Below are positions 1-64,000 of a stretch of DNA of 64,000 bases, in pieces; the first letter of the stretch is position 1, and the number at the start of each line of letters is the position of its first letter. A program made the position numbers and the translations under genes. The stretch lies in NCBI GenBank assembly GCA_015063535.1, contig SVTY01000001.1:62001-126000 (forward strand), given 5' to 3'. The notes below the pieces were generated by a model that did not search any database, was not told where the DNA came from, and worked only from the letters and a program-made list of their open reading frames with translations. The stretch is from Oscillospiraceae bacterium. GTDB lineage: Bacteria > Bacillota > Clostridia > Oscillospirales > CAG-272.

Positions 1-23
1 ACATTTAAATCTTTTTCAAACAT
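1..23 (-). CDS. Possible N-terminus of a leftward gene cut by the window edge
   Basis: An ATG at 23 on the minus strand opens a frame reading MFEKDLN before the window ends. It lies about 55 nt downstream of a strong leftward promoter (113-85), with an AAGG Shine-Dalgarno-like run 9 nt before the ATG. Seven residues are too few to identify a family. The opening is compatible with short DNA-binding proteins of the YlxM type, but that is a guess. The existence of a leftward gene is better supported than its identity. Confidence 0.35.
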
Positions 24-63
24 GCACCATATCCTTTTCTTCCCGAGACATAAAAAATCAAGG

Positions 64-84
64 TGTAAAGTAAAATGCTTTACA
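64..84. promoter_or_regulatory. Palindrome just downstream of leftward promoter (possible operator)
   Basis: A perfect 7-bp inverted repeat, TGTAAAG and CTTTACA separated by 7 nt, abuts the -10 box of the leftward promoter and covers its predicted start site. A repressor bound here would block initiation. In RNA it would form only a weak AT-rich hairpin, so a DNA operator is the more natural reading. No known regulator motif is matched with confidence. Confidence 0.4.
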
Positions 85-113
85 ATTATATCATGCTTTG
101 ATTCATTTGTCAA
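85..113 (-). promoter_or_regulatory. Sigma-A promoter reading off the left edge
   Basis: On the minus strand TTGACA (113-108) and TATAAT (90-85) are separated by exactly 17 bp, a perfect consensus match. It reads leftward toward the partial gene at the window edge. Confidence 0.75.
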
Positions 114-171
114 GGCTTTTTTTGAAAAAAATAAAAAATGAGACAAATTATGATCCAAATAAGGATAAACA

Positions 172-201
172 ACAAAAAACAGGTAGAAAAACTACCTGCT
201 T
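172..201 (-). terminator. Intrinsic terminator of tRNA-Leu
   Basis: On the minus strand a 7-bp stem (CAGGTAG/CTACCTG, 180-198) with a short T/A loop is followed by six T residues. It starts about 10 nt after the CCA end of tRNA-Leu, as expected for a monocistronic tRNA transcript. Confidence 0.8.
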
Positions 202-207
202 TTTGCT

Positions 208-294
208 TGGTGCCGGTGGTCGGGGTCGAACCGACACGGTATCGCTACCACTGGATTTTGAGTCCAGCACGTCTGCCAATTCCATCACACCGGC
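208..294 (-). tRNA. tRNA-Leu (anticodon CAA)
   Basis: On the minus strand the sequence folds into a class II tRNA of about 87 nt including an encoded CCA. The acceptor stem begins GCCGGTG. The anticodon stem-loop is CTGGA-CTCAAAA-TCCAG, giving anticodon CAA, which reads UUG leucine codons. The T-arm has GGTTCGA and there is a long variable arm, as expected for tRNA-Leu. It has its own promoter (340-312) and terminator (201-172). Confidence 0.95.
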
Positions 295-311
295 AAATCG
301 GAACGTATAAC

Positions 312-340
312 ATTATAGCACGTTCCAAGAAGGTTGTCAA
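312..340 (-). promoter_or_regulatory. Sigma-A promoter of tRNA-Leu
   Basis: TTGACA (340-335) and TATAAT (317-312) lie on the minus strand 17 bp apart, about 18 nt before the mature 5' end of tRNA-Leu. This is a perfect consensus promoter, typical of stable RNA genes. Confidence 0.8.
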
Positions 341-357
341 GGTCTTTTTTGAAAAAA

Positions 358-918
358 TTACGAGGAAAAAGAAAGTTTATTTGCGGCTGTACCGAAATGA
401 CAGTTTCCCAAGGAGCCTTCGTAAATCTTTCTGATATTGGGAATCCTCATAAAATCAATGGGGAGCATCAGGTACGGATCCTTGGGAAGCTCGATTTCGG
501 TGGATGCTTCCAAAAGCAACGCTACAAATTGCGAGCAAACCAATTTGTATTTACGGCGAAACGGGATTCCGAGACGAAGGGGAACGATCCCCAAAAAATT
601 ATAGGTGGTCTTTTTGTAGTTGCGCAGAAAGAAACGCAGTCGGGATCTGATCTTTTTATATGCCTCTTCACTGATCTCAATGGAATACAGGGCACAGTTG
701 CAATTCGGATATTGGGCAAAGACCTTGGAGTGAAGATCTTCAATCAAAAATCCCGCCTTCAACGGATTGTGAATTTTTCGTCGTCCATAGCTGTAAAAAC
801 GGTTGGTGTGCGGTGTTAATGCCAAGGATACATGGGTAAATGCGCCGTGCGTCATTTTATAAATCAATTGCGAAGGAACGGTATCGGTTTTTGACAGAAG
901 AATATAAATCTGCTTCAA
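358..918 (-). CDS. Permuted NlpC/P60-like (YiiX-type papain-fold) protein
   Basis: A cytoplasmic-looking protein of 186 residues with no signal peptide or membrane segment. A THVSLAL motif (His29) precedes a VCSQFVA motif (Cys128). This His-before-Cys order is the hallmark of circularly permuted NlpC/P60 hydrolases (YiiX/YaeF group), which have a papain-like fold and act on amide or thioester bonds in peptides or lipids. Activity is inferred from these two residues only and the substrate is unknown. The start is TTG at 918, chosen because AAAGGAG lies just upstream. A consensus promoter at 1034-1006 drives it alone. Downstream lies the tRNA-Leu promoter, so it is monocistronic. It could also be a non-catalytic relative. 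Confidence 0.65.
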   Translation of the reverse strand: MKQIYILLSKTDTVPSQLIYKMTHGAFTHVSLALTPHTNRFYSYGRRKIHNPLKAGFLIEDLHSKVFAQYPNCNCALYSIEISEEAYKKIRSRLRFFLRNYKKTTYNFLGIVPLRLGIPFRRKYKLVCSQFVALLLEASTEIELPKDPYLMLPIDFMRIPNIRKIYEGSLGNCHFGTAANKLSFSS

Positions 919-1005
919 ATTTATGCTCCTTTCAATCGAATCTATAATAAAAATCCAATAAAAGCAAGAATCGGATCTTTCTATGGGACAAGAATCATTT
1001 ATAAC

Positions 1006-1034
1006 ATTATAGCATATTCTGTCGCTTTTTTCAA
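1006..1034 (-). promoter_or_regulatory. Promoter of the NlpC/P60-like gene
   Basis: On the minus strand TTGAAA (1034-1029) and TATAAT (1011-1006) are 17 bp apart, with TGC before the -10 giving an extended -10 element. It lies about 90 nt upstream of the TTG start at 918. Confidence 0.7.
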
Positions 1035-1095
1035 GGATATTTGAAGAAAATACAATTTATTTCAAAATTCTATTTTCTTTTGGTGCTTTTTATGG

Positions 1096-1101
1096 TATAA
1101 T
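1096..1101 (+). promoter_or_regulatory. Extended -10 promoter element of the exported DUF5722-like gene
   Basis: TGG-TATAAT forms an extended -10 about 50 nt before the ATG at 1151. The -35 region is T-rich without a clear TTGACA, so recognition probably depends on the extended -10. Confidence 0.5.
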
Positions 1102-1150
1102 ATCATAGAAGGATTCTTGTTCAGTATATGGAGAAAGGGGGCGTTTTGAC

Positions 1151-3511
1151 ATGAAAAAAGTGATTGCTTTGGTCGTTGCGGTCGTTTTACTTGCCGTTGG
1201 CTGTATGCCGATCATTTACGGTGCGGAAGAAATTTCGGATACCGATGCTTTTTTTGAAACCGCTCCTTCTCCTGTGCAGGACGAAACTCAGAATTATGTG
1301 ATGCTGCGGGAAAATTCGGTTACCTATACCTGTTACTACCGTTCCGATTCAAAAAAAGTAGAGATCAGCGGAACGATCAACCATGACGTGATGGTTACCC
1401 ATACAGATCATGTGATCGCAGTTTATAAAATTGCCCCCGGTCAAACTTTTGAGGATGTCTTGAATGAATCCGAAACAGAGGCATTGGCAACTACGGCTAT
1501 TACAGTGAAATTTCAATTTTCCTTTCAGGCAGAGACCGTATCGGATCGGTTTGCCTCCTATGCGGTTGCGCTGTGCTCTCCCGACGGAGAGATGCTTCTG
1601 GCGGCAGAGCCTCAATATCCGGCGGTGGAAGCAAATGTTTCTTATTCGTCCGAGGACAGAAGCGGTATAAAGGGAATTAAAACCGATATGCTTTCTATCG
1701 GAGGCGGTCTTCAGGCGGGAAGCGCGATCGTGGAGATATCCTTGGAGCATCTGCTGAGCCAAACCTCCAGCGGATATCTGTATCATGTCGGGGAATCGTA
1801 TCAATATTTCGACAAAGCCTATATTGATCGGCTGGATGCGTCTGTTCGTACCTATTCGGCAAGCGGTTGTAAGGTCTATTTGCAATTTTTGTTTTCCGAT
1901 TCCGAGACGGATGCGGCTTCGGAACGCATGCTTGAAACTGTATATTCGGAGGATACCTTGTCTCTGATCAGCGCTTTTTCGGAATTTCTTGTATCGAGAT
2001 ACGATACCTATCGAAACGGAGAGATTTGCGGGGTCATTGTGGGAGAGAAAATCGACCGTATTTATGAAGAGCGGTATTCCTCGTATTCTGTTCGAGACTA
2101 CGCCGAACGGTATGCTTTTTTGCTGACGGTGATCGCCAATTCCGTGCGGGCTTATCAATCTGATTTGGATATCGTTCTTCCGTTCAGCGATTACAATTCC
2201 TATGAAACGCAGGAGACATCTGCGAAAAACAGTGCTTCGCCTTCTGTTTTGCTGGAAATGATCCTGCAAATTTTAGAGAAGCGGCTGTCGCATTCCTTTT
2301 CGTGCAGTACGCTGATCGAATCGGATGCCTCCGCCCAACAGATCATGCAGCCCTTTGCGGAGAAGGCAAGCAATACGGAGGCTGAGGCTTTGACGATCGG
2401 AGTTGAGACGGTGGCGGTCTATTCCGAATATCTGTCCCGATTGTCCGAGCGGTATGAAAATGCGCCGGATCATTTTATGTTCGTTTGGGAGGTTCCGTCC
2501 GATTGTCGGGGAAATTCCTTGGCATGCGCATATACATACAGCTTTTATCGTTTGTTTGCCGAGCTACGGCTTTCCTCCTTTGTGGTTTCCTTTGCCGAGG
2601 CGGAGGAAATGGCACAGGAGCCCATAGCGGATATTGAAAAAATCATACGATATATTGATACCGACAAGAGCTTGACTGTGACGGAAAATCTGCTTGTCTA
2701 CTTCGGTGCCGAGCAATGGCAAGAGGTTTTGTCCTTACCGTCGGAATCGGCTCTTGCACTTCGGTATTTTGAACGGGCAGAACGCTTTGATTTGGAGGCT
2801 CTTGATTGGAAGGGATCGTTTTCGTATGCGGAATTTCCGCAAGGAAATATGAGCGGATGGTATGCGGGTAATTTTTGCGGGGAGATCAAATCCGATTACA
2901 GCAAGAACGGCGAGAGGATCCTTGCCGCTTCGTTGCAGCCGCAAAACAAAAAAGAGCATGCTGAAGTGCTGTATCTGTATGAATACTCGGAAAATTATGT
3001 ATATACGCCGTATGTCGCATTTGATCTTTCCGTAAACGGCGGCGGAGCCTCGGAAAATGCGCTGTGCGAAATTGTAATTACCATGGGAAATCGGGAAAAT
3101 ACGGTTACGGCAGAGTATATTGTTTCGGTGAATCAGCGCACTTCCTTGACATTGGATCTTGAAAATTATGTGAATGAGTCTATGGTGGATTATATCAAAA
3201 TAGGCTGTCGGATGCTTTCGGAGGAGCCGACTGCCTTTACGCTGAATCTGTACGATGTGATCGGATACAGCACGGTATATTCATCGGAGGATCTGAATAC
3301 GCTGATCGAAGCCGAACGTGCCAAGATACGCAATCAGCAGGAGCTGTCGGATGACGGATCGGACGGTGCAAGCCTGACGTGGATCATTTTCGGAGTGCTG
3401 TTGGCGGTTTCCGCAGTGGGCGTCGGCTTGTTTATGTTCTTCCGAAAGACAGAGGAAGCCCGTCAGCGGGATACGGAGGATGAAGAAGATTCGGATGCCT
3501 CCGACGAATAA
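1151..3511 (+). CDS. Large exported, membrane-anchored DUF5722-like protein
   Basis: A 786-residue protein with an N-terminal signal peptide (about residues 1-25, hydrophobic core after MKKV). It has a C-terminal hydrophobic segment around residues 750-772 followed by a Lys/Arg then very acidic tail (EEDSDASDE). This places the bulk outside the membrane with a C-terminal anchor. The middle region, with phrases such as VYLQFLF, FVWEVPSD and alternating strand/helix character, resembles the TIM-barrel-like DUF5722 family seen in Firmicutes. Such proteins look like glycoside hydrolases, but no catalytic residues can be assigned here. Family assignment is by recollection of pattern, not a search. 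A clear AAAGGGGG ribosome site precedes the ATG. dnaE follows 31 nt downstream and may be co-transcribed. Confidence 0.5.
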   Translation: MKKVIALVVAVVLLAVGCMPIIYGAEEISDTDAFFETAPSPVQDETQNYVMLRENSVTYTCYYRSDSKKVEISGTINHDVMVTHTDHVIAVYKIAPGQTFEDVLNESETEALATTAITVKFQFSFQAETVSDRFASYAVALCSPDGEMLLAAEPQYPAVEANVSYSSEDRSGIKGIKTDMLSIGGGLQAGSAIVEISLEHLLSQTSSGYLYHVGESYQYFDKAYIDRLDASVRTYSASGCKVYLQFLFSDSETDAASERMLETVYSEDTLSLISAFSEFLVSRYDTYRNGEICGVIVGEKIDRIYEERYSSYSVRDYAERYAFLLTVIANSVRAYQSDLDIVLPFSDYNSYETQETSAKNSASPSVLLEMILQILEKRLSHSFSCSTLIESDASAQQIMQPFAEKASNTEAEALTIGVETVAVYSEYLSRLSERYENAPDHFMFVWEVPSDCRGNSLACAYTYSFYRLFAELRLSSFVVSFAEAEEMAQEPIADIEKIIRYIDTDKSLTVTENLLVYFGAEQWQEVLSLPSESALALRYFERAERFDLEALDWKGSFSYAEFPQGNMSGWYAGNFCGEIKSDYSKNGERILAASLQPQNKKEHAEVLYLYEYSENYVYTPYVAFDLSVNGGGASENALCEIVITMGNRENTVTAEYIVSVNQRTSLTLDLENYVNESMVDYIKIGCRMLSEEPTAFTLNLYDVIGYSTVYSSEDLNTLIEAERAKIRNQQELSDDGSDGASLTWIIFGVLLAVSAVGVGLFMFFRKTEEARQRDTEDEEDSDASDE

Positions 3512-3542
3512 AAACAAGGTATGAAAGGAAAAGGTAACAAGT

Positions 3543-6500
3543 ATGTCATCCTTTGTTCATTTGCATTTGCACAGTGAATACAGCTTGTTGGACGGTGCCT
3601 GCCGAATCTCGGATATTCCGATCCGAGCAAGGGAGTGTGGGCATACTGCGGTCGCACTGACGGATCACGGTGTGATGTACGGTGCGGTTGCCTTTTACCG
3701 TGCCTGTAAAAAGGAAGGGATCAAGCCGATCATCGGATGCGAGGTCTATGTGGCACACAAATCTCGCTTTGATCGGAGTGTTGGGGCGGATGGATCGGGG
3801 AAATATCATCACCTTGTTTTGCTCTGTAAAAATGAGATCGGATACAACAATTTGATTGCTATGGTATCCAAGGGCTTTACGGAGGGATTTTATGCGAAGC
3901 CAAGAGTGGATATGGATCTGCTTCGGGAGCATGCGGAGGGATTGATCTGCTTATCGGGGTGTCTGGCAGGACGGATCCCATCTTTGCTTTTGCGCGGAGA
4001 GTATGAGGAGGCGGTCAGCTATGCGAAGGAGCTTTCGACTGTTTTCGGCGCGGAGAATTTCTATATTGAAATTCAAAATCACGGTTTGAACGAGCAATTA
4101 CAGGTATTGCCCGAGCTGGTTCGCTTGGCAGAGGAATGTGGGCTTCCGTTGGTTGCCACCAATGATTGCCATTATTTGCGAAGAGAAAACGCCAAAACAC
4201 AGGCGGTTTTAATGTGTATTCAGACTAACTCTGTCATTACAGACGGGCGTCCGATCGGATTTGAGACCGATGAATTTTATTATAAGACCGACAGCGAAAT
4301 GCAGATGCTGTTTGGCAAGTATAAGGGAGCCTTGGAAAACACGGCATTGATCGCAGAGAGGTGTCATTTTGAGTTTCGCTTTGACGAGCCAAAGCTACCG
4401 ACCTTTCCTGTTCCCAAGGGACAAACTGCCTCTGAGTTGCTACGAACGCTGACATATGCCGGCTTGGAAGGTAGAAGGGCGGACGGAACCTTGTCACTGT
4501 CCGAGGAACAGGAGGCTGTCTATCGGGAACGGATCGAATACGAGCTTGGCGTGATCCATGAGATGGGCTATTCGGATTATTTTTTGATCGTGCAGGATTA
4601 TGTGAACTTTGCCCGATCGAAAAACATCCCCGTGGGGCCCGGCAGAGGCTCAGGTGCGGGAAGCTTGGTTGCCTTTTTGAATCGGATCACGGATATTGAT
4701 CCGATTCGATTTGATTTGCTGTTTGAACGCTTTTTAAATCCCGAACGGATCAGTATGCCCGATATTGATATTGACTTTTGTTATAACCGAAGAGATGAAG
4801 TGATCGAATATATGTTCGACCGATACGGCTCCGACCATGTATCGCAGATTATCGCCTTCGGAACCTTGGCGGCACGGGCTGCCATCCGAGATGTGGGACG
4901 TGCGCTGGGAATGTCGTATGCGGAGGTCGATCCCGTCGCACGAGCCATTCCTCAGGTTCCCGGCGCCACGCTGAAGGCGGCATTGAAGCAGCCTGCGTTG
5001 AAAACGATGTATGAGTCCTCTGAGGCGGTGCAGAGGTTGGTAAATACCGCCTTAGAGATCGAGGGGATGCCACGAAATATCACGGTGCATGCGGCAGGGC
5101 TTGTGGTAACAGACCGTCCTGTCTCTCGGTATGTTCCTTTGGCGGTCAGCAACGAAACGGTCGTTACTCAGTTTGACATGGATACGATCGCCGATCTGGG
5201 ACTTTTGAAATTTGACTTTTTGGCTTTGCGGTATTTGACTATTATTGATGATGCATGCCGTACGATTCGGGAAAGTCATCCCGAGTTTGCTATCGAAACC
5301 ATTCCGTTCGATGACAAGGCAACCTTTGAGCTGATCTCCAAGGGAGCAACGTTGGGGCTGTTTCAATTGGAATCGGGTGGGATGAGACAGATGCTGACCG
5401 AGCTGAAGCCCGATTGTCTGGATGATATCATTGCCGCCATTGCCTTGTACCGTCCCGGTCCCATGGATTCAATTCCGCAGTATATTCACGCACGGCACAA
5501 TCCCGATCAGATTCGGTATGCTCATCCATTGTTGGAGCCGATCCTGAGATCGACCTACGGCTGTACGGTCTATCAAGAACAGGTAATGAGCATTTTCCGT
5601 GTGATTGCCGGATATACCTATGGGCATGCCGATGTCGTTCGCCGTGCCATGTCCAAAAAGAAAGGAGATGTGTTGCAGGCGGAGAGAGCGGGATTTTTGG
5701 AAGGCGCACAGCAGAACGGCGTGGAAGCATCGGTTGCCGAACAGCTGTTTGACGATATGGAATCCTTTGCCAATTACGCCTTTAACAAAAGCCATGCGGC
5801 TGCCTATGCGGTGATCTCTTATCGCACGGCGTATTTAAAACAGCACTTTCCGTGTGAATACATGGCGGCGTTGCTTACCTCGGTGTTGGGTAATTTGACA
5901 AAGTTGGCGGAATATATCAACGAATGCGCCAAATACAAAATTCGGGTGTTACCGCCCGATATCAATGAAAGTCGGCTGTATTTTCACCCAAAGGATGGCA
6001 ATATCGTCTTTGGTATGCTTGCGCTGAAAAATGTAGGAAAGCAATTTATTGAGTCGATCCTTACCGAACGTACAGACCGCCCGTTTGTCGATTTTGAGGA
6101 CTTTGCGAGAAGGATGGCACCGTATGATCTTAACAAGCGCATGGTGGAATCGCTGATCAAAGCGGGTGCATTTGATCAATTGGGTGTATATCGAAGCCGT
6201 TTACTTGCTTCCTTTGAGTCTCTGATCGAGACGCTTCAGCAAAAAGACAGAAATAATATTGCGGGACAGCTGGATATGTTCTCGGTCATTCCGCAGGCAA
6301 GGGAAGCCTCACCGAGCTTTCAATATCCCGATATTCCCGAATTTTCTCTGCGAGAAAAGCTATTGTTGGAGCGGGAGTGCTCCGGAATGTACTTTTCGGG
6401 GCATTTATTGGATAGCTATCGGAAGCATGCGGAGCAATTGGCTCCGACACCGATCTCGGAAATTCTGAATTCGGAGGATAGATCGGATAAAGAATCGGTT

Positions 6501-7088
6501 TCTATTGTCGGCATCGTAACCTCGGTTACCGTAAAGAACACCAGAAAGAATCAACCGATGGCATTCGTCACGCTTGAGGATCGCTACGGAGAGATCGAAT
6601 GTATCGTATTTTCCACGCAATATGCGAAATTTTCTCCTTTGCTTCGATTGGAAGCGGCATTATTTATTCAAGGAAATCTGTCCTTGCGGGATGGGGAAGA
6701 GGATGCCCCCAAAATCTTGCTTTCCAATGCCTTGGAATTGATGGAAAACGATCGCTTTGAGAAAATACGTGTATCTGAAGCGGTTCCGTCTGCAGAAGTC
6801 AAAAATCGGCAAGCGGAGTCATTTCAACCAAGACAGGAGAACAAGGAACACGGAAGCCGTTCGCCACAGATGCCGAAGAAGCTGTTTTTGCGGGTTCCTG
6901 ACTTTTTGTGCGTTTCCTATTTGAAAGCGAAAAATTTAGTGGACATTTTTGAAGGGGAAACGCAGGTGATCTTTTACGACAGCTCGAAGCATGTCTATGC
7001 TCCGTATCGGCACGGAGTCGAAGCAACGGAGTTGGTTTTGAAGGAATTGAAGCTTCTTTTGGGCAACGAAAATGTGGTTTCCAAATAA
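3543..7088 (+). CDS. dnaE: DNA polymerase III subunit alpha, DnaE
   Basis: Replicative DNA polymerase of the C family, 1181 residues, normal length for DnaE. The N-terminal PHP domain opens with HLHSEYSLLDG (about residues 7-17) and TDHGVMYGA. The palm carries PDIDIDF (about 406-412), the catalytic aspartate motif, preceded by GPGRGSGAGSLVAF. The fingers and helix-hairpin-helix regions follow. An OB-fold segment starts near residue 985 (VSIVGIVTSVT) and ends with EIECIVF. There is no inserted exonuclease domain, which separates it from PolC. In low-GC Firmicutes DnaE usually extends primers beside PolC, and whether PolC is also present cannot be seen here. The start is the ATG after AAAGGAAAAGG. 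It faces the BofC-like gene with a gap of only 3 nt and no terminator hairpin between them. Confidence 0.95.
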   Translation: MSSFVHLHLHSEYSLLDGACRISDIPIRARECGHTAVALTDHGVMYGAVAFYRACKKEGIKPIIGCEVYVAHKSRFDRSVGADGSGKYHHLVLLCKNEIGYNNLIAMVSKGFTEGFYAKPRVDMDLLREHAEGLICLSGCLAGRIPSLLLRGEYEEAVSYAKELSTVFGAENFYIEIQNHGLNEQLQVLPELVRLAEECGLPLVATNDCHYLRRENAKTQAVLMCIQTNSVITDGRPIGFETDEFYYKTDSEMQMLFGKYKGALENTALIAERCHFEFRFDEPKLPTFPVPKGQTASELLRTLTYAGLEGRRADGTLSLSEEQEAVYRERIEYELGVIHEMGYSDYFLIVQDYVNFARSKNIPVGPGRGSGAGSLVAFLNRITDIDPIRFDLLFERFLNPERISMPDIDIDFCYNRRDEVIEYMFDRYGSDHVSQIIAFGTLAARAAIRDVGRALGMSYAEVDPVARAIPQVPGATLKAALKQPALKTMYESSEAVQRLVNTALEIEGMPRNITVHAAGLVVTDRPVSRYVPLAVSNETVVTQFDMDTIADLGLLKFDFLALRYLTIIDDACRTIRESHPEFAIETIPFDDKATFELISKGATLGLFQLESGGMRQMLTELKPDCLDDIIAAIALYRPGPMDSIPQYIHARHNPDQIRYAHPLLEPILRSTYGCTVYQEQVMSIFRVIAGYTYGHADVVRRAMSKKKGDVLQAERAGFLEGAQQNGVEASVAEQLFDDMESFANYAFNKSHAAAYAVISYRTAYLKQHFPCEYMAALLTSVLGNLTKLAEYINECAKYKIRVLPPDINESRLYFHPKDGNIVFGMLALKNVGKQFIESILTERTDRPFVDFEDFARRMAPYDLNKRMVESLIKAGAFDQLGVYRSRLLASFESLIETLQQKDRNNIAGQLDMFSVIPQAREASPSFQYPDIPEFSLREKLLLERECSGMYFSGHLLDSYRKHAEQLAPTPISEILNSEDRSDKESVSIVGIVTSVTVKNTRKNQPMAFVTLEDRYGEIECIVFSTQYAKFSPLLRLEAALFIQGNLSLRDGEEDAPKILLSNALELMENDRFEKIRVSEAVPSAEVKNRQAESFQPRQENKEHGSRSPQMPKKLFLRVPDFLCVSYLKAKNLVDIFEGETQVIFYDSSKHVYAPYRHGVEATELVLKELKLLLGNENVVSK

Positions 7089-7091
7089 CGG

Positions 7092-7478
7092 TTACTCTGT
7101 ATAATCTTCAATTAAGGCATTTAATTTTGTTCGTGTTTCAATGTAAATTCCCTCTCCAAGCAGCTTTCTGTCTGCTTCGGGGAGGGTTTTTACATAGGTG
7201 TCCAGTTCTTGCAGGAGAACACCGTCTGTCGAAAAAATGCCGATCCTTCCACGGTACTCTTTCATGATCCATCCCGAAGCCTCGGTATCTGATTCCGTGT
7301 GGGCGTCCCTATCACTCATTTCTTCCGAGACATAGATATAGATGTATTCGGTGCTGTTTTGCGGTGGGGCGGATATCTGCTTCATTTTGTGAAGAAGAAA
7401 CGAAACCGATATCAATAGGATCGACAGCAGGATAAAGGCATAGACTGCGGTGAGGCGCAACATGGTTTTTCTTTTCAT
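7092..7478 (-). CDS. Small membrane-anchored BofC-like protein
   Basis: A 128-residue protein with one N-terminal transmembrane segment (about residues 8-30) and an extracytoplasmic domain. The C-terminal part (GRIGIFSTDGVLLQELDTYVK, then LPEADRKLL) resembles the C-terminal domain of BofC. In Bacillus, BofC is an intermembrane-space protein that restrains the SpoIVB signal for pro-sigma-K processing. Many clostridial proteins share only this domain without a proven sporulation role, so the label is structural. It is divergent from the penicillin-binding protein gene and convergent with dnaE. The start is the ATG at 7478. Confidence 0.5.
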   Translation of the reverse strand: MKRKTMLRLTAVYAFILLSILLISVSFLLHKMKQISAPPQNSTEYIYIYVSEEMSDRDAHTESDTEASGWIMKEYRGRIGIFSTDGVLLQELDTYVKTLPEADRKLLGEGIYIETRTKLNALIEDYTE

Positions 7479-7598
7479 TTTTTTATCCGTTCTTTTCCAA
7501 TTTTTTATTATTATTGTCTGCTCTGTGTTTAATTATGCGATTATAACACATAATAGGTAATGATAAAACTCGGATGCGGACAGAAAAGGAGAGTAGGG

Positions 7599-10076
7599 AT
7601 GAAAGCGGGATTGAAAAGAATCGGAAAATTTTTGGTGGGTGCGTTGCTGTTTGTTACGGTGCTTGGACTGGTGATCTTGCTTTTCTTTGCGATCTATGTC
7701 AATCAAAAAATTGAAAAAGAGGTCGATGAAAGTCTGTTTACCGTAGTTGGCTCCGATTCAGCCACGACCCTGTATTATTATGAAGCCTCCGAGGAAAACG
7801 GAACACTTGAGGCGGTAGAGCTGACCGATGATGTGCTGTACGGAGGATATCGGTGTATCTATGTGGATTACGAGCGGATCCCGCAAGATCTGGTGAACGC
7901 CTTTGTCAGCATTGAGGACAAGCGGTTTTATGAGCATAAGGGCGTGGATTGGAAGCGAACAGTCTCTGCGGGGGTCAATTATTTTCTGAATTTTAACAAG
8001 AGCTACGGCGGCTCTACGATCACACAGCAGTTGATCAAAAACATTACCGATGAGGATGATTATTCCTTTCAGCGTAAGCTTCAGGAGATCTTTTGGGCGA
8101 TGGATCTGGAGACAAAAATGGACAAGCAGGAGATCTTGGGATTATATTTGAATATCATTAACTTATCTCAAGGGTGTTACGGTGTTCAAGCGGCGGCGGA
8201 TTGCTATTTTTCCAAGGATGTCTCTGATTTGACCTTGACCGAATGCGCCTGTATAGCTGCCATTACGAACAGTCCGTCTTATTACGATCCGATTCGGAAT
8301 CCGGATCACAATCAAATCAGAAGAAATATTATTTTGAACGAAATGTATGAGCAAGGCTATATCGGATGGGACGAGCTTCAAGAGGCTTTGCAGGAAGACT
8401 TGGTTTTGAATGTCAATGAAGCATATCATACCTCCGAGATCAATTCATGGTATGTCGATATGGTCTTGGAGGATGTGATCCAAGATCTGATGGAGGAAAA
8501 GGGATACAGTCGCTCTATGGCAAATTTATTGCTGTATACGGGAGGATTGAAGATCTATACGGCAATGGATCCGCAAATACAAGGGATCATGGAGGAGTAT
8601 TACGCCCAAACGGACAATTTTTATACGGAAAACGGCGAGGAAGCTCCCCAATCGGCGATGATCGTGATCGATCCGAACAACGGGGATATTTTGGGTGTTG
8701 CGGGAGCGGTGGGAGAAAAGACCGCCAATCGGCTCCAAAATTTTGCTACGCAGACGCTCCGTCCTGCCGGATCGGTCATCAAGCCTCTTTCGGTATATGC
8801 TCCTGCGTTGGAGCAGGGACTTATCACGTGGTCTACGGTATATGATGATGTGCCTGTCAATTTTGGAAAATACAATTTGGATGCCTCCAAGGGCAAGATC
8901 GTAGAGCCGATTGCTTGGCCGAAAAATTCCAACGGAATCTATCGGGGGCTGACAAATATCAACTATGCGATCTCTCACTCGATCAATACAGTGACCGTTC
9001 GCGTATTGGAGGACATCGGGGTGGAGGAATCCTTTGATTTTCTGTACAATCAATTGGAAATGAAGAGCTTGATTGCTGCCGGCTACCGTGCCGACGGCTC
9101 CTATATTACCGATATGGATCTGGCGGCATTGGCGTTGGGGCAGATGAATTATGGCGTTACGGTTCGGGAGATCACCGCCGCATATTCCATTTTTGTCAAC
9201 CAAGGGATCTATCATTCTGCCCGTTCTTATTACAAGGTGACCGACAGTATCGGAAGCATTCTTTTGGAAAACCAATACAACGGAAAAGCGGTGATCGGCG
9301 AGGATCATGCGGCGATCATGAGCAAGATGCTGGAAAATGTAGTAAAAGAGGGAACCGCATCCTCCATCACCCTGCAAAAACATGTGGATTGCGCCGGAAA
9401 AACGGGTACGACGCAGAATAATTACGACAGATGGTTTATTGGCTATACCCCCTATTATATTGGCGGCGTATGGTATGGATATGAATATCCGAAAGCATTG
9501 TCCGGCACGAACGTTTGTATTGATATTTGGGACGAGATCATGCGAGTGATCCACGAAAGAACGGTTTTTGCGAAAGCAGGAGGGACTTCTTTGCAAGAAT
9601 TTGACGAGGGGGAGCAATTGATCTCCTGTGAATACTGTGTGGATTCGGGACTTTTGGTTACACGTGCCTGCTTGCTGGATCCCCGAGGAGATCGAACGGA
9701 AAAGGGGTATTTTGTAAAGGGAACAGAGCCGAAGGAATACTGTACCTGTCATGTTCCCGTTGCTTATGATATGAAAGAGGGCGGCGTGTCTTTGAATGAT
9801 GAATGCCCGAGCGACAGTATGAAATATATCGGGCTGATCTCTGTGGAACGGAGCTTCCCAATTCAGATTTATGTAACCGATGCGCAATATGTCTGGAGAG
9901 AGATCGGGAGCGAGAGTCTGCCCGAGACCGCTCCCTCCTTACCCTTTTTTCATACCGTTTTGAAAAAGGGAGAATATTGCGGGATCTCCAAGGCGGAGCA
10001 ACAGTATAATCGGTTATGCAGAGCGCATTTTAATTATTTTGCATGGAAGGAAAAGCAGGAAGGGAACAGCTCATAA
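7599..10076 (+). CDS. Class A penicillin-binding protein (transglycosylase/transpeptidase)
   Basis: Bifunctional peptidoglycan synthase of 825 residues, anchored by one N-terminal transmembrane helix (about residues 8-34). The GT51 glycosyltransferase domain shows EDKRFYEHKGVD and GGSTITQQLIKN. The transpeptidase domain shows the SxxK motif (SVIK within GSVIKPLSVY), SxN (SIN within SHSINTVT) and KTG (KTGTTQNNYDRWF). A tail of about 190 residues follows with several cysteines (CEYC, EYCTCH), a form common in clostridial PBP1-type proteins. I prefer the ATG at 7599 because AAAGGAGAG lies just upstream. An in-frame ATG 13 codons earlier at 7560 lacks a ribosome site. The gene appears monocistronic, and a hairpin follows at 10083. 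Confidence 0.93.
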   Translation: MKAGLKRIGKFLVGALLFVTVLGLVILLFFAIYVNQKIEKEVDESLFTVVGSDSATTLYYYEASEENGTLEAVELTDDVLYGGYRCIYVDYERIPQDLVNAFVSIEDKRFYEHKGVDWKRTVSAGVNYFLNFNKSYGGSTITQQLIKNITDEDDYSFQRKLQEIFWAMDLETKMDKQEILGLYLNIINLSQGCYGVQAAADCYFSKDVSDLTLTECACIAAITNSPSYYDPIRNPDHNQIRRNIILNEMYEQGYIGWDELQEALQEDLVLNVNEAYHTSEINSWYVDMVLEDVIQDLMEEKGYSRSMANLLLYTGGLKIYTAMDPQIQGIMEEYYAQTDNFYTENGEEAPQSAMIVIDPNNGDILGVAGAVGEKTANRLQNFATQTLRPAGSVIKPLSVYAPALEQGLITWSTVYDDVPVNFGKYNLDASKGKIVEPIAWPKNSNGIYRGLTNINYAISHSINTVTVRVLEDIGVEESFDFLYNQLEMKSLIAAGYRADGSYITDMDLAALALGQMNYGVTVREITAAYSIFVNQGIYHSARSYYKVTDSIGSILLENQYNGKAVIGEDHAAIMSKMLENVVKEGTASSITLQKHVDCAGKTGTTQNNYDRWFIGYTPYYIGGVWYGYEYPKALSGTNVCIDIWDEIMRVIHERTVFAKAGGTSLQEFDEGEQLISCEYCVDSGLLVTRACLLDPRGDRTEKGYFVKGTEPKEYCTCHVPVAYDMKEGGVSLNDECPSDSMKYIGLISVERSFPIQIYVTDAQYVWREIGSESLPETAPSLPFFHTVLKKGEYCGISKAEQQYNRLCRAHFNYFAWKEKQEGNSS

Positions 10077-10082
10077 AGAAAA

Positions 10083-10110
10083 GGGACAGCCGCAAAAATG
10101 CGGCTGTCCC
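10083..10110 (-). terminator. Terminator of the ABC exporter operon
   Basis: An 11-bp GC-rich stem (GGGACAGCCGC/GCGGCTGTCCC) with a 6-nt loop. On the minus strand it is followed by TTTTCTTT, so it terminates the leftward ABC operon. It also sits right after the penicillin-binding protein gene, but on the plus strand the tail is not T-rich. Confidence 0.8.
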
Positions 10111-10116
10111 ACGATG

Positions 10117-11883
10117 TTATTGGGGGTCTTTGGCAAATTGACTGTTATAAAGACGGGTATAAAATCCGTTTTGGGAAAGCAGGTCGGAATGGTTGCCCTG
10201 TTCGACGATATTTCCGTCCTTCATCACCAAAATGATATCGGCATCTTGAATAGTCGAGAGACGGTGTGCAACGATAAAGCTGGTTCGTCCTTGCATCATG
10301 GCAGAAAACGCTTTTTGAATGCGAAGCTCGGTGCGGGTATCAATGGAGGAGGTGGCTTCGTCCAAAATCAGCATTTCGGGGAGACAAAGCATGACACGGG
10401 CAATGCAGAGCAGCTGCTTTTGCCCTTGGGATAGGGCTCCGCCGTCTTCGGAAATGACCGTTTGATATCCATTGGGCAAGCGGCGGATAAAGCTATGGGC
10501 ATGCGCTGCTTTGGCGGCGGCGATTACCTCTTCCTCGGTGGCGTTTGGATTGCCGAACGCAATATTATCCCGAATCGTACCCGAGCAAAGCCAAGTATCC
10601 TGAAGAACCATTCCGTATGCCGCCCGCAGGGTATGACGAGGATAGGAGCGAATGTCCGTTCCGTCCAACCGTATCTCTCCGGCTTTGACATCGTAAAAGC
10701 GCATCAGCAGATTGATCAGGGTCGTTTTTCCGCATCCGGTCGGTCCCACGATCGCAACATGCTGTCCCTGTTGAACAGACAAGTTGAAGGATCGGATCAG
10801 CGGACGATCCTCTGTATAGGAGAAGGAAACTTCCTCAAAGTCTACGGTTCCGTGAATGGCTTCGGGAGTATGGGCAGGCTCAGCATCCGGCTCTTGGATC
10901 GGTTGATCGATCAGTTCAAATACTCTGGCGGCGCAGGCGAGTGCGTTTTGTAATTCGGTAATGACTCCCGATATTTCATTGAAGGGCTTGGTGTATTGCG
11001 TTGCATAGGAAAGGAAGCTGGTGATTTTTCCGACGGTCATTGCCGAGCTTCCGGCAAGGCAAAGCAAAGCACCGATCAATGCGACCAAGGAATACACAAG
11101 GCTATTGACAAATCGGGTAGACGGATTGGTAATGGAGGAATAGAAAATGGCACGCAGAGAGGCCCCAGACAGACGGTCATTGACCTCGTCAAATTCCTGT
11201 TGTGCTTGCTGCTCCCGACCGAAGGCGACAACAATTTTATGCTCGGTGATCATTTCGTCGATGACCGTTGTTTGTTCGCTTCGTATTTCCGATTGCAACT
11301 TGAACATGGAATAGGTCTTTTTGGCAATAAATGCCGCAACAAACAGCGAAAGCGGTGTCACGATCACGACCACCAGCGCCACTGTGGGGCTGATCGTCAG
11401 CATAAAGATCAGAGTGCCGACAATCGTCATCAGACCGTTGAAAAATTGCGTAAAGCCAAGGAGCAAGCCATCGGCAAACTGATCGACATCCGTGATGGTT
11501 CGGCTGATGATCTCACCTGTTTGGTGGGAATCAATGTAGGAAATGGGGAATTCCTGAATCCGTTGAAAGGCACGGTGGCGGATGTTGCGCACGATTCCGT
11601 AGGTCATTCGGTTGTTCAGAACATTTACCAACCATCCGATCAAGCCTGTCAGCAGAATGGAGATGCCGATCTTCAGCAAAATGAAGTGAATTTCGGAAAA
11701 ATCGACCGCTCCTTTTCCAACAGCCAGATCAATGGCATTGCCTACTAAAATGGGAATATACAGAGTCAGGATGACCGAAACGGCAGTCAAAAGCAACGAG
11801 AGAATAAAATGCAGACGGAATATTTTTAAATAGCGAAGGACGGTTCCGAATGTCTTGGTATTTTCTTTCAGGTTCAGTTTCAT
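10117..11883 (-). CDS. Heterodimeric ABC exporter subunit with canonical Walker B
   Basis: Type IV ABC half-transporter of 588 residues with six N-terminal transmembrane helices (about residues 1-320) fused to a nucleotide-binding domain. Visible motifs are Walker A GPTGCGKTT, Walker B plus catalytic Glu (ILDEATSSID) and the switch His (FIVAHRLSTI). The signature is LSQGQ instead of LSGGQ. Paired with the upstream gene this gives one good and one degenerate ATP site, as in BmrCD, LmrCD and TM287/288. The consensus site would use this protein's Walker motifs and the partner's LSGGQ. The start codon overlaps the partner's stop by 4 nt, indicating coupled translation. The substrate is unknown; drugs, lipids or peptides are possible. 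Confidence 0.88.
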   Translation of the reverse strand: MKLNLKENTKTFGTVLRYLKIFRLHFILSLLLTAVSVILTLYIPILVGNAIDLAVGKGAVDFSEIHFILLKIGISILLTGLIGWLVNVLNNRMTYGIVRNIRHRAFQRIQEFPISYIDSHQTGEIISRTITDVDQFADGLLLGFTQFFNGLMTIVGTLIFMLTISPTVALVVVIVTPLSLFVAAFIAKKTYSMFKLQSEIRSEQTTVIDEMITEHKIVVAFGREQQAQQEFDEVNDRLSGASLRAIFYSSITNPSTRFVNSLVYSLVALIGALLCLAGSSAMTVGKITSFLSYATQYTKPFNEISGVITELQNALACAARVFELIDQPIQEPDAEPAHTPEAIHGTVDFEEVSFSYTEDRPLIRSFNLSVQQGQHVAIVGPTGCGKTTLINLLMRFYDVKAGEIRLDGTDIRSYPRHTLRAAYGMVLQDTWLCSGTIRDNIAFGNPNATEEEVIAAAKAAHAHSFIRRLPNGYQTVISEDGGALSQGQKQLLCIARVMLCLPEMLILDEATSSIDTRTELRIQKAFSAMMQGRTSFIVAHRLSTIQDADIILVMKDGNIVEQGNHSDLLSQNGFYTRLYNSQFAKDPQ

Positions 11884-13604
11884 TCGTTTGTTCCTCCCTT
11901 CGGAAATTGTGAAAAATAAATTTCCCGATAGGTCTCACAGCGTTCCATCAGCTCGCTGTGGTTTCCTTGTCCGACAAGGATCCCGTCATCGAGAACCAAG
12001 ATCAAGTCCGCATGGAGCATAGAGGAGGCGCGTTGGGATACGATGATCTTTGTCGTATCGGAAAGGGTGGACAGAGATTGTCGAAGCTGTGCTTCTGTTC
12101 CGTAATCTAATGCCGAAGCGGAATCATCCAGAATCAGAAGCTTGGGGTGTTTCAGCAAGGCACGGGCAATGGTCAAGCGTTGCTTTTGCCCTCCTGAAAA
12201 GTTTCTGCCAAACTGTTGTACGGGAGAATCCAATCCATGCTCCGCTTTTTCAACAAACTCCTTTGCCTGTGCCAGCTCCAGCGCATGCCACATTTCTTCT
12301 TCGTTGGCTGTGTCACAGCCCCATTGCAAATTGGAACGGACGGTGCCCTTGAACAGGACTGCCTTCTGTGGCACGATGCCGAACATTGCCCGAAGCTGCT
12401 CCTGAGAATAGGAGGTCAACTCGTTTCCGTCAACGGTGATTTTGCCGGATGTGGGCGAATACAGCCCCTGAAGCAGATGGATCAACGTGCTTTTTCCAGA
12501 GCCGGTTCCTCCGATGATTCCGACGGTTTGTCCGGCGTGAATGGAAAAGCTGACGTTGGAAACGGCATCGTCTCCTGTTGGATGATAGCGGAAGGAGACC
12601 TCCTGAAAAGCGATCTCGGCAGGATTCAGCACGGACGCCGCTTGAACGGCAGAGAAAGAGCGGGAGGGGGTATCGAATATATCCGAAATGCGATGCGCAC
12701 TTGCAGAGGCTTTATTGAGTGTGATGATCAAATTTGCCAGTTTGATCAGTTCCACCAAGATTTGGGACATGTAATTATAGAGTGCGATCAGTTCTCCTTG
12801 GGAAATGGTACCGTCGTCCACGGAAAGAGCACCGAATTGGATCAGAAAAATAACCGCCAAATTGATAATGACATAGGTCAGCGGATTCATCAACGCCGAA
12901 ATACGACCGGCAAACAGCTGGATCTTGGTCAAAGCACGGTGCTTTTCCTGAAAAGCGGCGGTTTCGTCCGATTCCTTATTGAAGGCACGGATGACCCGTG
13001 TACCGTTGTAATTTTCCCGAAGCTTGCCTACCACCGGATCCAGATGTGTCTGCGACTTTTTGTAGATGGGAATGCTGATCAGCATGATTCCAAATATGAC
13101 AAGTGCCAACAAGGGAATGGTGATAGCAAAAATCAGAGCAAGGCGGACATTGATCGTAAATGCCATGATCATCGCACCAAAAACAATAAAGGGAGAACGC
13201 ATAAACAAGCGGAGAAACATGTTGATCCCCGTTTGAACCGATTGGATATCGTTGGTCATGCGTGTGATTAGTGTGGAGGTGCCGATGCGGTCGGTGGTTG
13301 CGTAATCAAAGCCCTGAATGTGAGAAAAGAGCGAGCTGCGTATTTTTGCGGAGACTCCTACGGCGGCTTTTGCCGCAAAATATTGGGCGCAGATCGCACA
13401 GATCAATCCGATCACCCCCAAGGCGACCATAATGCCGCACATGAGATAGATCGTCTGTGTATTTTTTTGTCGGATCCCGACATCAATAATGGTAGCGACC
13501 GTTAAAGGAACCAGCAATTCGAAAATTGCCTCCAGCATTTTAAAAAGCGGAGCCAAAACAGACTCTTTGCGGTATCCGTCAAAGAATCGCAGGATTTTTT
13601 TCAA
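11880..13604 (-). CDS. Heterodimeric ABC exporter subunit with degenerate Walker B
   Basis: ABC half-transporter of 574 residues, with a six-helix membrane domain then a nucleotide-binding domain with Walker A GGTGSGKST and signature FSGGQKQRL. The catalytic Glu after Walker B is Asp (ILDDSASALD), and the switch His is Gln (IIVSQRASSM). These are the changes expected in the degenerate partner of a heterodimeric exporter. The start is a TTG at 13604, chosen because GGGAGGCGG lies directly upstream and the protein then begins MKKILRFFDGY. The open frame runs further upstream only because it passes through tRNA-Val. No separate promoter is evident between the tRNA and this gene, so expression may depend on read-through from tRNA-Val. 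Confidence 0.87.
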   Translation of the reverse strand: MKKILRFFDGYRKESVLAPLFKMLEAIFELLVPLTVATIIDVGIRQKNTQTIYLMCGIMVALGVIGLICAICAQYFAAKAAVGVSAKIRSSLFSHIQGFDYATTDRIGTSTLITRMTNDIQSVQTGINMFLRLFMRSPFIVFGAMIMAFTINVRLALIFAITIPLLALVIFGIMLISIPIYKKSQTHLDPVVGKLRENYNGTRVIRAFNKESDETAAFQEKHRALTKIQLFAGRISALMNPLTYVIINLAVIFLIQFGALSVDDGTISQGELIALYNYMSQILVELIKLANLIITLNKASASAHRISDIFDTPSRSFSAVQAASVLNPAEIAFQEVSFRYHPTGDDAVSNVSFSIHAGQTVGIIGGTGSGKSTLIHLLQGLYSPTSGKITVDGNELTSYSQEQLRAMFGIVPQKAVLFKGTVRSNLQWGCDTANEEEMWHALELAQAKEFVEKAEHGLDSPVQQFGRNFSGGQKQRLTIARALLKHPKLLILDDSASALDYGTEAQLRQSLSTLSDTTKIIVSQRASSMLHADLILVLDDGILVGQGNHSELMERCETYREIYFSQFPKGGTNE

Positions 13605-13647
13605 AAATTCCGCCTCCCAACATAATGATGATACAACAATAATAGTT

Positions 13648-13677
13648 AAGCCCCAAAGACCTGGGTCTTTGGGGCTT
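13648..13677 (-). terminator. Hairpin between tRNA-Val and the ABC operon
   Basis: A perfect 13-bp stem (arms 13648-13660 and 13665-13677) with a CTGG loop lies immediately after the CCA of tRNA-Val. On the minus strand the tail (TTAACTATTATTG) is only moderately T-rich, so termination may be partial. It ends about 45 nt before the ABC gene start. Confidence 0.7.
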
Positions 13678-13678
13678 T

Positions 13679-13755
13679 TGGTGGAGACAACTGGAATCGA
13701 ACCAGTGACCTCATGCATGTCAAGCATGCACTCTAACCAGCTGAGCTATGCCTCC
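13679..13755 (-). tRNA. tRNA-Val (anticodon GAC)
   Basis: A 77-nt cloverleaf on the minus strand including an encoded CCA. The acceptor is GGAGGCA pairing with TGTCTCC (one G-U). The D-arm is GCTCAGCTGGTTAGAGT. The anticodon stem-loop is CATGC-TTGACAT-GCATG with anticodon GAC, and the T-arm has GGTTCGATTCC. GAC reads GUC and GUU valine codons. The repeated GCATGC-like sequence in the anticodon arm allows misalignment, but only the GAC frame gives a 7-nt loop with U33. Confidence 0.93.
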
Positions 13756-13767
13756 GCAACGAGCTCT

Positions 13768-13796
13768 ATTATAACACATTCCATTTGAAAATGCAA
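13768..13796 (-). promoter_or_regulatory. Promoter of tRNA-Val
   Basis: TATAAT (13773-13768) lies on the minus strand with TTGCAT (13796-13791) 17 bp upstream, about 13 nt before the tRNA 5' end. The -10 is perfect and the -35 is weaker. Confidence 0.6.
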
Positions 13797-13815
13797 TACT
13801 TTTTTGAAAAAATAG

Positions 13816-13844
13816 TTGAAAAATTTTTAAAAACATATTATAAT
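13816..13844 (+). promoter_or_regulatory. Promoter of uvrB-uvrA
   Basis: TTGAAA (13816-13821) and TATAAT (13839-13844) are 17 bp apart, about 40 nt before uvrB. I saw no clear LexA box (CGAAC-N4-GTTCG type) overlapping it. Confidence 0.7.
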
Positions 13845-13885
13845 ATACATACTGATACTATAAAAAGATGCGGTATGGAATGTTT

Positions 13886-15862
13886 ATGAAAGAACAATGC
13901 TTTAAATTGCGGTCTGATTATATACCAAGCGGAGATCAGCCACGGGCGATCGAACAGCTGACCGAAGGCGTAAACAAAGGGCTTAAGGCGCAGACACTGT
14001 TGGGTGTGACCGGCTCGGGAAAAACCTTTACCATGGCAAACGTCATTGCCAATGTCAATAAGCCAACTTTGGTTTTGGCACATAACAAGACCTTGGCGGG
14101 ACAGCTTTGCTCCGAGTTTCGGGAGTTGTTTCCCGAGAATGCGGTAGAATATTTTGTCTCCTATTACGATTATTATCAGCCTGAGGCGTATATTCCGGGC
14201 AAGGACATGTATATTGAAAAGGATGCGATGATCAACGATGAGATCGATATGCTTCGGCACAGTGCCACCTCGGCGCTTTTTGAGCGTCGGGATGTGATTA
14301 TCGTAGCCAGTGTTTCCTGTATCTATTCCTTGGGCGACCCTTCGGAGTATAAAAAGCTGGTTTTGGCACTTCGTCCCGGCATGACTATGGATCGGGATGA
14401 GCTGATCCGACGATTGGTGGCGATCAGCTATGACCGAAACGACATTGCCTTAGAGCGTGATAAATTCCGTGTGCAAGGGGATACGGTCGATGTTATTCCC
14501 GCCAACATGCAGGATCAAGCGTGGCGTATTGAATTTTTCGGGGATGAGATCGAGCGGATATCGGAGATCAATATTGTGACGGGAGAGATGTTGAAATCCT
14601 TGAGTTATGTTGCCATCTATCCCGCCACCCACTATGCGGTTTCCGATGATAAAAAGGAGCGTGCGATCGGGCAGATCATGCAAGAAATGGCGGAGAGGGC
14701 GGAGTATTTTCGCTCACAGGGCAAGCTGATTGAAGCACAGCGGATCGAGGAGCGGGTCAAATACGATATGGAAATGCTGCGAGAGGTCGGCTTTTGCTCG
14801 GGCGTGGAGAATTATTCCCGTGTTTTGGAGGGACGACCTGTCGGATCGACCCCTCATACTTTGTTGGATTATTTCCCCAAGGATTATTTGCTTTTTGTGG
14901 ATGAGTCTCATGTGACCCTTCCGCAGGTTCGGGGTATGAGCGGCGGAGATACGGCAAGAAAGAAAAATCTGGTGGATTTTGGATTCCGTCTGCCGTCGGC
15001 ATATGATAACCGACCCTTGTTCTTTGAGGAATTTGAATCCAAAGTGAATCAAGCGATTTTTGTCAGTGCAACGCCGGGGGACTATGAAGAAGAGCATGGG
15101 CAATGCACGGTGGAACAGATCATACGTCCTACGGGATTGGTGGATCCCGAGGTGGAGGTTCGCCCCATTGAAGGACAGGTGGATGATCTGATGGGAGAGA
15201 TCCGTATAAGGGCAAAACAAAATGAGCGTGTTTTGGTTACTACCTTGACCCGTAAAATGGCGGAGGATCTGACAGAATATTTGGAAGAAAACGGGATCAA
15301 GGTCAAATATATCCACTACAATGTGGATACACTGGAGCGAATGGAGATCATTCGTGATCTTCGATTGGGAGAATTTGACGTTTTGGTGGGGATCAATTTG
15401 CTTCGGGAAGGCTTGGATATTCCCGAGGTTTCCTTGGTTGCCATATTGGATGCGGACAAGGAAGGCTTTTTGCGTGCGGAGCGCAGCTTGATCCAAACGA
15501 TCGGACGAGCTGCCCGAAATGCCAAAGGACGGGTGATCATGTATGCCGATACGATCACGGCTTCCATGAAACATGCCATTGACGAGACCAACCGACGCAG
15601 AGCCATTCAAACCGCCTATAATGAGGCGAACGGAATTGTTCCGAAAACGATCGTCAAGGATATTCGGGATGTGATCGAGATCGGACGGAAAGAAGATCGG
15701 GACGATAGTAAGAATAAGAAACAGAAGAATCTGTCGGCAAAGGAAAGAGAAGCATTGATCGAAACATGGACAAGACAGATGAAAACTGCCGCAAAGAATC
15801 TGGAGTTTGAGCAAGCTGCTTTGATCCGAGATAAGATCGCGGCGTTGAGAAAGGGAAAATAA
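13886..15862 (+). CDS. uvrB: Excinuclease ABC subunit B, UvrB
   Basis: DNA damage-recognition helicase of nucleotide excision repair, about 658 residues from this start. Walker [11 protein letters not shown] lies near residue 40, the beta-hairpin [12 protein letters not shown] near 90, and helicase motifs DESHVTLPQ and QTIGRAARN further on. A C-terminal UVR motif ([13 protein letters not shown]) binds UvrC or UvrA. I chose the ATG at 13886 (MKEQCFKL) because it aligns with the usual UvrB start and has GGA at suitable spacing. In-frame ATGs at 13868 and 13880 lack ribosome sites but cannot be excluded. uvrA follows after 2 nt, forming the classical uvrBA operon. Confidence 0.95.
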
Positions 15863-15864
15863 GT

Positions 15865-18705
15865 ATGCCGAAATCCATAGTTATACGGGGCGCTCGTGTA
15901 AATAACCTGAAAAATATTAATGTGGAGATCCCGAGAGATCAGCTGGTCATCCTGACCGGCTTATCCGGGTCGGGAAAATCGTCGCTTGCGTTTGATACCG
16001 TGTATGCGGAGGGACACCGTCGGTTTGTGGAATCGCTGTCCTCGTATGCCCGACAGTTTCTCGGGCAAATGGACAAGCCGGATGTGGATTTGATCGAAGG
16101 GCTTTCTCCTGCGATTGCCATTGACCAAAAAACCACCTCCAAAAATCCTCGCTCCACGGTCGGAACGGTGACTGAAATTTACGATTATCTGCGCTTGCTT
16201 TACGCACGGATCGGAATTCCTCACTGTCCGATCTGCGGAAAGGAAATACGGAGACAGTCTACCGATACGATCATTGACAAGATCATGGAGCTTGCCGACG
16301 GAGAGCGGTTTATGATCTTGGCTCCCGTGGTGCGAGCACAAAAGGGAATGCACGAAAAGGTGTTTGCTTCTGCGAAAAAGAGTGGATATGTTCGTGTGCG
16401 GGTGGACGGAAATTTATATGATATTTCCGAGGAAATCAAGCTGGATAAAAACAAAAAGCATACGATCGAGATCGTGGTAGACCGCTTGGTTAAAAAGCCC
16501 GATATGCGTCCGAGGGTGGCGGATTCCGTGGAAAATGCGTTGCGCCTTTCTGAGGGGCATTTGATGGTTGTAACGGCACCGAGGGAAGGCGATGCCGTTG
16601 AGATGGAGTTCTCTCAAAGCTACGCCTGTGAGGAGCATAACATTTCCTTTGGAGAGCTGGAGCCGAGAATGTTTTCCTTTAACAACCCGGCAGGTGCCTG
16701 TCCTCACTGTGCCGGACTTGGCGAGATGCGGCGAGTGGCGGTGGACCGTTTGATACCCGACCCCGGGCTGAGCCTCAGACAGGGGGGGATCGCTGTCAAT
16801 GGATTTAAGACCATGGAAGAGCAAAGCTGGAACGGTCCGCTGTTCCTTGCGGTTGGGGAAAAATTCGGGTTTGACGTGGATACACCCATTGAACAGTATT
16901 CCAAGGAGGCGTATCAGGTTCTCCTGTACGGCTCCGGAGATGTTCTGTATGATGTGGAGCGCTGGTTCGGCAAAGAATCACATCGACAAAAAACTCGCTT
17001 TGAGGGCTTGGTGAAAATGATTGAAAATCGCATTTCCCAATCGGGAAATGATGAATACTATGAGCAATTTATTGAAGAAGCTCCTTGCCCGATCTGTCAG
17101 GGGAAACGCTTGTCGCCGAATTATTTGGCGGTAACGGTCGGTAGCAAAAACATTGACGAATTTTGCCGAATGTCGGTTTCTGCCGCACTGGAGTTTATCA
17201 ATGCCTTTGAGCCGAGCGGCATGGAAAAGGTTATTTCGGCGGAGATCCTCAAGGAAATCCGCAGTCGGCTGGGATTTTTGGTTAGTGTTGGCTTGGAATA
17301 TTTGACATTAGCCAGAAAAGCCGGCTCCTTATCGGGCGGAGAGGCGCAACGAATCCGTTTGGCGACTCAGATTGGTTCGGCTTTGGTAGGTGTTTTGTAT
17401 ATTTTGGATGAGCCAAGCATCGGCTTGCATCAAAGGGACAATTCAAAGCTGATCGCCACCCTAAAGAAATTGCGTGACATCGGAAATACGGTAATCGTGG
17501 TTGAGCATGATGAAGAGACGATGCTGGAGTCCGATTATATCATAGATATCGGTCCGGGAGCAGGGATCCACGGAGGAGAAATTATTGCGGCTGGAACGCC
17601 TGCTGAGGTCATGCAAAACCCAGCATCTATCACGGGAGCCTATTTGGCAAGACGAAAGGAGATTTCTGTTCCGAGTCAACGCAGAAAAGGAAACGGAGCG
17701 TTTTTGAAGGTCATAGATGCCCATGAACACAATCTAAAGCATATCAATGTGGATATTCCGTTGGGGTGCTTTGTATGTGTGACGGGAGTTTCGGGGTCGG
17801 GAAAATCCTCCTTAGTGAACGGGATCATCAATCCTACCTTATCCCGTGAATTGAACGGAGCTATCCGTTCTCACGGAAGGTACAAAGAAATACAGGGGAT
17901 CGAGCATTTGGATAAGGTGATCGACATTGACCAAAGTCCTATCGGACGGACCCCACGCTCCAATCCCGCAACCTATACCGGCTTATTTACCGATATTCGA
18001 GAGTTGTTTGCCAAAACGGCGGATGCCAAGGCAAAGGGCTATAAGTCGGGTCGGTTCTCCTTTAATGTAAGAGGAGGACGTTGCGAGGCGTGCGAAGGAG
18101 ATGGCTTGAAGAAAATTGAAATGCACTTTCTTCCCGATGTATATGTAACCTGTGATGTGTGCCACGGAAAACGGTACAATCGGGATACGCTGGAGGTCAA
18201 ATACAAAGGAAAGAGCATTGCCGATGTGCTGGATATGACCGTGGAGGAGGCTTTGCTTTTCTTCGATGGGATCCCGAAGATCAAAAACAAGCTGCAAACT
18301 TTATATGATGTAGGTTTGAGCTATGTAAAACTGGGACAATCCTCAACGACCATTTCGGGTGGCGAGGCGCAACGGGTAAAGCTGGCGACCGAGCTTTCCA
18401 GACGGGGGACGGGAAAGACCATGTATATTTTGGATGAGCCTACCACCGGCTTGCACAGCGATGATGTAGCAAAGCTGATCCGAGTTCTGCAACGGTTGTG
18501 CGATGCGGGGAATTCACTGCTGGTGATCGAACACAATCTGGATGTGATCAAAACGGCAGACTATATTATCGATCTTGGACCCGAGGGCGGAGATCGGGGC
18601 GGTACGATTGTGGCAACAGGTACTCCCGAGGAGGTTTCAATGAATAAAAAATCGTATACAGGTGAATATTTGCATAAAATATTTCAAAAGAATAACAAAA
18701 ATTAA
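15865..18705 (+). CDS. uvrA: Excinuclease ABC subunit A, UvrA
   Basis: Damage-sensing ATPase of nucleotide excision repair, 946 residues, usual UvrA length. It has two ABC ATPase modules: Walker [10 protein letters not shown] near residue 32 and GVSGSGKSS near 637, with signatures LSGGEAQRI and ISGGEAQRV. Zinc-binding cysteines are seen at CPHCAG and at CEAC...CDVC, the latter around the [16 protein letters not shown] segment. All core motifs are intact. It is translated from an ATG 2 nt after uvrB, so the two subunits are coupled. uvrC is in a separate operon at 26646. Confidence 0.96.
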
Positions 18706-18713
18706 AAATAGTA

Positions 18714-18742
18714 TTGACAAGAATCATGGCATGTGCTATAAT
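18714..18742 (+). promoter_or_regulatory. Strong promoter of the amino acid ABC importer
   Basis: TTGACA (18714-18719) and TATAAT (18737-18742) are 17 bp apart, with TGC giving an extended -10. It is a full consensus promoter about 60 nt before the binding-protein gene. Confidence 0.85.
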
Positions 18743-18751
18743 TAACTAACA

Positions 18752-18768
18752 GTTATATTAGATATAAC
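18752..18768. promoter_or_regulatory. Palindrome over the transcription start (possible operator)
   Basis: A perfect 7-bp inverted repeat GTTATAT/ATATAAC with a 3-nt spacer begins about 10 nt after the -10 box. Its position at roughly +3 to +20 fits a repressor operator for the importer. The regulator is unknown. It does not match ArgR or CodY motifs well. Confidence 0.5.
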
Positions 18769-18799
18769 AAAATAATTTATTATTGAAGGAGACAGTATC

Positions 18800-19645
18800 A
18801 TGAAAAAAATTATCAGCATGGCATTGACTGTGGTTATGCTTTTGACCGCAGTGGTTGCCTTTTCCGCATGTAGCAAGGATGACGAGGTTCTGGTTATGGC
18901 TACCAATGCCGCATTCCCTCCCTACGAGTATGTAGAGGGTGAAGAATTTGTTGGTATCGACGTTGAAATCGCAACAGCGATTGCCGAAAAGCTCGGCATG
19001 GAGCTGAAGATCGAGGACGTTGAGTTTGGTTCCATTATCGGCGGTGTCGCTGAGGGTAAGTATGACATGGGTATGGCAGGTATGACCGTAACCGAGGAGA
19101 GAAAGCAGAGTGTAAACTTCTCCGATACTTATGCTACCGGTATCCAGGTTATCATTGTAAAGGAAGGTTCTGCCATCGCTTCCTTGGACGATATCTTTGT
19201 ATTCGACGATGAGGGTAATCCCACCGCACTGAAGAACCCCGAGGTGAAGGTTGGTGTTCAGCAGGATACAACCGGAGATATTTATTCCTCTGACGATATT
19301 ACCAACTGGGGACTCAATGATGTAGAAGAGGATGGCACTGTTACGACCGACCGTGTTGTGCGTTACAAGACAGGTGCTGAGGCTGTTGAAGCTCTTAAGA
19401 CCGATAAGGTTGACATGGTTATCATTGATAACGAGCCTGCCAAGTCTTTCGTTGCTGCGAACGAGGGTAAGATTCACATTCTTTCCGGCGATAATGAATA
19501 CGCTGTCGAGGACTACGCAATTTGCGTTGCCAAGGAAAACACCGAGCTGCTTGAAAAGATCAACCATGCACTGGCAGAGCTGAAGGAAGACGGAACCGTC
19601 GATAAGATCGTTGCCAAATACATCAACGCAGGATCTTCCAACTAA
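18800..19645 (+). CDS. Polar amino acid ABC transporter, substrate-binding lipoprotein
   Basis: Type 2 periplasmic-binding-like protein, 281 residues. A lipoprotein signal ends at FSAC (Cys24), so the mature protein is tethered to the outer face of the membrane. The SBP_bac_3 fold is clear from ATNAAFPPYEY, FVGIDVEIATAIAEKLG and DMGMAGMTVTEER. The later region GVQQDTTGDIYSS is the usual second-lobe entry. Substrate is a polar amino acid, perhaps cystine, glutamine or an acidic residue; the sequence does not decide. It is the first gene of a three-gene importer. Codon use is biased toward preferred codons compared with neighbours, suggesting high expression. A stable hairpin follows before the permease gene. 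Confidence 0.9.
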   Translation: MKKIISMALTVVMLLTAVVAFSACSKDDEVLVMATNAAFPPYEYVEGEEFVGIDVEIATAIAEKLGMELKIEDVEFGSIIGGVAEGKYDMGMAGMTVTEERKQSVNFSDTYATGIQVIIVKEGSAIASLDDIFVFDDEGNPTALKNPEVKVGVQQDTTGDIYSSDDITNWGLNDVEEDGTVTTDRVVRYKTGAEAVEALKTDKVDMVIIDNEPAKSFVAANEGKIHILSGDNEYAVEDYAICVAKENTELLEKINHALAELKEDGTVDKIVAKYINAGSSN

Positions 19646-19657
19646 GAAAAGGATTTT

Positions 19658-19686
19658 GGGTTACCGCGTGTGATACGCGGTAACCC
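19658..19686 (+). terminator. Intercistronic hairpin after the binding-protein gene
   Basis: A perfect 11-bp GC-rich stem (GGGTTACCGCG/CGCGGTAACCC) with a 7-nt loop and no T-tract. It more likely stabilises the upstream mRNA or causes partial termination, giving more binding protein than permease. This is a common arrangement in ABC importers. Confidence 0.6.
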
Positions 19687-19719
19687 ATCTTACTGTATAA
19701 AATAAAAAGGAACTTTGCT

Positions 19720-20451
19720 ATGGATTTTTTGAGTAAATTCAAGGATGATTTTGTCCTTAATTTTGTTACAGACAACCGATGGAAATGGTTGCTTGACGGC
19801 TTGGGAAATACTTTGATCATCACCTTCTTTTCGCTTCTTCTTGGCTTAGCGATCGGTATTGTGATTGCCATTATTCGCTCAACCTATGACAAGAACTGGG
19901 AGGAATATAAAAAGAAGGGCGGTATTTTTTACGCTTTTTGGTGGGTTATCAATGCGATTTCCAATCTTTATTTGACTGTGATTCGAGGAACTCCTGTTGT
20001 TGTTCAGCTGTTGATTGCATACTTTATTATTTTTGCGTCTTCACGGAACAGCATTGCGGTGGCGATTTTTGCGTTTGGATTGAATTCGGGCGCATATGTA
20101 GCCGAGATCATTCGAGGCGGTATCATGTCCATTGATAACGGTCAATTCGAGGCAGGTCGTTCGCTTGGATTCAATTATGTGCAAACCATGATATACATTA
20201 TCATCCCACAGGTATTCAAGTCTATTCTTCCCACGCTTTGTAATGAGTTTATTGTATTGATCAAGGAGACCTCCATTGCCGGTTACGTCGGTATTGTTGA
20301 TTTGACCAAAGCGGGAGAACGGATCCGAGGTGTTACATTTTCTGCCTTTATGCCATTGATTGCGGTTGCGTTGGTCTACCTTGTGGTAGTTTTGATTCTG
20401 ACACAGCTTGTAAAAATTTTGGAGAGGAGGTTGAGGAAAAATGAACGGTAA
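19720..20451 (+). CDS. Polar amino acid ABC transporter, permease
   Basis: Integral membrane permease of the HisM/GlnP type, 243 residues with about five transmembrane helices. The conserved cytoplasmic coupling loop reads [21 protein letters not shown], matching the EAA motif of this family. N-terminal [15 protein letters not shown] and [13 protein letters not shown] are typical. It probably forms a homodimer, since only one permease gene is present. It overlaps the ATPase gene by 11 nt. Confidence 0.92.
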
Positions 20452-21190
20452 TCAGAATATTATCATAGAAACCAAGGCTCTCAAAAAGCATTACAAGGGA
20501 CACAAGATCAAGGCACTTGACGGTGTGGATCTGACCGTAGCCAAGGGAGAGGTCGTTGTTATTATCGGGCCCTCCGGCAGTGGAAAATCTACATATCTGC
20601 GTTCCCTCAACCTTTTGGAAATGCCAACCGAAGGCTCGATTATTTTTAACGGCGTAGATATTACGGATAAGCACATTAACATCAATCAACACAGACAAAA
20701 AATGGGAATGGTGTTTCAGCACTTTAATTTGTTTCCGCATATGACGGTGTTGAATAATCTGACGGCGGCACCCATGAAGCTTTTGAAGAAATCCAAGGAA
20801 GAAGCGGAAGCGCAGGCAATGAATCTTCTGACTCGTGTTGGTCTGGAGGATCGTGCGGATGCCTATCCTGCCATGCTTTCCGGCGGACAAAAGCAAAGAA
20901 TTGCCATCATTCGTGCGCTTGCGATGCAGCCGGATGTTATGCTGTTTGACGAACCGACCTCGGCACTGGACCCCGAGATGGTCGGAGAGGTTCTCGATTT
21001 AATGAAAGAATTGGCGCATGCAGGCATGACGATGATTGTGGTCACCCATGAAATGGGCTTTGCACGTGAGGTAGCGGATCGTGTGATTTTTATGGCGGAC
21101 GGATTGATCGTAGAGGAGGGCGCTCCCGAGGAATTTTTCAACAATCCCAAAAGCCCTCGCTTGCAGCAGTTTTTACAAAAGGTTTTATAA
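20441..21190 (+). CDS. Polar amino acid ABC transporter, ATP-binding protein
   Basis: ABC ATPase of the GlnQ/HisP family, 249 residues. It shows Walker [11 protein letters not shown]-loop [10 protein letters not shown], signature LSGGQKQRI, Walker [14 protein letters not shown] and switch His VVTHEMGFA, all intact. It energises uptake through the permease encoded just upstream. The ATG at 20441 lies after a GGAGAGGAGG ribosome site inside the permease gene. A bidirectional terminator at 21195 ends the operon. Confidence 0.94.
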
Positions 21191-21194
21191 AGAA

Positions 21195-21225
21195 AAAAGG
21201 CACCGCCGCTATGGCAGTGCCTTTT
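21195..21225. terminator. Bidirectional terminator between importer and yajC
   Basis: An A-start/T-end stem (AAAAGGCAC/GTGCCTTTT) continues into GCC/GGC across a C/A mismatch. It lies between convergent genes and has T-runs on both strands. Confidence 0.8.
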
Positions 21226-21238
21226 GTCCTTGGACGTG

Positions 21239-21523
21239 TCAGTCCTGTGCGTCTTCCGCTTTTACGTCTACCTGACGTACGGCGGTTTTCAAAATTCTGA
21301 TCTTTGTACGGTCATGACCTGTTTCGATCATCAAGGTTTCTTCTTTAATGCTGACGATCTTACCGATGATCCCGCCGATGGTAGTGATCTCATCACCGAC
21401 CTGAAGATTATTTCTCATATTGTTGACTTCGCGTTCCTGCTTCTTTTGCGGTCTGATCATAAAGAAATACAGAGCCACAAACATAACCACGATCAAAATA
21501 ATCGAACCAATACCTCCACCCAT
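21239..21523 (-). CDS. yajC: Preprotein translocase accessory subunit YajC
   Basis: A 94-residue protein with one N-terminal transmembrane helix (GSIILIVVMFVALYFFMIRPQ) followed by KKQEREVNNMRNNLQVGDEITTIGG, the defining YajC block. YajC associates with SecDF in the Sec translocon and aids membrane insertion. Here it stands alone rather than beside tgt or secD. Its promoter (21587-21559) and an AGGAGGC ribosome site are visible upstream. Confidence 0.93.
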   Translation of the reverse strand: MGGGIGSIILIVVMFVALYFFMIRPQKKQEREVNNMRNNLQVGDEITTIGGIIGKIVSIKEETLMIETGHDRTKIRILKTAVRQVDVKAEDAQD

Positions 21524-21558
21524 AACAAAAAATGCCTCCTAAAAATAAACTTTCTATT

Positions 21559-21587
21559 ATGATACCATATTTTTAAGAAAAAAGCAA
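21559..21587 (-). promoter_or_regulatory. Promoter of yajC
   Basis: On the minus strand TTGCTT (21587-21582) and TATCAT (21564-21559) are 17 bp apart with TGG before the -10. Confidence 0.55.
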
Positions 21588-21649
21588 CCCTCTTTTGTAA
21601 ATATTTTGTTTATATATTGTATGAAATTGGAATTTAATTTTCAAAACGG

Positions 21650-21678
21650 TTGAAATATCTCACGTTTTGTGTTATAAT
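21650..21678 (+). promoter_or_regulatory. Promoter of rimM-trmD
   Basis: TTGAAA (21650-21655) and TATAAT (21673-21678) are 17 bp apart, about 50 nt before rimM. Confidence 0.7.
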
Positions 21679-21731
21679 AATCATAATGTCGGAAATACAT
21701 ACGACACAGATTTGTATGAAGGGGGATCCCT

Positions 21732-22241
21732 ATGTCCGTATCACCGTATATTGAATGTGGAAAAATCGTAAATACCCATGGCTGCAACGGCGGGCTGAAA
21801 TTGGAATCCTGGTGTAATGCTCCTCACGATCTGGCGGCACTGAAAACCTTGTTTATGGAAATAAACGGCGTGATGGAGCCGTATAAGGTCATCAAAGCGT
21901 CGGTTTTCAAGCAATTCGTTTTGGTTACCCTCAAGCAGGTGGATTCGATGGATCTGGCATTGACCTTCAAGGGAAAGACCGTTTTTGCCAAGCGCTCCGA
22001 CTTCAAACTTTCGGACGGAGAATACTTCATTGCCGACCTGATCGGCTTGTCCGTGATCGACGAGCAAAGCGGAAGAGTATACGGAACTCTGCGTGAGACT
22101 ATCAATCGAGGGGCATCCGATATCTATGTCGTGCAAACCGAAAACGGCGAAAGAATGTTGCCGGCGGTTCCCGAATTTGTAAAGCGGATCGATCTTCAAA
22201 AAGGAATTTTTGTGCAACCGATCGAAGGGATGCTTGACTGA
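21732..22241 (+). CDS. rimM: Ribosome maturation factor RimM
   Basis: 30S assembly factor of 169 residues. It has an N-terminal RimM beta-barrel (IECGKIVNTHGCNGGLKLES) and a C-terminal PRC-barrel (YFIADLIGLSVIDEQSGRVYG, then RMLPAVPEFVKRIDL). It binds S19 and helps mature the 30S head. It is followed 13 nt later by trmD, as in most bacteria, but the usual rpsP and rplS partners are missing from this cluster. Confidence 0.93.
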   Translation: MSVSPYIECGKIVNTHGCNGGLKLESWCNAPHDLAALKTLFMEINGVMEPYKVIKASVFKQFVLVTLKQVDSMDLALTFKGKTVFAKRSDFKLSDGEYFIADLIGLSVIDEQSGRVYGTLRETINRGASDIYVVQTENGERMLPAVPEFVKRIDLQKGIFVQPIEGMLD

Positions 22242-22254
22242 AGACGGAGGAGCT

Positions 22255-22974
22255 ATGATATTTGATATTATGACCTTGTTTCCTGACTTGGTAGCTACTG
22301 TTTTGGGAGAGAGTATCATCGGACGAGCTCAAAAAAGCGGTGTGATCGAGGTAGCCACCTACAACATTCGGGATTATTCCGAGGATAAGCATCACCGTGT
22401 GGATGATACGCCCTACGGCGGAGGAAAAGGAATGCTAATGATGGCACCGCCGATCTATCGGTGCTATGAGGCGATCTGTCAAAAAAGAGAGGATACCGTT
22501 CGCACCAAACGGGTCGTATTTATGTCTCCTGCGGGGCAGCTTTTGAATCAAAGAAAAGCCGAGGAGCTTTCGCAGTATGATAATTTGATTATTTTATGCG
22601 GACATTATGAGGGCGTTGACCGACGGATTTTGGATGAGATCGTAGATGAAGAGATATCCATTGGAGATTACGTATTGACCGGCGGTGAAATACCGGCGTG
22701 CATTTTGGTTGACAGCGTTGCCCGCTTGGTGGAGGGGGTATTATCCGATCCGGAGTGTCATGAAAAAGAAAGTATTTCCAGTGGATATTTGGAATATCCC
22801 CAGTATACTCGCCCTTATGACTATCATGGAGTTACGGTACCCGATGTTTTGATCTCGGGGCACCATGAGAACATTGATCGATGGCGGCGTGAAAAAGCAT
22901 TGGAGCTGACCTTGAAAAATCGGCCGGATATTATAGAAAACTTTGGAAGGAGGGAAGAGCTTGAAAAAAAGTAA
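22255..22974 (+). CDS. trmD: tRNA (guanine37-N1) methyltransferase TrmD
   Basis: SPOUT-class methyltransferase of 239 residues making m1G37 in tRNA. MIFDIMTLFPDL at the N-terminus, ILCGHYEGVDRRI and the knot residues ISIGDYVLTGGE are all typical. The start is the ATG at 22255 after GGAGGAG. The frame extends further upstream into rimM but without a ribosome site. The last 14 nt overlap the next gene, whose ribosome site lies inside trmD. Confidence 0.95.
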   Translation: MIFDIMTLFPDLVATVLGESIIGRAQKSGVIEVATYNIRDYSEDKHHRVDDTPYGGGKGMLMMAPPIYRCYEAICQKREDTVRTKRVVFMSPAGQLLNQRKAEELSQYDNLIILCGHYEGVDRRILDEIVDEEISIGDYVLTGGEIPACILVDSVARLVEGVLSDPECHEKESISSGYLEYPQYTRPYDYHGVTVPDVLISGHHENIDRWRREKALELTLKNRPDIIENFGRREELEKK

Positions 22975-24934
22975 AACGAATACAGCGGAGAACCGACAAA
23001 ATTCCGGGCTTGCGTCCGCAAGCTTGATCGTTTATTGGTTGGATCTGTTCGTCAATTCCATATACAACGCATGTTCGAATGGCTTTTTTGGAAAGCTTTT
23101 TACCGCATATTCCAAAGAACAGACGGCATTTGAGTCGGGGTTCTTAAATAATCATTTTACAAGCGGAACGAAATTACAGCAGTATTTTCGAAGGGTTCGC
23201 CAATTTATTTCCCGCTCCTTTCAAACCAGTTATTTTGTGCAAAAGCTGGAGTCGTATTTTCACGGTCTTCTTGCCATTCCGTTGAAGCGTTTTGGAAATC
23301 TTTTGTTTTCCTTTGGCGCCTATACGATTTTGGTATACTTTGTTCGGCTGTTTGTTCCCGGTCTGACCGAATCAGGAGTCGAATATGCCGTATTCGGTGC
23401 GATCCTTTGTATCCTTTCGGTTCCCATGCTTTGGTCGAAAGACAATGTGGCTACCGCTGTCGGTGGCGGAATCCTGACAAAGGCAATTTTTGTGGATGCG
23501 TTCGGATTTCGGGAGGAAGCCTTTCGGCTCCCAACAAAAAAGAGCAAAAGTGGTTCCAACTACATGGTTTTGTTCGGCATGCTTTTGGGAATTTTAACCC
23601 TGTTTGTCGATCCGCTTGATATTATTCTTGTTTTATTATCTATTATCGGCGTCAGCTTAGTTCTTTCTTCTCCCGAATTGGGCGTGATTTTTGCTTTGTT
23701 TTTCCTTCCGTTCTTTTCCTTTTTTGAAAGTCCGGTCATTATGCTCGGAATGCTTGTTCTGATGATCTCGATCAGCTATTTTATCAAGCTATTACGTGGC
23801 AAGAGAATCTTGAAGATTGAGCTTTTGGATCTGGCGGTATTGCTGTTTCTGTTGGTGTTGTTCTTTTCGGGCACGATTACAGCGGGAGGAACCGTCGGAT
23901 ACAATGAGGCGCTGATATCTTCCGTTTTGATGTTTGGATATTTTTTAGTCGTCAATCTGATGAGAACCGAAAAATGGCTGAAACGGTGCGTGATGGCTTT
24001 GGTCAGCTCGGGAACGATCGTTGCGGTGATCGGGATCTTACAGTATGTACTGGGGATCTTCGAGGTGGGCGCTTGGTTGGATACTGAATATTTTTCGGAT
24101 ATTCGGGGCAGAGTAGTGTCCTTGTTTGACAATCCCAATATCCTTGCGTTTTATCTTGTATTGATCCTGCCGTTTTCTCTTTTTACTATGACAAAAGCAA
24201 ATTCTTTAAAGAAAAAGATTGTAAGCGGTTTTTCTGTTCTTTCGATTCTTCTTTGCATTGTGTGTACGTGGTGTCGGGGCGCATGGTTGGCTTCACTTCT
24301 TTGCTTGCTTTTGTTTGCACTGATCTACAGCAAAAAATCCTTGCGCTACCTCCTTTTGGCATGTTTTCTTATCCCATTCATTCCCATCATCCTGCCTGAC
24401 TCTGTCTTGGGACGCTTGATGAGCATCGGGGATCTGGCGGATTCTTCTACTATGTACCGTGTATATACTTGGAAGGGAACATTGGAAGCAATTAAGGAGT
24501 ATTTTTGGGGCGGTATCGGATATGGTCCTACTGCATACGGAGAGATCTATCCTCGGTTTGCTTATGCAGGAATTGAGGCGGCAGAGCATAGTCACAGTTT
24601 GTTTTTGCAGATCTTACTCGGCATGGGCATTGGCGGACTTTTGATCTTTTTGGCGGTGGTTTTACTGTCCGCTCAAATGAATTTCGAATATATCAAAACA
24701 GCGAAGGATCGAACCAGTAAACTGATGGTTGCCGCTTCTCTGTGTGCTGTACTGGCATCGCTCTTCATGGGAGCATTTGATTTTATTTGGTACAATTACC
24801 GTATCTTCTTCCTGTTTTGGGCAATTTTGGGATTGGCTTGCGCTTGTATTCGTGTGGGTAACGATGAAAAAAGACGCCACGATTTCCAAGCAGTGTCGGA
24901 AGATACACTGGCTTCTATGGATATTCAACTGTAA
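22961..24934 (+). CDS. O-antigen ligase/Wzy-like polytopic membrane protein
   Basis: A 657-residue polytopic protein with an N-terminal soluble stretch (about 1-110) then around ten or more hydrophobic helices. The Wzy_C family loop is visible near the C-terminus, in the segment with YTWKGTLEAIKEYFWGGIGYG and AEHSHSLFLQILLGMG. In Gram-negatives this family ligates or polymerises O-antigen; in Gram-positives it may act on capsule or teichoic-type polymers. The glycan is unknown and no other polysaccharide genes are adjacent. I use the TTG at 22961 (MKKSKTN) because GGAAGGAGGG precedes it at good spacing. A TTG at 22943 is upstream in frame but overlaps that ribosome site. Confidence 0.75.
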   Translation: MKKSKTNTAENRQNSGLASASLIVYWLDLFVNSIYNACSNGFFGKLFTAYSKEQTAFESGFLNNHFTSGTKLQQYFRRVRQFISRSFQTSYFVQKLESYFHGLLAIPLKRFGNLLFSFGAYTILVYFVRLFVPGLTESGVEYAVFGAILCILSVPMLWSKDNVATAVGGGILTKAIFVDAFGFREEAFRLPTKKSKSGSNYMVLFGMLLGILTLFVDPLDIILVLLSIIGVSLVLSSPELGVIFALFFLPFFSFFESPVIMLGMLVLMISISYFIKLLRGKRILKIELLDLAVLLFLLVLFFSGTITAGGTVGYNEALISSVLMFGYFLVVNLMRTEKWLKRCVMALVSSGTIVAVIGILQYVLGIFEVGAWLDTEYFSDIRGRVVSLFDNPNILAFYLVLILPFSLFTMTKANSLKKKIVSGFSVLSILLCIVCTWCRGAWLASLLCLLLFALIYSKKSLRYLLLACFLIPFIPIILPDSVLGRLMSIGDLADSSTMYRVYTWKGTLEAIKEYFWGGIGYGPTAYGEIYPRFAYAGIEAAEHSHSLFLQILLGMGIGGLLIFLAVVLLSAQMNFEYIKTAKDRTSKLMVAASLCAVLASLFMGAFDFIWYNYRIFFLFWAILGLACACIRVGNDEKRRHDFQAVSEDTLASMDIQL

Positions 24935-24977
24935 ACGATATAACGAGATCATGATAACTCGGGAAAGGAAATAGATC

Positions 24978-25511
24978 ATGAACAATTCAGCAAATAGCGT
25001 TACCGACTCCTCCAAAAAGAAAAAAATCGGTCGATTTAATCTGATCGACTTGATTTTGGTCGTTATTATTTTATTGGTCATTGCCGCTGTCCTTTATGTG
25101 TTTGCGCCGTTTTCTTGGATCAAAAAATTAGCCGTCGGTGAGCACGAACAGATTCAATATACCGTGGAGATCATGGGGGTAGATGAAGCATTGCTTGAAA
25201 AGATCAAGGAAAATGATACGGTCGTTGACTCGGTATCCAAAAACACTTTAGGAACCGTTATTGCCATTGACTACAATACAAAGTATACAGAGTTACAATA
25301 CGTGCAAAAGGAAACCGATGAGAAAGAGGGCGTATTGGTAGAATATCCGGATCGCTACAATGTGCAGATCACCATTGCAGCAGAGGCGGACTATGTAGAA
25401 AAGGAAGGCTATTCTGTCAATCACTGCCGAATTGCAGTAGGAGAAAAAATGGCACTTCGTTTCCCTGATTTTGCGGGCGAAGGATATTGCATCGGTTTAC
25501 TGTCGGAATAA
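24978..25511 (+). CDS. DUF4330 family membrane-anchored protein (first copy)
   Basis: A 177-residue protein with a short cytoplasmic Lys-rich N-terminus and one transmembrane helix (about residues 28-48, LIDLILVVIILLVIAAVLYVF). The extracytoplasmic beta-rich domain contains DTVVDSVSKNTLGTVIAIDY, where substrate contact or polymer passage has been suggested for such folds without proof. It resembles DUF4330, often found near polysaccharide export or polymerase genes. Here it follows the Wzy-like gene by 43 nt and precedes a related protein by 20 nt, so all three probably work together on an envelope glycan. The family is assigned by eye. Confidence 0.65.
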   Translation: MNNSANSVTDSSKKKKIGRFNLIDLILVVIILLVIAAVLYVFAPFSWIKKLAVGEHEQIQYTVEIMGVDEALLEKIKENDTVVDSVSKNTLGTVIAIDYNTKYTELQYVQKETDEKEGVLVEYPDRYNVQITIAAEADYVEKEGYSVNHCRIAVGEKMALRFPDFAGEGYCIGLLSE

Positions 25512-25531
25512 ATGAGTAGGTAAGGAAGAGT

Positions 25532-26077
25532 ATGAAAAAAAACAGAGAAAAAAACGGAGAAAAAAAGCGGTCATCTCATCGCTTTAAGGCACTGGATGCC
25601 GTTATCATTCTATTGGTGTTGACGGCAGTGGTTGGCGTGTATTTCCGCTATAATATTTTTGATTTGTTTTCAAAAAACAAAGATATGCAGGATTACTATG
25701 TATCCTTTTCTATTGAAGATGTGCGCTATACCACTCCCAACTATATAAACATCGGAGATCGGGTCTATTACAGTGACGGAGAAGAGCTTGGCGTATTGGT
25801 TGCGGAATCTGAGGATATGTCCAATCTTGCTCTCAGTGTTACACCGGCGTCCGAATTGTTTTTGAATGATGACGGAACGATGGAAGAGGTCTTTTATCCC
25901 AATAATGAGTCACGGGTAAATGCTAAAGGAAGAATGCAGTGCAGAGGTACTTACACGGCAGAGGGCGGATTTTTGGTAAATGGCTCCAACTATCTTTCCA
26001 GCGGTCAAAGTCTATCTGTTCATACAGAGACTGTGACTGTTACGATTGAGATCCAAAATATCGAAGCAGTTAACTGA
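25532..26077 (+). CDS. DUF4330-like membrane-anchored protein (second copy)
   Basis: A 181-residue protein with the same plan as its upstream neighbour. It has a very Lys-rich N-terminus, one transmembrane helix (about residues 22-40) and an extracytoplasmic domain with NYINIGDRVYYSDGEELGVLV in place of the sister's KNTLGTVIAIDY. Sequence identity between the two is low, but architecture, size and adjacency suggest an old tandem duplication. Function is unknown; a role in envelope polymer assembly with the Wzy-like protein is inferred from context. No terminator is evident after it. Confidence 0.6.
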   Translation: MKKNREKNGEKKRSSHRFKALDAVIILLVLTAVVGVYFRYNIFDLFSKNKDMQDYYVSFSIEDVRYTTPNYINIGDRVYYSDGEELGVLVAESEDMSNLALSVTPASELFLNDDGTMEEVFYPNNESRVNAKGRMQCRGTYTAEGGFLVNGSNYLSSGQSLSVHTETVTVTIEIQNIEAVN

Positions 26078-26203
26078 CAAAAAATGGGTTAAAAGCGAAA
26101 TAATGGATAAAAATGAAAGACAAGTCGGTCTGTGTGTGAAATATGAAAAGGATTGTTTGACTTTTAACAAAAAAGTTTATGAAATATAACGAATGTTTTT
26201 CTA

Positions 26204-26232
26204 TTGATTTTATTCGATTTTTTTGATATACT
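26204..26232 (+). promoter_or_regulatory. Promoter of the HPr gene
   Basis: TTGATT (26204-26209) and TATACT (26227-26232) are 17 bp apart, with TGA before the -10. It lies about 75 nt before the HPr gene. The 26078-26203 stretch upstream of it is AT-rich with no other recognised feature. Confidence 0.6.
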
Positions 26233-26310
26233 ATTATATATAGAAAAACACCTCATGGAATATGCTGTTGGATCCCATGTGCAATCTATTTGAAGAACAG
26301 GAGCAGTATT

Positions 26311-26574
26311 ATGATAAAAAAAGATGTAACGATCACAAACAACATTGGATTACATGCAAGACCCGCCACCTTTTTCATTCAGAAGGCGAATTCCTTCCGA
26401 AGCTCGATCTGGATCGAAAAAGAGGATCGTAAGGTTAATGCAAAAAGTCTGTTGGGCGTTCTTTCTCTTGGAATTGCAAAGGGAATGACGGTTACCTTGA
26501 TTGCTGACGGACAGGATGAAAACGAGGCAATCGACGGATTGATCGAGTTGGTACAAACCGGCTTTGCAGAATAA
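26311..26574 (+). CDS. ptsH: Phosphocarrier protein HPr (or Crh-like homologue)
   Basis: An 87-residue PTS phosphocarrier. GLHARPATFF carries the active His at position 15 that accepts phosphate from enzyme I. NAKSLLGVLSLGI carries the regulatory Ser46 site used by HPr kinase in catabolite control. The presence of His15 argues for HPr rather than Crh. It is not next to ptsI, which is common in clostridia. The ATG at 26311 follows an AGGAGCAG ribosome site. An upstream TTG at 26290 is unlikely. A strong terminator follows at 26586. Confidence 0.92.
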   Translation: MIKKDVTITNNIGLHARPATFFIQKANSFRSSIWIEKEDRKVNAKSLLGVLSLGIAKGMTVTLIADGQDENEAIDGLIELVQTGFAE

Positions 26575-26585
26575 AGGATTCCTTC

Positions 26586-26611
26586 GGGCTGTTCATTTAA
26601 CAGCCCTTTTT
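26586..26611 (+). terminator. Terminator of ptsH
   Basis: An 8-bp stem GGGCTGTT/AACAGCCC with a 5-nt loop, followed by TTTTTG. It is a classical intrinsic terminator. Confidence 0.9.
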
Positions 26612-26645
26612 GTTTATCACGAAACAAAGCGGGGAGAGAGTGGAT

Positions 26646-28514
26646 ATGTCAAAGCATCCTGAAGTGAATGAGCGTTTGTTGGAAAAAGCCAATACGTTGC
26701 CCCTATGTCCGGGGGTTTATATCATGCGTGACAGCCGCAACAAGGTGATATATGTCGGGAAATCCAAAAAATTGAAGAATCGGGTTTCGCAATATTTTCA
26801 AAACAGCAAGAAAAATACCAAAACCTCCAAAATGCTTGATGCGGTGGAGGATTTTGAGTATATTCTGTGCCAAACCGAAATTGAGGCACTGACACTGGAA
26901 AATGCTCTTATTAAGCAATATACGCCTAAGTACAATATCAAATTAAAGGATGCCAAGTCTTACCCCTATATAAAAATTACATCCGGCGAATATCCGAAAA
27001 TCGTTTTTACGAGGAAAAGACTTGCGGATAAAGCCCGATATTTTGGGCCATTCTCTGGAACCGCTACGGTATTTTCCGTGTTGGATATCATACACAAGGC
27101 GTTGGGCATTCCTCGCTGTAAACGCTCGTTTCCCAAAGAAATCGGCAAGGAGCGCCCTTGTATGTACTATCAAATGAAGCAGTGCTGCGGAGTTTGTACC
27201 GGCACGGTCACGCCACAGGACTATGACAGATTGATCCGCTGTGCTGCCGATATTTTGCGAGGACATACCGCTCAGGCGATTGGTATGCTGGAGGAGCAAA
27301 TGCGGACGTTTTCCGATGCGGAGCAATATGAAGCAGCGGCAAGATGCCGAGATACGATCAAGGCGTTACGCTCTTTGCACGAAAAGCAACACGTTGTTGC
27401 CGATCCCGATACAAATTTAGATATCTTTGCGCTGTATACGGATGATGTGTTTTCCTGTCTGTCAACGATGTATATACGGGATGGAGCGGTAACCGATAAA
27501 AACGATTTTATGCTTCGGGGAGATGCTATGACAGATAGCGGCACACTGACGGCGTTTTTGGTTGATTTTTATTTGACGCAAAGCTATATTCCCAAGCAGA
27601 TCCTGCTTTCCTTTGAGTTGGAGGAATCGGATCGTTTGGCCTTGGAAGAGCTATTGAGTGCACGGGCAGAGCATAAAGTTGCGATTCACCGTCCCGAACG
27701 GGGAGCCATGCGTGCGCTCTGCCAAACCTTGGCGGAAAATGCGGAGGAGCAAGTGCGTCAAAGCCGTATAAATGCTCAAAAGGATGAATCGGTATTGCTT
27801 CAGTTGGCAGAGATGCTTGCCTTGGAGGTGCTTCCGCAGAGAATCGAGGCATATGATATCTCCAATATCGGCACGGAGCATATTACGGGCGGCATGGTGG
27901 TTTTTGTGGACGGAAAGCCGCAAAAATCCGAGTATCGTAATTTTTCTATCCGTACCGTTACAGGAACCGATGATTACGGCTCCATGCGGGAAATGCTGAA
28001 AAGACGGCTTCAGCATTTAAAAGAAGATCAAACGGGCTCCTTTTCCCATTACCCGGATCTCATTTTGGTGGATGGCGGAAGGACACATGTCTCGGCAGTT
28101 CAGGAAGTAATGGAAGAGGAAGGATTGTCGATTCCCGTATTCGGAATGGTAAAAGACGAATACCACAAGACCCGTGCTCTGTGTACTGAACGGGAAAAGA
28201 TCAATATTGCCCGTTATCGAACGGTTTTCATGCTGATCTATCGAATCCAAGAGGAAGTGCATCGCTATACAGTGGGGAAGACCACGCAAGCCAAACGAAG
28301 GACGATCAAGCATTCTTCTCTTGAACGGATCGACGGAATCGGGCCGATAAAGGCCAAGAAGCTTTTGGGAGCCATGAGAACCCTATCGGCAATCAAACAA
28401 TCCTCAGAAGAAGAAATTTCGGCAGTGGAGGGCATTTCCGCAGCAGATGCCAAAGCCGTCTACCGCTATTTTCACGAATCGACAGAGAATACCACAGAAA
28501 GGAAGCGAGGATGA
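26646..28514 (+). CDS. uvrC: Excinuclease ABC subunit C, UvrC
   Basis: Nuclease subunit of nucleotide excision repair, 622 residues. The GIY-YIG domain is at the N-terminus (GVYIMRDSRNKVIYVGKSK, about residues 18-36). It is followed by a Cys cluster (CKRSF...CMYYQMKQCCGVC), a UVR motif, and an RNase H-like endonuclease half (EAYDISNIGTEHITGGMVVF and ILVDGGRTH). Tandem helix-hairpin-helix motifs (IDGIGPIKAKKLL) end the protein. All nuclease residues appear intact. I start at the ATG at 26646 after GGGAGAGAG, since the upstream extension overlaps the ptsH terminator. It overlaps rsmD by 4 nt. Confidence 0.95.
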   Translation: MSKHPEVNERLLEKANTLPLCPGVYIMRDSRNKVIYVGKSKKLKNRVSQYFQNSKKNTKTSKMLDAVEDFEYILCQTEIEALTLENALIKQYTPKYNIKLKDAKSYPYIKITSGEYPKIVFTRKRLADKARYFGPFSGTATVFSVLDIIHKALGIPRCKRSFPKEIGKERPCMYYQMKQCCGVCTGTVTPQDYDRLIRCAADILRGHTAQAIGMLEEQMRTFSDAEQYEAAARCRDTIKALRSLHEKQHVVADPDTNLDIFALYTDDVFSCLSTMYIRDGAVTDKNDFMLRGDAMTDSGTLTAFLVDFYLTQSYIPKQILLSFELEESDRLALEELLSARAEHKVAIHRPERGAMRALCQTLAENAEEQVRQSRINAQKDESVLLQLAEMLALEVLPQRIEAYDISNIGTEHITGGMVVFVDGKPQKSEYRNFSIRTVTGTDDYGSMREMLKRRLQHLKEDQTGSFSHYPDLILVDGGRTHVSAVQEVMEEEGLSIPVFGMVKDEYHKTRALCTEREKINIARYRTVFMLIYRIQEEVHRYTVGKTTQAKRRTIKHSSLERIDGIGPIKAKKLLGAMRTLSAIKQSSEEEISAVEGISAADAKAVYRYFHESTENTTERKRG

Positions 28515-29071
28515 TGCGAATTATTACGGGATCGGCACGGGGCGTGCGTTTAAAGACCTTGGAGGGAGAGAATACCCGTCCAACGGCGGAACGGGTCAAG
28601 GAAGCGGTATTTTCCATGATCCAATTTGATATAGAAGGAAGAACCGTATTGGATTTGTTTTCCGGCTCGGGTCAAATGGGGCTGGAAGCATTGAGCCGAG
28701 GCGCAAGAGAGGCGTTTTTGGTGGATCAGTCCAAGGATGCCGTTCGGATCATAGAAGAAAATGCAAAAAAAACAGGATTTTCTTCGCTTTGTCGTATTTT
28801 TCAAACCGATTTTCGGGATTTTCTGCGGAGAAATTACGGACAGAAATTTGATCTGATCTTTTTGGATCCTCCCTATGCTTCGGGATTTTATACTCCTGCG
28901 CTGGAGGGCTTGTTGGCATCAGACATGCTGAAACCAACCTCCTTGCTGATCTGCGAAAGCGATACGGAAGAAATTTTCGAAAATAAGGATGCATTACAGA
29001 AAAAATTTGCAGTCAAAAAGATATCCAAGTACAGTAAAACCGTCATTACGGTTTTAACACCGATCATGTAA
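28511..29071 (+). CDS. rsmD: 16S rRNA (guanine966-N2) methyltransferase RsmD
   Basis: Rossmann-fold methyltransferase, 186 residues. RIITGSARG opens the protein, the SAM site is VLDLFSGSGQMGLEALSRGA, and the catalytic motif is DPPY. It methylates G966 in 16S rRNA. The rsmD-coaD pair is conserved across Firmicutes. It overlaps the uvrC stop codon. Confidence 0.94.
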   Translation: MMRIITGSARGVRLKTLEGENTRPTAERVKEAVFSMIQFDIEGRTVLDLFSGSGQMGLEALSRGAREAFLVDQSKDAVRIIEENAKKTGFSSLCRIFQTDFRDFLRRNYGQKFDLIFLDPPYASGFYTPALEGLLASDMLKPTSLLICESDTEEIFENKDALQKKFAVKKISKYSKTVITVLTPIM

Positions 29072-29083
29072 AAGGAGCGTTTC

Positions 29084-29575
29084 ATGACAGAAAAAAAGGG
29101 GAAAATTGCTATTGTACCGGGAAGCTTCGATCCCATCACAGAGGGACATATAGATATCATTCGGCGTGCTGCGGAACGGTTTGACCATGTGTATGTGGCA
29201 GTCATGATCAATCAAGCCAAGCAATATAGGTTTTCCATCGAACAGCGAACTCGGATCGCACAAGGGGCGGTGAAGGGGATGGAGCGTGTTTCGGTGATCT
29301 CTTCCGAAGGTATGCTCTGGATGCTTGCCAAGGAGTTGGGGGCTTCTGCTATTGTCAAAGGATATCGGAACGAAGCAGATTGGAAGTATGAGCAGGAGAT
29401 GGCGCAGTACAACAAAGCCCACTATCCGCAGGCGGAAACGATCCTGCTAAAAGCCGAGGAGCACTTGTCTCAGGTCAGCTCGACGGTTGTTCGAGAAAAG
29501 CTTTTGAACAATGAGGATCTGTCTGAGCTGCTGCCGAAAGGTGCCATTCGGGAAATCGAAAAGATCATAAAATGA
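29084..29575 (+). CDS. coaD: Phosphopantetheine adenylyltransferase CoaD
   Basis: Coenzyme A biosynthesis enzyme, 163 residues, usual length. The nucleotidyltransferase motif GSFDPITEGHIDI contains the T/HxGH site, and VSSTVVREKL matches the C-terminal ISSSxVRE motif. It transfers AMP from ATP to 4'-phosphopantetheine. It follows rsmD by 12 nt. No terminator lies between it and spoIVA except the RBS-sequestering hairpin at 29621, so read-through into spoIVA is likely. Confidence 0.96.
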   Translation: MTEKKGKIAIVPGSFDPITEGHIDIIRRAAERFDHVYVAVMINQAKQYRFSIEQRTRIAQGAVKGMERVSVISSEGMLWMLAKELGASAIVKGYRNEADWKYEQEMAQYNKAHYPQAETILLKAEEHLSQVSSTVVREKLLNNEDLSELLPKGAIREIEKIIK

Positions 29576-29620
29576 AAGCGTGTCCGTAAAAATCATAAAC
29601 AGACAAGGTTCTAAACAGCA

Positions 29621-29664
29621 AAATCCTCCCATATGTTTTATTGTAAAATATATCGGGAGGATTT
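29621..29664 (+). promoter_or_regulatory. Long hairpin sequestering the spoIVA ribosome-binding site
   Basis: The 5' arm at 29621-29640 (AAATCCTCCC then ATATGTTTTA) pairs with the 3' arm at 29644-29664 across a TTG loop. This makes 20 base pairs with one G-U and one bulged C (29654). The 3' arm contains the entire GGGAGG Shine-Dalgarno of spoIVA, whose ATG is only 4 nt beyond the stem. No T-run follows, so it is not a normal terminator. RNA entering from coaD would hide the ribosome site. RNA starting within or after the 5' arm would not. Confidence 0.75.
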
Positions 29665-29668
29665 CATT

Positions 29669-31147
29669 ATGGCTGAGCATTCAATTTATCGGGATATTGC
29701 CGAACGAACCGGAGGCGATATTTATATCGGAGTCGTAGGGCCGGTTCGGACGGGAAAATCTACCTTTATCAAGCGTTTTATGGAAGCCTTGGTGCTCCCC
29801 AATATCGACGACGGCTATTCCAGAGATCGTGCGCGGGATGAAATGCCGCAATCGGCTGCCGGAAAAACCGTGATGACAACGGAGCCGAAATTTGTCCCCG
29901 ATGAAGCGGTCACCATTCGCATGGATGATTGCGCTTCTTTACGAGTGAAAATGATCGACTGTGTCGGATATATCGTTTCGGAAGCACTGGGAACCATTGA
30001 AAACGGGCAACCGAGAATGGTGCATACGCCGTGGCAGGATGAGCCCATGCCGTTTGTTGAGGCGGCGGAAATGGGAACGGAAAAGGTCATCAAGGAGCAC
30101 TCTACCATCGGTATGCTGATTACCTCTGACGGAACGATCGGTGAGATCAGTAGAGAGAGCTATGTACCGGCGGAGGAACGGATCGTAAATGAATTGAAAA
30201 GCATCGGCAAGCCATTTGCCATGGTATTGAATTCTGCCGATCCCACCTCAGAGACTGCAATCGCGTTGGCGTATGAATTGGAAGAAAAATACGATGTTCC
30301 CGTAGCCTTGGTCAGTTGCATCGATTTGGACGGAGAGGATATCCGTCATATTTTGGAGCTTGTACTTCACGAATTTCCCGTTTCGGAGATCAGCGTGGAG
30401 CTCCCCGGATGGATGAGTGCCTTGAATAACGACCATCGGGTAAAGGCATCCTTACGTGCCTCTGTCTGTGCCTGTGCCGATCGGGTTCATAAAACGGGAG
30501 ATATCAAGCAGGCATTTTCCGAGCTGCAACAAAATGAATACATTCAGACTTGCTCCATTGACGAAATTGATCTGGGAACGGGAAAAGCTAAGATCAGCGT
30601 ACAGTTCGATGATGCGTTGTATTATTCGACGATCAGTGAATTGACAGGATTTGAGATTCCGAACGAGAGGGCGTTGATCGACCTTTTGAAGGAGCTTTCG
30701 GTTTCCAAAGCGCAATATGACCGTGTTGCCGAGGCATTGGCAATGGCAGAGGAAAAAGGCTATGGGATCGTCATGCCGGGAATGGATGAACTTCGTTTGG
30801 AGGAGCCGGAAATCGTCAAGCAATCGGGCGGATACGGCGTCAAGCTTTGCGCTTCTGCTCAATCCATTCATTTGATTCGAGCCAATATCGAAACCGAGAT
30901 CAATCCAATCGTCGGAACCGAGCAGCAATCCAAAGAATTGCTGGGGTATATGCTTCGTGAGTTTGAAACAGAGCCGGGTAAGATATGGGAATCAAATGTA
31001 TTCGGAAAGAGTCTTTATGAATTGGTAAACGATGGCTTACACAGCAAGCTGGAGCATATGTCCGAAGAATCGCGTACCAAGCTATCCGAAACCTTGGAGC
31101 GGATCATCAACGAGGGCAGTGGCGGTTTGATTTGCATTATTCTATGA
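29669..31147 (+). CDS. spoIVA: Stage IV sporulation protein A, SpoIVA
   Basis: Coat morphogenetic ATPase, 492 residues, the usual length. The Walker A GPVRTGKSTF lies near residue 26. The conserved sporulation-specific blocks DGYSRDRARDEMPQSAAGKTVMTTEPKFVP-type and KEHSTIGMLITSDGTIG are present. In Bacillus it polymerises on the forespore outer membrane as the coat base layer and is made in the mother cell under sigma-E. The ATG at 29669 follows GGGAGG. The frame extends 12 codons upstream into the hairpin, without support. This is strong evidence that the host makes endospores. Confidence 0.97.
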   Translation: MAEHSIYRDIAERTGGDIYIGVVGPVRTGKSTFIKRFMEALVLPNIDDGYSRDRARDEMPQSAAGKTVMTTEPKFVPDEAVTIRMDDCASLRVKMIDCVGYIVSEALGTIENGQPRMVHTPWQDEPMPFVEAAEMGTEKVIKEHSTIGMLITSDGTIGEISRESYVPAEERIVNELKSIGKPFAMVLNSADPTSETAIALAYELEEKYDVPVALVSCIDLDGEDIRHILELVLHEFPVSEISVELPGWMSALNNDHRVKASLRASVCACADRVHKTGDIKQAFSELQQNEYIQTCSIDEIDLGTGKAKISVQFDDALYYSTISELTGFEIPNERALIDLLKELSVSKAQYDRVAEALAMAEEKGYGIVMPGMDELRLEEPEIVKQSGGYGVKLCASAQSIHLIRANIETEINPIVGTEQQSKELLGYMLREFETEPGKIWESNVFGKSLYELVNDGLHSKLEHMSEESRTKLSETLERIINEGSGGLICIIL

Positions 31148-31148
31148 T

Positions 31149-31191
31149 AAAAACAGGCAGAATATCCAAATTCGGATGTTCTGCCTGTTTT
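31149..31191. terminator. Bidirectional terminator between spoIVA and the recombinase
   Basis: A 14-bp stem with arms AAAAACAGGCAGAA and TTCTGCCTGTTTTT continues into TATCC/GGATG. It lies between convergent genes with T-runs on both strands. Confidence 0.85.
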
Positions 31192-32223
31192 TTATTCCTC
31201 TTTTTTGTCGGAGGTGCGATCTCCCAGTGCCTCATGTCGGGAAAGAGGATTGTGCTCCATAGCTTCTTCCATGCTTCTGTTGCTGACATGGGTATAGATC
31301 TGCGTGGTGTTCAATTGCTCGTGTCCGAGAATATCCTTCAACACCCGAACATCTACATTGCCGCTTTGATACATTAGCGTTGCGGCGGTGTGCCGAAGCT
31401 TGTGGACGGAATAATGCTTGGATTCCAGACCTGCCAGATCCAAATATTTATAGACCAACCACTGTACGGTTTTTACACTGATCCGTTGCTCCCGTTTGCT
31501 TAAGAACAGGGCGGGAGTATTGGCTTTGCCATGCATGTCACTCAACCGTTCGTCCAAATAATCACTCAAGGCATCACGGCATGCCTCGTTTAAGTAGATG
31601 ATCCGCTGTTTGTTTCCTTTTCCTGTTACACTCATGGAGCGAAGCTGTCGATCTACATCATTGATATCAATTCCCACAAGCTCGGAAACTCGCATTCCGC
31701 AATTTAAGAACAGCGTGATGATGGCATAATCCCGCACTCTAGATTGAGATTCCGTATCATTTTGAACGGCATCCAGCAACAGCAGACTTTCCTCTAAGGA
31801 AAGGAATTTTGGCAGAGCTTGCTTCCGCTTGGGAGATTCGATATCCACCGCAGGGTTTTCCTCCAGCATCATCCGCTTGGTCGTCAGATATTTAAAAAAG
31901 CCCTTGATCGCAGAAAGCTTGCGGGATTTTGCCGCCGCCATATTGCCTCGCACGGTATCTGTATACATCAAAAAATCATAGATATCCTCTGTGGTAATAT
32001 GTTTGATATAGTCCAGATCCACGGCACGAATGTCGATCTTTTCAAATTCTTCCGAATTGGGATCGATCTTGAACTCTCTCGCCTTTAAAAAGCGAAAAAA
32101 GGTTCGCAGATCCAGCATATATTCGGAAATGGTTTTTTCCGAAGCATTCTGAATGACCGATTTATATGAGGCAAATTCCCGTACCAAAGGGGGAAGCGTT
32201 TCAAGGGGAATACTGTGGAGCAT
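31192..32223 (-). CDS. Tyrosine recombinase, XerC/XerD-like
   Basis: Site-specific recombinase, about 343 residues from this start. The N-terminal SAM-like core-binding domain is about residues 10-115. The catalytic domain has CGMRVSEL (Arg), HKLRHTAATLM (His, Arg), GHEQLNTTQIYTH (His and nucleophile Tyr). All RHRHY residues are present. No phage or integron genes flank it, so a chromosomal-dimer-resolution Xer role is more likely than an integrase role. I chose the ATG at 32223 after GGAGG (11 nt spacing). An ATG 34 codons upstream at 32325 is in frame but has no ribosome site. Which Xer protein it is cannot be decided. Confidence 0.82.
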   Translation of the reverse strand: MLHSIPLETLPPLVREFASYKSVIQNASEKTISEYMLDLRTFFRFLKAREFKIDPNSEEFEKIDIRAVDLDYIKHITTEDIYDFLMYTDTVRGNMAAAKSRKLSAIKGFFKYLTTKRMMLEENPAVDIESPKRKQALPKFLSLEESLLLLDAVQNDTESQSRVRDYAIITLFLNCGMRVSELVGIDINDVDRQLRSMSVTGKGNKQRIIYLNEACRDALSDYLDERLSDMHGKANTPALFLSKREQRISVKTVQWLVYKYLDLAGLESKHYSVHKLRHTAATLMYQSGNVDVRVLKDILGHEQLNTTQIYTHVSNRSMEEAMEHNPLSRHEALGDRTSDKKEE

Positions 32224-32310
32224 ACTGATATATACCTCCGAAGAAAATTTATTTATAATAACATTCAATGATATTTTAGTGGATAAAGTGTAAACTTTTT
32301 CTTGAATATC

Positions 32311-32339
32311 TTGCAAATCTTTCAAAAATCATTTATAAT
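32311..32339 (+). promoter_or_regulatory. Promoter of the 32404 membrane protein gene
   Basis: TTGCAA (32311-32316) and TATAAT (32334-32339) are 17 bp apart, about 65 nt before the ATG at 32404. Confidence 0.6.
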
Positions 32340-32403
32340 AACAAAGAAAAAGACATAGACAAGAATAGAACATGTTTGATGTGTCAACATATTCGGAGGA
32401 ATA

Positions 32404-32991
32404 ATGAAGAACTTTTTTTCGCAATATTCATACAGTATGATCAAAATGTTTGTCAATCAGATCGCCATCTCCATTTTTGGCTTTGTTTTGGCGATGGCAG
32501 CCATTGCCGCAGACAAGCTGATCTTAACTGTTATCCTTGGCGTGTTTTCCGTTTTATTTTATTTGTTTTTGATCTATACCACGACATGGGAGATCGGCGC
32601 AAAGGATCGGATCGCCGTAGATGTGGGGAAGAAGCCTTACCGCCCTCATACCGGCCTGCTGTTATCCTTGATCGCCAACATTCCCAATTTTATTATCGCT
32701 TTTCTTTATGCGATTGCATATCCGTTTATGGCGGAGCATCGCTGGGCGGGGAATTTGAACGCCGCCTTGAATTTGATCTCTGCGATCATGGAGGGCATGT
32801 ATCGGGGACTTATTTCCATCATTACCGTGCCACCTTCGGGAGATGCCCTGTATAAATTCTGGTGGACATACTTCTTGATCATCATTCCTGCCTTGATTAC
32901 CGCTTGGGTTGCTTATTTTACAGGCTTTAAAAACTTTAGAATGTTTGCTCAGTATTTCAACAAGAAATCCAATCAAGACTTAAAGAAATAA
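32404..32991 (+). CDS. Hypothetical polytopic membrane protein
   Basis: A 195-residue protein that I do not recognise. It has about four hydrophobic segments: residues 17-37, 40-60, 82-105 and 155-178. A conserved-looking loop EIGAKDRIAVDVGKKPYRPHTG lies between the second and third. The C-terminus is basic and cytoplasmic-looking (FNKKSNQDLKK). It has its own promoter and terminator, so it is monocistronic. The loop charge pattern suggests the N-terminus is inside. No catalytic motif is visible. Confidence 0.7.
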   Translation: MKNFFSQYSYSMIKMFVNQIAISIFGFVLAMAAIAADKLILTVILGVFSVLFYLFLIYTTTWEIGAKDRIAVDVGKKPYRPHTGLLLSLIANIPNFIIAFLYAIAYPFMAEHRWAGNLNAALNLISAIMEGMYRGLISIITVPPSGDALYKFWWTYFLIIIPALITAWVAYFTGFKNFRMFAQYFNKKSNQDLKK

Positions 32992-33008
32992 AATACATAC
33001 GATATCCA

Positions 33009-33054
33009 CTCCTGCTTTTCTGTTGCGTGCAACGAGAAAAGCAGGAGCTTTTTT
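33009..33054 (+). terminator. Terminator of the 32404 membrane protein gene
   Basis: A 13-bp stem with arms CTCCTGCTTTTCT and AGAAAAGCAGGAG, extended by GTTGC/GCAAC, is followed by CTTTTTTG. It lies between convergent genes. Confidence 0.9.
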
Positions 33055-33055
33055 G

Positions 33056-34411
33056 TCATGGAATCCGAGTTACTATTGTTCGTTTCTTTTTCTTCTTGCG
33101 GTGTAAAATTCCAAAATAGCAGAGACAAAGTACTAAAAAGGAAAGTAGAAAAACTACGGTAAAACGGGACAGGATCACACGTTTCATGGTATCCAAGGAA
33201 AAAAGAATATCGGAAGGGGAAACATCCTCCGCCGCAATCAGCTTTCCGTGAGCGATCAGCTCGTCATTCCAAAAAACATCTACGCCGCCAACCACCGTTC
33301 CCGATTTTACGGGTGCGGTCAATGCGGGATGATGCAAATAATATCGGTACTCCAGATCCTTTTCGATATTGATATTGTTCGGTAGATATCCAAAGAGATC
33401 ATCCGCCAAAACACAGGAAACCGTTGCGGTGGAATCCGTACCGTTCGGTAGTGCCAAATTGACAGGTACCCGACAGCCCGAACTGCCTTGTTCATGGATC
33501 TGCGTATACGAATAGTTGGAAAACACATAATAAAGCAATTGATTGGCGATTCCGTAAGAACGGATGCCCTGTGCATTTTCCGTTGCTCCCATTACAATAC
33601 ACAGATAGGAGGTGTTTTCGTTGGAGGCATAGGTGACGACACAGTATCCTCCTCGCTCGGTCATTCCCGCATTTAAGCCTGTCGCATATTTGTTTTGATA
33701 TCCGATGGCGGAAAATGAGCTGATCAAGGCATTTCGATTATAAATCGTTTGCACAGAAGCCTCATTTTGAAGTGAAAAGGAATGATTGGCAGCGGCACTC
33801 ATTTCAAGGAAAAGAGGCGTTTCAATTGCTTTTTTTGCCAGTATGACGGTATCATCCAAGGTAGTGCTCATACCGGAAGCATCAATTCCTGTTGGGTTCG
33901 TGTAATGCGTATTGGTACAGCCCCATTCTTTCGCCTTTTGATTCATTTTTAACACAAAGGCATCTATGCTTCCGCAACAAACATGCGCAAGGACATTTGC
34001 CGCATCGTTTCCGCCTCCGCAGATCACACCGTACAACAGATCCCGCACACGGATAGCGGTGTTTGGTTGCAGTTGGATCGTATAGCCTTGGGACTCGGAC
34101 AGCATGTCCGAGGTAATGACGATATACTCCTCCATACGGTCCTTCAACAGCTCGATTCCCAACAGTCCCGTCATGATCTTTACGGTCGATGCAGGTGCGA
34201 TCATAGGTTGTCCGACTTGCTTTAAAAGCACACGATCGCTTTCAAAATTGTAGAGATAAACCGTTGAGGCTCCCGATACTGCCGGAAGCCTCGGTTCCGT
34301 AGCAGTGGCAGAAATGGCAAACAGAGGTATGAGCAAGCAAAACAAAAGAAGCACGGAGCATATCGCCTTCAGCTTGGAAGCACGGTGTATGGCGCAGAGC
34401 TTACGCCTCAT
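33056..34411 (-). CDS. DacF-like D-Ala-D-Ala carboxypeptidase homologue with altered active site
   Basis: Secreted S11-family protein of 451 residues. It has a signal peptide (about 1-38), a penicillin-binding fold, a C-terminal beta domain and a terminal transmembrane helix (about 415-437) with a basic tail. The SxxK motif is intact (STVK, Ser75-Lys78). The SxN motif reads GGN (133-135) and the KTG motif reads NAG (247-249, in GLNAGMTERGGYC). Both changes remove residues needed for the usual DD-peptidase chemistry. It may therefore be a pseudoenzyme, a binding protein, or an enzyme of altered specificity. It overlaps ireB by 11 nt, placing it in the bioY-ireB transcript. Related altered forms may be widespread in Clostridia, which a database comparison would show. 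Confidence 0.8.
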   Translation of the reverse strand: MRRKLCAIHRASKLKAICSVLLLFCLLIPLFAISATATEPRLPAVSGASTVYLYNFESDRVLLKQVGQPMIAPASTVKIMTGLLGIELLKDRMEEYIVITSDMLSESQGYTIQLQPNTAIRVRDLLYGVICGGGNDAANVLAHVCCGSIDAFVLKMNQKAKEWGCTNTHYTNPTGIDASGMSTTLDDTVILAKKAIETPLFLEMSAAANHSFSLQNEASVQTIYNRNALISSFSAIGYQNKYATGLNAGMTERGGYCVVTYASNENTSYLCIVMGATENAQGIRSYGIANQLLYYVFSNYSYTQIHEQGSSGCRVPVNLALPNGTDSTATVSCVLADDLFGYLPNNINIEKDLEYRYYLHHPALTAPVKSGTVVGGVDVFWNDELIAHGKLIAAEDVSPSDILFSLDTMKRVILSRFTVVFLLSFLVLCLCYFGILHRKKKKKRTIVTRIP

Positions 34412-34640
34412 GGCTCGGTTCGTCCAAATAATGGTGGATCAAGGCGATCAAGAGATCATCCCGATTGATATGACCGATCATGCCTCTGGCATTTTTCCAA
34501 TCCGTAATATAAACCGGATCCTCCGACAGAATATACCCTGCAATTTGACGGGCGGGATCATACCCTTTTTCGCAAAGTGCTTCATAGATCTTACGAAGGG
34601 TTTCCTTCATCTGCTGTTCATTTTGAATAGGAGAATTCAT
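34401..34640 (-). CDS. ireB: IreB family regulatory phosphoprotein
   Basis: A 79-residue protein (formerly DUF965/UPF0297). The conserved block runs from MKETLRKIYEALCEKGYDP through QIAGYILSEDPVYIT and ends with HINRDDLLIALI. In Enterococcus IreB is phosphorylated by the PASTA kinase IreK and affects cephalosporin tolerance. Here it lies next to a penicillin-binding-fold protein, which fits an envelope-stress link. The ATG at 34640 follows GGAGGTACAT. An ATG-like start at 34712 is in frame but lies inside bioY without a ribosome site. In many Firmicutes ireB is beside alaS and yqgF/ruvX, and this arrangement differs. Confidence 0.93.
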   Translation of the reverse strand: MNSPIQNEQQMKETLRKIYEALCEKGYDPARQIAGYILSEDPVYITDWKNARGMIGHINRDDLLIALIHHYLDEPSHEA

Positions 34641-34659
34641 ATGTACCTCCGAAATAGAG

Positions 34660-35220
34660 TTATTTACAATTGATTTTATGCAAAAAAGGTTCCAAACGGT
34701 TTGCGACAACATAAACCAGTGTTATTTTGATCAGGTCGGGCAACAGAAAGGGAAGGACACATATCCCGATTGCTTGCCAAACGGAGGAGCTGTCCTGTGG
34801 TGACAAAAAAACAGTCCGATACCACAGCACGCCGAAGCAGTAGCAAATCAAGAGGGCAAGAAACAAAATGACCCACAGCATGCCTCGTCGATGGGCAAAC
34901 AGCTTTTCCATAAAACCGATAAACAAAGCCGCCAGCAAGAAACCAAGCAAATAGCCTCCGCTGATTCCGAAAAATACGGACGGTCCTGCTTGAAATCCGG
35001 AAAACACGGGAACACCCAACACACCGATGCCGATATAGGCTAAAACGGAAAGAAAGCTGATCCTCCAATCGGATACTGCCGCTATCAAAAATACGGCAAA
35101 AATTTGAAGGGTGAAGGGAATCGGAAAGGGTATCGTGATCCATGCGCAAACACAGATCAATGCAACACACATGGCGATATAGGTAATGGTTCTTATAAAA
35201 TGATTTTGCTTATGATACAT
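34660..35220 (-). CDS. bioY: Biotin transporter substrate-binding subunit BioY
   Basis: S component of an ECF-type vitamin transporter, 186 residues with about six transmembrane helices. The motif PIPFTLQIFAVFLIAA and the GVPVFSGFQAGPSVFFGISGGYLLGF block identify BioY. It captures biotin and needs a shared energising module (EcfA/A'/T) encoded elsewhere. No biotin synthesis genes are in the window, so the host may rely on uptake. It leads a short leftward operon with ireB 20 nt downstream. Confidence 0.93.
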   Translation of the reverse strand: MYHKQNHFIRTITYIAMCVALICVCAWITIPFPIPFTLQIFAVFLIAAVSDWRISFLSVLAYIGIGVLGVPVFSGFQAGPSVFFGISGGYLLGFLLAALFIGFMEKLFAHRRGMLWVILFLALLICYCFGVLWYRTVFLSPQDSSSVWQAIGICVLPFLLPDLIKITLVYVVANRLEPFLHKINCK

Positions 35221-35330
35221 AAAACTGCCCCTTTTTTGATCCTCTATATAAGTATAGCATGCCTTGAGCCGAATATCTACAACCTAATTGTTAATTTTTC
35301 TATAAAAGTGTAAAATATTTTTTTTATCTA

Positions 35331-35359
35331 TTGATTTTTACCTCGGAATGGTGTATAAT
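35331..35359 (+). promoter_or_regulatory. Promoter of the fructose-bisphosphate aldolase gene
   Basis: TTGATT (35331-35336) and TATAAT (35354-35359) are 17 bp apart, 33 nt before the ATG at 35393. Confidence 0.7.
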
Positions 35360-35392
35360 ATTTCAGAAGTAAAAAATAAGGAGATCATAAAA

Positions 35393-36256
35393 ATGTTAGT
35401 CTCAGCAAAAGAAATGTTAACCAAAGCAAAAGCCGGCAAATATGCTGTCGGTCAGTTCAACATCAACAACATGGAATGGGCAAAGGCAATTCTGTTGACT
35501 GCTCAGGAGATGAATTCTCCCGTTATTCTCGGTGTCTCCGAGGGAGCAGGTAAGTACATGTGTGGCTATAAGACCATCGTCGGTATGGTAAATGGCATGC
35601 TGGAAGAGCTGAATATCACCGTTCCTGTTGCATTGCATTTGGATCACGGTTCCTATGAGGCATGCTATAAGTGCATTGATGCAGGATTTTCTTCCGTTAT
35701 GTTTGACGGTTCCCATTATCCCATTGATGAGAATGTTGCCAAAACAAAGGAACTCGTAAAGGTTTGTGCAGAAAAGGGACTGTCTCTGGAGGCAGAGGTC
35801 GGTGCAATCGGCGGCGAGGAAGACGGCGTGGTCGGAACCGGCGAGTGTGCTGATCCCGATGAGTGTAAAATGGTTGCCGATCTTGGTGTAACCATGCTTG
35901 CTGCCGGTATCGGTAATATTCACGGAAAATATCCCGAAAATTGGGCAGGACTTTCCTTTGAAACGCTGGATGCCATTCAGCAACAGACAGGAGATATGCC
36001 GTTGGTGTTGCACGGCGGTACGGGTATTCCCTCCGACATGATCCAAAAGGCTATTTCTTTGGGTGTTGCCAAGATCAACGTAAATACCGAATGTCAGCTT
36101 TCCTTTGCTGCCGCAACCCGTCAATATGTGGAGGCAGGCAAGGATCTTCAGGGTAAGGGCTTCGACCCCAGAAAGCTTTTGGCTCCCGGCTTTGAAGCAA
36201 TCAAAGCAACCGTTAAGGAGAAGATGGAGTTGTTCGGTTCCGTAAACAAGGCGTAA
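35393..36256 (+). CDS. fba: Class II fructose-1,6-bisphosphate aldolase
   Basis: Zinc-dependent glycolytic aldolase, 287 residues, usual class IIB length. MLVSAKEMLTKAKAGKYAVGQFN is the standard opening. HLDHGSYE carries the zinc-binding His, DGSHYPIDENV follows, LHGGTGIP carries a second zinc His, and KINVNTECQ the phosphate loop. It interconverts fructose-1,6-bisphosphate with dihydroxyacetone phosphate and glyceraldehyde-3-phosphate. Codon use is strongly biased, as expected for high expression. The start follows AAGGAGATC; an upstream in-frame ATG at 35348 lies within the promoter and is rejected. Confidence 0.95.
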   Translation: MLVSAKEMLTKAKAGKYAVGQFNINNMEWAKAILLTAQEMNSPVILGVSEGAGKYMCGYKTIVGMVNGMLEELNITVPVALHLDHGSYEACYKCIDAGFSSVMFDGSHYPIDENVAKTKELVKVCAEKGLSLEAEVGAIGGEEDGVVGTGECADPDECKMVADLGVTMLAAGIGNIHGKYPENWAGLSFETLDAIQQQTGDMPLVLHGGTGIPSDMIQKAISLGVAKINVNTECQLSFAAATRQYVEAGKDLQGKGFDPRKLLAPGFEAIKATVKEKMELFGSVNKA

Positions 36257-36277
36257 GCTCTATATAAATATGACAGG

Positions 36278-36314
36278 AACAGAGGTTGTCGCCATAACAG
36301 GGACAACCTCTGTT
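36278..36314 (+). terminator. Terminator after fba
   Basis: A 13-bp stem AACAGAGGTTGTC/GACAACCTCTGTT with an 11-nt loop, with a short T-tract (TTTCC). Confidence 0.75.
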
Positions 36315-36351
36315 TCCGTAAAAATATTAGATCAAAGAAAAGGAGACTGCT

Positions 36352-37404
36352 ATGACAAAAATTGATATTATATCCGGCTTTCTCGGTGCCGGAAAAACAA
36401 CCCTGATCAATCGATTGATCAAGGAAGCATACGACGGAGAAAAAGTCGTATTGATCGAAAATGAATTCGGAGAGATCGGAATTGACGGAGGCTTTTTGAA
36501 GGATGCCGGCGTGGAGATCACAGAAATGAACTCGGGTTGCATTTGCTGTTCCTTGGTGGGCGACTTTAGCAAAGCATTAAAAAAGGTGATTGCGGAGTAT
36601 GCCCCGGATCGGGTTCTGATCGAGCCGTCGGGTGTCGGAAAGCTCAGCGATGTAACAAAGGCGGTATTATCGGCAGAATTAACCGATGCAACCATGAACA
36701 GTGCCACTGTAGTGGTTGATGTCAATAAATGCAAAATGTACATGAAGAATTTCGGGGAATTTTTCAACGATCAGATCATTCATGCCGGATGCATTATATT
36801 CAGCCATACCGATACAACTACGGAACAGAAGCTACAGGAAGCATTGGAATTGGTCAGAAAGCAAAATGACCGTGCAACGATTGTTACCACCTCGGCAGAT
36901 CAATTGGATATCCACACTCTGTTGGATGTCATGGAAAATAAGGAGACCTTGGAAGAACAGCTGAAGACGTTGCTGGAAGAAGAGGAGATCTGTCCTGTTT
37001 GCGGTCATCACCATGAACATGAGCATCATCACGAGCACGAGCATCATCACGAGCACGAGCATCATCACGAGCATGAGCATCATCACGAACATGATCATCA
37101 TCATGAGCATCATCATGCCGACGAAGTATTTACCAGTTGTGGCTTTGAAACTCTTCATCGATATTCGCTTGAAGAAATGACGGATCTTTTGGAGGCACTG
37201 AACCATGAGGATATCTTTGGTACGGTCTTGCGTGCAAAAGGAATTGTTCGCTCCAAAGAAGAGGCATGGATCCATTTTGATTATATCCCCGGTGAATCCA
37301 ATGTTCGTTTCGGAAGCGCAGCACCGATCGGTAAAATCTGTGTGATCGGTTCGGGCATGGATGAGCAGGCAATTCATAATTTATTCGACGGAATCGAGGA
37401 ATGA
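36352..37404 (+). CDS. CobW/COG0523-family GTPase with His-rich metal-binding linker
   Basis: G3E GTPase of 350 residues, a putative metallochaperone. Walker A GFLGAGKTT (about 9-17), the CxCC metal motif GCICC (about 63-67) and EPSGVGKL are intact. After a CPVCGHH knuckle (about 217-223), a run of about 35 residues is nearly all His and Glu, built from HHHEHE repeats, then the CobW C-terminal domain resumes (TSCGFETLHRYSLEEM). COG0523 proteins use GTP to deliver Zn, Co or Ni to client enzymes, and the His tract would store or sense metal. No Zur-type box was seen upstream. A second CobW-like gene begins 4 nt downstream. Confidence 0.88.
   Translation: MTKIDIISGFLGAGKTTLINRLIKEAYDGEKVVLIENEFGEIGIDGGFLKDAGVEITEMNSGCICCSLVGDFSKALKKVIAEYAPDRVLIEPSGVGKLSDVTKAVLSAELTDATMNSATVVVDVNKCKMYMKNFGEFFNDQIIHAGCIIFSHTDTTTEQKLQEALELVRKQNDRATIVTTSADQLDIHTLLDVMENKETLEEQLKTLLEEEEICPVCGHHHEHEHHHEHEHHHEHEHHHEHEHHHEHDHHHEHHHADEVFTSCGFETLHRYSLEEMTDLLEALNHEDIFGTVLRAKGIVRSKEEAWIHFDYIPGESNVRFGSAAPIGKICVIGSGMDEQAIHNLFDGIEE
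37005..37116 (+). repeat. 18-bp coding tandem repeat for HHHEHE units
   Basis: Within the CobW gene, an 18-bp unit encoding Glu-His-His-His-Glu-His is repeated about four times almost perfectly, then decays at the 3' end. Near-identical units indicate recent slippage expansion, so the His-tract length is likely variable among strains. Confidence 0.85.
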
Positions 37405-37408
37405 TGAT

Positions 37409-38350
37409 ATGAAATTGCCGGTATACCTGTTTACAGGCTTTCTGGAGGGCGGAAAAACTTCGATGATCCAGGAGTCGCTGAACGATCAAAACTTCAACAG
37501 CGGCGAAAAAACACTGGTTCTGATGTGTGAGGAAGGGATTGAGGAGCTTGACCCATCGAAATTTTGGGGGCAAAATGTTCGGATCGAATACATTGACCAA
37601 GAATTAAAGCTCTCCTCCGAGTTTTTGCAATCGTTAACCAAGGCGCACAAGACGGATCGAGTTATCATTGAATATAACGGGATGTGGCTGTTACAGAGTC
37701 TATATAATGCCATGCCCTCCAATTGGGCGATCTATCAGAATGTAATGTTTGCGGATGCAAACAGCTTTCTGAATTACAACAACAATATGCGTCAGTTAAC
37801 AGTGGATAAGCTTCGTGATGCGGAAATGCTGGTTTTAAACCGTGCATCGGAACGGATCAATAAAGAAGAAATTCATAAGATCGTTCGTGGTGTTTCCCGC
37901 CGTGTTGCCATCGTTTATGATTATCCTGACGGACACGTGGAATATGATGAGATAGAGGATCCTCTCCCGTTTGATATTCAGGCTCCCATAATTGAAATAG
38001 CCGATGAGGATTATGCACTTTGGTATCGGGATCTGTCGGAGGAGACCGACACCTATCAGGGAAAATGTGTGAAATTTAAGGGGATGGTTGCAACCGATCC
38101 AAGGCTTTCTCAAAATTCAATCATTCTCGGCAGACATATTATGACCTGTTGTGTAGATGATATTCAGTACGGCGGTCTTGTTTGTGTGTTTTCGGAGCCG
38201 ATTTCTCTAAAGACCGGTGCATGGATAACGGTGAAGGGAACGATACAAATGGAAGCCTGCCGCCTGTATAAAAACAAAGGTCCTGTTTTGTATGTGGAAG
38301 AAACAGAGTTTGCTGTTCCGCCCAAACAGGAGGTGGCAACATTTTATTAA
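37409..38350 (+). CDS. CobW-like GTPase fused to a DUF1980/TIGR03943-like domain
   Basis: A 313-residue protein with two parts. Residues 1-180 are a CobW-like P-loop domain (Walker A GFLEGGKTS at about 8-16), but the CxCC motif of active metallochaperones is missing. Residues about 205-300 resemble the extracellular or partner domain of the YcgQ/DUF1980 family: GKCVKFKGMVATDP, then GRHIMTCCVDDIQYGGLVCVF and GAWITVKGTI. The CC pair could bind metal or be redox active. DUF1980 proteins usually pair with a UPF0718 permease, which is absent here. There is no signal peptide, so the DUF1980-like part is cytoplasmic. Its placement 4 nt after the His-rich CobW gene implies a joint metal role. The domain call is from memory. 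Confidence 0.7.
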   Translation: MKLPVYLFTGFLEGGKTSMIQESLNDQNFNSGEKTLVLMCEEGIEELDPSKFWGQNVRIEYIDQELKLSSEFLQSLTKAHKTDRVIIEYNGMWLLQSLYNAMPSNWAIYQNVMFADANSFLNYNNNMRQLTVDKLRDAEMLVLNRASERINKEEIHKIVRGVSRRVAIVYDYPDGHVEYDEIEDPLPFDIQAPIIEIADEDYALWYRDLSEETDTYQGKCVKFKGMVATDPRLSQNSIILGRHIMTCCVDDIQYGGLVCVFSEPISLKTGAWITVKGTIQMEACRLYKNKGPVLYVEETEFAVPPKQEVATFY

Positions 38351-38386
38351 AAAATATTTTATAAAAAATGAAAAGGGGGAAGAAAA

Positions 38387-39292
38387 ATGAAACAAAAAAA
38401 GTATTCGCACGTTATTGTGGTTGGCGTTGACGGAGCAGGAGCCTTTTTCAAGGATGCCGATACTCCCAATTTTGACCGTATTTTTGAAAACGGATCGGTA
38501 ACCTACCGTGCTTTAGCTTCCAATCCCACCATTAGCGCAGAGTGTTGGGGGTCTATGTTGATCGGTGTGGGCCCTGAGATTCATAAGCTTACCAATGCTA
38601 TTGTTGCCAAAGATCAGTATAAAAGAAATGCAGTATTTCCATCCTTGTTTCGCCGTATTTACGAAGCATATCCGGATTCGGAGCTTGGTTCTTTCTGTGA
38701 GTGGGATAGTATTACCCGTGGTATAATCGAACGGAATGTTCCCATTACCGTTGCCTCCGATCATGATACAGTCATGACCCCGAACATTTGTAAATTTATC
38801 ACAAAAAGAAAACCTACCTTTTTGTTTGTTCAAATGGACAGTGTTGATCATGCGGGGCACCATGACGGATACCAAACGCCCGCATATTTAAAGCGCATCA
38901 GTGAGGTTGATGCACTCATCAACGATATTTATGTTTCTGTCGAAAAAGCGGGAATGAAAGAAGATACGTTATTTATCGTTATTTCGGATCACGGGGGGAA
39001 TATCACAAGTCATGGCGGATGGTCAGATGCGGAAAAGTACGTCACCTTTGCGGCCATCGGAAAAAATATTGTTAAGGGAGAACCCGACAATATGAATATT
39101 CGAGATCTTTCCGCAATTGTATTGTATGCCTTGGGAATTGATGCGCCTGCATTTGACGAAAGTGGATGGACATCGCAGATTCCTCAAAATCTTTTTGAGG
39201 ATCCAGCCATTCCCGCCTATCGAGATATTTCTCATTTAACGGGAGCTGAACCTCGAATTTCAAAAGCCCCCCACCAATCGGAGCTCATATAA
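38387..39292 (+). CDS. Alkaline phosphatase superfamily phosphodiesterase/nucleotide pyrophosphatase-like
   Basis: A 301-residue cytoplasmic-looking hydrolase. The metal site VVGVDGAG, the candidate nucleophile in NPTISAECWGSML, DSVDHAGHHDG and VISDHGG follow the order of type I phosphodiesterases and phosphopentomutase-like enzymes. The final His ligand is likely in TSHGG. Substrate is unknown; phosphate esters of nucleotides, lipids or sugars are possible. It is metal-dependent by family, and lies downstream of two CobW-like GTPases. Whether those proteins load its metal is an inference only. AAAGGGGG precedes the ATG, and a strong terminator follows. Confidence 0.8.
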   Translation: MKQKKYSHVIVVGVDGAGAFFKDADTPNFDRIFENGSVTYRALASNPTISAECWGSMLIGVGPEIHKLTNAIVAKDQYKRNAVFPSLFRRIYEAYPDSELGSFCEWDSITRGIIERNVPITVASDHDTVMTPNICKFITKRKPTFLFVQMDSVDHAGHHDGYQTPAYLKRISEVDALINDIYVSVEKAGMKEDTLFIVISDHGGNITSHGGWSDAEKYVTFAAIGKNIVKGEPDNMNIRDLSAIVLYALGIDAPAFDESGWTSQIPQNLFEDPAIPAYRDISHLTGAEPRISKAPHQSELI

Positions 39293-39311
39293 ACTCGTAT
39301 AAAACAGAATA

Positions 39312-39359
39312 AAAAAGCTCAGAGAAAAACGATGATCGTTTTTCTCTGAGCTTTCTTTT
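39312..39359. terminator. Bidirectional terminator between phosphodiesterase and clpX
   Basis: A long stem AAAGCTCAGAGAAAAACG/CGTTTTTCTCTGAGCTTT with a 5-nt loop, followed by CTTTTT. It separates convergent genes. Confidence 0.9.
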
Positions 39360-39365
39360 TATGCA

Positions 39366-40685
39366 TTATGCAGATGGTAATTCGTTGTTTGGCTTGTTCT
39401 CATCCAAGGCAACAACTTCTTTGATCACATATTCTGCCGCTGCCTTTTCCTTCACACAATTCTGATGAATGATAACCTCGGTAACATCCTGCCGCGACGG
39501 AATTTCATACATGATATCCTGCATGAGGTTTTCCATGATAGAGCGAAGTCCTCTGGCACCTGTATTGCGCTCAATCGCCTGAGCGGCAATGGCATCCAAG
39601 GCTTGCTCGTCAAAGTGCAGTTGTACGCCATCCATTTCAAACAATTTCAAATATTGCTTGATGATGGAATTTTTCGGCTCGCAAAGAATACGAACCAACG
39701 CCTTCTTATCCAGATCATTTAAGGTTACCGTTACGGGGATTCTGCCAACCAATTCGGGAATCAAGCCGAATTTCACAATATCGTGGGGAACAACGTCCTT
39801 AAAAATACCCGTACTGGTTTTTTCCGCTTTCTTCTTTATCTCGCTGGAAAAGCCAATGGCTTGATTTCCTTGTCTTTTTTCAATAATCTTTTCCAAGCCG
39901 TCAAAAGCACCGCCGCAAATGAACAGGATATTTTCCGTATTGATCTGAATAAATTCCTGATTGGGATGCTTTCTTCCGCCTTGCGGGGGGACGTTTGCCA
40001 CAGTACCCTCCAAGATCTTTAACAATGCTTGCTGTACACCTTCACCCGACACATCCCGTGTGATGGAACGATTTTCGCTCTTACGGGCGATTTTGTCGAT
40101 TTCATCAATATAAATGATCCCTTTTTCGGCGAGCTCGATGTCATAATCAGCCGCTTGGATCAAACGGAGTAAGATATTTTCCACATCCTCGCCCACGTAG
40201 CCTGCCTCGGTCAAGGTAGTTGCATCCGCAATGGCAAAGGGAACCTTCAAGGATTTTGCCAAGGTTTGTGCCAAATACGTTTTTCCTACGCCCGTCGGTC
40301 CAATCAGCAGTACATTGCTTTTTTGCAGATCAATACCTGCGTCACTCGAATCGGTCGATTTCTTATCCTTGTAAAGAATGCGCTTATAATGATTGTAAAC
40401 AGCTACAGAAAGAGCAATTTTCGCTTCATCCTGCCCGATTACGTACTCGTCCAGCACCTCTTTGATCTGAATGGGCTTCGGTAACGTCTCAAAAGAAAGA
40501 TCTCCCGCACCACTTTGATTGGCAACAGTATTTTCATAAATCAATTGCTGGCATGCTTCTACACAAAAATCACAAATATAGGCTCCCGTAGGGGAGGGAA
40601 TGAGAAAATTGACTTGATTTTCAGTTCTGCCGCAAAAGGAGCAATATCTGCTCCCAGTCAGCGTTTGGTTGGAATTTGAAGCCAT
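39366..40685 (-). CDS. clpX: ATP-dependent Clp protease ATP-binding subunit ClpX
   Basis: AAA+ unfoldase, 439 residues. The N-terminal zinc-binding domain has CSFCG and CDFC. Walker A is GPTGVGKT, Walker B is [10 protein letters not shown], and the pore loop GYVGEDVE follows. The IGFS..IGF-like loop for ClpP docking is seen as AIGFSSEI. It selects and threads tagged proteins into ClpP. It is the last gene of tig-clpP-clpX, 26 nt after clpP. All key motifs are intact. Confidence 0.96.
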
Positions 40686-40711
40686 GAAATATTCCTTTCA
40701 GCGAATCTCAC

Positions 40712-41323
40712 TTAAGCCCGTTTTGCAAAAATTTTATCGATCAAACCGTACTCCAACGCTTGCTGTGCGGTCATGAAGTTGTCACGTTCCGTGTCTCTCG
40801 CAACTTCTTCCACGGTTTTTCCTGTATTTTCAGCCAAAATCCGATTGAGATTGTCTCTGGTACGAAGAATCAGTTCTGCTTGGATCTTAATATCCGTGGC
40901 TTGCCCCTTGGCACCGCCGAGCGGTTGATGGATCATGATTTCGCTGTTGGGAAGCGCGATCCGCTTTCCCTTGGCACCTGCGGCAAGCAGAAATGCTCCC
41001 ATGCTGGCAGCCATTCCAATGCAGATGGTGGATACATCACACTTGATATAGTTCATGGTATCAAAGATAGCCATTCCGGCGGTTACAGAACCGCCGGGGC
41101 TGTTGATGTAAAAACAAATATCCTTGTCCGGGTCTTGTGCTTCCAAGAACAGAAGTTGCGCAACAACCAAAGAAGCGGTTGTATCATTCACCTCATCGGA
41201 TAAAAAGATGATTCTGTCACCCAACAGGCGAGAGAAGATATCATACGAACGCTCTCCCTTACTGGTTTGCTCGATTACCATGGGAACTAAAGCATCAAAC
41301 ATTTTATTTTCCGAATTATACAT
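40712..41323 (-). CDS. clpP: ATP-dependent Clp protease proteolytic subunit ClpP
   Basis: Serine protease of 203 residues forming the tetradecameric chamber. The catalytic Ser is in [14 protein letters not shown], the His in [12 protein letters not shown] and the Asp in [19 protein letters not shown] lines the oligomer interface. It lies between tig and clpX. GGAGGTGC precedes the ATG. No CtsR operator was seen just upstream. Confidence 0.96.
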
Positions 41324-41371
41324 ACAAGCACCTCCAAAAATTATTGCGCTAAAATAGTAACCGTGTTTGTG

Positions 41372-42661
41372 TTACGCTTCTTTTACAGTAAATACAGCTT
41401 TTTCCTTAACCAGATCCAAAGCCTTCTTTACCTTCATATCCTCCGCGATAGCGGAAGCATCAATGCTGGACTTGACCTGTTCCACTTCAATACCGTATGC
41501 CTCTGCAATCTTTTGATATTCGCCGTTGATATCCTCTTCCGTTGCTTCAACATTTTCCAAAGCAGCGATCTTTTCCAAAGCCAGTCTTGCCTTTACCTGA
41601 CGCTCTGCCTGAGGTCTCATTTGCTCACGCAGGGCATCCAAATTCATACCCGTGTACTTGAAGTATGTTTTCAGATCAAGACCTTGAGAGCGAAGTCTGG
41701 TGTCGTAATCCCGAACATAATTCTCGGTCTCAGCGACATACATTGCCTCTGGAATATCCGCTTCCAATTTCTCGATGAGCGCTTCAACAATCTTATCCTC
41801 TACTGCATTTTCTGCAGCAGTTTCGTGTCTCTTTTCGATTTTTGCCTTCAGATCCGCTTTATATTCATCAAACGTATCAAATTCGGATACATCTTTTGCA
41901 AAATCATCGTCTAAAACAGGGAGCTCCACTCGAGTGATGGAGTGAATCTTTACCTTGAACACAGCAGGCTTTGCTGCCAGATCCTTAGCATGATACTCTT
42001 CGGGGAAGGTTACATTTACATCAAATTCTTCATCGATGCTTTTTCCGACGATCTGCTCTTCAAATCCGGGAATGAAGGAGCCGGAGCCGAGCTTCAAGGC
42101 ATAATCCGTGCCTTTTCCGCCTTCAAAGGCAACTCCGTCGCAAAAGCCTTCAAAGTCAATCACAGTCGTATCGCCCATTTCAGCGGCACGGTCGGTTACT
42201 TCGATTTCCCTGGAGTTTCTTTCACGGACGGTTTCAATCTCCTTGTCCAGCTCTTCCTCAGTTACTTCGGTAACTTCCTTTTCTACTTCGATTCCAAAAT
42301 AATCCTTGATCTCCACGTCAGGCTTTACGTAAACCTTTGCGGACAGCACAAGACCGTTCTCGTCAATAGAAACTACATCAAATTCAGGCTGACCTACAAT
42401 TTCCAATCCCGATTCCTTAGCGGCATCGGTATAAGCTGCGGGGATCAGATCATTGATTGCATCCTCATAGAAAACACCCGTTCCGTACATTTTTTCAATA
42501 ATGGAACGAGGCGCCTTTCCTTTTCTGAATCCGGGAACAGTAATGGATTTGACCTGCTTACGATATACAGCATTAACGGCGGCATCAAAGGTTGCCTTGT
42601 CTACCGAGAACTGCAGCTCGTATTTGTTTTTCTCGATTACTTCAGATTTTGTTAAACTCAT
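41372..42661 (-). CDS. tig: Trigger factor
   Basis: Ribosome-bound chaperone and prolyl isomerase, 429 residues. The N-terminal ribosome-binding loop contains VPGFRKGKAPRSIIEKMYG. A central FKBP domain follows (MGDTTVIDFEGFCDGVAFEGG and IPGFEEQIVGKSIDEE), then a helical C-terminal arm. The start is the ATG at 42661 (MSLTKSEVIEKN) after GGAGG, 47 nt downstream of the predicted -10. Codon bias indicates high expression. It is first in the tig-clpP-clpX operon, linking co-translational folding with quality control. Confidence 0.95.
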   Translation of the reverse strand: MSLTKSEVIEKNKYELQFSVDKATFDAAVNAVYRKQVKSITVPGFRKGKAPRSIIEKMYGTGVFYEDAINDLIPAAYTDAAKESGLEIVGQPEFDVVSIDENGLVLSAKVYVKPDVEIKDYFGIEVEKEVTEVTEEELDKEIETVRERNSREIEVTDRAAEMGDTTVIDFEGFCDGVAFEGGKGTDYALKLGSGSFIPGFEEQIVGKSIDEEFDVNVTFPEEYHAKDLAAKPAVFKVKIHSITRVELPVLDDDFAKDVSEFDTFDEYKADLKAKIEKRHETAAENAVEDKIVEALIEKLEADIPEAMYVAETENYVRDYDTRLRSQGLDLKTYFKYTGMNLDALREQMRPQAERQVKARLALEKIAALENVEATEEDINGEYQKIAEAYGIEVEQVKSSIDASAIAEDMKVKKALDLVKEKAVFTVKEA

Positions 42662-42707
42662 TTGGTTTAAACCTCCGATTGAAAATAAAATTTTACATAC
42701 AGTATAT

Positions 42708-42736
42708 ATTGTACTTTTTTTTGGCGGTTTTGTCAA
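42708..42736 (-). promoter_or_regulatory. Promoter of tig-clpP-clpX
   Basis: On the minus strand TTGACA (42736-42731) and TACAAT (42713-42708) are 17 bp apart. It lies just upstream of the trigger factor leader. Confidence 0.75.
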
Positions 42737-42750
42737 TAGCTTTTTGAAAA

Positions 42751-43470
42751 TTATCCAACAAATTGCGGGATGAAATCCAGATAATCCGCTGAAATCATTT
42801 GAAAACGAATGGCATCGTCCCAAAAAACACAGGGTATCGCATAGGTACTGTGAATATGACCGAAATAACAGCGAGTCACATGAAACTCCCGAAGCAGAGC
42901 TAAAATCTCCTCACAACGAAAATTACCCCAAACAGGAGGGAAGTGTAAAAAGACGAGAATTTCTTTTTTGCTTGTTTCTTGGAGCTTTTGAGCACGATCC
43001 AGTGACATTCGCAGGCGAATGGTTTCACGGTTGACGATTTTGGAATACTCTATTTTTTGCGATGTGTTTTGCATAGATTGATCGGTAAACCACCCTCGTG
43101 AGCCGGCGATAATATAATTTTCCACCTCAAAAGCGGTATTGTTCAAAATATCAATACTTGTTATGCAATTTTCATAAAGGAACTGATGTATTTTGGAAGC
43201 GGTACTCCACCAAAAATCATGGTTGCCCTTGAGCAGGATTTTTTTTCCGGGAAGGGCATCGATCCATTTTAGATCATCCAAAGCTTCCTTTAGATTCAAC
43301 GCCCACGAGATATCTCCGGGAATGATCACCGTATCGTTTTCTTGAATGAGCTTTTGCCAGTTCTTTTGAATTTTATTTACATAATCCTTCCAACGGTTGC
43401 CAAAGACCTCCATAGACTTTTGATTGCTTTTTGTATCTAGATGAAGATCGGCAATAACATAGATCGCCAT
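42751..43470 (-). CDS. Metallophosphoesterase
   Basis: Calcineurin-like phosphoesterase, 239 residues. The metal-binding series is complete: DLHLD (about 8-12), GDISW, GNHDFWW, HFPP and GHIHS. This family (COG1768-type) is widespread in Clostridia and its substrates are unknown. The gene is divergent from the small DUF1540 gene and upstream of tig, but the tig promoter lies between them, so transcription may partly run through. The start is the ATG at 43470 after AGGAGCG. Confidence 0.88.
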   Translation of the reverse strand: MAIYVIADLHLDTKSNQKSMEVFGNRWKDYVNKIQKNWQKLIQENDTVIIPGDISWALNLKEALDDLKWIDALPGKKILLKGNHDFWWSTASKIHQFLYENCITSIDILNNTAFEVENYIIAGSRGWFTDQSMQNTSQKIEYSKIVNRETIRLRMSLDRAQKLQETSKKEILVFLHFPPVWGNFRCEEILALLREFHVTRCYFGHIHSTYAIPCVFWDDAIRFQMISADYLDFIPQFVG

Positions 43471-43504
43471 GAATCGCTCCTAAAAATTAGTGGAATGAAT
43501 CCAT

Positions 43505-43542
43505 CCTCCTTTGAGAATACTATCAATATCTTATAAAGGAGG
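43505..43542 (+). promoter_or_regulatory. Anti-SD/SD inverted repeat upstream of the DUF1540 gene
   Basis: CCTCCTTT (43505-43512) is the exact complement of AAAGGAGG (43535-43542), the ribosome site of the DUF1540 gene, with a 22-nt gap. If both are on one transcript the site would be masked by an 8-bp helix. Confidence 0.45.
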
Positions 43543-43551
43543 TTAGATACA

Positions 43552-43752
43552 ATGAATCGTGAAACGGAAAAGTGCGGATGTCCTTCCGGAAAAGGCTCCA
43601 AGGATCATATCAAGGGCATCTGCTGTGATGTGAAAAATTGCGTATATCATGATTGTGAAACCTACTGCACCGCAGAGCAGATCGCAGTTGGTCCCAGCAG
43701 TGCCACCAGCAGTGCGGATACGGCATGCGCAACCTTTAAAGAAAGAAAGTAA
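43552..43752 (+). CDS. DUF1540 small cysteine-rich protein
   Basis: A 66-residue protein with Cys at positions in CGC, GICCDVKNC, HDCETYC and one near the C-terminus. The CCDVKNCVYHDCETYCTAEQI core is the DUF1540 domain, which probably binds a metal. Function is unknown. Such proteins are common in spore-forming clostridia. A consensus AAAGGAGG lies 9 nt before the ATG. A strong hairpin terminator follows, so it is monocistronic. Confidence 0.85.
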   Translation: MNRETEKCGCPSGKGSKDHIKGICCDVKNCVYHDCETYCTAEQIAVGPSSATSSADTACATFKERK

Positions 43753-43760
43753 ATGCTTGG

Positions 43761-43797
43761 TTGGGTTGTCGCATCATGCGACAACCCAATTTCCTTT
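43761..43797. terminator. Terminator between the DUF1540 gene and thrC
   Basis: A perfect 13-bp stem TTGGGTTGTCGCA/TGCGACAACCCAA with a 3-nt loop, followed by TTTCCTTTT. It lies between convergent genes. Confidence 0.85.
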
Positions 43798-45275
43798 TAC
43801 ATAAAGCGATAGACCTCTTCCAGCATCTCGGCAGGGTCAATGGTACGGTCAAAACGAACAGGCTTCTCGGAAAGACCGCAAAGAGGCGGTGTGATATCGG
43901 TGTTGGTGAGTGCAGAAAGATCCTGCAATGCCCCCGTATCGGCAGAAGCCTCTTTTTCGGTAATAGACCGATAAACATCCGCCGCAAACTTATACGGACT
44001 TGCGGTTGATGCAACGATCATTTTTTTCTGATCTGCCGTATCCTTTCGATACTGCTCTGCGCAGTGCAAGGCTACAGAGGTGTGTGTATCGGCAAGATAT
44101 CCATATGCCTGATAGAAGTTTTTGAGTGTTTGCGCCGTTTGCTCCTCATTGGCACAATAACCTACAAACGTATCGTCAATCTTTTGCTTAATGTCCTGCG
44201 ATACCGTATACCGTCCCTCTTGATTCAACTGCGCCATATATGCCGCAGTTTGCTCAGCATCGGATACAAAATAGAGCAACCTCTCCAAATTACTGGAGAT
44301 CAAAATATCCATAGAGGGAGACATGGTTACATGGAACTTACGGTTTCGGTCATAGGTGCCGGTCTCCAAAAATTCCGTCAGTACATTATTGGAATTCGAG
44401 GCGCAGATCAGCTTATCCAACGGTAGCCCCATGTTTTTCGCAAGATATGCTGCAAAGATATTTCCGAAATTACCGGTGGGTACACAAACATTGACCGCTT
44501 CGCCACAGGCGATCTCTCCTGCATTCAGCAAATCGCAATATGCGGAAATGTAGTATACGATCTGCGGTGCCAAACGTCCCCAGTTGATCGAGTTGGCACT
44601 GGAAAGAATATACCCGTTTTTATCCAGCTGTTTTTTTGCGTCGGGATCGGAGAAGATCTTTTTCACGCCGTTTTGCGCATCGTCAAAGTTACCTTTGATG
44701 GCACAAACATGAACATTGTTTCCTGTTTGCGTTGCCATTTGAAGTTTTTGCACCTTGCTGACCCCATCGATAGGATAAAAGACAATGATCTTGATCCGAT
44801 CAATGTCCTTGTAGCCCTCCAATGCCGCTTTTCCCGTATCTCCCGACGTTGCGACCAAGATCAATGCCGTATGATCCTCTCCCGTTTTAACAAGCGCTCT
44901 GGAAAGCAAACGAGGCATGATCTGAAGAGCCATATCCTTAAATGCGGCAGTGGGACCGTGCCAAAGCTCCAAGGAATACAGAGAATCGGTAACCTTCTTT
45001 AAAGGGGCGGCTCCGCCCGGGAAGGAAGCTTCACAATAAGCGGCTTCGCAATCCTGCATCAATTCCTCCATCGAGTAGTCGGTCAAAAATTTTGACAAAA
45101 CATAAGCGGCTCTTTCCGAATATGTTTTCGAGCAAAGCATTTGAAGCTCTTGCTCGGTGATGGCAGGCAATTCTTCGGGAACAAAAAGTCCGCCGTCGGA
45201 TGCAAGTCCCTGCTTGATGATCTGTGCTGAATAAAATTTGGTTTGTTTGGCATCTCTTGTACTGTAATACGTCAT
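43797..45275 (-). CDS. thrC: Threonine synthase
   Basis: PLP-dependent enzyme of 492 residues converting O-phosphohomoserine to threonine. It is the longer, yeast/E. coli-like class. The Schiff-base Lys is in HGPTAAFKDMALQ, and the phosphate loop region is VATSGDTGKAALEG. PTGNFGNIFAAY is also typical. It ends a leftward run starting with lepB and rbgA. The start is 4 nt after the dipeptidase stop. thrB and hom are not present in the window. Confidence 0.94.
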   Translation of the reverse strand: MTYYSTRDAKQTKFYSAQIIKQGLASDGGLFVPEELPAITEQELQMLCSKTYSERAAYVLSKFLTDYSMEELMQDCEAAYCEASFPGGAAPLKKVTDSLYSLELWHGPTAAFKDMALQIMPRLLSRALVKTGEDHTALILVATSGDTGKAALEGYKDIDRIKIIVFYPIDGVSKVQKLQMATQTGNNVHVCAIKGNFDDAQNGVKKIFSDPDAKKQLDKNGYILSSANSINWGRLAPQIVYYISAYCDLLNAGEIACGEAVNVCVPTGNFGNIFAAYLAKNMGLPLDKLICASNSNNVLTEFLETGTYDRNRKFHVTMSPSMDILISSNLERLLYFVSDAEQTAAYMAQLNQEGRYTVSQDIKQKIDDTFVGYCANEEQTAQTLKNFYQAYGYLADTHTSVALHCAEQYRKDTADQKKMIVASTASPYKFAADVYRSITEKEASADTGALQDLSALTNTDITPPLCGLSEKPVRFDRTIDPAEMLEEVYRFM

Positions 45276-45279
45276 TGTT

Positions 45280-46227
45280 TTATCCTTTCTTTTGACGATT
45301 ATTTATTATGTTTTTTATAATAAAGCTTTCTGCGTTTTTCCAAAATAGTTTTTGAATAAGAGTCTCTGTATATCCGATGTGAAGCATATAGTCGGCAAGA
45401 CGGTACAGATCCTCAGGATGTTGATATCTGTTCGGTGTTTCCGCTCCGTCGAAATCACAACCAAAGCAAAGTGTATTCTCTCCGTCCAAAGAGAGAAAAT
45501 GATCAATATGCCGAAGGATGATCTCGGTTTCTGTGCCTTTCAAATGACCGCTCCCCAAGTGCTGAACATATAAATTGATCCCTACCAAGCCGCCAGAGCT
45601 TCGAACCATATCAAACAGGGAATCATTGAGATTTCTCGGATGTGGAAACACTTGAAAGGCATTGGAATGAGAGGCAATGACAGGATGCCCGTCTGCCTCT
45701 TCGATGATCTCCTGTGCGCTTTTGAGAGAAGCGTGAGAGATATCTGGTACAATCCCCAATTCGGTGCACCGTTTTACAACCTGTTTTCCGAAGTCAGTAA
45801 GTCCCGTCTCAGTATCATATGCGCCTCCGATACAGGAACAACCTTTCCAGAGCAAAGTTAAAAATCGAATCCCTTTTTGTCGCAAAACCGCTAAACGGTC
45901 AATGTCTTGAGCAAGCAATCTCGCATCCTCCACTGCCAAAAACAAAGAGATTGGCTTTTGGAGGGAAGAAACTGCATCGGAACGGCACAGAAGCTTTGAA
46001 AAGGGATGATTCTCTAATCGTTCCAAAATAGAAAGACATTGCTGAAACGCCTGCTCATCCGAAAGAGAATCCGCACACCATATGGCGGCGATCTGTAAGT
46101 AGAATCGGTACACCGATGTTACGGTATCATTCCATCGAACGGCAAGTGTCCGATCATTCGGTGATTGGTTTTTAGCGAACAATTCATAGAGGGTATCGCA
46201 GTGCAGATCGGCAAGAGAAAGCATCAT
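45280..46227 (-). CDS. Membrane dipeptidase-like (M19 renal dipeptidase family)
   Basis: Zinc dipeptidase of 315 residues. ADLHCDTL supplies metal ligands His and Asp. VEDARLL has the bridging Glu, SHASLKSAQEI and IASHSNA the other His ligands. CFGCDFDGAE ends the barrel core. No signal peptide is visible, so it acts in the cytoplasm. It cleaves dipeptides, possibly those with D-residues. The ATG codons at 46227 and 46224 are both possible; GGAG lies 10 nt before the first. It follows yraN by 2 nt. Confidence 0.9.
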   Translation of the reverse strand: MMLSLADLHCDTLYELFAKNQSPNDRTLAVRWNDTVTSVYRFYLQIAAIWCADSLSDEQAFQQCLSILERLENHPFSKLLCRSDAVSSLQKPISLFLAVEDARLLAQDIDRLAVLRQKGIRFLTLLWKGCSCIGGAYDTETGLTDFGKQVVKRCTELGIVPDISHASLKSAQEIIEEADGHPVIASHSNAFQVFPHPRNLNDSLFDMVRSSGGLVGINLYVQHLGSGHLKGTETEIILRHIDHFLSLDGENTLCFGCDFDGAETPNRYQHPEDLYRLADYMLHIGYTETLIQKLFWKNAESFIIKNIINNRQKKG

Positions 46228-46229
46228 GA

Positions 46230-46616
46230 TTATTTCACTCCAAAGGCATCCGGTATGTGGTTGATTTTCAAAATACTTCCCGAGGTTTTATGATAATATA
46301 TTTCGATCACATCCATACGAGGCTGTTTGCCTTTTGAGGATTCCTTTCGAAGATACGCCCTTGCCGCACGAAGAAGCCGCAACTGCTTGGTTCGGTTGAC
46401 AGCGGCTGACGGAGCTCCGTACGGAAGATAGCAATCGGCAGAAACCACGGAGCGTGTTTTTACCTCTACAAAAACGATATATTCTTTGTTGCTGGCAATA
46501 ATATCGATCTCATCATGAGATTCGTGTTTGTTCCGCTCTAAAATTTTATATCCGTTTTTTCTCAGAAATTTCGCCGCAGTTGTTTCGCCGAGGCTTCCCA
46601 ACTCGTTTGTTTTCAT
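46230..46616 (-). CDS. yraN: YraN/UPF0102 family endonuclease-fold protein
   Basis: A 128-residue member of the UPF0102 family. It opens with LGSLGETTAAKFLRKNGYKILERN, followed by EIDIIASNKEYIVFVEVKTR. The D-ExK nuclease motif of the restriction-endonuclease-like fold is present (EID, EVK). Proposed roles include Holliday-junction or recombination work, unproven. It overlaps rnhB by 4 nt, the conserved rnhB-yraN arrangement. Confidence 0.92.
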   Translation of the reverse strand: MKTNELGSLGETTAAKFLRKNGYKILERNKHESHDEIDIIASNKEYIVFVEVKTRSVVSADCYLPYGAPSAAVNRTKQLRLLRAARAYLRKESSKGKQPRMDVIEIYYHKTSGSILKINHIPDAFGVK

Positions 46617-47227
46617 GTTTCACTATCCTGTAAAAAACGAATAAATTTTGTTCGGTGAATGGGGGCAGGGCCGTAAAGACGCAATGCCTCCATATGCTCT
46701 TTGGTTCCGTATCCCTTGTGGCGAGCGATTCCATATTGCGGATACTGTTGATCCAGCGACAAGCACGCACGGTCTCTGGTCACCTTTGCCAAAATTGAAG
46801 CGGCGGCAATAGACGGAGAGATCGCATCACCGTGAATAACCGCTTTGGCAGGGAGAGAAAAGCCCCTTGCAATATTGCCATCAATTAACGCAAAATCCGC
46901 TTTGGTTGAAAGCCCCTGTATCGCCTTGCGCATGGCAGACAGCGTGGCTTCCAATATATTCGTTTGATTGATCTCCTCCACGGAGCTTTCGGCGATCGAA
47001 TACGCAACTGCCGACTCGCAAATACGATCAAACAACTGTTCTCGCTTTTTTTCGGATAATTTTTTGGAATCATTAAGTCCTTCCAAAAATAAGCCATCGG
47101 GCAAAATCACCGCTGCCGCAACAACAGGACCGCACAACGGTCCCCGTCCTGCCTCATCTACGCCGCATACTATGGCATAGCCTTGATCGATCAATTCCTT
47201 TTCCAATGTATATTCCAGATTTTTCAT
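46613..47227 (-). CDS. rnhB: Ribonuclease HII
   Basis: RNase HII of 204 residues removing ribonucleotides from DNA and Okazaki-type hybrids. It has the GVDEAGRGPLCGPVVAAAVI motif with catalytic Asp-Glu, plus NDSKKLSEKKRE and the later ALIDGNI Asp. The C-terminal HKGYGTKEHMEAL is typical. The gene order lepB-rbgA-rnhB-yraN is a widely conserved cluster. Confidence 0.95.
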   Translation of the reverse strand: MKNLEYTLEKELIDQGYAIVCGVDEAGRGPLCGPVVAAAVILPDGLFLEGLNDSKKLSEKKREQLFDRICESAVAYSIAESSVEEINQTNILEATLSAMRKAIQGLSTKADFALIDGNIARGFSLPAKAVIHGDAISPSIAAASILAKVTRDRACLSLDQQYPQYGIARHKGYGTKEHMEALRLYGPAPIHRTKFIRFLQDSET

Positions 47228-47239
47228 GTGTTTCCCTTA

Positions 47240-48115
47240 TTATGTGATATCATTGGTGAAATCCAACGAAATACGACCAAGCTTGGCGGAGCGAAATTCC
47301 TCAATCAGCATGTTTGCTGTCCGTTCGGTATTCACCTCGCCGCCGCTTATCAAAAAGCCTCGTTTTTTACCGATTATTTTCAACAGCTCATACGAATCGA
47401 CAGCTTCCTCCGTGGGAACAGACTCCAGCTTATACCGCTGACATAACAGTTCGGGATACCGCTTCCGAAGCTTAGCACATAAAGCGGTAGCGATCTCTTC
47501 AATGTCCAAAACATCATCCTTGATCGCTCCTGTGATCGCCAAATTTTCTCCTACCTGCTGTTCATCAAACTTAGGCCAAAGCACACCAGGCATATCCATT
47601 AGCAAAATTCCGATATCGGTAGAAACCCACTGCTTATCCAAAGTAACCCCCGGACGGTTTTCGACCTTTGCTTTTTTATTTCCGCATAGCTTGTTGATTA
47701 AAGAGGATTTTCCCACATTCGGGATCCCTACGACCATTGCCTTCAGAGATCGACCGACCATTCCTTTTTGCTCGTATCGCTCCAGCTTTTCCGAGCAAAG
47801 TGCTCGAAGGGCAGGGGATATCTTGGAAATTCCCATCCCACTGATACAATCCGTCTCAATACAAACGGTGTGTTGATTGGTATACCGCTTTTCCCATTCT
47901 TTTGTCACGGACGGATCGGCAAGTGTTGCCTTGTTCAACAAAATAATAGAAGGCTTTTCGGCGCAAATGCGGGAGATCTCGGGATTGCGGGAGCTATATG
48001 GGATTCTGGCATCCAACAGCTCGATCACAGCATCTACATTTTTTAGATTCTCGGTAATCAGGCGTCTTGTTTTTGCCATGTGTCCCGGAAACCATTGAAT
48101 GTGTTGCGATGGCAT
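47240..48115 (-). CDS. rbgA: Ribosome biogenesis GTPase RbgA (YlqF)
   Basis: Circularly permuted GTPase of 291 residues required for 50S assembly in Bacillus. IQWFPGHMAKTRR is the opening signature. G4 (LLNKATLAD) precedes G1 (GIPNVGKSSLINKLCG), confirming permutation, and G3 follows (MDMPGVLWPKF). The start is the ATG at 48115 (MPSQHIQWF) with GGAGAACTTTG upstream. The open frame continues into lepB without a ribosome site, so the longer start is rejected. It follows lepB by 25 nt. Confidence 0.95.
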   Translation of the reverse strand: MPSQHIQWFPGHMAKTRRLITENLKNVDAVIELLDARIPYSSRNPEISRICAEKPSIILLNKATLADPSVTKEWEKRYTNQHTVCIETDCISGMGISKISPALRALCSEKLERYEQKGMVGRSLKAMVVGIPNVGKSSLINKLCGNKKAKVENRPGVTLDKQWVSTDIGILLMDMPGVLWPKFDEQQVGENLAITGAIKDDVLDIEEIATALCAKLRKRYPELLCQRYKLESVPTEEAVDSYELLKIIGKKRGFLISGGEVNTERTANMLIEEFRSAKLGRISLDFTNDIT

Positions 48116-48140
48116 ACAAAGTTCTCCTTTTTTGATAAGC

Positions 48141-48776
48141 TTACTCAACGGCTCCAAAACGGGAAAGAGGTGTTGTTCGTAAAAGAACCCTTCCCAGTAC
48201 CCGTCTGCTGTCCACAAATCCAATATCGGGGTGTCGGCTGTCCTTGGAGGCATTGCGGTTATCGCCCATAACAAACAGATGCCCCTCAGGAACTACATAG
48301 CTTTGCGGATAGCTGTACAACGGATAGCCCTCATATTTTATATATTCTTCGGTCAATACTTCAGTTCCGTTCTCATCCGTAACAGTAACCTTCATCGAAG
48401 TGGCTGTATAGGAAAGCTGTACGGTTTCTCCCTCTGTGGCAATCACACGCTTCACCACGGGCTCATTCAAGGCTCCTGTTTGATGAAATACGATGATATC
48501 TCCGCTTTTTGGCGTATAGAACAGATCCGATACGATCAATGTCTCGTTTCCGTAAAGGGTATTTTCCATCGAGCCTCCGTTTACGGTACATAACCGAAAG
48601 GCGAAGGAAAACAATACGATCACAAAGCAAACCGCAAAAACAAATATTTCAATATAATCCAAGGCTTCCTTTAAAAAGAAATTTTTGGGTCTTGGATCGG
48701 TGGGTTCAACTACGGTGTCTGATGGAGGAAGCTCCTCATGGAAGGCTTCCTGTTCGTTTTTGTTTAATTCAGACAT
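48141..48776 (-). CDS. lepB: Signal peptidase I
   Basis: Type I signal peptidase of about 211 residues. An N-terminal cytoplasmic region rich in Glu precedes one transmembrane helix (IEIFVFAVCFVIVLFSFAF). The catalytic Ser is in VNGGSMENTL, the catalytic Lys in VVKRVIATEGE, and the box E GDNRNASKDSR is intact. It cleaves Sec signal peptides at the outer membrane face. I use the ATG at 48776 (MSELNKNE). A GTG nine codons upstream at 48803 is also possible; neither has ideal spacing to AAAGGA. A 15-nt palindrome AATGAAG-G-CTTCATT at about 48803 marks the gap to apgM. Confidence 0.92.
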   Translation of the reverse strand: MSELNKNEQEAFHEELPPSDTVVEPTDPRPKNFFLKEALDYIEIFVFAVCFVIVLFSFAFRLCTVNGGSMENTLYGNETLIVSDLFYTPKSGDIIVFHQTGALNEPVVKRVIATEGETVQLSYTATSMKVTVTDENGTEVLTEEYIKYEGYPLYSYPQSYVVPEGHLFVMGDNRNASKDSRHPDIGFVDSRRVLGRVLLRTTPLSRFGAVE

Positions 48777-48829
48777 TTCGGATTTCGATCCTTTCCGAAG
48801 CACAATGAAGGCTTCATTGGCTTCTGACG

Positions 48830-50044
48830 TTATTGTTCAATAAGATGTCCCATCAGCGTATAGCCATTAGGAATGTAGTGCCGAGTGCTTCGAGCGGTGA
48901 ATTCGTCGAAGGCAGCAATTCCGTCACATTCCTTTTCGGAGGAATAGATCATAAACGGAACCGGATCAATGGAATGGGTGCGAATGGCGATCGGGGTAGG
49001 ATGATCGGGAAGGATCATGATCTTAAACGGTTCTCCGCACTCCTTCAGATACGCATATACAGGTGCTAGAATTTTTTCGTCAATCAGCTCTATGGATTTT
49101 ACCTTGTTCTCGATTTCTGCTCGATGTCCGCATTCATCGGGGGCCTCCACATGCACATAGACCAACTCAATACCGCGGCGGAACGCCTCAATGGCAGCAT
49201 TCGCCTTTCCTACATAATTGGTATGTACATTTCCCGTTGCGCCTTCCACGTCAATGGATTCCATCTCGGCGCAAAGTCCGATTCCTTTGATCAGATCGAC
49301 AGCGGAAATAACTGCGGCATTCAAGCCCCATTTTTCCTTAAAGGAGGGAAGCTGCGGCTTTTTTCCGGGGCTCCAAAGCCATGCGGAGTTGGCAGGCTTC
49401 AAGCCTCTTGCTTTTCGATCCAGATTCACGGGATGATCCTTTAAGATCTCATAGCTTGCCTTCATCAGCTTCAAAAACTCCTCGCCTCCGTCGGAAGAGC
49501 GTGGAAGATACTCGCCGATCCGCTTGCCCAAAATATCATGCGGACGCATAAAGTTATAGCGGTCGTTTCCATTTTTCCAGATCAAGCAATGGCGGTAGCT
49601 GACGCCGGTGTAAAACTTGCGGTAATCATTGCCGAGCTTTTCTTCCAGTGCTTGGATCAAACGATCCGCCTCGGGGGTCGTGATCTCATCAGCACTGTGA
49701 TCGAGAATGATCTTATCCTCGTAGTTTTCCTCGTCCTCGGTTAAGGTTACCACGTTGCAGCGATATGCGGTTTCATCCGACTGCATCTCAATCCCCATAC
49801 TGACGGCTTCTAACGGAGAACGTCCCTTGGAATAGATCTTCGGATCAAACGAAAGAATTGCCATGTTGGCGGTATCGCTTTCCGGCACCATGCCCTGAGG
49901 TACGTTCGACACCGTTCCGACAACGGATTTTGCGGCAAGCGCATCCATGTTCGGCTTGTTTGCTTTTTGCATAGGGGTCAAGCCATTTAATTCAGCAATC
50001 GGCTCATCTGCCATTCCATCGGGAATTAATACCAAATATTTCAT
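48830..50044 (-). CDS. apgM: Cofactor-independent phosphoglycerate mutase (archaeal type, ApgM)
   Basis: Alkaline-phosphatase-fold mutase of 404 residues interconverting 3- and 2-phosphoglycerate. The start MKYLVLIPDGMADEPI has the metal Asp, and VPESDTANMAILSFDP has the nucleophilic Ser. VHVEAPDECGHRAE and LPDHPTPIAIRTHS give the remaining metal ligands. It belongs to the ApgM family rather than GpmI by length and motif. The ATG at 50044 follows AAGGATT. An upstream in-frame start at 50080 lacks a ribosome site. Promoter at 50114-50086. Confidence 0.93.
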   Translation of the reverse strand: MKYLVLIPDGMADEPIAELNGLTPMQKANKPNMDALAAKSVVGTVSNVPQGMVPESDTANMAILSFDPKIYSKGRSPLEAVSMGIEMQSDETAYRCNVVTLTEDEENYEDKIILDHSADEITTPEADRLIQALEEKLGNDYRKFYTGVSYRHCLIWKNGNDRYNFMRPHDILGKRIGEYLPRSSDGGEEFLKLMKASYEILKDHPVNLDRKARGLKPANSAWLWSPGKKPQLPSFKEKWGLNAAVISAVDLIKGIGLCAEMESIDVEGATGNVHTNYVGKANAAIEAFRRGIELVYVHVEAPDECGHRAEIENKVKSIELIDEKILAPVYAYLKECGEPFKIMILPDHPTPIAIRTHSIDPVPFMIYSSEKECDGIAAFDEFTARSTRHYIPNGYTLMGHLIEQ

Positions 50045-50085
50045 AATCCTTGTTATAACCTCGTGTATAAAAAATTCCACCTTAT

Positions 50086-50114
50086 ATTATATCATAGTTT
50101 CTGCTTTTTTACAA
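50086..50114 (-). promoter_or_regulatory. Promoter of apgM
   Basis: On the minus strand TTGTAA (50114-50109) and TATAAT (50091-50086) are 17 bp apart, with TGA before the -10. Confidence 0.65.
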
Positions 50115-50144
50115 TAACCTTTCCGATTATTTTAAAAAAACTTA

Positions 50145-50178
50145 AAAAAAAGAACGAGAAAAATCTCGTTCTTTTTTT
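50145..50178 (-). terminator. Terminator after the glycosyltransferase gene
   Basis: A 15-bp A/T-flanked stem with core GAACGAGA/TCTCGTTC and a 4-nt loop. T-runs occur on both strands; on the minus strand it ends the glycosyltransferase transcript. Confidence 0.85.
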
Positions 50179-50189
50179 CGATTGCGTAA

Positions 50190-51098
50190 TCACCGATTCA
50201 TCAACAATTCAAACAGCATTTTATGCTTTTTGGCAACCGCATGCAAGATAATGCCGCAAGCAAACAGCAGAGCGGCGATAATCAGACAACCAATGCAAAC
50301 AAACAGAGTAGGGAAGCGATAAACCAATCCGGTTTTAAAATAATCAATTAAGACGGGAATCATAAACCCAATTCCCAAAACACTCATGAGAGACGCTAAA
50401 ATCGAGAAAAAACGAAGGGGACGGTATTCGGAAAATAGCCGAAAGATCGTCATAATGACCTTGATACCGTCGGATACCGTATTCAACTTGGAAACGCTGC
50501 CTTCCGGTCTATCCCGATATTCCACGGGAATCTCCTCCAATAGAAAATTCTTATCCAAGGCATGGATCGTCATTTCCGTTTCGATCTCAAACCCCTTGGA
50601 GAGAACAGGGAAGTTCTTTACAAACGGACGGCTGAATGCACGGTAGCCTGTCATGATATCCTTTACGTTACTTTTAAAAATCTTATTGATCAAAAAGCGA
50701 ACGCTCTTGTTTCCCGCATTATGAAACGGTCTTTTGTTTTCCTGAAAATACGTAGAAGAAAGGCGATCTCCGATTACCATATCCACACCTTTGTTTAAGA
50801 CAAGATCACACATTTCTCTTGCATTTTCGGCAGGATAGGTATCGTCCCCATCGATCATGAGATAACAATCCGCATCGATATTTCGAAACATGGAACGGAT
50901 CACATTTCCTTTTCCTTGACGGTATTCATAACGAACAATGGCGCCTGCCTTGCGTGCGATTTCATCCGTACCGTCTGTGGAATTGTTATCATATACATAA
51001 ATATCTGCCTCAGGCAAAGCAGCATGATAATCTTTTACAACCTTTTCAATTGTGATCGCCTCATTATAACAAGGGATCAATACAGCAATTTTAGACAT
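50190..51098 (-). CDS. Membrane-anchored family 2 glycosyltransferase
   Basis: Polyprenyl-phosphate-type glycosyltransferase of 302 residues. The GT-A domain (1-220) has IPCYNEAITIEKVV, the nucleotide site YDNNSTDGTDEI, and the IDGDDTYP Asp motif that binds metal and sugar nucleotide. The acceptor region contains MTGYRAFSRPFVK. Two C-terminal transmembrane helices (about 232-255 and 265-290) anchor it. This layout matches dolichyl-phosphate mannose synthase-like or ArnC-like enzymes. The sugar and lipid are unknown. It has its own promoter and terminator. Confidence 0.88.
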   Translation of the reverse strand: MSKIAVLIPCYNEAITIEKVVKDYHAALPEADIYVYDNNSTDGTDEIARKAGAIVRYEYRQGKGNVIRSMFRNIDADCYLMIDGDDTYPAENAREMCDLVLNKGVDMVIGDRLSSTYFQENKRPFHNAGNKSVRFLINKIFKSNVKDIMTGYRAFSRPFVKNFPVLSKGFEIETEMTIHALDKNFLLEEIPVEYRDRPEGSVSKLNTVSDGIKVIMTIFRLFSEYRPLRFFSILASLMSVLGIGFMIPVLIDYFKTGLVYRFPTLFVCIGCLIIAALLFACGIILHAVAKKHKMLFELLMNR

Positions 51099-51150
51099 TT
51101 ATGTTTCTCCTTGAAATTTGATACAGCTGGCTTTTTCAATTACTTTAATT

Positions 51151-51179
51151 ATTATATCATAGCCTATTGAAAAAATCAA
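51151..51179 (-). promoter_or_regulatory. Promoter of the glycosyltransferase gene
   Basis: On the minus strand TTGATT (51179-51174) and TATAAT (51156-51151) are 17 bp apart with TGA before the -10. Confidence 0.65.
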
Positions 51180-51221
51180 GGCTGAGAAGAAAACTTTATC
51201 CAAAAGATTCTTTTATTATAC

Positions 51222-51259
51222 AAAACAGTGACAATGTTTTTTCATTGCCACTGTTTTTT
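51222..51259 (-). terminator. Terminator of the flavodoxin-like gene
   Basis: AAAACAGTG/CACTGTTTT and CAATG/CATTG arms are separated by an A/C mismatch, with a T6 loop on the plus strand. It lies just after the stop at 51268. Two direct ACTGTTTTTT units (51250-51269) run from the stem into the stop codon. Confidence 0.65.
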
Positions 51260-51267
51260 ACTGTTTT

Positions 51268-51702
51268 TTACTGAAGGTTGTCGATTACCGATTGTACCCA
51301 AGCAATCAAATCTTGCTTTTCCGCATCGGATAGCTTTCCGCCCAAAAACGGAAGACCTCCGAGCTTTATGTACTTAACGGGCGTAATTACATTGGTTCCG
51401 GCTTCGTTTAAAACATTCAAAAGGAAAGTGCCCAATTTTTCATCTCCATCGATCAATAAAGCAACATTCTGTGCCTTTTTCTTATTTAATTCGGAGCAAA
51501 AGCGGCGAAGGATATCATCCGGCTCACCTTTGCCGGAGATTGCCAAAATAACCAGTCGCTCATTCTCACAAGAATATGCAGGGGGAACAATATCAATAGC
51601 GTTATAGTTTAGAGAAAGATCAAACTCTTTCTTAACCACCTCAGCCATTGCTTTCATTTTACCTTTACCGGAATAGTACAGAAACCTCATTTTTAATGCC
51701 AT
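51268..51702 (-). CDS. Flavodoxin-fold protein of unknown role
   Basis: A 144-residue alpha/beta protein. It begins MALKMRFLYYSGKGKMKAMAEVV, a flavodoxin-like phosphate-loop region (SGKGKMKA), followed by LVILAISGKGEPDDILRRF and NVALLIDGDEKLG. The central AISGKGEPDD and a short length fit a flavodoxin-like domain, but FMN-binding cannot be confirmed. The start at 51702 follows GGAGG. An in-frame ATG at 51741 overlaps that ribosome site. No operon partner lies nearby. It may be a redox carrier or a structural homologue. Confidence 0.6.
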   Translation of the reverse strand: MALKMRFLYYSGKGKMKAMAEVVKKEFDLSLNYNAIDIVPPAYSCENERLVILAISGKGEPDDILRRFCSELNKKKAQNVALLIDGDEKLGTFLLNVLNEAGTNVITPVKYIKLGGLPFLGGKLSDAEKQDLIAWVQSVIDNLQ

Positions 51703-51837
51703 GATGTAACATCCTCCAATGAAAATAATATTGTAAAACAATTATAACAGATTATTAAACAATAATCAAGAGCTTTTTTAATTTATTTGTAATTTTTTAA
51801 ATAAAAGAGCAGAAGAATGTAAAATTTCATGGAGTTC

Positions 51838-51866
51838 TTGACAAAGGTAAGGGAATGTGATAAAAT
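51838..51866 (+). promoter_or_regulatory. Strong promoter reading antisense into spoIIID
   Basis: TTGACA (51838-51843) and TAAAAT (51861-51866) are 17 bp apart on the plus strand. The next plus-strand gene is the trmH-like one at 52296, so its RNA would cross all of spoIIID in antisense. A 15-nt palindrome AAAATAC-C-GTATTTT (51869-51883) sits at the predicted start site. Confidence 0.6.
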
Positions 51867-51897
51867 AAAAAATACCGTATTTTACGAAAGAAATATA

Positions 51898-51925
51898 ATT
51901 ATACAAAATGCAAATTTTGTATAAT
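51898..51925. repeat. 12-bp hairpin with GCAA tetraloop
   Basis: Perfect arms ATTATACAAAAT and ATTTTGTATAAT enclose GCAA, a GNRA loop, on the plus strand. Read on the minus strand it could be the AT-rich terminator of spoIIID (tail TATATTTCTTT). Read on the plus strand it would be a stable structure in the leader from the 51838 promoter, followed by AGGGGGG. Confidence 0.6.
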
Positions 51926-51943
51926 CAGGGGGGATTGAAAGTT

Positions 51944-51979
51944 GTGTCGATTATCTTTCTTTATGTGCGCTATATTTAA
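51944..51979 (+). CDS. Possible 11-residue leader peptide antisense to spoIIID 3' end
   Basis: After AGGGGGG (51927-51933) a GTG at 51944 opens MSIIFLYVRYI then stops. Spacing to the ribosome site is 10 nt. A TTG at 51935 would give three more residues. It lies in the leader from the 51838 promoter and overlaps the end of spoIIID. It may be chance. Confidence 0.2.
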   Translation: MSIIFLYVRYI

Positions 51980-52214
51980 TTCTTGTAGCTTCTCCGCCTC
52001 GAATATGCCGTTCTTTTTTATTCAGCTCCAAAATTTCTTTTGCCTGCCAATATAATGGCTTATTTATTTTTTTTAGTGTTTGCGTAATATCTTTATGTAC
52101 CGTGCTTTTGCTGATTCCAAAATGATTGGCAACCGAACGTACTGTTGCTTTATATTCTACAAGATATTCAGCCAGTAAAACACACCGTTCTTTTCCCGAT
52201 GAAATGTACATCAT
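51951..52214 (-). CDS. spoIIID: Sporulation transcriptional regulator SpoIIID
   Basis: Mother-cell DNA-binding protein of 87 residues, usual length. The helix-turn-helix ATVRSVANHFGISKSTVHKDI (about 23-43) and the C-terminal basic patch HIRGGEATRIKY are diagnostic. In Bacillus and Clostridium it acts after sigma-E to switch mother-cell genes and to promote sigma-K expression. It stands alone between a flavodoxin-like gene and a divergent methyltransferase. A sigma-E-like promoter (52274-52248) lies upstream. Two ATGs at 52214 and 52211 are possible starts. Confidence 0.96.
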   Translation of the reverse strand: MMYISSGKERCVLLAEYLVEYKATVRSVANHFGISKSTVHKDITQTLKKINKPLYWQAKEILELNKKERHIRGGEATRIKYSAHKER

Positions 52215-52226
52215 AATTCAGAATCT

Positions 52227-52256
52227 CCCATATAGTTATTCCTTATAAATATATGG
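52227..52256 (-). repeat. Inverted repeat adjoining the spoIIID ribosome site
   Basis: On the minus strand CCATATA pairs with TATATGG, whose G residues merge with GGGAG, the spoIIID ribosome site. The -10 element lies in the 5' arm, so an RNA starting from it would lack that arm. Confidence 0.4.
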
Positions 52257-52274
52257 TTTTTACATCGTATTTAT
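52248..52274 (-). promoter_or_regulatory. Candidate sigma-E promoter of spoIIID
   Basis: On the minus strand ATA (52274-52272), a 16-nt spacer and CATATATT (52255-52248) match the sigma-E pattern ATA-N16-CATACANT. The start site would be near 52241, leaving a leader of about 27 nt with the ribosome site intact. spoIIID is a known sigma-E target in Bacillus. Confidence 0.45.
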
Positions 52275-52295
52275 TATTGTTTGTATGAGGTTTTT

Positions 52296-53066
52296 ATGCA
52301 AAAAGAAACTGTAAAGTTTGTAAATTCCAATTTGTTTGAAGGCATGCCCTCTATCTCTGCATTAATCAAAGGAATTGAAGCACAGAAAAATGATCGAAAA
52401 ATTTTAAAAATACTTTTTGATGCAGATAAACTTCGAACGAAGCAAGGAGAATTTAATTTTTTACAAAAAAAATCCAAAGAGTTGGACTTTTTTATTGAGA
52501 CGGTTTCCAGAGAAGAAATTGATCGGATAACGGTTGGAAATACGCACGGAGGGATCGTGGCGGAATGTACGGATCGCAATTTACCGATGCTTTCCGAAGT
52601 AGACATTTTACCGAATGGGGTCTATTTCATTTTGGAGGGCGTGGAGGATCCGTATAACTTCGGATACGCCATTCGATCCTTATACGCCGCAGGCGTGGAC
52701 GGCTTGATCCTTGGTGCACGCAATTGGATGGGTGCTGCGGGAGTGGTTGCCCGTTCTTCGGCGGGAACCTCCGAGCTGATGCGGTTATTTACCTGTGAGG
52801 CAACGGAAGCAATCGATTTGTTTCATAAAAGGGGCTATTCTGTTATCTGTGCCGGCATTCGTGACTCGGAATCCTTGTTCGATACCGACCTAAAAAAGCC
52901 GTTATTGGTCATTTTGGGAGGAGAAAAACGAGGGATCTCCCGCAATATTCTGAATCTCGCCGACCGGATCGTGCGTATCGATTACGGCAGCTCCTTTGGC
53001 GGCTCGCTGTCTACCTCTGCCGCTGCCGCAGTGTTTGCCTTTGAGATCTTACGGGCAAATCGGTGA
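52296..53066 (+). CDS. TrmH/SpoU family RNA 2'-O-methyltransferase
   Basis: SPOUT methyltransferase of 256 residues. Motif 1 is LEGVEDPYNFGYAIRSLYAAG, motif 2 LVILGGEKRGIS, and motif 3 IDYGSSFGGSLSTSAAAAV. These bind SAM in the trefoil knot. The N-terminal 100 residues (with FLQKKSKELDFF) resemble a substrate-binding domain. The target is an rRNA or tRNA ribose, not determined. It starts at the ATG at 52296 after GAGG. No good local promoter was found, so the distant 51838 promoter may drive it. Confidence 0.87.
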   Translation: MQKETVKFVNSNLFEGMPSISALIKGIEAQKNDRKILKILFDADKLRTKQGEFNFLQKKSKELDFFIETVSREEIDRITVGNTHGGIVAECTDRNLPMLSEVDILPNGVYFILEGVEDPYNFGYAIRSLYAAGVDGLILGARNWMGAAGVVARSSAGTSELMRLFTCEATEAIDLFHKRGYSVICAGIRDSESLFDTDLKKPLLVILGGEKRGISRNILNLADRIVRIDYGSSFGGSLSTSAAAAVFAFEILRANR

Positions 53067-53149
53067 GCGTTTATTTGACAACGTGGACTTTTTTTCGAAT
53101 CTTCAAAAAATAAGCAAAAAGTATTTATGCTTTATTCAAATATTTGTGA

Positions 53150-53155
53150 TATAAT
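53150..53155 (+). promoter_or_regulatory. Extended -10 of proC
   Basis: TGA-TATAAT (53147-53155) lies about 45 nt before proC with a poor -35 (ATGCTT). It is a likely extended -10 promoter. Confidence 0.5.
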
Positions 53156-53197
53156 GGTAACACAATTTTGTGAAATTCTTGTACGGAGCTGTGAAAA

Positions 53198-54016
53198 ATG
53201 AATCGAAATTTTGCTGTGATCGGCGTTGGGAATATGGCAAAATCTATTCTTGCCGGAATGGTCGCTTCCCCATGTCTCTCTCTTGCGGGATTGACCTTGT
53301 TTGATAAAAATACAAGCCAATACGATTCCTTATCGGAGAAGATCGTCAAGCTCTCCACCTTTGCCCGAAGCATTCCAGAGGCGGTGGAGGCATCGGATTG
53401 TCTTCTGCTTTCCGTAAAGCCTCAAAATTTCCCGGAGATCATGGCAGAGATCAAGCAAGCGCCCTCGTATGCCTCTAAGCTGTATATTTCCATTGCGGCG
53501 GGCGTGGAGTCAAAGTACATCTCCGATGCACTGGGCGGTGCCTGTGTTATACGAGTCTTACCCAATCTGCCGATGACGGTAGGAGCGGGGGTTTCGCTGA
53601 TCTGTCAAAATGAAACTGCCTCCTCGGAGGATATTGCCTTTGTTCAGGAGGTATTTCGCTCTGCCGGCAGTATTGTGATGATTCGAGAGAAAGAAATGAA
53701 CCGTATGATCGGTGTTACCTCTTCTTCCCCTGCCTATGTGTTTCAATTTGTTCATGCCATTTGTCAAGGGGCGTTGGCGCAAGGCTTAACATCGGATCTT
53801 CTTGAGGTTGTATGCGATGTTATCATCGGCTCCGCACAGTTGTTAAAGCAATGCGGTGAAACACCGAAGGCATTGATCGACAAGGTGGCATCGAAGGGCG
53901 GAACCACTGAGCAGGCGTTGAGGATATTGAACGAGCGTGGCTTTGACGAAACGATCCGAGAGGCTATGATCGCATGCACCGAGCGTGCGGATGAATTGGG
54001 AAAATCGAAATCATAA
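53198..54016 (+). CDS. proC: Pyrroline-5-carboxylate reductase
   Basis: Last step of proline synthesis, 272 residues. The Rossmann site VIGVGNMAKSILAG starts at residue 7. ISIAAGVESKYISDAL and the catalytic-region GVTSSSPAYVFQFVHAI, then KVASKGGTTEQALRIL, are typical. It reduces pyrroline-5-carboxylate using NAD(P)H. proA and proB are not in the window. It is followed 36 nt later by an unrelated membrane-protein gene. Confidence 0.95.
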   Translation: MNRNFAVIGVGNMAKSILAGMVASPCLSLAGLTLFDKNTSQYDSLSEKIVKLSTFARSIPEAVEASDCLLLSVKPQNFPEIMAEIKQAPSYASKLYISIAAGVESKYISDALGGACVIRVLPNLPMTVGAGVSLICQNETASSEDIAFVQEVFRSAGSIVMIREKEMNRMIGVTSSSPAYVFQFVHAICQGALAQGLTSDLLEVVCDVIIGSAQLLKQCGETPKALIDKVASKGGTTEQALRILNERGFDETIREAMIACTERADELGKSKS

Positions 54017-54052
54017 TTTTATTTATAATTTATAAAAAAGGAATCAAAAACA

Positions 54053-55066
54053 TTGAGCAGTCGCAGAAACGAAAAAAAGACAAAAAAATTTAAGCTGTTT
54101 GACATGAATCGGGATGGAAAAGGCGTTTATGAGGTAGAGAATCGAAAGCCCACCTTAAAATTCTTTTTCATTTTGTTCAAGCGAAAATTTACGCAATTAC
54201 TTCAATTGAATCTTTTGATGCTCTTTCAGATCATCCCGATCCTGATCATTGCGGGGCTGTATTTTATGGGAACCAAAACACCGTCGGTAACCGATGCGCT
54301 CTATGCGCCGCTTTACGGTATTTCGAAGATCCATCCCTCCCCTGCCCTGACCTCCGCCTTGGATATGGCCGGAATACAGATGGAGCTTCCCATCTTCAGT
54401 CCGTGGGCAACCGCTTTGATGATCGGATTGATCCTCTTTTTGGCACTCACCTTCGGTTGGCAAAATGTCGGTGCCAAATATGTATTGCGGGGACTGTTCC
54501 GCGGAGATGCGGTATTTGTGTTCTCGGATTATTTCTATGCGATCAAGCGGAACCTCAAGCAAGCATTTTGGCTGGGGCTGTTGGATTTCCTGTTCAGTGC
54601 CGTTTTGATCATTGATTTTATTTTCTTCTATTTCCGAACCGGCTCATTCGGCACAGATTTTATGTACTTTGCCATCTTTGCCATCGGTCTTCTCTATTTG
54701 GTGATGCGCTTTTACATGTATCATCTGCTCATCACATTTGACCTGAAAAATTGGAAGATATTAAAAAATTCTTTGATCTTTACGGTATTGGGGATCAAGA
54801 GAAACCTTATGGCCGGGTTGGGGATCCTTCTTTTGTTGGGGCTCCATGTGCTGTTGATCATCCTATTGGTTCCGATGGGCGTAGCTGTGCCTTTGGTCTT
54901 GCCGTTGGTCTATCTGCTCGCTGTGATCGGATTTATCACGACTTATGCCGCCTACCCCGTTATCGACCGTTATATGATCGCTCCTTATCAGACGCAAGAA
55001 GCAATACCGTCGGAAGCATCGGATGAGATCGAAGCAACCGACGAAACAGAATCCGAATGTGAATAA
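54053..55066 (+). CDS. YesL/DUF624-like membrane protein
   Basis: A 337-residue protein with about six transmembrane helices. A basic, N-terminal cytoplasmic stretch (SSRRNEKKTKKFKLFDM) is followed by the domain of DUF624 (YesL) proteins, seen in GLFRGDAVFVFSDYFYAIKRNLKQAFWLGLLD. The C-terminus is acidic (EATDETESECE). YesL-like proteins often accompany sugar ABC transporters or glycan-degradation genes, which are absent here, so function is unknown. It starts with TTG at 54053 after AAAAGGAATC. Confidence 0.7.
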   Translation: MSSRRNEKKTKKFKLFDMNRDGKGVYEVENRKPTLKFFFILFKRKFTQLLQLNLLMLFQIIPILIIAGLYFMGTKTPSVTDALYAPLYGISKIHPSPALTSALDMAGIQMELPIFSPWATALMIGLILFLALTFGWQNVGAKYVLRGLFRGDAVFVFSDYFYAIKRNLKQAFWLGLLDFLFSAVLIIDFIFFYFRTGSFGTDFMYFAIFAIGLLYLVMRFYMYHLLITFDLKNWKILKNSLIFTVLGIKRNLMAGLGILLLLGLHVLLIILLVPMGVAVPLVLPLVYLLAVIGFITTYAAYPVIDRYMIAPYQTQEAIPSEASDEIEATDETESECE

Positions 55067-55082
55067 TTCTGCTAATTACAGC

Positions 55083-55115
55083 AAGGGGATAGCACCGATC
55101 ACGGGCTATCCCCTT
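55083..55115. terminator. Terminator overlapping the 3' end of the deacetylase gene
   Basis: A perfect 11-bp stem AAGGGGATAGC/GCTATCCCCTT lies between convergent genes. The arm at 55105-55115 encodes part of the last residues of the deacetylase. Confidence 0.7.
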
Positions 55116-55803
55116 GAATCAGTTCAGAGACCGTAACAAATTCATAGCCTTTTGCCAAAATTTCGGGAATGATCCGACGAAGCGCATCGCAGGTGGTATT
55201 TCCTCCCGATACATAATCGTGCATCAGAATAATATCTCCTCCTTTTAGCTCCTTCATTACGGTCTGCGTAATGGCGGAGGAAGGATTCAATGCCCAATCC
55301 AGCGTGTCGATGCTCCAAAGCACCACATGATAGCGTTTTTTATTCATCAATGCTTGCAAGGAGGGATTCATCATGCCTTCGGGCGGGCGAAACACATGTG
55401 GGCGTATCCCGACCAACCGATAGAGGGCTTCCTCACACCGTATGATCTCCTTAGTCAATTCTTCTTCGGACAGGCTGCTGATCCTTTTATGAGAATAGGT
55501 GTGATTGCCTATCTCACAGCCGGAATCCACGATCTTTTGTAGCATATCGGGATATTGCTCGGCATTGATACCGATAATAAAAAAGGTTGCCGGAATATGA
55601 TATTCCTCTAAGATCGAAAGAATTTCCTTCGTATATCTGGGATGAGGTCCGTCATCAAAGGTCAGGGCAATCTGTTTTTCCTTGGCGGAGCTTCGGCAGT
55701 ACACATGTCCATATGCTTCCGATGAAAACGTCGGAGCGGTAAAAAAATTCCACAGAAAACAACAGGTCAGAAGCCAACAGCCTACTTTGTTACGGAGCTT
55801 CAT
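55099..55803 (-). CDS. Polysaccharide deacetylase (NodB domain)
   Basis: Secreted CE4 deacetylase of 234 residues with a signal sequence (about 1-28). The NodB motifs are present: ALTFDDGPHPRYT (metal and catalytic Asp), HTYSHKRIS (two His metal ligands), FRPPEGMM, and LMHDY near the C-terminus (catalytic His in ILMHD). It removes N-acetyl groups from a cell-wall or spore polymer. Its start overlaps the stop of pdaA by 14 nt, so it is co-translated with it. It may share the cortex-modification task. Confidence 0.88.
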   Translation of the reverse strand: MKLRNKVGCWLLTCCFLWNFFTAPTFSSEAYGHVYCRSSAKEKQIALTFDDGPHPRYTKEILSILEEYHIPATFFIIGINAEQYPDMLQKIVDSGCEIGNHTYSHKRISSLSEEELTKEIIRCEEALYRLVGIRPHVFRPPEGMMNPSLQALMNKKRYHVVLWSIDTLDWALNPSSAITQTVMKELKGGDIILMHDYVSGGNTTCDALRRIIPEILAKGYEFVTVSELIQGDSP

Positions 55804-56581
55804 TGGTCAATTCATCCAAGGTTCCGAACCGATATCCGCAAGCCTTTAATTCTCGGATCAGCGGTGCCATGATCTTGGTGTTAGTTTCCGAGGTCGGGTG
55901 AAGCAGGATGATCGCTCCATTGTGCATATGATCCATGATCTTTTTCATGGCAAAATCCTCTGAGGGTTGGTTGTTATTGTCCCAGTCGGCATATGCCAAG
56001 CTCCAAAAAATCGTTTGATAGCCCATACGGTTGGCAAACTCTAAGGATCGCTCGTCAAATTTTCCTTCGGGGGGACGGTAATAGTTTGCCATCTCCGCAC
56101 CTGTCGTTTGATGATAGAGCTCCTTTAAGGAGCTCAGTTCCTCTTGAAATTGCTCGAATTGATCGAGTGTTGTCATGTCCTTATGATGATAGGTGTGATT
56201 GGCAACAATGTGTCCTTCCTGTTGCATCCGTCGAACCAGATCGGGCTGACTGCTGATCAAGTGCCCCAAAACAAAAAATGCCCCGGGAACCTGTTCTTGC
56301 TTTAATATATCCAAAATCTTTGCTACGTTTCCGTTTTCATATCCCGCATCAAAGGTCAGATAAACCACCTTTTCTTCGGCATTATCTCCATGCCAAAGGT
56401 CCACATAATATGCGTGATACTGCTCAATAAATTGCAGTGTACGGTCGGCAAGAGGCTGCTTGTGTTCTTTGTTCCGTGGGCAATACCAGTTGTGGGGAGT
56501 ATCGCTTATGGCGGATACCGACATCAAGCAAATGGAAAGGCAAAGAATGCCTATTGTGAATGCATACCATAATTTTTTCAT
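55790..56581 (-). CDS. pdaA: PdaA-like delta-lactam-biosynthetic de-N-acetylase
   Basis: Exported CE4 enzyme of 263 residues. A signal peptide (1-24) precedes NWYCPRNKEHKQP, a hallmark N-terminal block of PdaA (SWYF-RN type). The NodB core has YLTFDAGYENGN, HTYHHKDMT, YRPPEGKF and ILLHPTS. The Ala after FD in FDAGYEN mirrors PdaA. In Bacillus PdaA deacetylates muramic acid to make cortex delta-lactam, needed for germination. The start is the ATG at 56581 after GGAGGG. It adds to the sporulation genes of this window. Confidence 0.88.
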   Translation of the reverse strand: MKKLWYAFTIGILCLSICLMSVSAISDTPHNWYCPRNKEHKQPLADRTLQFIEQYHAYYVDLWHGDNAEEKVVYLTFDAGYENGNVAKILDILKQEQVPGAFFVLGHLISSQPDLVRRMQQEGHIVANHTYHHKDMTTLDQFEQFQEELSSLKELYHQTTGAEMANYYRPPEGKFDERSLEFANRMGYQTIFWSLAYADWDNNNQPSEDFAMKKIMDHMHNGAIILLHPTSETNTKIMAPLIRELKACGYRFGTLDELTNEAP

Positions 56582-56690
56582 TTTTCTTTTCCCTCCAATC
56601 ATAGAATGGTCGGAAGCAGAGAAAAATACACATTGTAATTCTTGTTACGGATTACGACACTTAACACGAAAAGCAAAAAATTCCGAAAAT

Positions 56691-56726
56691 AAAAAGGAAT
56701 GGTTTATCATGAACCATTCCTTTTTG
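56691..56726 (-). terminator. Terminator of the histidine operon
   Basis: A 13-bp stem AAAAGGAATGGTT/AACCATTCCTTTT with a 7-nt loop lies 15 nt after hisK. T-runs occur on both strands. It separates hisK from pdaA. Confidence 0.85.
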
Positions 56727-56740
56727 AGTTTGTTGAAGAA

Positions 56741-57565
56741 TTAAATGGAAATCGGAGCAAATTGACCGTTTTGGACGACCCAAAGCTCACGAATACCGCA
56801 AGTGCGTGCCAATTCAACCGATTCCGCAAAGTGACACAGCAGAGCTTGCGCATGATGGGCGTCACTGTTTAAGATCACACGTCCGTTTTTTTGTGCGATC
56901 CGCTTGAGGATAAACGGTGCCGGATAGGGCGCTTTTTTCCATCCTCGGGAGATGGCACCTGTATTGATCTCAATCAGAGTATCCTGCTCCAAGAGGGAAT
57001 CCAATGCCTCATATGCTAACGAAATATAGCGGGGATCCGATTCATCCAAATATCGACTGTACTCGTTGTATTTGGTCAGCAGGTCGAAATGTCCTACAAT
57101 GTCGCACTTGGTTTTGGACACGATCTCGGAGACCATTTCATAATATCGCTTGACAAAAGACCACACATCGCCGTCAAACAGCAGTTGGATCCCTCGGGAC
57201 AATTCCTCGGGTGCCAAATCAATGGCAAATTCCATGCCGTTTTTTTTGATTTGGTGAACCGAGCCAATGATATATTCGGGCTTTACGGGAAGCGGATCGG
57301 AATAATAATCCATTTCCACCCCACAAAGGATCTCAATTGAATCCCGATATGCTTGCTTCAGTCGTCCGATCTCGTTCCAATATGCCTGTAATGTATTTGG
57401 ATCCATACACCACAATTCCTGCCCCGCAAGCTCGGATGCCGGCGCATGACCCGAAAAGCCAAGGGTCGTACAGCCGAGCTGTATGGCGGAGACGACCATT
57501 TCCGTAGCGGTGCTTTTTCCGTCGCAGAAGGTGGTATGGGTATGCAAATTACAGCGGGGGATCAT
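56741..57565 (-). CDS. hisK: Histidinol-phosphatase, PHP family (HisK/HisJ type)
   Basis: PHP-domain phosphatase of 274 residues. N-terminal [19 protein letters not shown] and [10 protein letters not shown] supply metal His residues, and VEMDYYSD and ILNSDAHHA the rest. It converts histidinol phosphate to histidinol, supplying the step that the short HisB in this operon lacks. It is the last gene and overlaps hisIE by 4 nt. Gram-positives typically use this PHP type instead of the HAD phosphatase of E. coli HisB. Confidence 0.92.
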
Positions 57566-58212
57566 TTTGTCATTTTCTCCTGCTTGACCTTATGATCGAT
57601 TACATGGCGGGAAGCCAATTCGGCACGGATATCGTCCAAAGAAATCCCCATTTCGATCATTAAGACCATGACATGATAAACCAGATCGGCAATTTCATAA
57701 ATGGTTTCTGCCTTATCGTCAGCCTTTCCCGCAATAATGACCTCGGTGGATTCCTCTCCCACCTTTTTCAGAATTTTATCAATTCCCTTTTCAAACAAAT
57801 AAGTGGTATAAGAGCCTTCCTTTTTCTCAAGTTTTCTTCCTTCGATGACCTTCATCAGAGCATCCAGCGAAAATTCGCCTTCGGCATCATTGATATACAC
57901 AGGATCGTTAAAGCAGGAATCGGCACCTGTATGGCAAGCGGGACCGTCCTTATAGACCGAAACGGTCAGGGCATCCCGATCGCAATCGGCAACGATACTT
58001 ACAATATGCTGTTTATTGCCGGAGGTCTCCCCTTTTCTCCACAGACATTGTCTAGATCTTGACCAAAAGCAGGTGGTTCCCTCCTTCATGCTGATCTCCA
58101 AGCTCTCCCGATTCATATAGGCGACCGTTAATACTTTTTTGGTGGCGGCATCGACCACAACTGCGGGAATCAATCCCTTTTCATCAAATTTCAATTCGTT
58201 AATGGTAAGCAT
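57562..58212 (-). CDS. hisIE: Bifunctional phosphoribosyl-AMP cyclohydrolase/phosphoribosyl-ATP pyrophosphatase HisIE
   Basis: Fusion enzyme of 216 residues. The N-terminal HisI (about 1-110) has [18 protein letters not shown], the DCDRD metal motif, and CHTG with zinc Cys. The C-terminal HisE (about 115-205) has [15 protein letters not shown] and DLVYHVMVL. It carries out the second and third steps of the pathway. Overlap with hisK is 4 nt; the gap to hisF is 18 nt. Confidence 0.95.
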
Positions 58213-58230
58213 ATTTTTTCTCCGTATAAA

Positions 58231-58989
58231 TTATAGTCTGACATGGATGGCTTCGGCGGCAAGCCGCTGCTTTAATTCTTTAATATCAACCTCTCCGAAG
58301 TGGAAGATAGATGCCGCCAAGCCGGCATCCACGGAAGGAAGCTCATGAAACAGTGTGACAAAGTCTTCGATGCATCCCGCACCGCCTGAGGCGATGACCG
58401 GCACGTTGACTGCCTTGCATACTGCCTCCAGCATTTCAAGATCGAAGCCTTTTTTTACACCGTCTGTATCAATGCTGTTGACGACGATCTCACCGGCACC
58501 GTTGGAAACGCCCCGTTTGATCCATTCGATGGCTTCCATGCCGGTATCTTCCCGTCCGCCTTTGTTAAAGACGTGGAAAACGCCATTGACACGCTTAATA
58601 TCGACCGACAAAACCACACACTGATCGCCGTATTTCTTTGCCGCCTGATAGATCAAGTTCGGGTTGGCAATAGCTCCCGAATTGACGCTGACCTTGTCCG
58701 CTCCGCATTTTAATACCCGATCAAAATCGTCGGTGGAGTGGATCCCGCCGCCAACGGTAAGCGGAATGAAAACACGCTCTGCCGTTTGGCGTAAAATATC
58801 GGTAAAAAGAGAGCGCTCCTCGTAGGATGCGGTGATGTCATAAAAAACCAGCTCATCAGCACCGCAGGAGCTATAAAATTCTGCGAGTGCAATGGGTGAG
58901 GAAACATCCTTGACATCCAAAAAATTGACGCCCTTGACCACACGTCCGTTTTTGACATCCAGACAAGGGATGATTCGTTTGGTAATCAT
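58231..58989 (-). CDS. hisF: Imidazole glycerol phosphate synthase subunit HisF
   Basis: Cyclase barrel of 252 residues. IIPCLDVKNGRVVKGVNF carries the catalytic Asp, and EIVVNSIDTDGVKKGFD carries the second. Phosphate loops are VGGGI and ASGGAG. With HisH it makes imidazole glycerol phosphate and AICAR. It overlaps hisA by 4 nt. Confidence 0.96.
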   Translation of the reverse strand: MITKRIIPCLDVKNGRVVKGVNFLDVKDVSSPIALAEFYSSCGADELVFYDITASYEERSLFTDILRQTAERVFIPLTVGGGIHSTDDFDRVLKCGADKVSVNSGAIANPNLIYQAAKKYGDQCVVLSVDIKRVNGVFHVFNKGGREDTGMEAIEWIKRGVSNGAGEIVVNSIDTDGVKKGFDLEMLEAVCKAVNVPVIASGGAGCIEDFVTLFHELPSVDAGLAASIFHFGEVDIKELKQRLAAEAIHVRL

Positions 58990-59708
58990 GTATTCTCCTT
59001 TGTTTTTGCAATGGCTTCGGCAAGGTCAATGGAGCCTGTGTAAAGCGCCTTTCCGAGGATGGCACCGTAAAGTTTGATTTCGGAGAGCTTCTGGATATCC
59101 TCCATGGTGGAAACACCGCCCGATGCGATAATGTTCATGTGGAATTCTCGGCATAGATCACGGTAAAGCTGCAAGTTTGTTCCCAACATCATCCCGTCCT
59201 TGGAAATGTCGGTGCAGATGACCGTTTGCACGCCGATATTCTCCACAAAACGGCAAAAATCAAAGCAAGATAGGTCTGAGACCTCCGTCCACCCCTTAAT
59301 AGCGACCAAGCCGTCCCTGATATCAATGCCGACTGCGGTTTGCTTGGGATATTTTTCAACCGCTTGCTTTAAAAATTCACGATCGGTCACTGCCGCTGTT
59401 CCTAATATAATACGGTCAACGCCCAAGGACAGATAGGTTTCGACGGTTTCCATCGTTCGGATTCCGCCGCCGACCTCTACGGAGAGATTCGTTTGAGAGA
59501 CAATGGCTTCAATCGTTGAAAAATTGGCGGTACTGCCGTTTTTGGCACCGTCCAGGTCGACGATATGCAAAAAGGATGCTCCCTGCTTTTCGAAGGATTT
59601 CGCAACCTCGACAGGCTCTTTGCTATAAACGGTTACTTGGTTGTAATCGCCTTTTTTTAATCGAACGGCTTGTCCGCCGATCAGATCAATTGCGGGTATC
59701 AGATTCAT
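58986..59708 (-). CDS. hisA: ProFAR isomerase HisA
   Basis: TIM-barrel isomerase of 240 residues homologous to HisF. IPAIDLIGGQAVRLKKGDY has the catalytic Asp, and ICTDISKDGMMLGTN the second. VGGGIRTMETV and ASGGVSTMEDI bind phosphate. The start at 59708 (MNLIPAIDL) follows GGAG; an upstream start at 59729 lies within hisH without support. It overlaps hisF by 4 nt. Confidence 0.95.
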   Translation of the reverse strand: MNLIPAIDLIGGQAVRLKKGDYNQVTVYSKEPVEVAKSFEKQGASFLHIVDLDGAKNGSTANFSTIEAIVSQTNLSVEVGGGIRTMETVETYLSLGVDRIILGTAAVTDREFLKQAVEKYPKQTAVGIDIRDGLVAIKGWTEVSDLSCFDFCRFVENIGVQTVICTDISKDGMMLGTNLQLYRDLCREFHMNIIASGGVSTMEDIQKLSEIKLYGAILGKALYTGSIDLAEAIAKTKENT

Positions 59709-59718
59709 AATGGCTCCT

Positions 59719-60330
59719 TCAGGTTTCACAAAATGCTTTTAACATGGAAAGTCCAACCGCTCCGCTTTTTTCGGGATGAAACTGTGCGCCCCATACGTTT
59801 TTGTTCCGTACGGCTGCCGTTAATTCCGTTCCGTATTCTGCGGTAGCGATGATATACGGCTCACAGTCCGCTGCATAAAAGGAATGCACAAAATATACGC
59901 AGTCTCCTTCATTGACATAGCGAAACAGCGGATCTTTGGGCGTTTGCAGGTGAAGTGGATTCCATCCGATGTGGGGGATCTTCAAATCCTGCGGAATGAC
60001 GCTTCGGATGGGTTGAATCCTGCCCGGGATCAAGCCGAGTCCTGTATGCTCTCCGTATTCATAGCTTTTTTCAAACAGCATCTGCATGCCGAGACAGATT
60101 CCCAGTAAGGGCTTCCCTTCTGCTACTTCCTTCAGAATGACACGATCCAAGCCGCTTTCCCGCAATTTTCTTGCCGCATCGGAAAAGGCACCTACACCGG
60201 GCAGAAGGATCCGTTCCGCAGAAGCAATGATGTGAGGATCGGAGGTAACGGTAACCTCGGCACCGATAGCGTGAAAGGAGCTTTGCAGAGAAAACAAATT
60301 TCCGACGCCATAGTCAATGACAGCAATCAT
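59719..60330 (-). CDS. hisH: Imidazole glycerol phosphate synthase glutaminase HisH
   Basis: Class I glutamine amidotransferase of 203 residues. The nucleophile Cys is in LLGICLGMQML, with catalytic His-Glu in AQFHPEKSG. It feeds ammonia to HisF. It overlaps hisB by 4 nt and precedes hisA by 10 nt. Confidence 0.96.
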   Translation of the reverse strand: MIAVIDYGVGNLFSLQSSFHAIGAEVTVTSDPHIIASAERILLPGVGAFSDAARKLRESGLDRVILKEVAEGKPLLGICLGMQMLFEKSYEYGEHTGLGLIPGRIQPIRSVIPQDLKIPHIGWNPLHLQTPKDPLFRYVNEGDCVYFVHSFYAADCEPYIIATAEYGTELTAAVRNKNVWGAQFHPEKSGAVGLSMLKAFCET

Positions 60331-60917
60331 AACAGCATCCCCTTGGAAGAAGGAATTTTTTGAGCATGCTCTGTATCAATACGCACTGCGGTTTCCATTG
60401 CATGCGCAAAAGCCTTGAAGGCTCCTTCTATCAGGTGGTGAGAATTCTTGCCCGCAAGCTGTTGCAGGTGCAAGCAGATCTTTGCGTGACGGACCAAAGC
60501 ACAGAAAAATTCCTCCGCCAGCTCGGTATCAAATTCTCCGATCTTTTCTGCCGGAATGTTCAAGCCAAAGGAGAGATGCTCACGCCCCGAGATGTCAACG
60601 GCACAAAGGATCAAGGCTTCGTCCATAGGCAGCAGCATGCTTCCGTATCTCGTAATTCCTTTTGCTTCACCGATCGCCTTGGCAAAGGCTTGTCCCAAAC
60701 AAATGCCCACATCCTCTACGCTGTGATGAAAATCCACATCGGTATCGCCTTGGCACCGAACCTTCAGGTCAAAGTTGCCGTGGGAAGCCAACAAGGTCAG
60801 CATATGATCGAGAAATCCGCAACCGGTTTTCACATCCGCTATGCCGCTTCCGTCCAGAGATAATTCCAGCGTAATATCGGTTTCCGCAGTTTTTCTGATA
60901 ATTTCAGCAGTCCTCAT
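60327..60917 (-). CDS. hisB: Imidazoleglycerol-phosphate dehydratase HisB
   Basis: Mono-functional IGP dehydratase of 196 residues. The manganese-binding motifs are FLDHMLTLLASHG, DFHHSVEDVGI and HHLIEGAFKAFAHAM. The HAD phosphatase domain of E. coli HisB is absent, matching the separate HisK. It overlaps hisC by 14 nt. Confidence 0.96.
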   Translation of the reverse strand: MRTAEIIRKTAETDITLELSLDGSGIADVKTGCGFLDHMLTLLASHGNFDLKVRCQGDTDVDFHHSVEDVGICLGQAFAKAIGEAKGITRYGSMLLPMDEALILCAVDISGREHLSFGLNIPAEKIGEFDTELAEEFFCALVRHAKICLHLQQLAGKNSHHLIEGAFKAFAHAMETAVRIDTEHAQKIPSSKGMLL

Positions 60918-62001
60918 TTTTATGTTCCTTTTTATCTTTTTTATTTAAAATTAGCGAGATCTCGCGCAACAAGCAATCCATTTGCTCCTTGGTTCCCACA
61001 GTGATCCGATTGTATTCTTTAATCGGTTCGGACTGAAAATGCCGTATCAGTATCCCTCGCTCCTTTAAGGTTTGGTACAGAGCTTCGCCGTCCAAATTTG
61101 GGTGCTTGGCAAAGATAAAATTCGCCTTGGAATCGGTACAGACAAAGCCAAGCTGTCTTAATTCTCTTTGAACATCCTCTCTCGTCTGTGCAATCACAGA
61201 GCAATTTTGCATATAATACGCATCATCGTCAATTGCCGCTTCCCCTGCCAGCAAAGTCAAGCGGTTGATATTATACGGATTGGTGGAAAATTTGATTTTC
61301 TCCAGATCTCGGATCAGCTCTGCGTTGCCGAAGGCAAAGCCCAATCTTGCACCAGCCATGGAGCGTGATTTGGAGTAGGTTCTGACAACCAATAAATTGT
61401 CGTAACGGTCAATCAAGTCCAAGCAAGATTCTCCGCCGAAATCTACATATGCCTCGTCGATCAAGACCACATGATCCGGGTTGGCGGAAACGATACGCTC
61501 AATCTCCTTTTTGGACAGAGCCAAGCCTGTCGGTGCGTTGGGGTTGGCGATCACCACGGTGGAATCATTCCCTGTATAATCCTCGATATCAAGAGAGAAA
61601 TCGTCTCGCAAAGGAACCGCAGTATACCGAACACCGTACAGCTCGGCATAAACACGGTAAAAGCCATAGGAAATTGCGGGAAACTTGACAGGATGATCCG
61701 CAGAATTACAGAATGCCATGAAGGAAAAATTCAAAATATCGTCCGAACCGTTGGAAACAAAGACCTGATCCGCCCCGACGGAATACAGCTGTGCCAGTTT
61801 CTCCTTCAGCTTTTGACAGGTGGGGTCGGGGTACAGATTCAGCTGTGATACCGCATCCTTATGGATCGCTTCAATGACGCCCTGAGAAGGCGGAAAGGGC
61901 GATTCATTGGTATTCAGTTTGATGTATTTCATATTGCTCGGCTGTTCTCCCGGAGTATACGCTTCTAGCTTGGCATATGTTTGGTTGATAAAGCGACTCA
62001 T
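60904..62001 (-). CDS. hisC: Histidinol-phosphate aminotransferase HisC
   Basis: PLP aminotransferase, class I/II, 365 residues. LNTNESPFPPS opens the active region. VFVSNGSDDILNF, VIANPNAPTGLAL, LIDEAYVDF and VVRTYSKSRSMAGARLGFAF (Lys for PLP) are intact. It converts imidazole acetol phosphate and glutamate to histidinol phosphate. It overlaps hisD by 4 nt and hisB by 14 nt. Confidence 0.95.
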   Translation of the reverse strand: MSRFINQTYAKLEAYTPGEQPSNMKYIKLNTNESPFPPSQGVIEAIHKDAVSQLNLYPDPTCQKLKEKLAQLYSVGADQVFVSNGSDDILNFSFMAFCNSADHPVKFPAISYGFYRVYAELYGVRYTAVPLRDDFSLDIEDYTGNDSTVVIANPNAPTGLALSKKEIERIVSANPDHVVLIDEAYVDFGGESCLDLIDRYDNLLVVRTYSKSRSMAGARLGFAFGNAELIRDLEKIKFSTNPYNINRLTLLAGEAAIDDDAYYMQNCSVIAQTREDVQRELRQLGFVCTDSKANFIFAKHPNLDGEALYQTLKERGILIRHFQSEPIKEYNRITVGTKEQMDCLLREISLILNKKDKKEHKNEDC

Positions 62002-63290
62002 TTTTTCTCCTGCTTTGCTTCAAATCGGATCACAGCACTTTTGGCATGTGCCCCAAGCCCTTCCTTGTTGGCGAAAAATTCAATGTCCTTGCTGACCTTT
62101 TCCAAAGCTTCCTTGGTGTAGTAGGTAAACTGCGTTTTCTTTACGAAATCATCCACCGAAAGCGGACTGGAAAAACGAGCGGTACCACTGGTAGGAAGGG
62201 TGTGGTTGGGACCCGCAAAATAATCTCCCAGTGCTTCCGGACAATATTTGCCCATAAAGACAGAACCTGCATGATGAATCTGATCCAAATAGCGGAAGGG
62301 ATCGTCGACACACAGCTCCAAGTGTTCGGGAGCAATGTGATTGGCTACCTCCACAGCTTGGTCAATGGAATCGGTCACGATGATCTTACCGTTATTGTCA
62401 ATTGAGGCTCTGGCGATCTCCTGACGGGACAGCAACGGAATTTGGTTTTCCAATTCTTCGGCAACCGCCTGTGCCAGTGCTTCGGAGTCGGTAACCAGCA
62501 CCGCACTTGCCATTTTATCATGCTCTGCCTGAGACAGCAGATCTGCCGCAATACAAACAGGGTCACAGGTTCCATCGGCAATCACAAGGATCTCGCTGGG
62601 GCCTGCGATCATATCAATAGAAACCTTCCCGAACACTTGCTTTTTCGCTTCCGCAACAAATGCGTTGCCCGGTCCTACGATCTTATCCACCGCAGGAATC
62701 GTTTCGGTACCGTATGCCAATGCGGCGATGGCTTGCGCTCCGCCAACCTTGAAGATCCGTTTTACACCTGCCATTTTTGCCGCCGCAAGGATAACGGGAT
62801 TTACTTTCCCATCCTTAGAGGGGGGCGTTACCATGACGATTTCTTTGCATCCTGCGATCTTGGCGGGGATACAGTTCATTAAAACAGAGGACGGATAGGC
62901 GGCGGTACCTCCCGGAACGTACAGTCCGACCTTTTCGATCGGAAGCACCTTTTGACCGATCACCACACCGTTTTTTTCATTAATCAGAAAGCTGTTTCTG
63001 ACCTGTCTGGAATGGAAGGCATAGATATTTTCCGATGCCTCCTTTAAAATTCGGATAAACTCCGGCTCGACCGAGGCAAAGGCTTCTTCAATTTCTGCTT
63101 CGGATACCTCCAAGGAGGTCAGTGAAACCTGATCGAATCGCTGACAATATTCAAACAGCGCTTCATCCTTTCGCTGCTTTACCTGCTCAATGATATCGAA
63201 CACCACCGATTCGATGCTCTTGGTATCATCCATGGCTCTCGAAAAAATTTCCGTTTCTTCAATTTCATTATATTGAAATACTTGAATCAT
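61998..63290 (-). CDS. hisD: Histidinol dehydrogenase HisD
   Basis: Zinc-dependent NAD enzyme of 430 residues doing the last two oxidations to histidine. YVPGGTAAYPSSVLMN and GVKRIFKVGGAQAIAALAYGT are typical. The zinc and catalytic residues lie in AGPSEILVIAD, LLSQAEHD, and HIAPEHLEL then the GPNHTLPTSGTARF loop. It follows hisG by 23 nt. Confidence 0.96.
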   Translation of the reverse strand: MIQVFQYNEIEETEIFSRAMDDTKSIESVVFDIIEQVKQRKDEALFEYCQRFDQVSLTSLEVSEAEIEEAFASVEPEFIRILKEASENIYAFHSRQVRNSFLINEKNGVVIGQKVLPIEKVGLYVPGGTAAYPSSVLMNCIPAKIAGCKEIVMVTPPSKDGKVNPVILAAAKMAGVKRIFKVGGAQAIAALAYGTETIPAVDKIVGPGNAFVAEAKKQVFGKVSIDMIAGPSEILVIADGTCDPVCIAADLLSQAEHDKMASAVLVTDSEALAQAVAEELENQIPLLSRQEIARASIDNNGKIIVTDSIDQAVEVANHIAPEHLELCVDDPFRYLDQIHHAGSVFMGKYCPEALGDYFAGPNHTLPTSGTARFSSPLSVDDFVKKTQFTYYTKEALEKVSKDIEFFANKEGLGAHAKSAVIRFEAKQEKK

Positions 63291-63313
63291 AGGTCTTCTC
63301 CTATCTAAGGCTA

Positions 63314-63952
63314 TCAGGCTCGGGCTTTCAGTACCTCGTTGATCTGCTCGCAGATGCCCCGAATCCTTTCGTTTTTAAATTTGTAGCTTACTTTATTGGA
63401 TACCAAACGGGCACTGATGGGGACAATATCACTTTTGGGCTCCAGATCGTTTTCCAAAAGCGTTTTCCCTGTTTCGACGATATCAACAATAACATCGGAC
63501 AGCCCCAAGATCGGTGCCAGCTCAATGGATCCGTTCAGCTTGATGATGTCGATCTCTCGGCTGAGAGACGCATAATAGCTTTTCGCAATATTTGGGAATT
63601 TTGTAGCGACCCGCAGGGTGCGATCCCGACGGTCAACAAAATCTTTTTTGGCGGCAACTGCCATGCGGCATTTTCCGATTCCCAGATCTGCCAGCTCATA
63701 GATATCCGGCTGATACTCCAAAATAATATCTTTTCCGGCAATTCCGATATCGGCGGCTCCCCGTTCGACATAAATGACCACATCGGAGGGCTTGACCCAA
63801 AAGTATCGAACGCCCTTCTCTGCATTTTCAAAAATCAATTTTCTGCTTTCTTCATGAATGGAGGGGCATTCAAAGCCGGCTTGCTCGAATATGCCGTAAG
63901 CCTTTTCGCCCAATCTTCCCTTCGGCAATGCAATGTTAATCATTTGTTTCAA
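63314..63952 (-). CDS. hisG: ATP phosphoribosyltransferase, short form HisG
   Basis: First enzyme of histidine synthesis, about 212 residues, the short form (HisG_S) that lacks the C-terminal regulatory domain. NIALPKGRLGEKAYGIFEQAG opens the protein, and VERGAADIGIAGKD and ELAPILGLSDVIVDIVETG are typical. Short HisG is active only with the HisZ regulatory subunit, so hisZ is expected upstream, beyond the right edge. Two starts are possible: TTG at 63952 with GGAGG 11 nt upstream, or ATG at 63943. The preceding 48 nt hold the ribosome site and possibly the end of another leftward gene. Confidence 0.94.
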   Translation of the reverse strand: MKQMINIALPKGRLGEKAYGIFEQAGFECPSIHEESRKLIFENAEKGVRYFWVKPSDVVIYVERGAADIGIAGKDIILEYQPDIYELADLGIGKCRMAVAAKKDFVDRRDRTLRVATKFPNIAKSYYASLSREIDIIKLNGSIELAPILGLSDVIVDIVETGKTLLENDLEPKSDIVPISARLVSNKVSYKFKNERIRGICEQINEVLKARA

Positions 63953-64000
63953 GGATCTCTATTCCTCCGTTGGTTAATTTCATAAGCTGTCGGTACCGCA

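Follow-up and report, generated by a model that had tools for sequence, protein, structure and literature searches.

The 93 bases between coaD and spoIVA read as a compact insulator, in which four signals are packed together: a promoter of sigma-E type, the two arms of a hairpin, 5' and 3', the latter containing the ribosome site, and a T-rich gap before the start codon. We give this reading a probability of about 75%. The locus lies in a stretch of 64,000 nucleotides that was analysed as a whole and is called the window here. By computation we showed the hairpin, the overlap of the promoter motif with it, the covariation of its arms in a swap test, its link to a T-tract and its preference, among close relatives, for a codirectional upstream gene without a terminator.

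The hairpin over the spoIVA ribosome site

NCBIfam models confirmed the gene order rsmD-coaD-spoIVA. The genes and parts of the locus are the following.

29084..29575, plus strand: coaD, the codirectional housekeeping gene upstream (TIGR01510, 147.1 bits, cut-off 103.3)
29608..29614, plus strand: -35 element GTTCTAA of the sigma-E-type promoter (direct sequence check and recurrence in relatives)
29615..29629, plus strand: spacer of 15 nt between -35 and -10; its 3' portion, AAATCCTCC, is the anti-ribosome-site portion of the 5' arm
29621..29640, plus strand: hairpin 5' arm, AAATCCTCCCATATGTTTTA, overlapping the promoter spacer and the -10
29630..29640, plus strand: -10 region CATATGTTTTA, with the -10 CATATGTT at 29630-29637
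29641..29643, plus strand: hairpin loop TTG (from the fold)
29644..29664, plus strand: hairpin 3' arm, C29654 bulged, with the entire ribosome site inside
29655..29660, plus strand: Shine-Dalgarno sequence GGGAGG of spoIVA (direct sequence check)
29661..29668, plus strand: stretch from the ribosome site to the start codon, ATTTCATT, 5 of 8 T; weak here, a terminator-like T-tract in relatives
29669..31147, plus strand: spoIVA, start codon ATG at 29669-29671 (TIGR02836, 689.2 bits, positions 1-492 of 492)

An in-frame ATG (29633-29635) lies inside the -10, and the list of open reading frames takes it as the start of SpoIVA, which makes the protein 12 residues too long. Since the NCBIfam alignment of SpoIVA begins at 29669, we placed the start at that position. 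Directly 3' of the gene an ordinary strong terminator of 19 pairs was found (31149-31192, plus strand).

Direct checking of the letters confirmed that 29621-29640 pairs with 29644-29664 in 20 pairs with a single bulged C and buries GGGAGG; the two arms and the enclosed ribosome site had been located exactly to the base in the earlier note. The surrounding 161-nt region folded with -40.8 kcal/mol. Its dinucleotide shuffles, 200 in number, averaged -28.2 kcal/mol (sd 3.85), which corresponds to z -3.3, and one of them folded as well as the native region. When the spacer between -35 and -10 was shuffled, 0 of 100 versions folded as well, and among spacers swapped in from other loci the window's own spacer ranked at 0.041. 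A script called 61 genes in the window, and the 60 with a ribosome-site score of at least 4 of 6 were ranked; spoIVA came first for the hidden ribosome site and also for the energy of the 5' hairpin. Next after spoIVA for a hidden ribosome site came a script-called ORF of 67 codons at 43552 (plus strand); its AGGAGG is paired almost completely with CCTCCTTT upstream.

From the promoter spacer to the ATG the stem is stable and contains G+C (-22.2 kcal/mol), as in an intrinsic terminator. A simple scan that counts unbroken stems reported no terminator-like site between coaD and spoIVA; the bulge is probably why it missed this hairpin. No Rfam family reached gathering level, and neither of two sub-threshold matches covered the hairpin. 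A DNA similarity search of the window's own genome returned the site itself and four short weak matches only.

Relatives and the sigma-E-type promoter

Relatives were collected in two steps. A contig scan for spoIVA loci contributed the best 80 of 593 confirmed loci, and a second search, which matched 248 of 295 family genomes, contributed 30 listed loci and 80 further stretches. This gave 190 upstream regions, window included, with 175 distinct leaders of 75 bases. The close relatives in named records were metagenome assemblies of clostridia, with ruminant guts as the source of many. The swap test used 147 loci, after 28 of the 175 leaders had been removed for a promoter score below 15 or a -10 lying over 75 bases before the start. 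Hairpins were sorted into a loose class of 81 loci, which includes weak cases, a strong class of 46 and a strict class of 39, in which the hairpin was defined without the stretch after the ribosome site; under the strict definition 108 of the 147 loci were without a hairpin. Our conclusions rest on the strong and strict classes, not on the loose one.

In the window the promoter consists of GTTCTAA at 29608, 15 bases and CATATGTTTTA at 29630, and its motif shares bases with the hairpin's 5' arm. It scored 25.2, the 99% level of shuffled leaders being 20.1. This level was reached (at least 20.1) by 113 of the 175 distinct leaders, and 106 of these 113 have a spacer of 15 bases. Their -35 was GTTCTAA in 28 and GTCATAA in 14, while GTCATAT and others also occurred; the -10 in relatives is CATANNNTNTA or near it, after 15 bases. 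As the weights were set by hand after these leaders had been viewed, the score describes recurrence and is no independent test. The B. subtilis sigma-E compilation, in the accessible part of the publication (PMC517825), has the -35 at positions 1-8 and the -10 at 21-30 with 12 +/- 1 between them, and the spacing before spoIVA agrees with it.

The earlier note had described a weak sigma-E-like -10 at 29630-29637 with a poor -35. The location was right, but the adjectives were not, since GTTCTAA is the commonest form in relatives. From the -10 position a transcription start is predicted at about 29643-29646, so that RNA started there would lack the 5' arm. Sigma-E presumably uses this embedded promoter.

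T-tract and terminator character

We counted T in the 8 bases after the ribosome site. At least 5 T were found in 34 of 39 strict hairpin loci and in 11 of the 108 others (p 1e-18). After dereplication by identity the link remained visible, with 20/24 vs 8/80 below 85% (p 2e-11), 10/13 vs 2/49 below 75% (p 2e-7) and 5/7 vs 2/36 below 70% (p 4e-4); in the strong class the counts were 38/46 vs 7/101. Because of this T-tract after the 3' arm in relatives, the element looks like an intrinsic terminator fused with a promoter and a ribosome site. The interpretation in the earlier note has to be corrected here, as in most hairpin-bearing relatives the hairpin has in addition an intrinsic terminator's shape, with the T-tract ending at the start codon. 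Termination ahead of the start codon is thus as likely a function as a block of translation. In the window ATTTCATT has a longest T run of 3, is broken and lies partly within the stem, so that termination may be weak here.

Upstream gene context

Codon-scored gene calls covered 129 of the 147 loci. The other 18, which include 3 strong hairpins, were dropped (6 with short upstream sequence, 12 unscored). The upstream gene was codirectional and unterminated at 36 of the 43 strong hairpins, codirectional and terminated at 5 and on the other strand at 2; the corresponding numbers for the other 86 loci were 26, 35 and 25 (p 7e-9). For the strict class the numbers were 34, 4 and 0 (38 of 39 with called context), compared with 28, 36 and 27 for the loci without a strict hairpin (91 of 108), and so 28 of these 91 also have a codirectional, unterminated neighbour.

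With dereplication the link gave p 9e-6 below 85% identity, p 0.055 below 75% and p 1.0 below 70% (4/7 vs 17/32). When pairs differing in the hairpin were compared on a FastTree tree, 6.1 agreed with the context and 0.7 went against it, out of 12 (median p 0.125). Among close relatives the link is clear, but many independent events are not proven by it. Gene calls made by ORF length, in which antisense ORFs were miscalled and the links were weaker (p 0.019, 0.012 and 0.003), had been replaced.

The neighbour upstream of spoIVA changes among loci; it is coaD in the window, PolC in L032 (597 bits for a 400-residue part, hence below the whole-protein cut-off) and AzlD in L164. Ten distinct leaders, window included, belong to SpoIVA proteins of at least 80% identity. 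Seven of them have strong hairpins and two weaker ones; the tenth, from the same genus (L100), has none and lies behind a MoxR-type AAA gene on the opposite strand.

Ribosome-site accessibility and the proposed mechanism

It had been proposed in the earlier note that the hairpin blocks the translation of read-through RNA and that a shorter RNA is freed. The computed unpaired fraction of the window's ribosome site, 0.000 in read-through RNA and 0.395 in RNA started just after the -10, supports this. Over the 46 strong loci the median rose from 0.00 in read-through RNA to 0.47 in promoter-started RNA, where only 19 of the 46 exceeded 0.5. The other 101 loci gained as well (median 0.30 to 0.60), because a shorter RNA pairs less. 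In read-through RNA the ribosome site was less than 0.2 unpaired in 43 of the 46 strong loci and in 37 of the 101 others. The strong class is therefore set apart chiefly by full closure in the long RNA. For the window, masking is the surer part of the reading and termination the less sure one.

We infer the following course for start point, termination and translation block in cells. RNA running in from the upstream gene, presumably coaD, would carry both arms and fold. The folded RNA would terminate in part at the T-tract, strongly in many relatives and weakly here, and whatever escaped termination would have its ribosome site buried. RNA from the overlapping promoter would begin in the loop or in the first bases of the 3' arm, without the 5' arm, and would be neither terminated nor masked.

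The best-placed alternative, which we consider possible though distinctly less probable than the insulator, is that of the earlier note, with the hairpin acting solely as a block on the translation of RNA that reads through; the T-rich gap would then have no part in the mechanism. The weak T-tract ATTTCATT of the window fits it, and before yabP, another gene with such hairpins (see below), most strong hairpins have no run of at least 4 T (4 of 18 have one, as do 3 of 24 leaders without a hairpin). The known precedents, in the accessible parts of their publications, are also described as a block of translation. It is at odds with the tight link between hairpin and T-tract at spoIVA loci, which includes the strict definition and the dereplicated sets. 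That same link, together with the codirectional neighbour and no other terminator at 36 of 43 strong hairpin loci, would favour the converse, that an ordinary terminator of the upstream gene overlaps the promoter and the ribosome site as the spacer is short, and that masking plays no role of its own. We regard this as unlikely, given that in the window the ribosome site is completely paired despite a poor T-tract and that strong yabP hairpins without T-runs occur. The insulator would combine both effects.

Covariation of the arms

In the 147 loci the hairpin was stabler with the native spacer than with one exchanged from another locus (mean -2.9 kcal/mol, p 7e-8) or with a shuffled one (-4.2 kcal/mol, p 3e-12); in these p-values related loci count as independent. 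Taken singly, 58 of the 147 loci beat 95% of shuffles and 36 beat 95% of swaps. When 62 loci dereplicated below 75% SpoIVA identity were used and the start spacer was excluded, the swap effect was -1.8 kcal/mol (p 0.046). The arms thus covary by spacer swap, as the earlier note had suggested checking across related clostridia.

The first spacer base by the -10 was in a C-G pair in 28 of the 46 strong hairpins, G-C in 12, U-G in 3, U-A in 1, A-U in 1 and unpaired in 1; these pair types were taken from each locus's own fold and lean towards pairing. A MAFFT alignment of 18 leaders was not used for pair counts, as the window's ribosome site was moved by one base in it. Examples of paired arms are CCTCCC/GGGAGG, CCTCCGC/GCGGAGG, CCTCCCGG/CCGGGAGG and GATCTTCCGTCA/TGATGGAGGATC.

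An inverted repeat that spans the -10 element could also be a DNA palindrome bound by a regulator, for instance SpoIIID, which according to the accessible part of PMC517825 turns spoIVA off in B. subtilis, or another dimeric protein. We consider this very improbable, as in relatives the arms lie anywhere from a few to tens of bases apart and the stem keeps its pairing although its sequence varies. Least credible of all is a chance pairing of a purine-rich ribosome site with a pyrimidine-rich promoter spacer, for which the many relatives without a hairpin, the dereplicated swap test at only p 0.046 and the rank of 0.041 could be cited, against the absence of a match in 100 spacer shuffles, the first place among 60 genes, the excess of hidden sites in spoIVA leaders (55/175) over coaD leaders (2/30) and the T-tract link, which chance would not lead one to expect.

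The same build before other genes

In the window's own genome the build was found once more before yabP (YabP 77.7 bits, cut-off 75.4).

C2:31306-31340 (L196 position 1501), minus strand: yabP element, composed of promoter, hairpin, ribosome site and T-tract

Here GTCATAA is followed after 15 bases by CATAGGATAGA, with the arms CCTCCGC/GCGGAGG, then TTTTTT and ATG (-27 kcal/mol); a small S4-domain gene has its stop codon 19 bases before the hairpin. In the family, 70 yabP loci gave 69 leaders, and 18 of the 42 with a good promoter score have the build (17 of 42 when re-run with fewer shuffles).

Two further sites of this genome were observed. At C19:57509-57562 (L200 position 1501) a hairpin of -33.6 kcal/mol holds CATACTATGATA and a ribosome site and is followed by TTTTTT and the ATG of a hydrophobic, Cys-rich peptide of 30 residues; a codirectional ORF upstream ends 14 bases before the hairpin. 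At C18:34170-34219 (L222 position 1501) a vegetative-type promoter, TTGACT-17-TATAAT, has CCTCCGA in its spacer, and TCGGAGG, TTTTTT and ATG come next, before a serine-hydrolase-like gene; the fold is weaker (-11.4).

In relatives, a CCTCCGCATA...GGAGG build was seen before SigK-like and CwlD-like genes (L305, L306, L309 and L310), and a near-perfect CCTCCGCATA/TATGCGGAGG palindrome stands directly before lipoprotein-like genes of unknown function in L303 and L304. The relatives' sigma factor gene was SigK by one NCBIfam model (275 bits, cut-off 252) and below the cut-off of another (264.5, cut-off 298.65); the CwlD-like amidase was above the cut-off for Amidase_3 and below that for CwlD on the part scanned.

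Hidden ribosome sites (less than 0.1 unpaired) were counted in 55 of 175 spoIVA and 20 of 69 yabP leaders, and in 6, 7 and 2 of the 30 best-scoring loci each for the cwlD, sigK and coaD models. The start codons of the cwlD and sigK sets were assigned by script, and the sigK-model set probably mixes sigma-E and sigma-K genes. By the same test, strong hairpins were found in 2 of the 30 best-matching cwlD loci and 0 of the 30 sigK loci, and the recurrence there is thin.

A pattern search of the window's own genome was not enriched (6 matches, 5 in the reversed control). Requiring a T-run in addition gave 16 rows compared with 5 in the control, several of them overlapping or ordinary terminators, and requiring TCATAA gave 4 compared with 0, one of the 4 being the yabP site. 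Family-wide, 14 of 118 genomes contained the pattern, with 18 matches that fall on 16 places, and the control had 12 matches; 14 of the 16 places were inspected and 8 of these directly precede a plausible gene start. A search of the window's own genome for sigG gave a match below the cut-off.

Because the count-based pattern searches were barely above their controls, a regulon-wide device is a lead and not a result. We put forward only tentatively, at somewhat less than even odds, that in this clostridial family the mother-cell (sigma-E) regulon makes recurrent use of the promoter-in-terminator-in-ribosome-site module, rebuilt before spoIVA, yabP, sigK, cwlD and others that lie close behind housekeeping genes, where it would insulate both transcription and translation.

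Known systems and significance

In intrinsic terminators a G+C-rich hairpin and a T-tract behind it close off the upstream gene. The spoIVA element differs in that the ribosome site of the next gene serves as its 3' arm and the spacer to the start codon as its T-tract, while its 5' arm contains part of the next gene's promoter. In the fold-back protection of the IS10 and IS50 transposases, RNA from outside folds over the start region; this concerns the ends of mobile elements and involves no developmental promoter.

The earlier note had likened the element to the hairpin-masked late genes of phage T4. This likeness is apt, but the closest published case we found, B. subtilis sigG (spoIIIG), was not named there. 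In the accessible text on sigG a hairpin of 20+ pairs was proposed to block read-through RNA from spoIIG (PMC5942855). The two share a sporulation gene behind an operon. The sigG hairpin is impossible in RNA from the gene's own promoter, as is predicted for spoIVA. The sigG promoter is of the sigma-F/sigma-G type and not of the sigma-E type. The large sigG hairpin, as described in that text, comes with no T-tract, terminator fusion or cross-species comparison of genome context. In T4 e, soc, 49, I-TevI and relatives, the late promoter lies within the DNA encoding the 5' strand of the hairpin, so that early long RNAs are masked and late RNAs free, with a 100-fold effect for gene e, according to the accessible parts of PMC3014915 and PMC2988022. 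These hairpins differ in serving phage temporal control, and a block of translation is described for them there, not termination. As far as these texts go, the masking of read-through RNA has precedents in B. subtilis sigG and in the late genes of T4. In the open-access literature, searched mostly without subscription papers, we found no description of such a hairpin for spoIVA and none of a promoter located within a terminator of this kind.

In the window a housekeeping gene ends shortly before spoIVA, and no separate terminator stands between the two. One hairpin that ends or silences incoming RNA and at the same time hosts the developmental promoter would explain how the gene is kept off in growth, and SpoIVA protein should probably be synthesised only once transcription is initiated at the proper position during sporulation. 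The reading also leads to a testable rule, that when a gene comes to lie newly behind a codirectional neighbour, its promoter spacer evolves to pair with its ribosome site. Such a rule could help to find sigma-E promoters and to correct start calls in uncultured clostridia.
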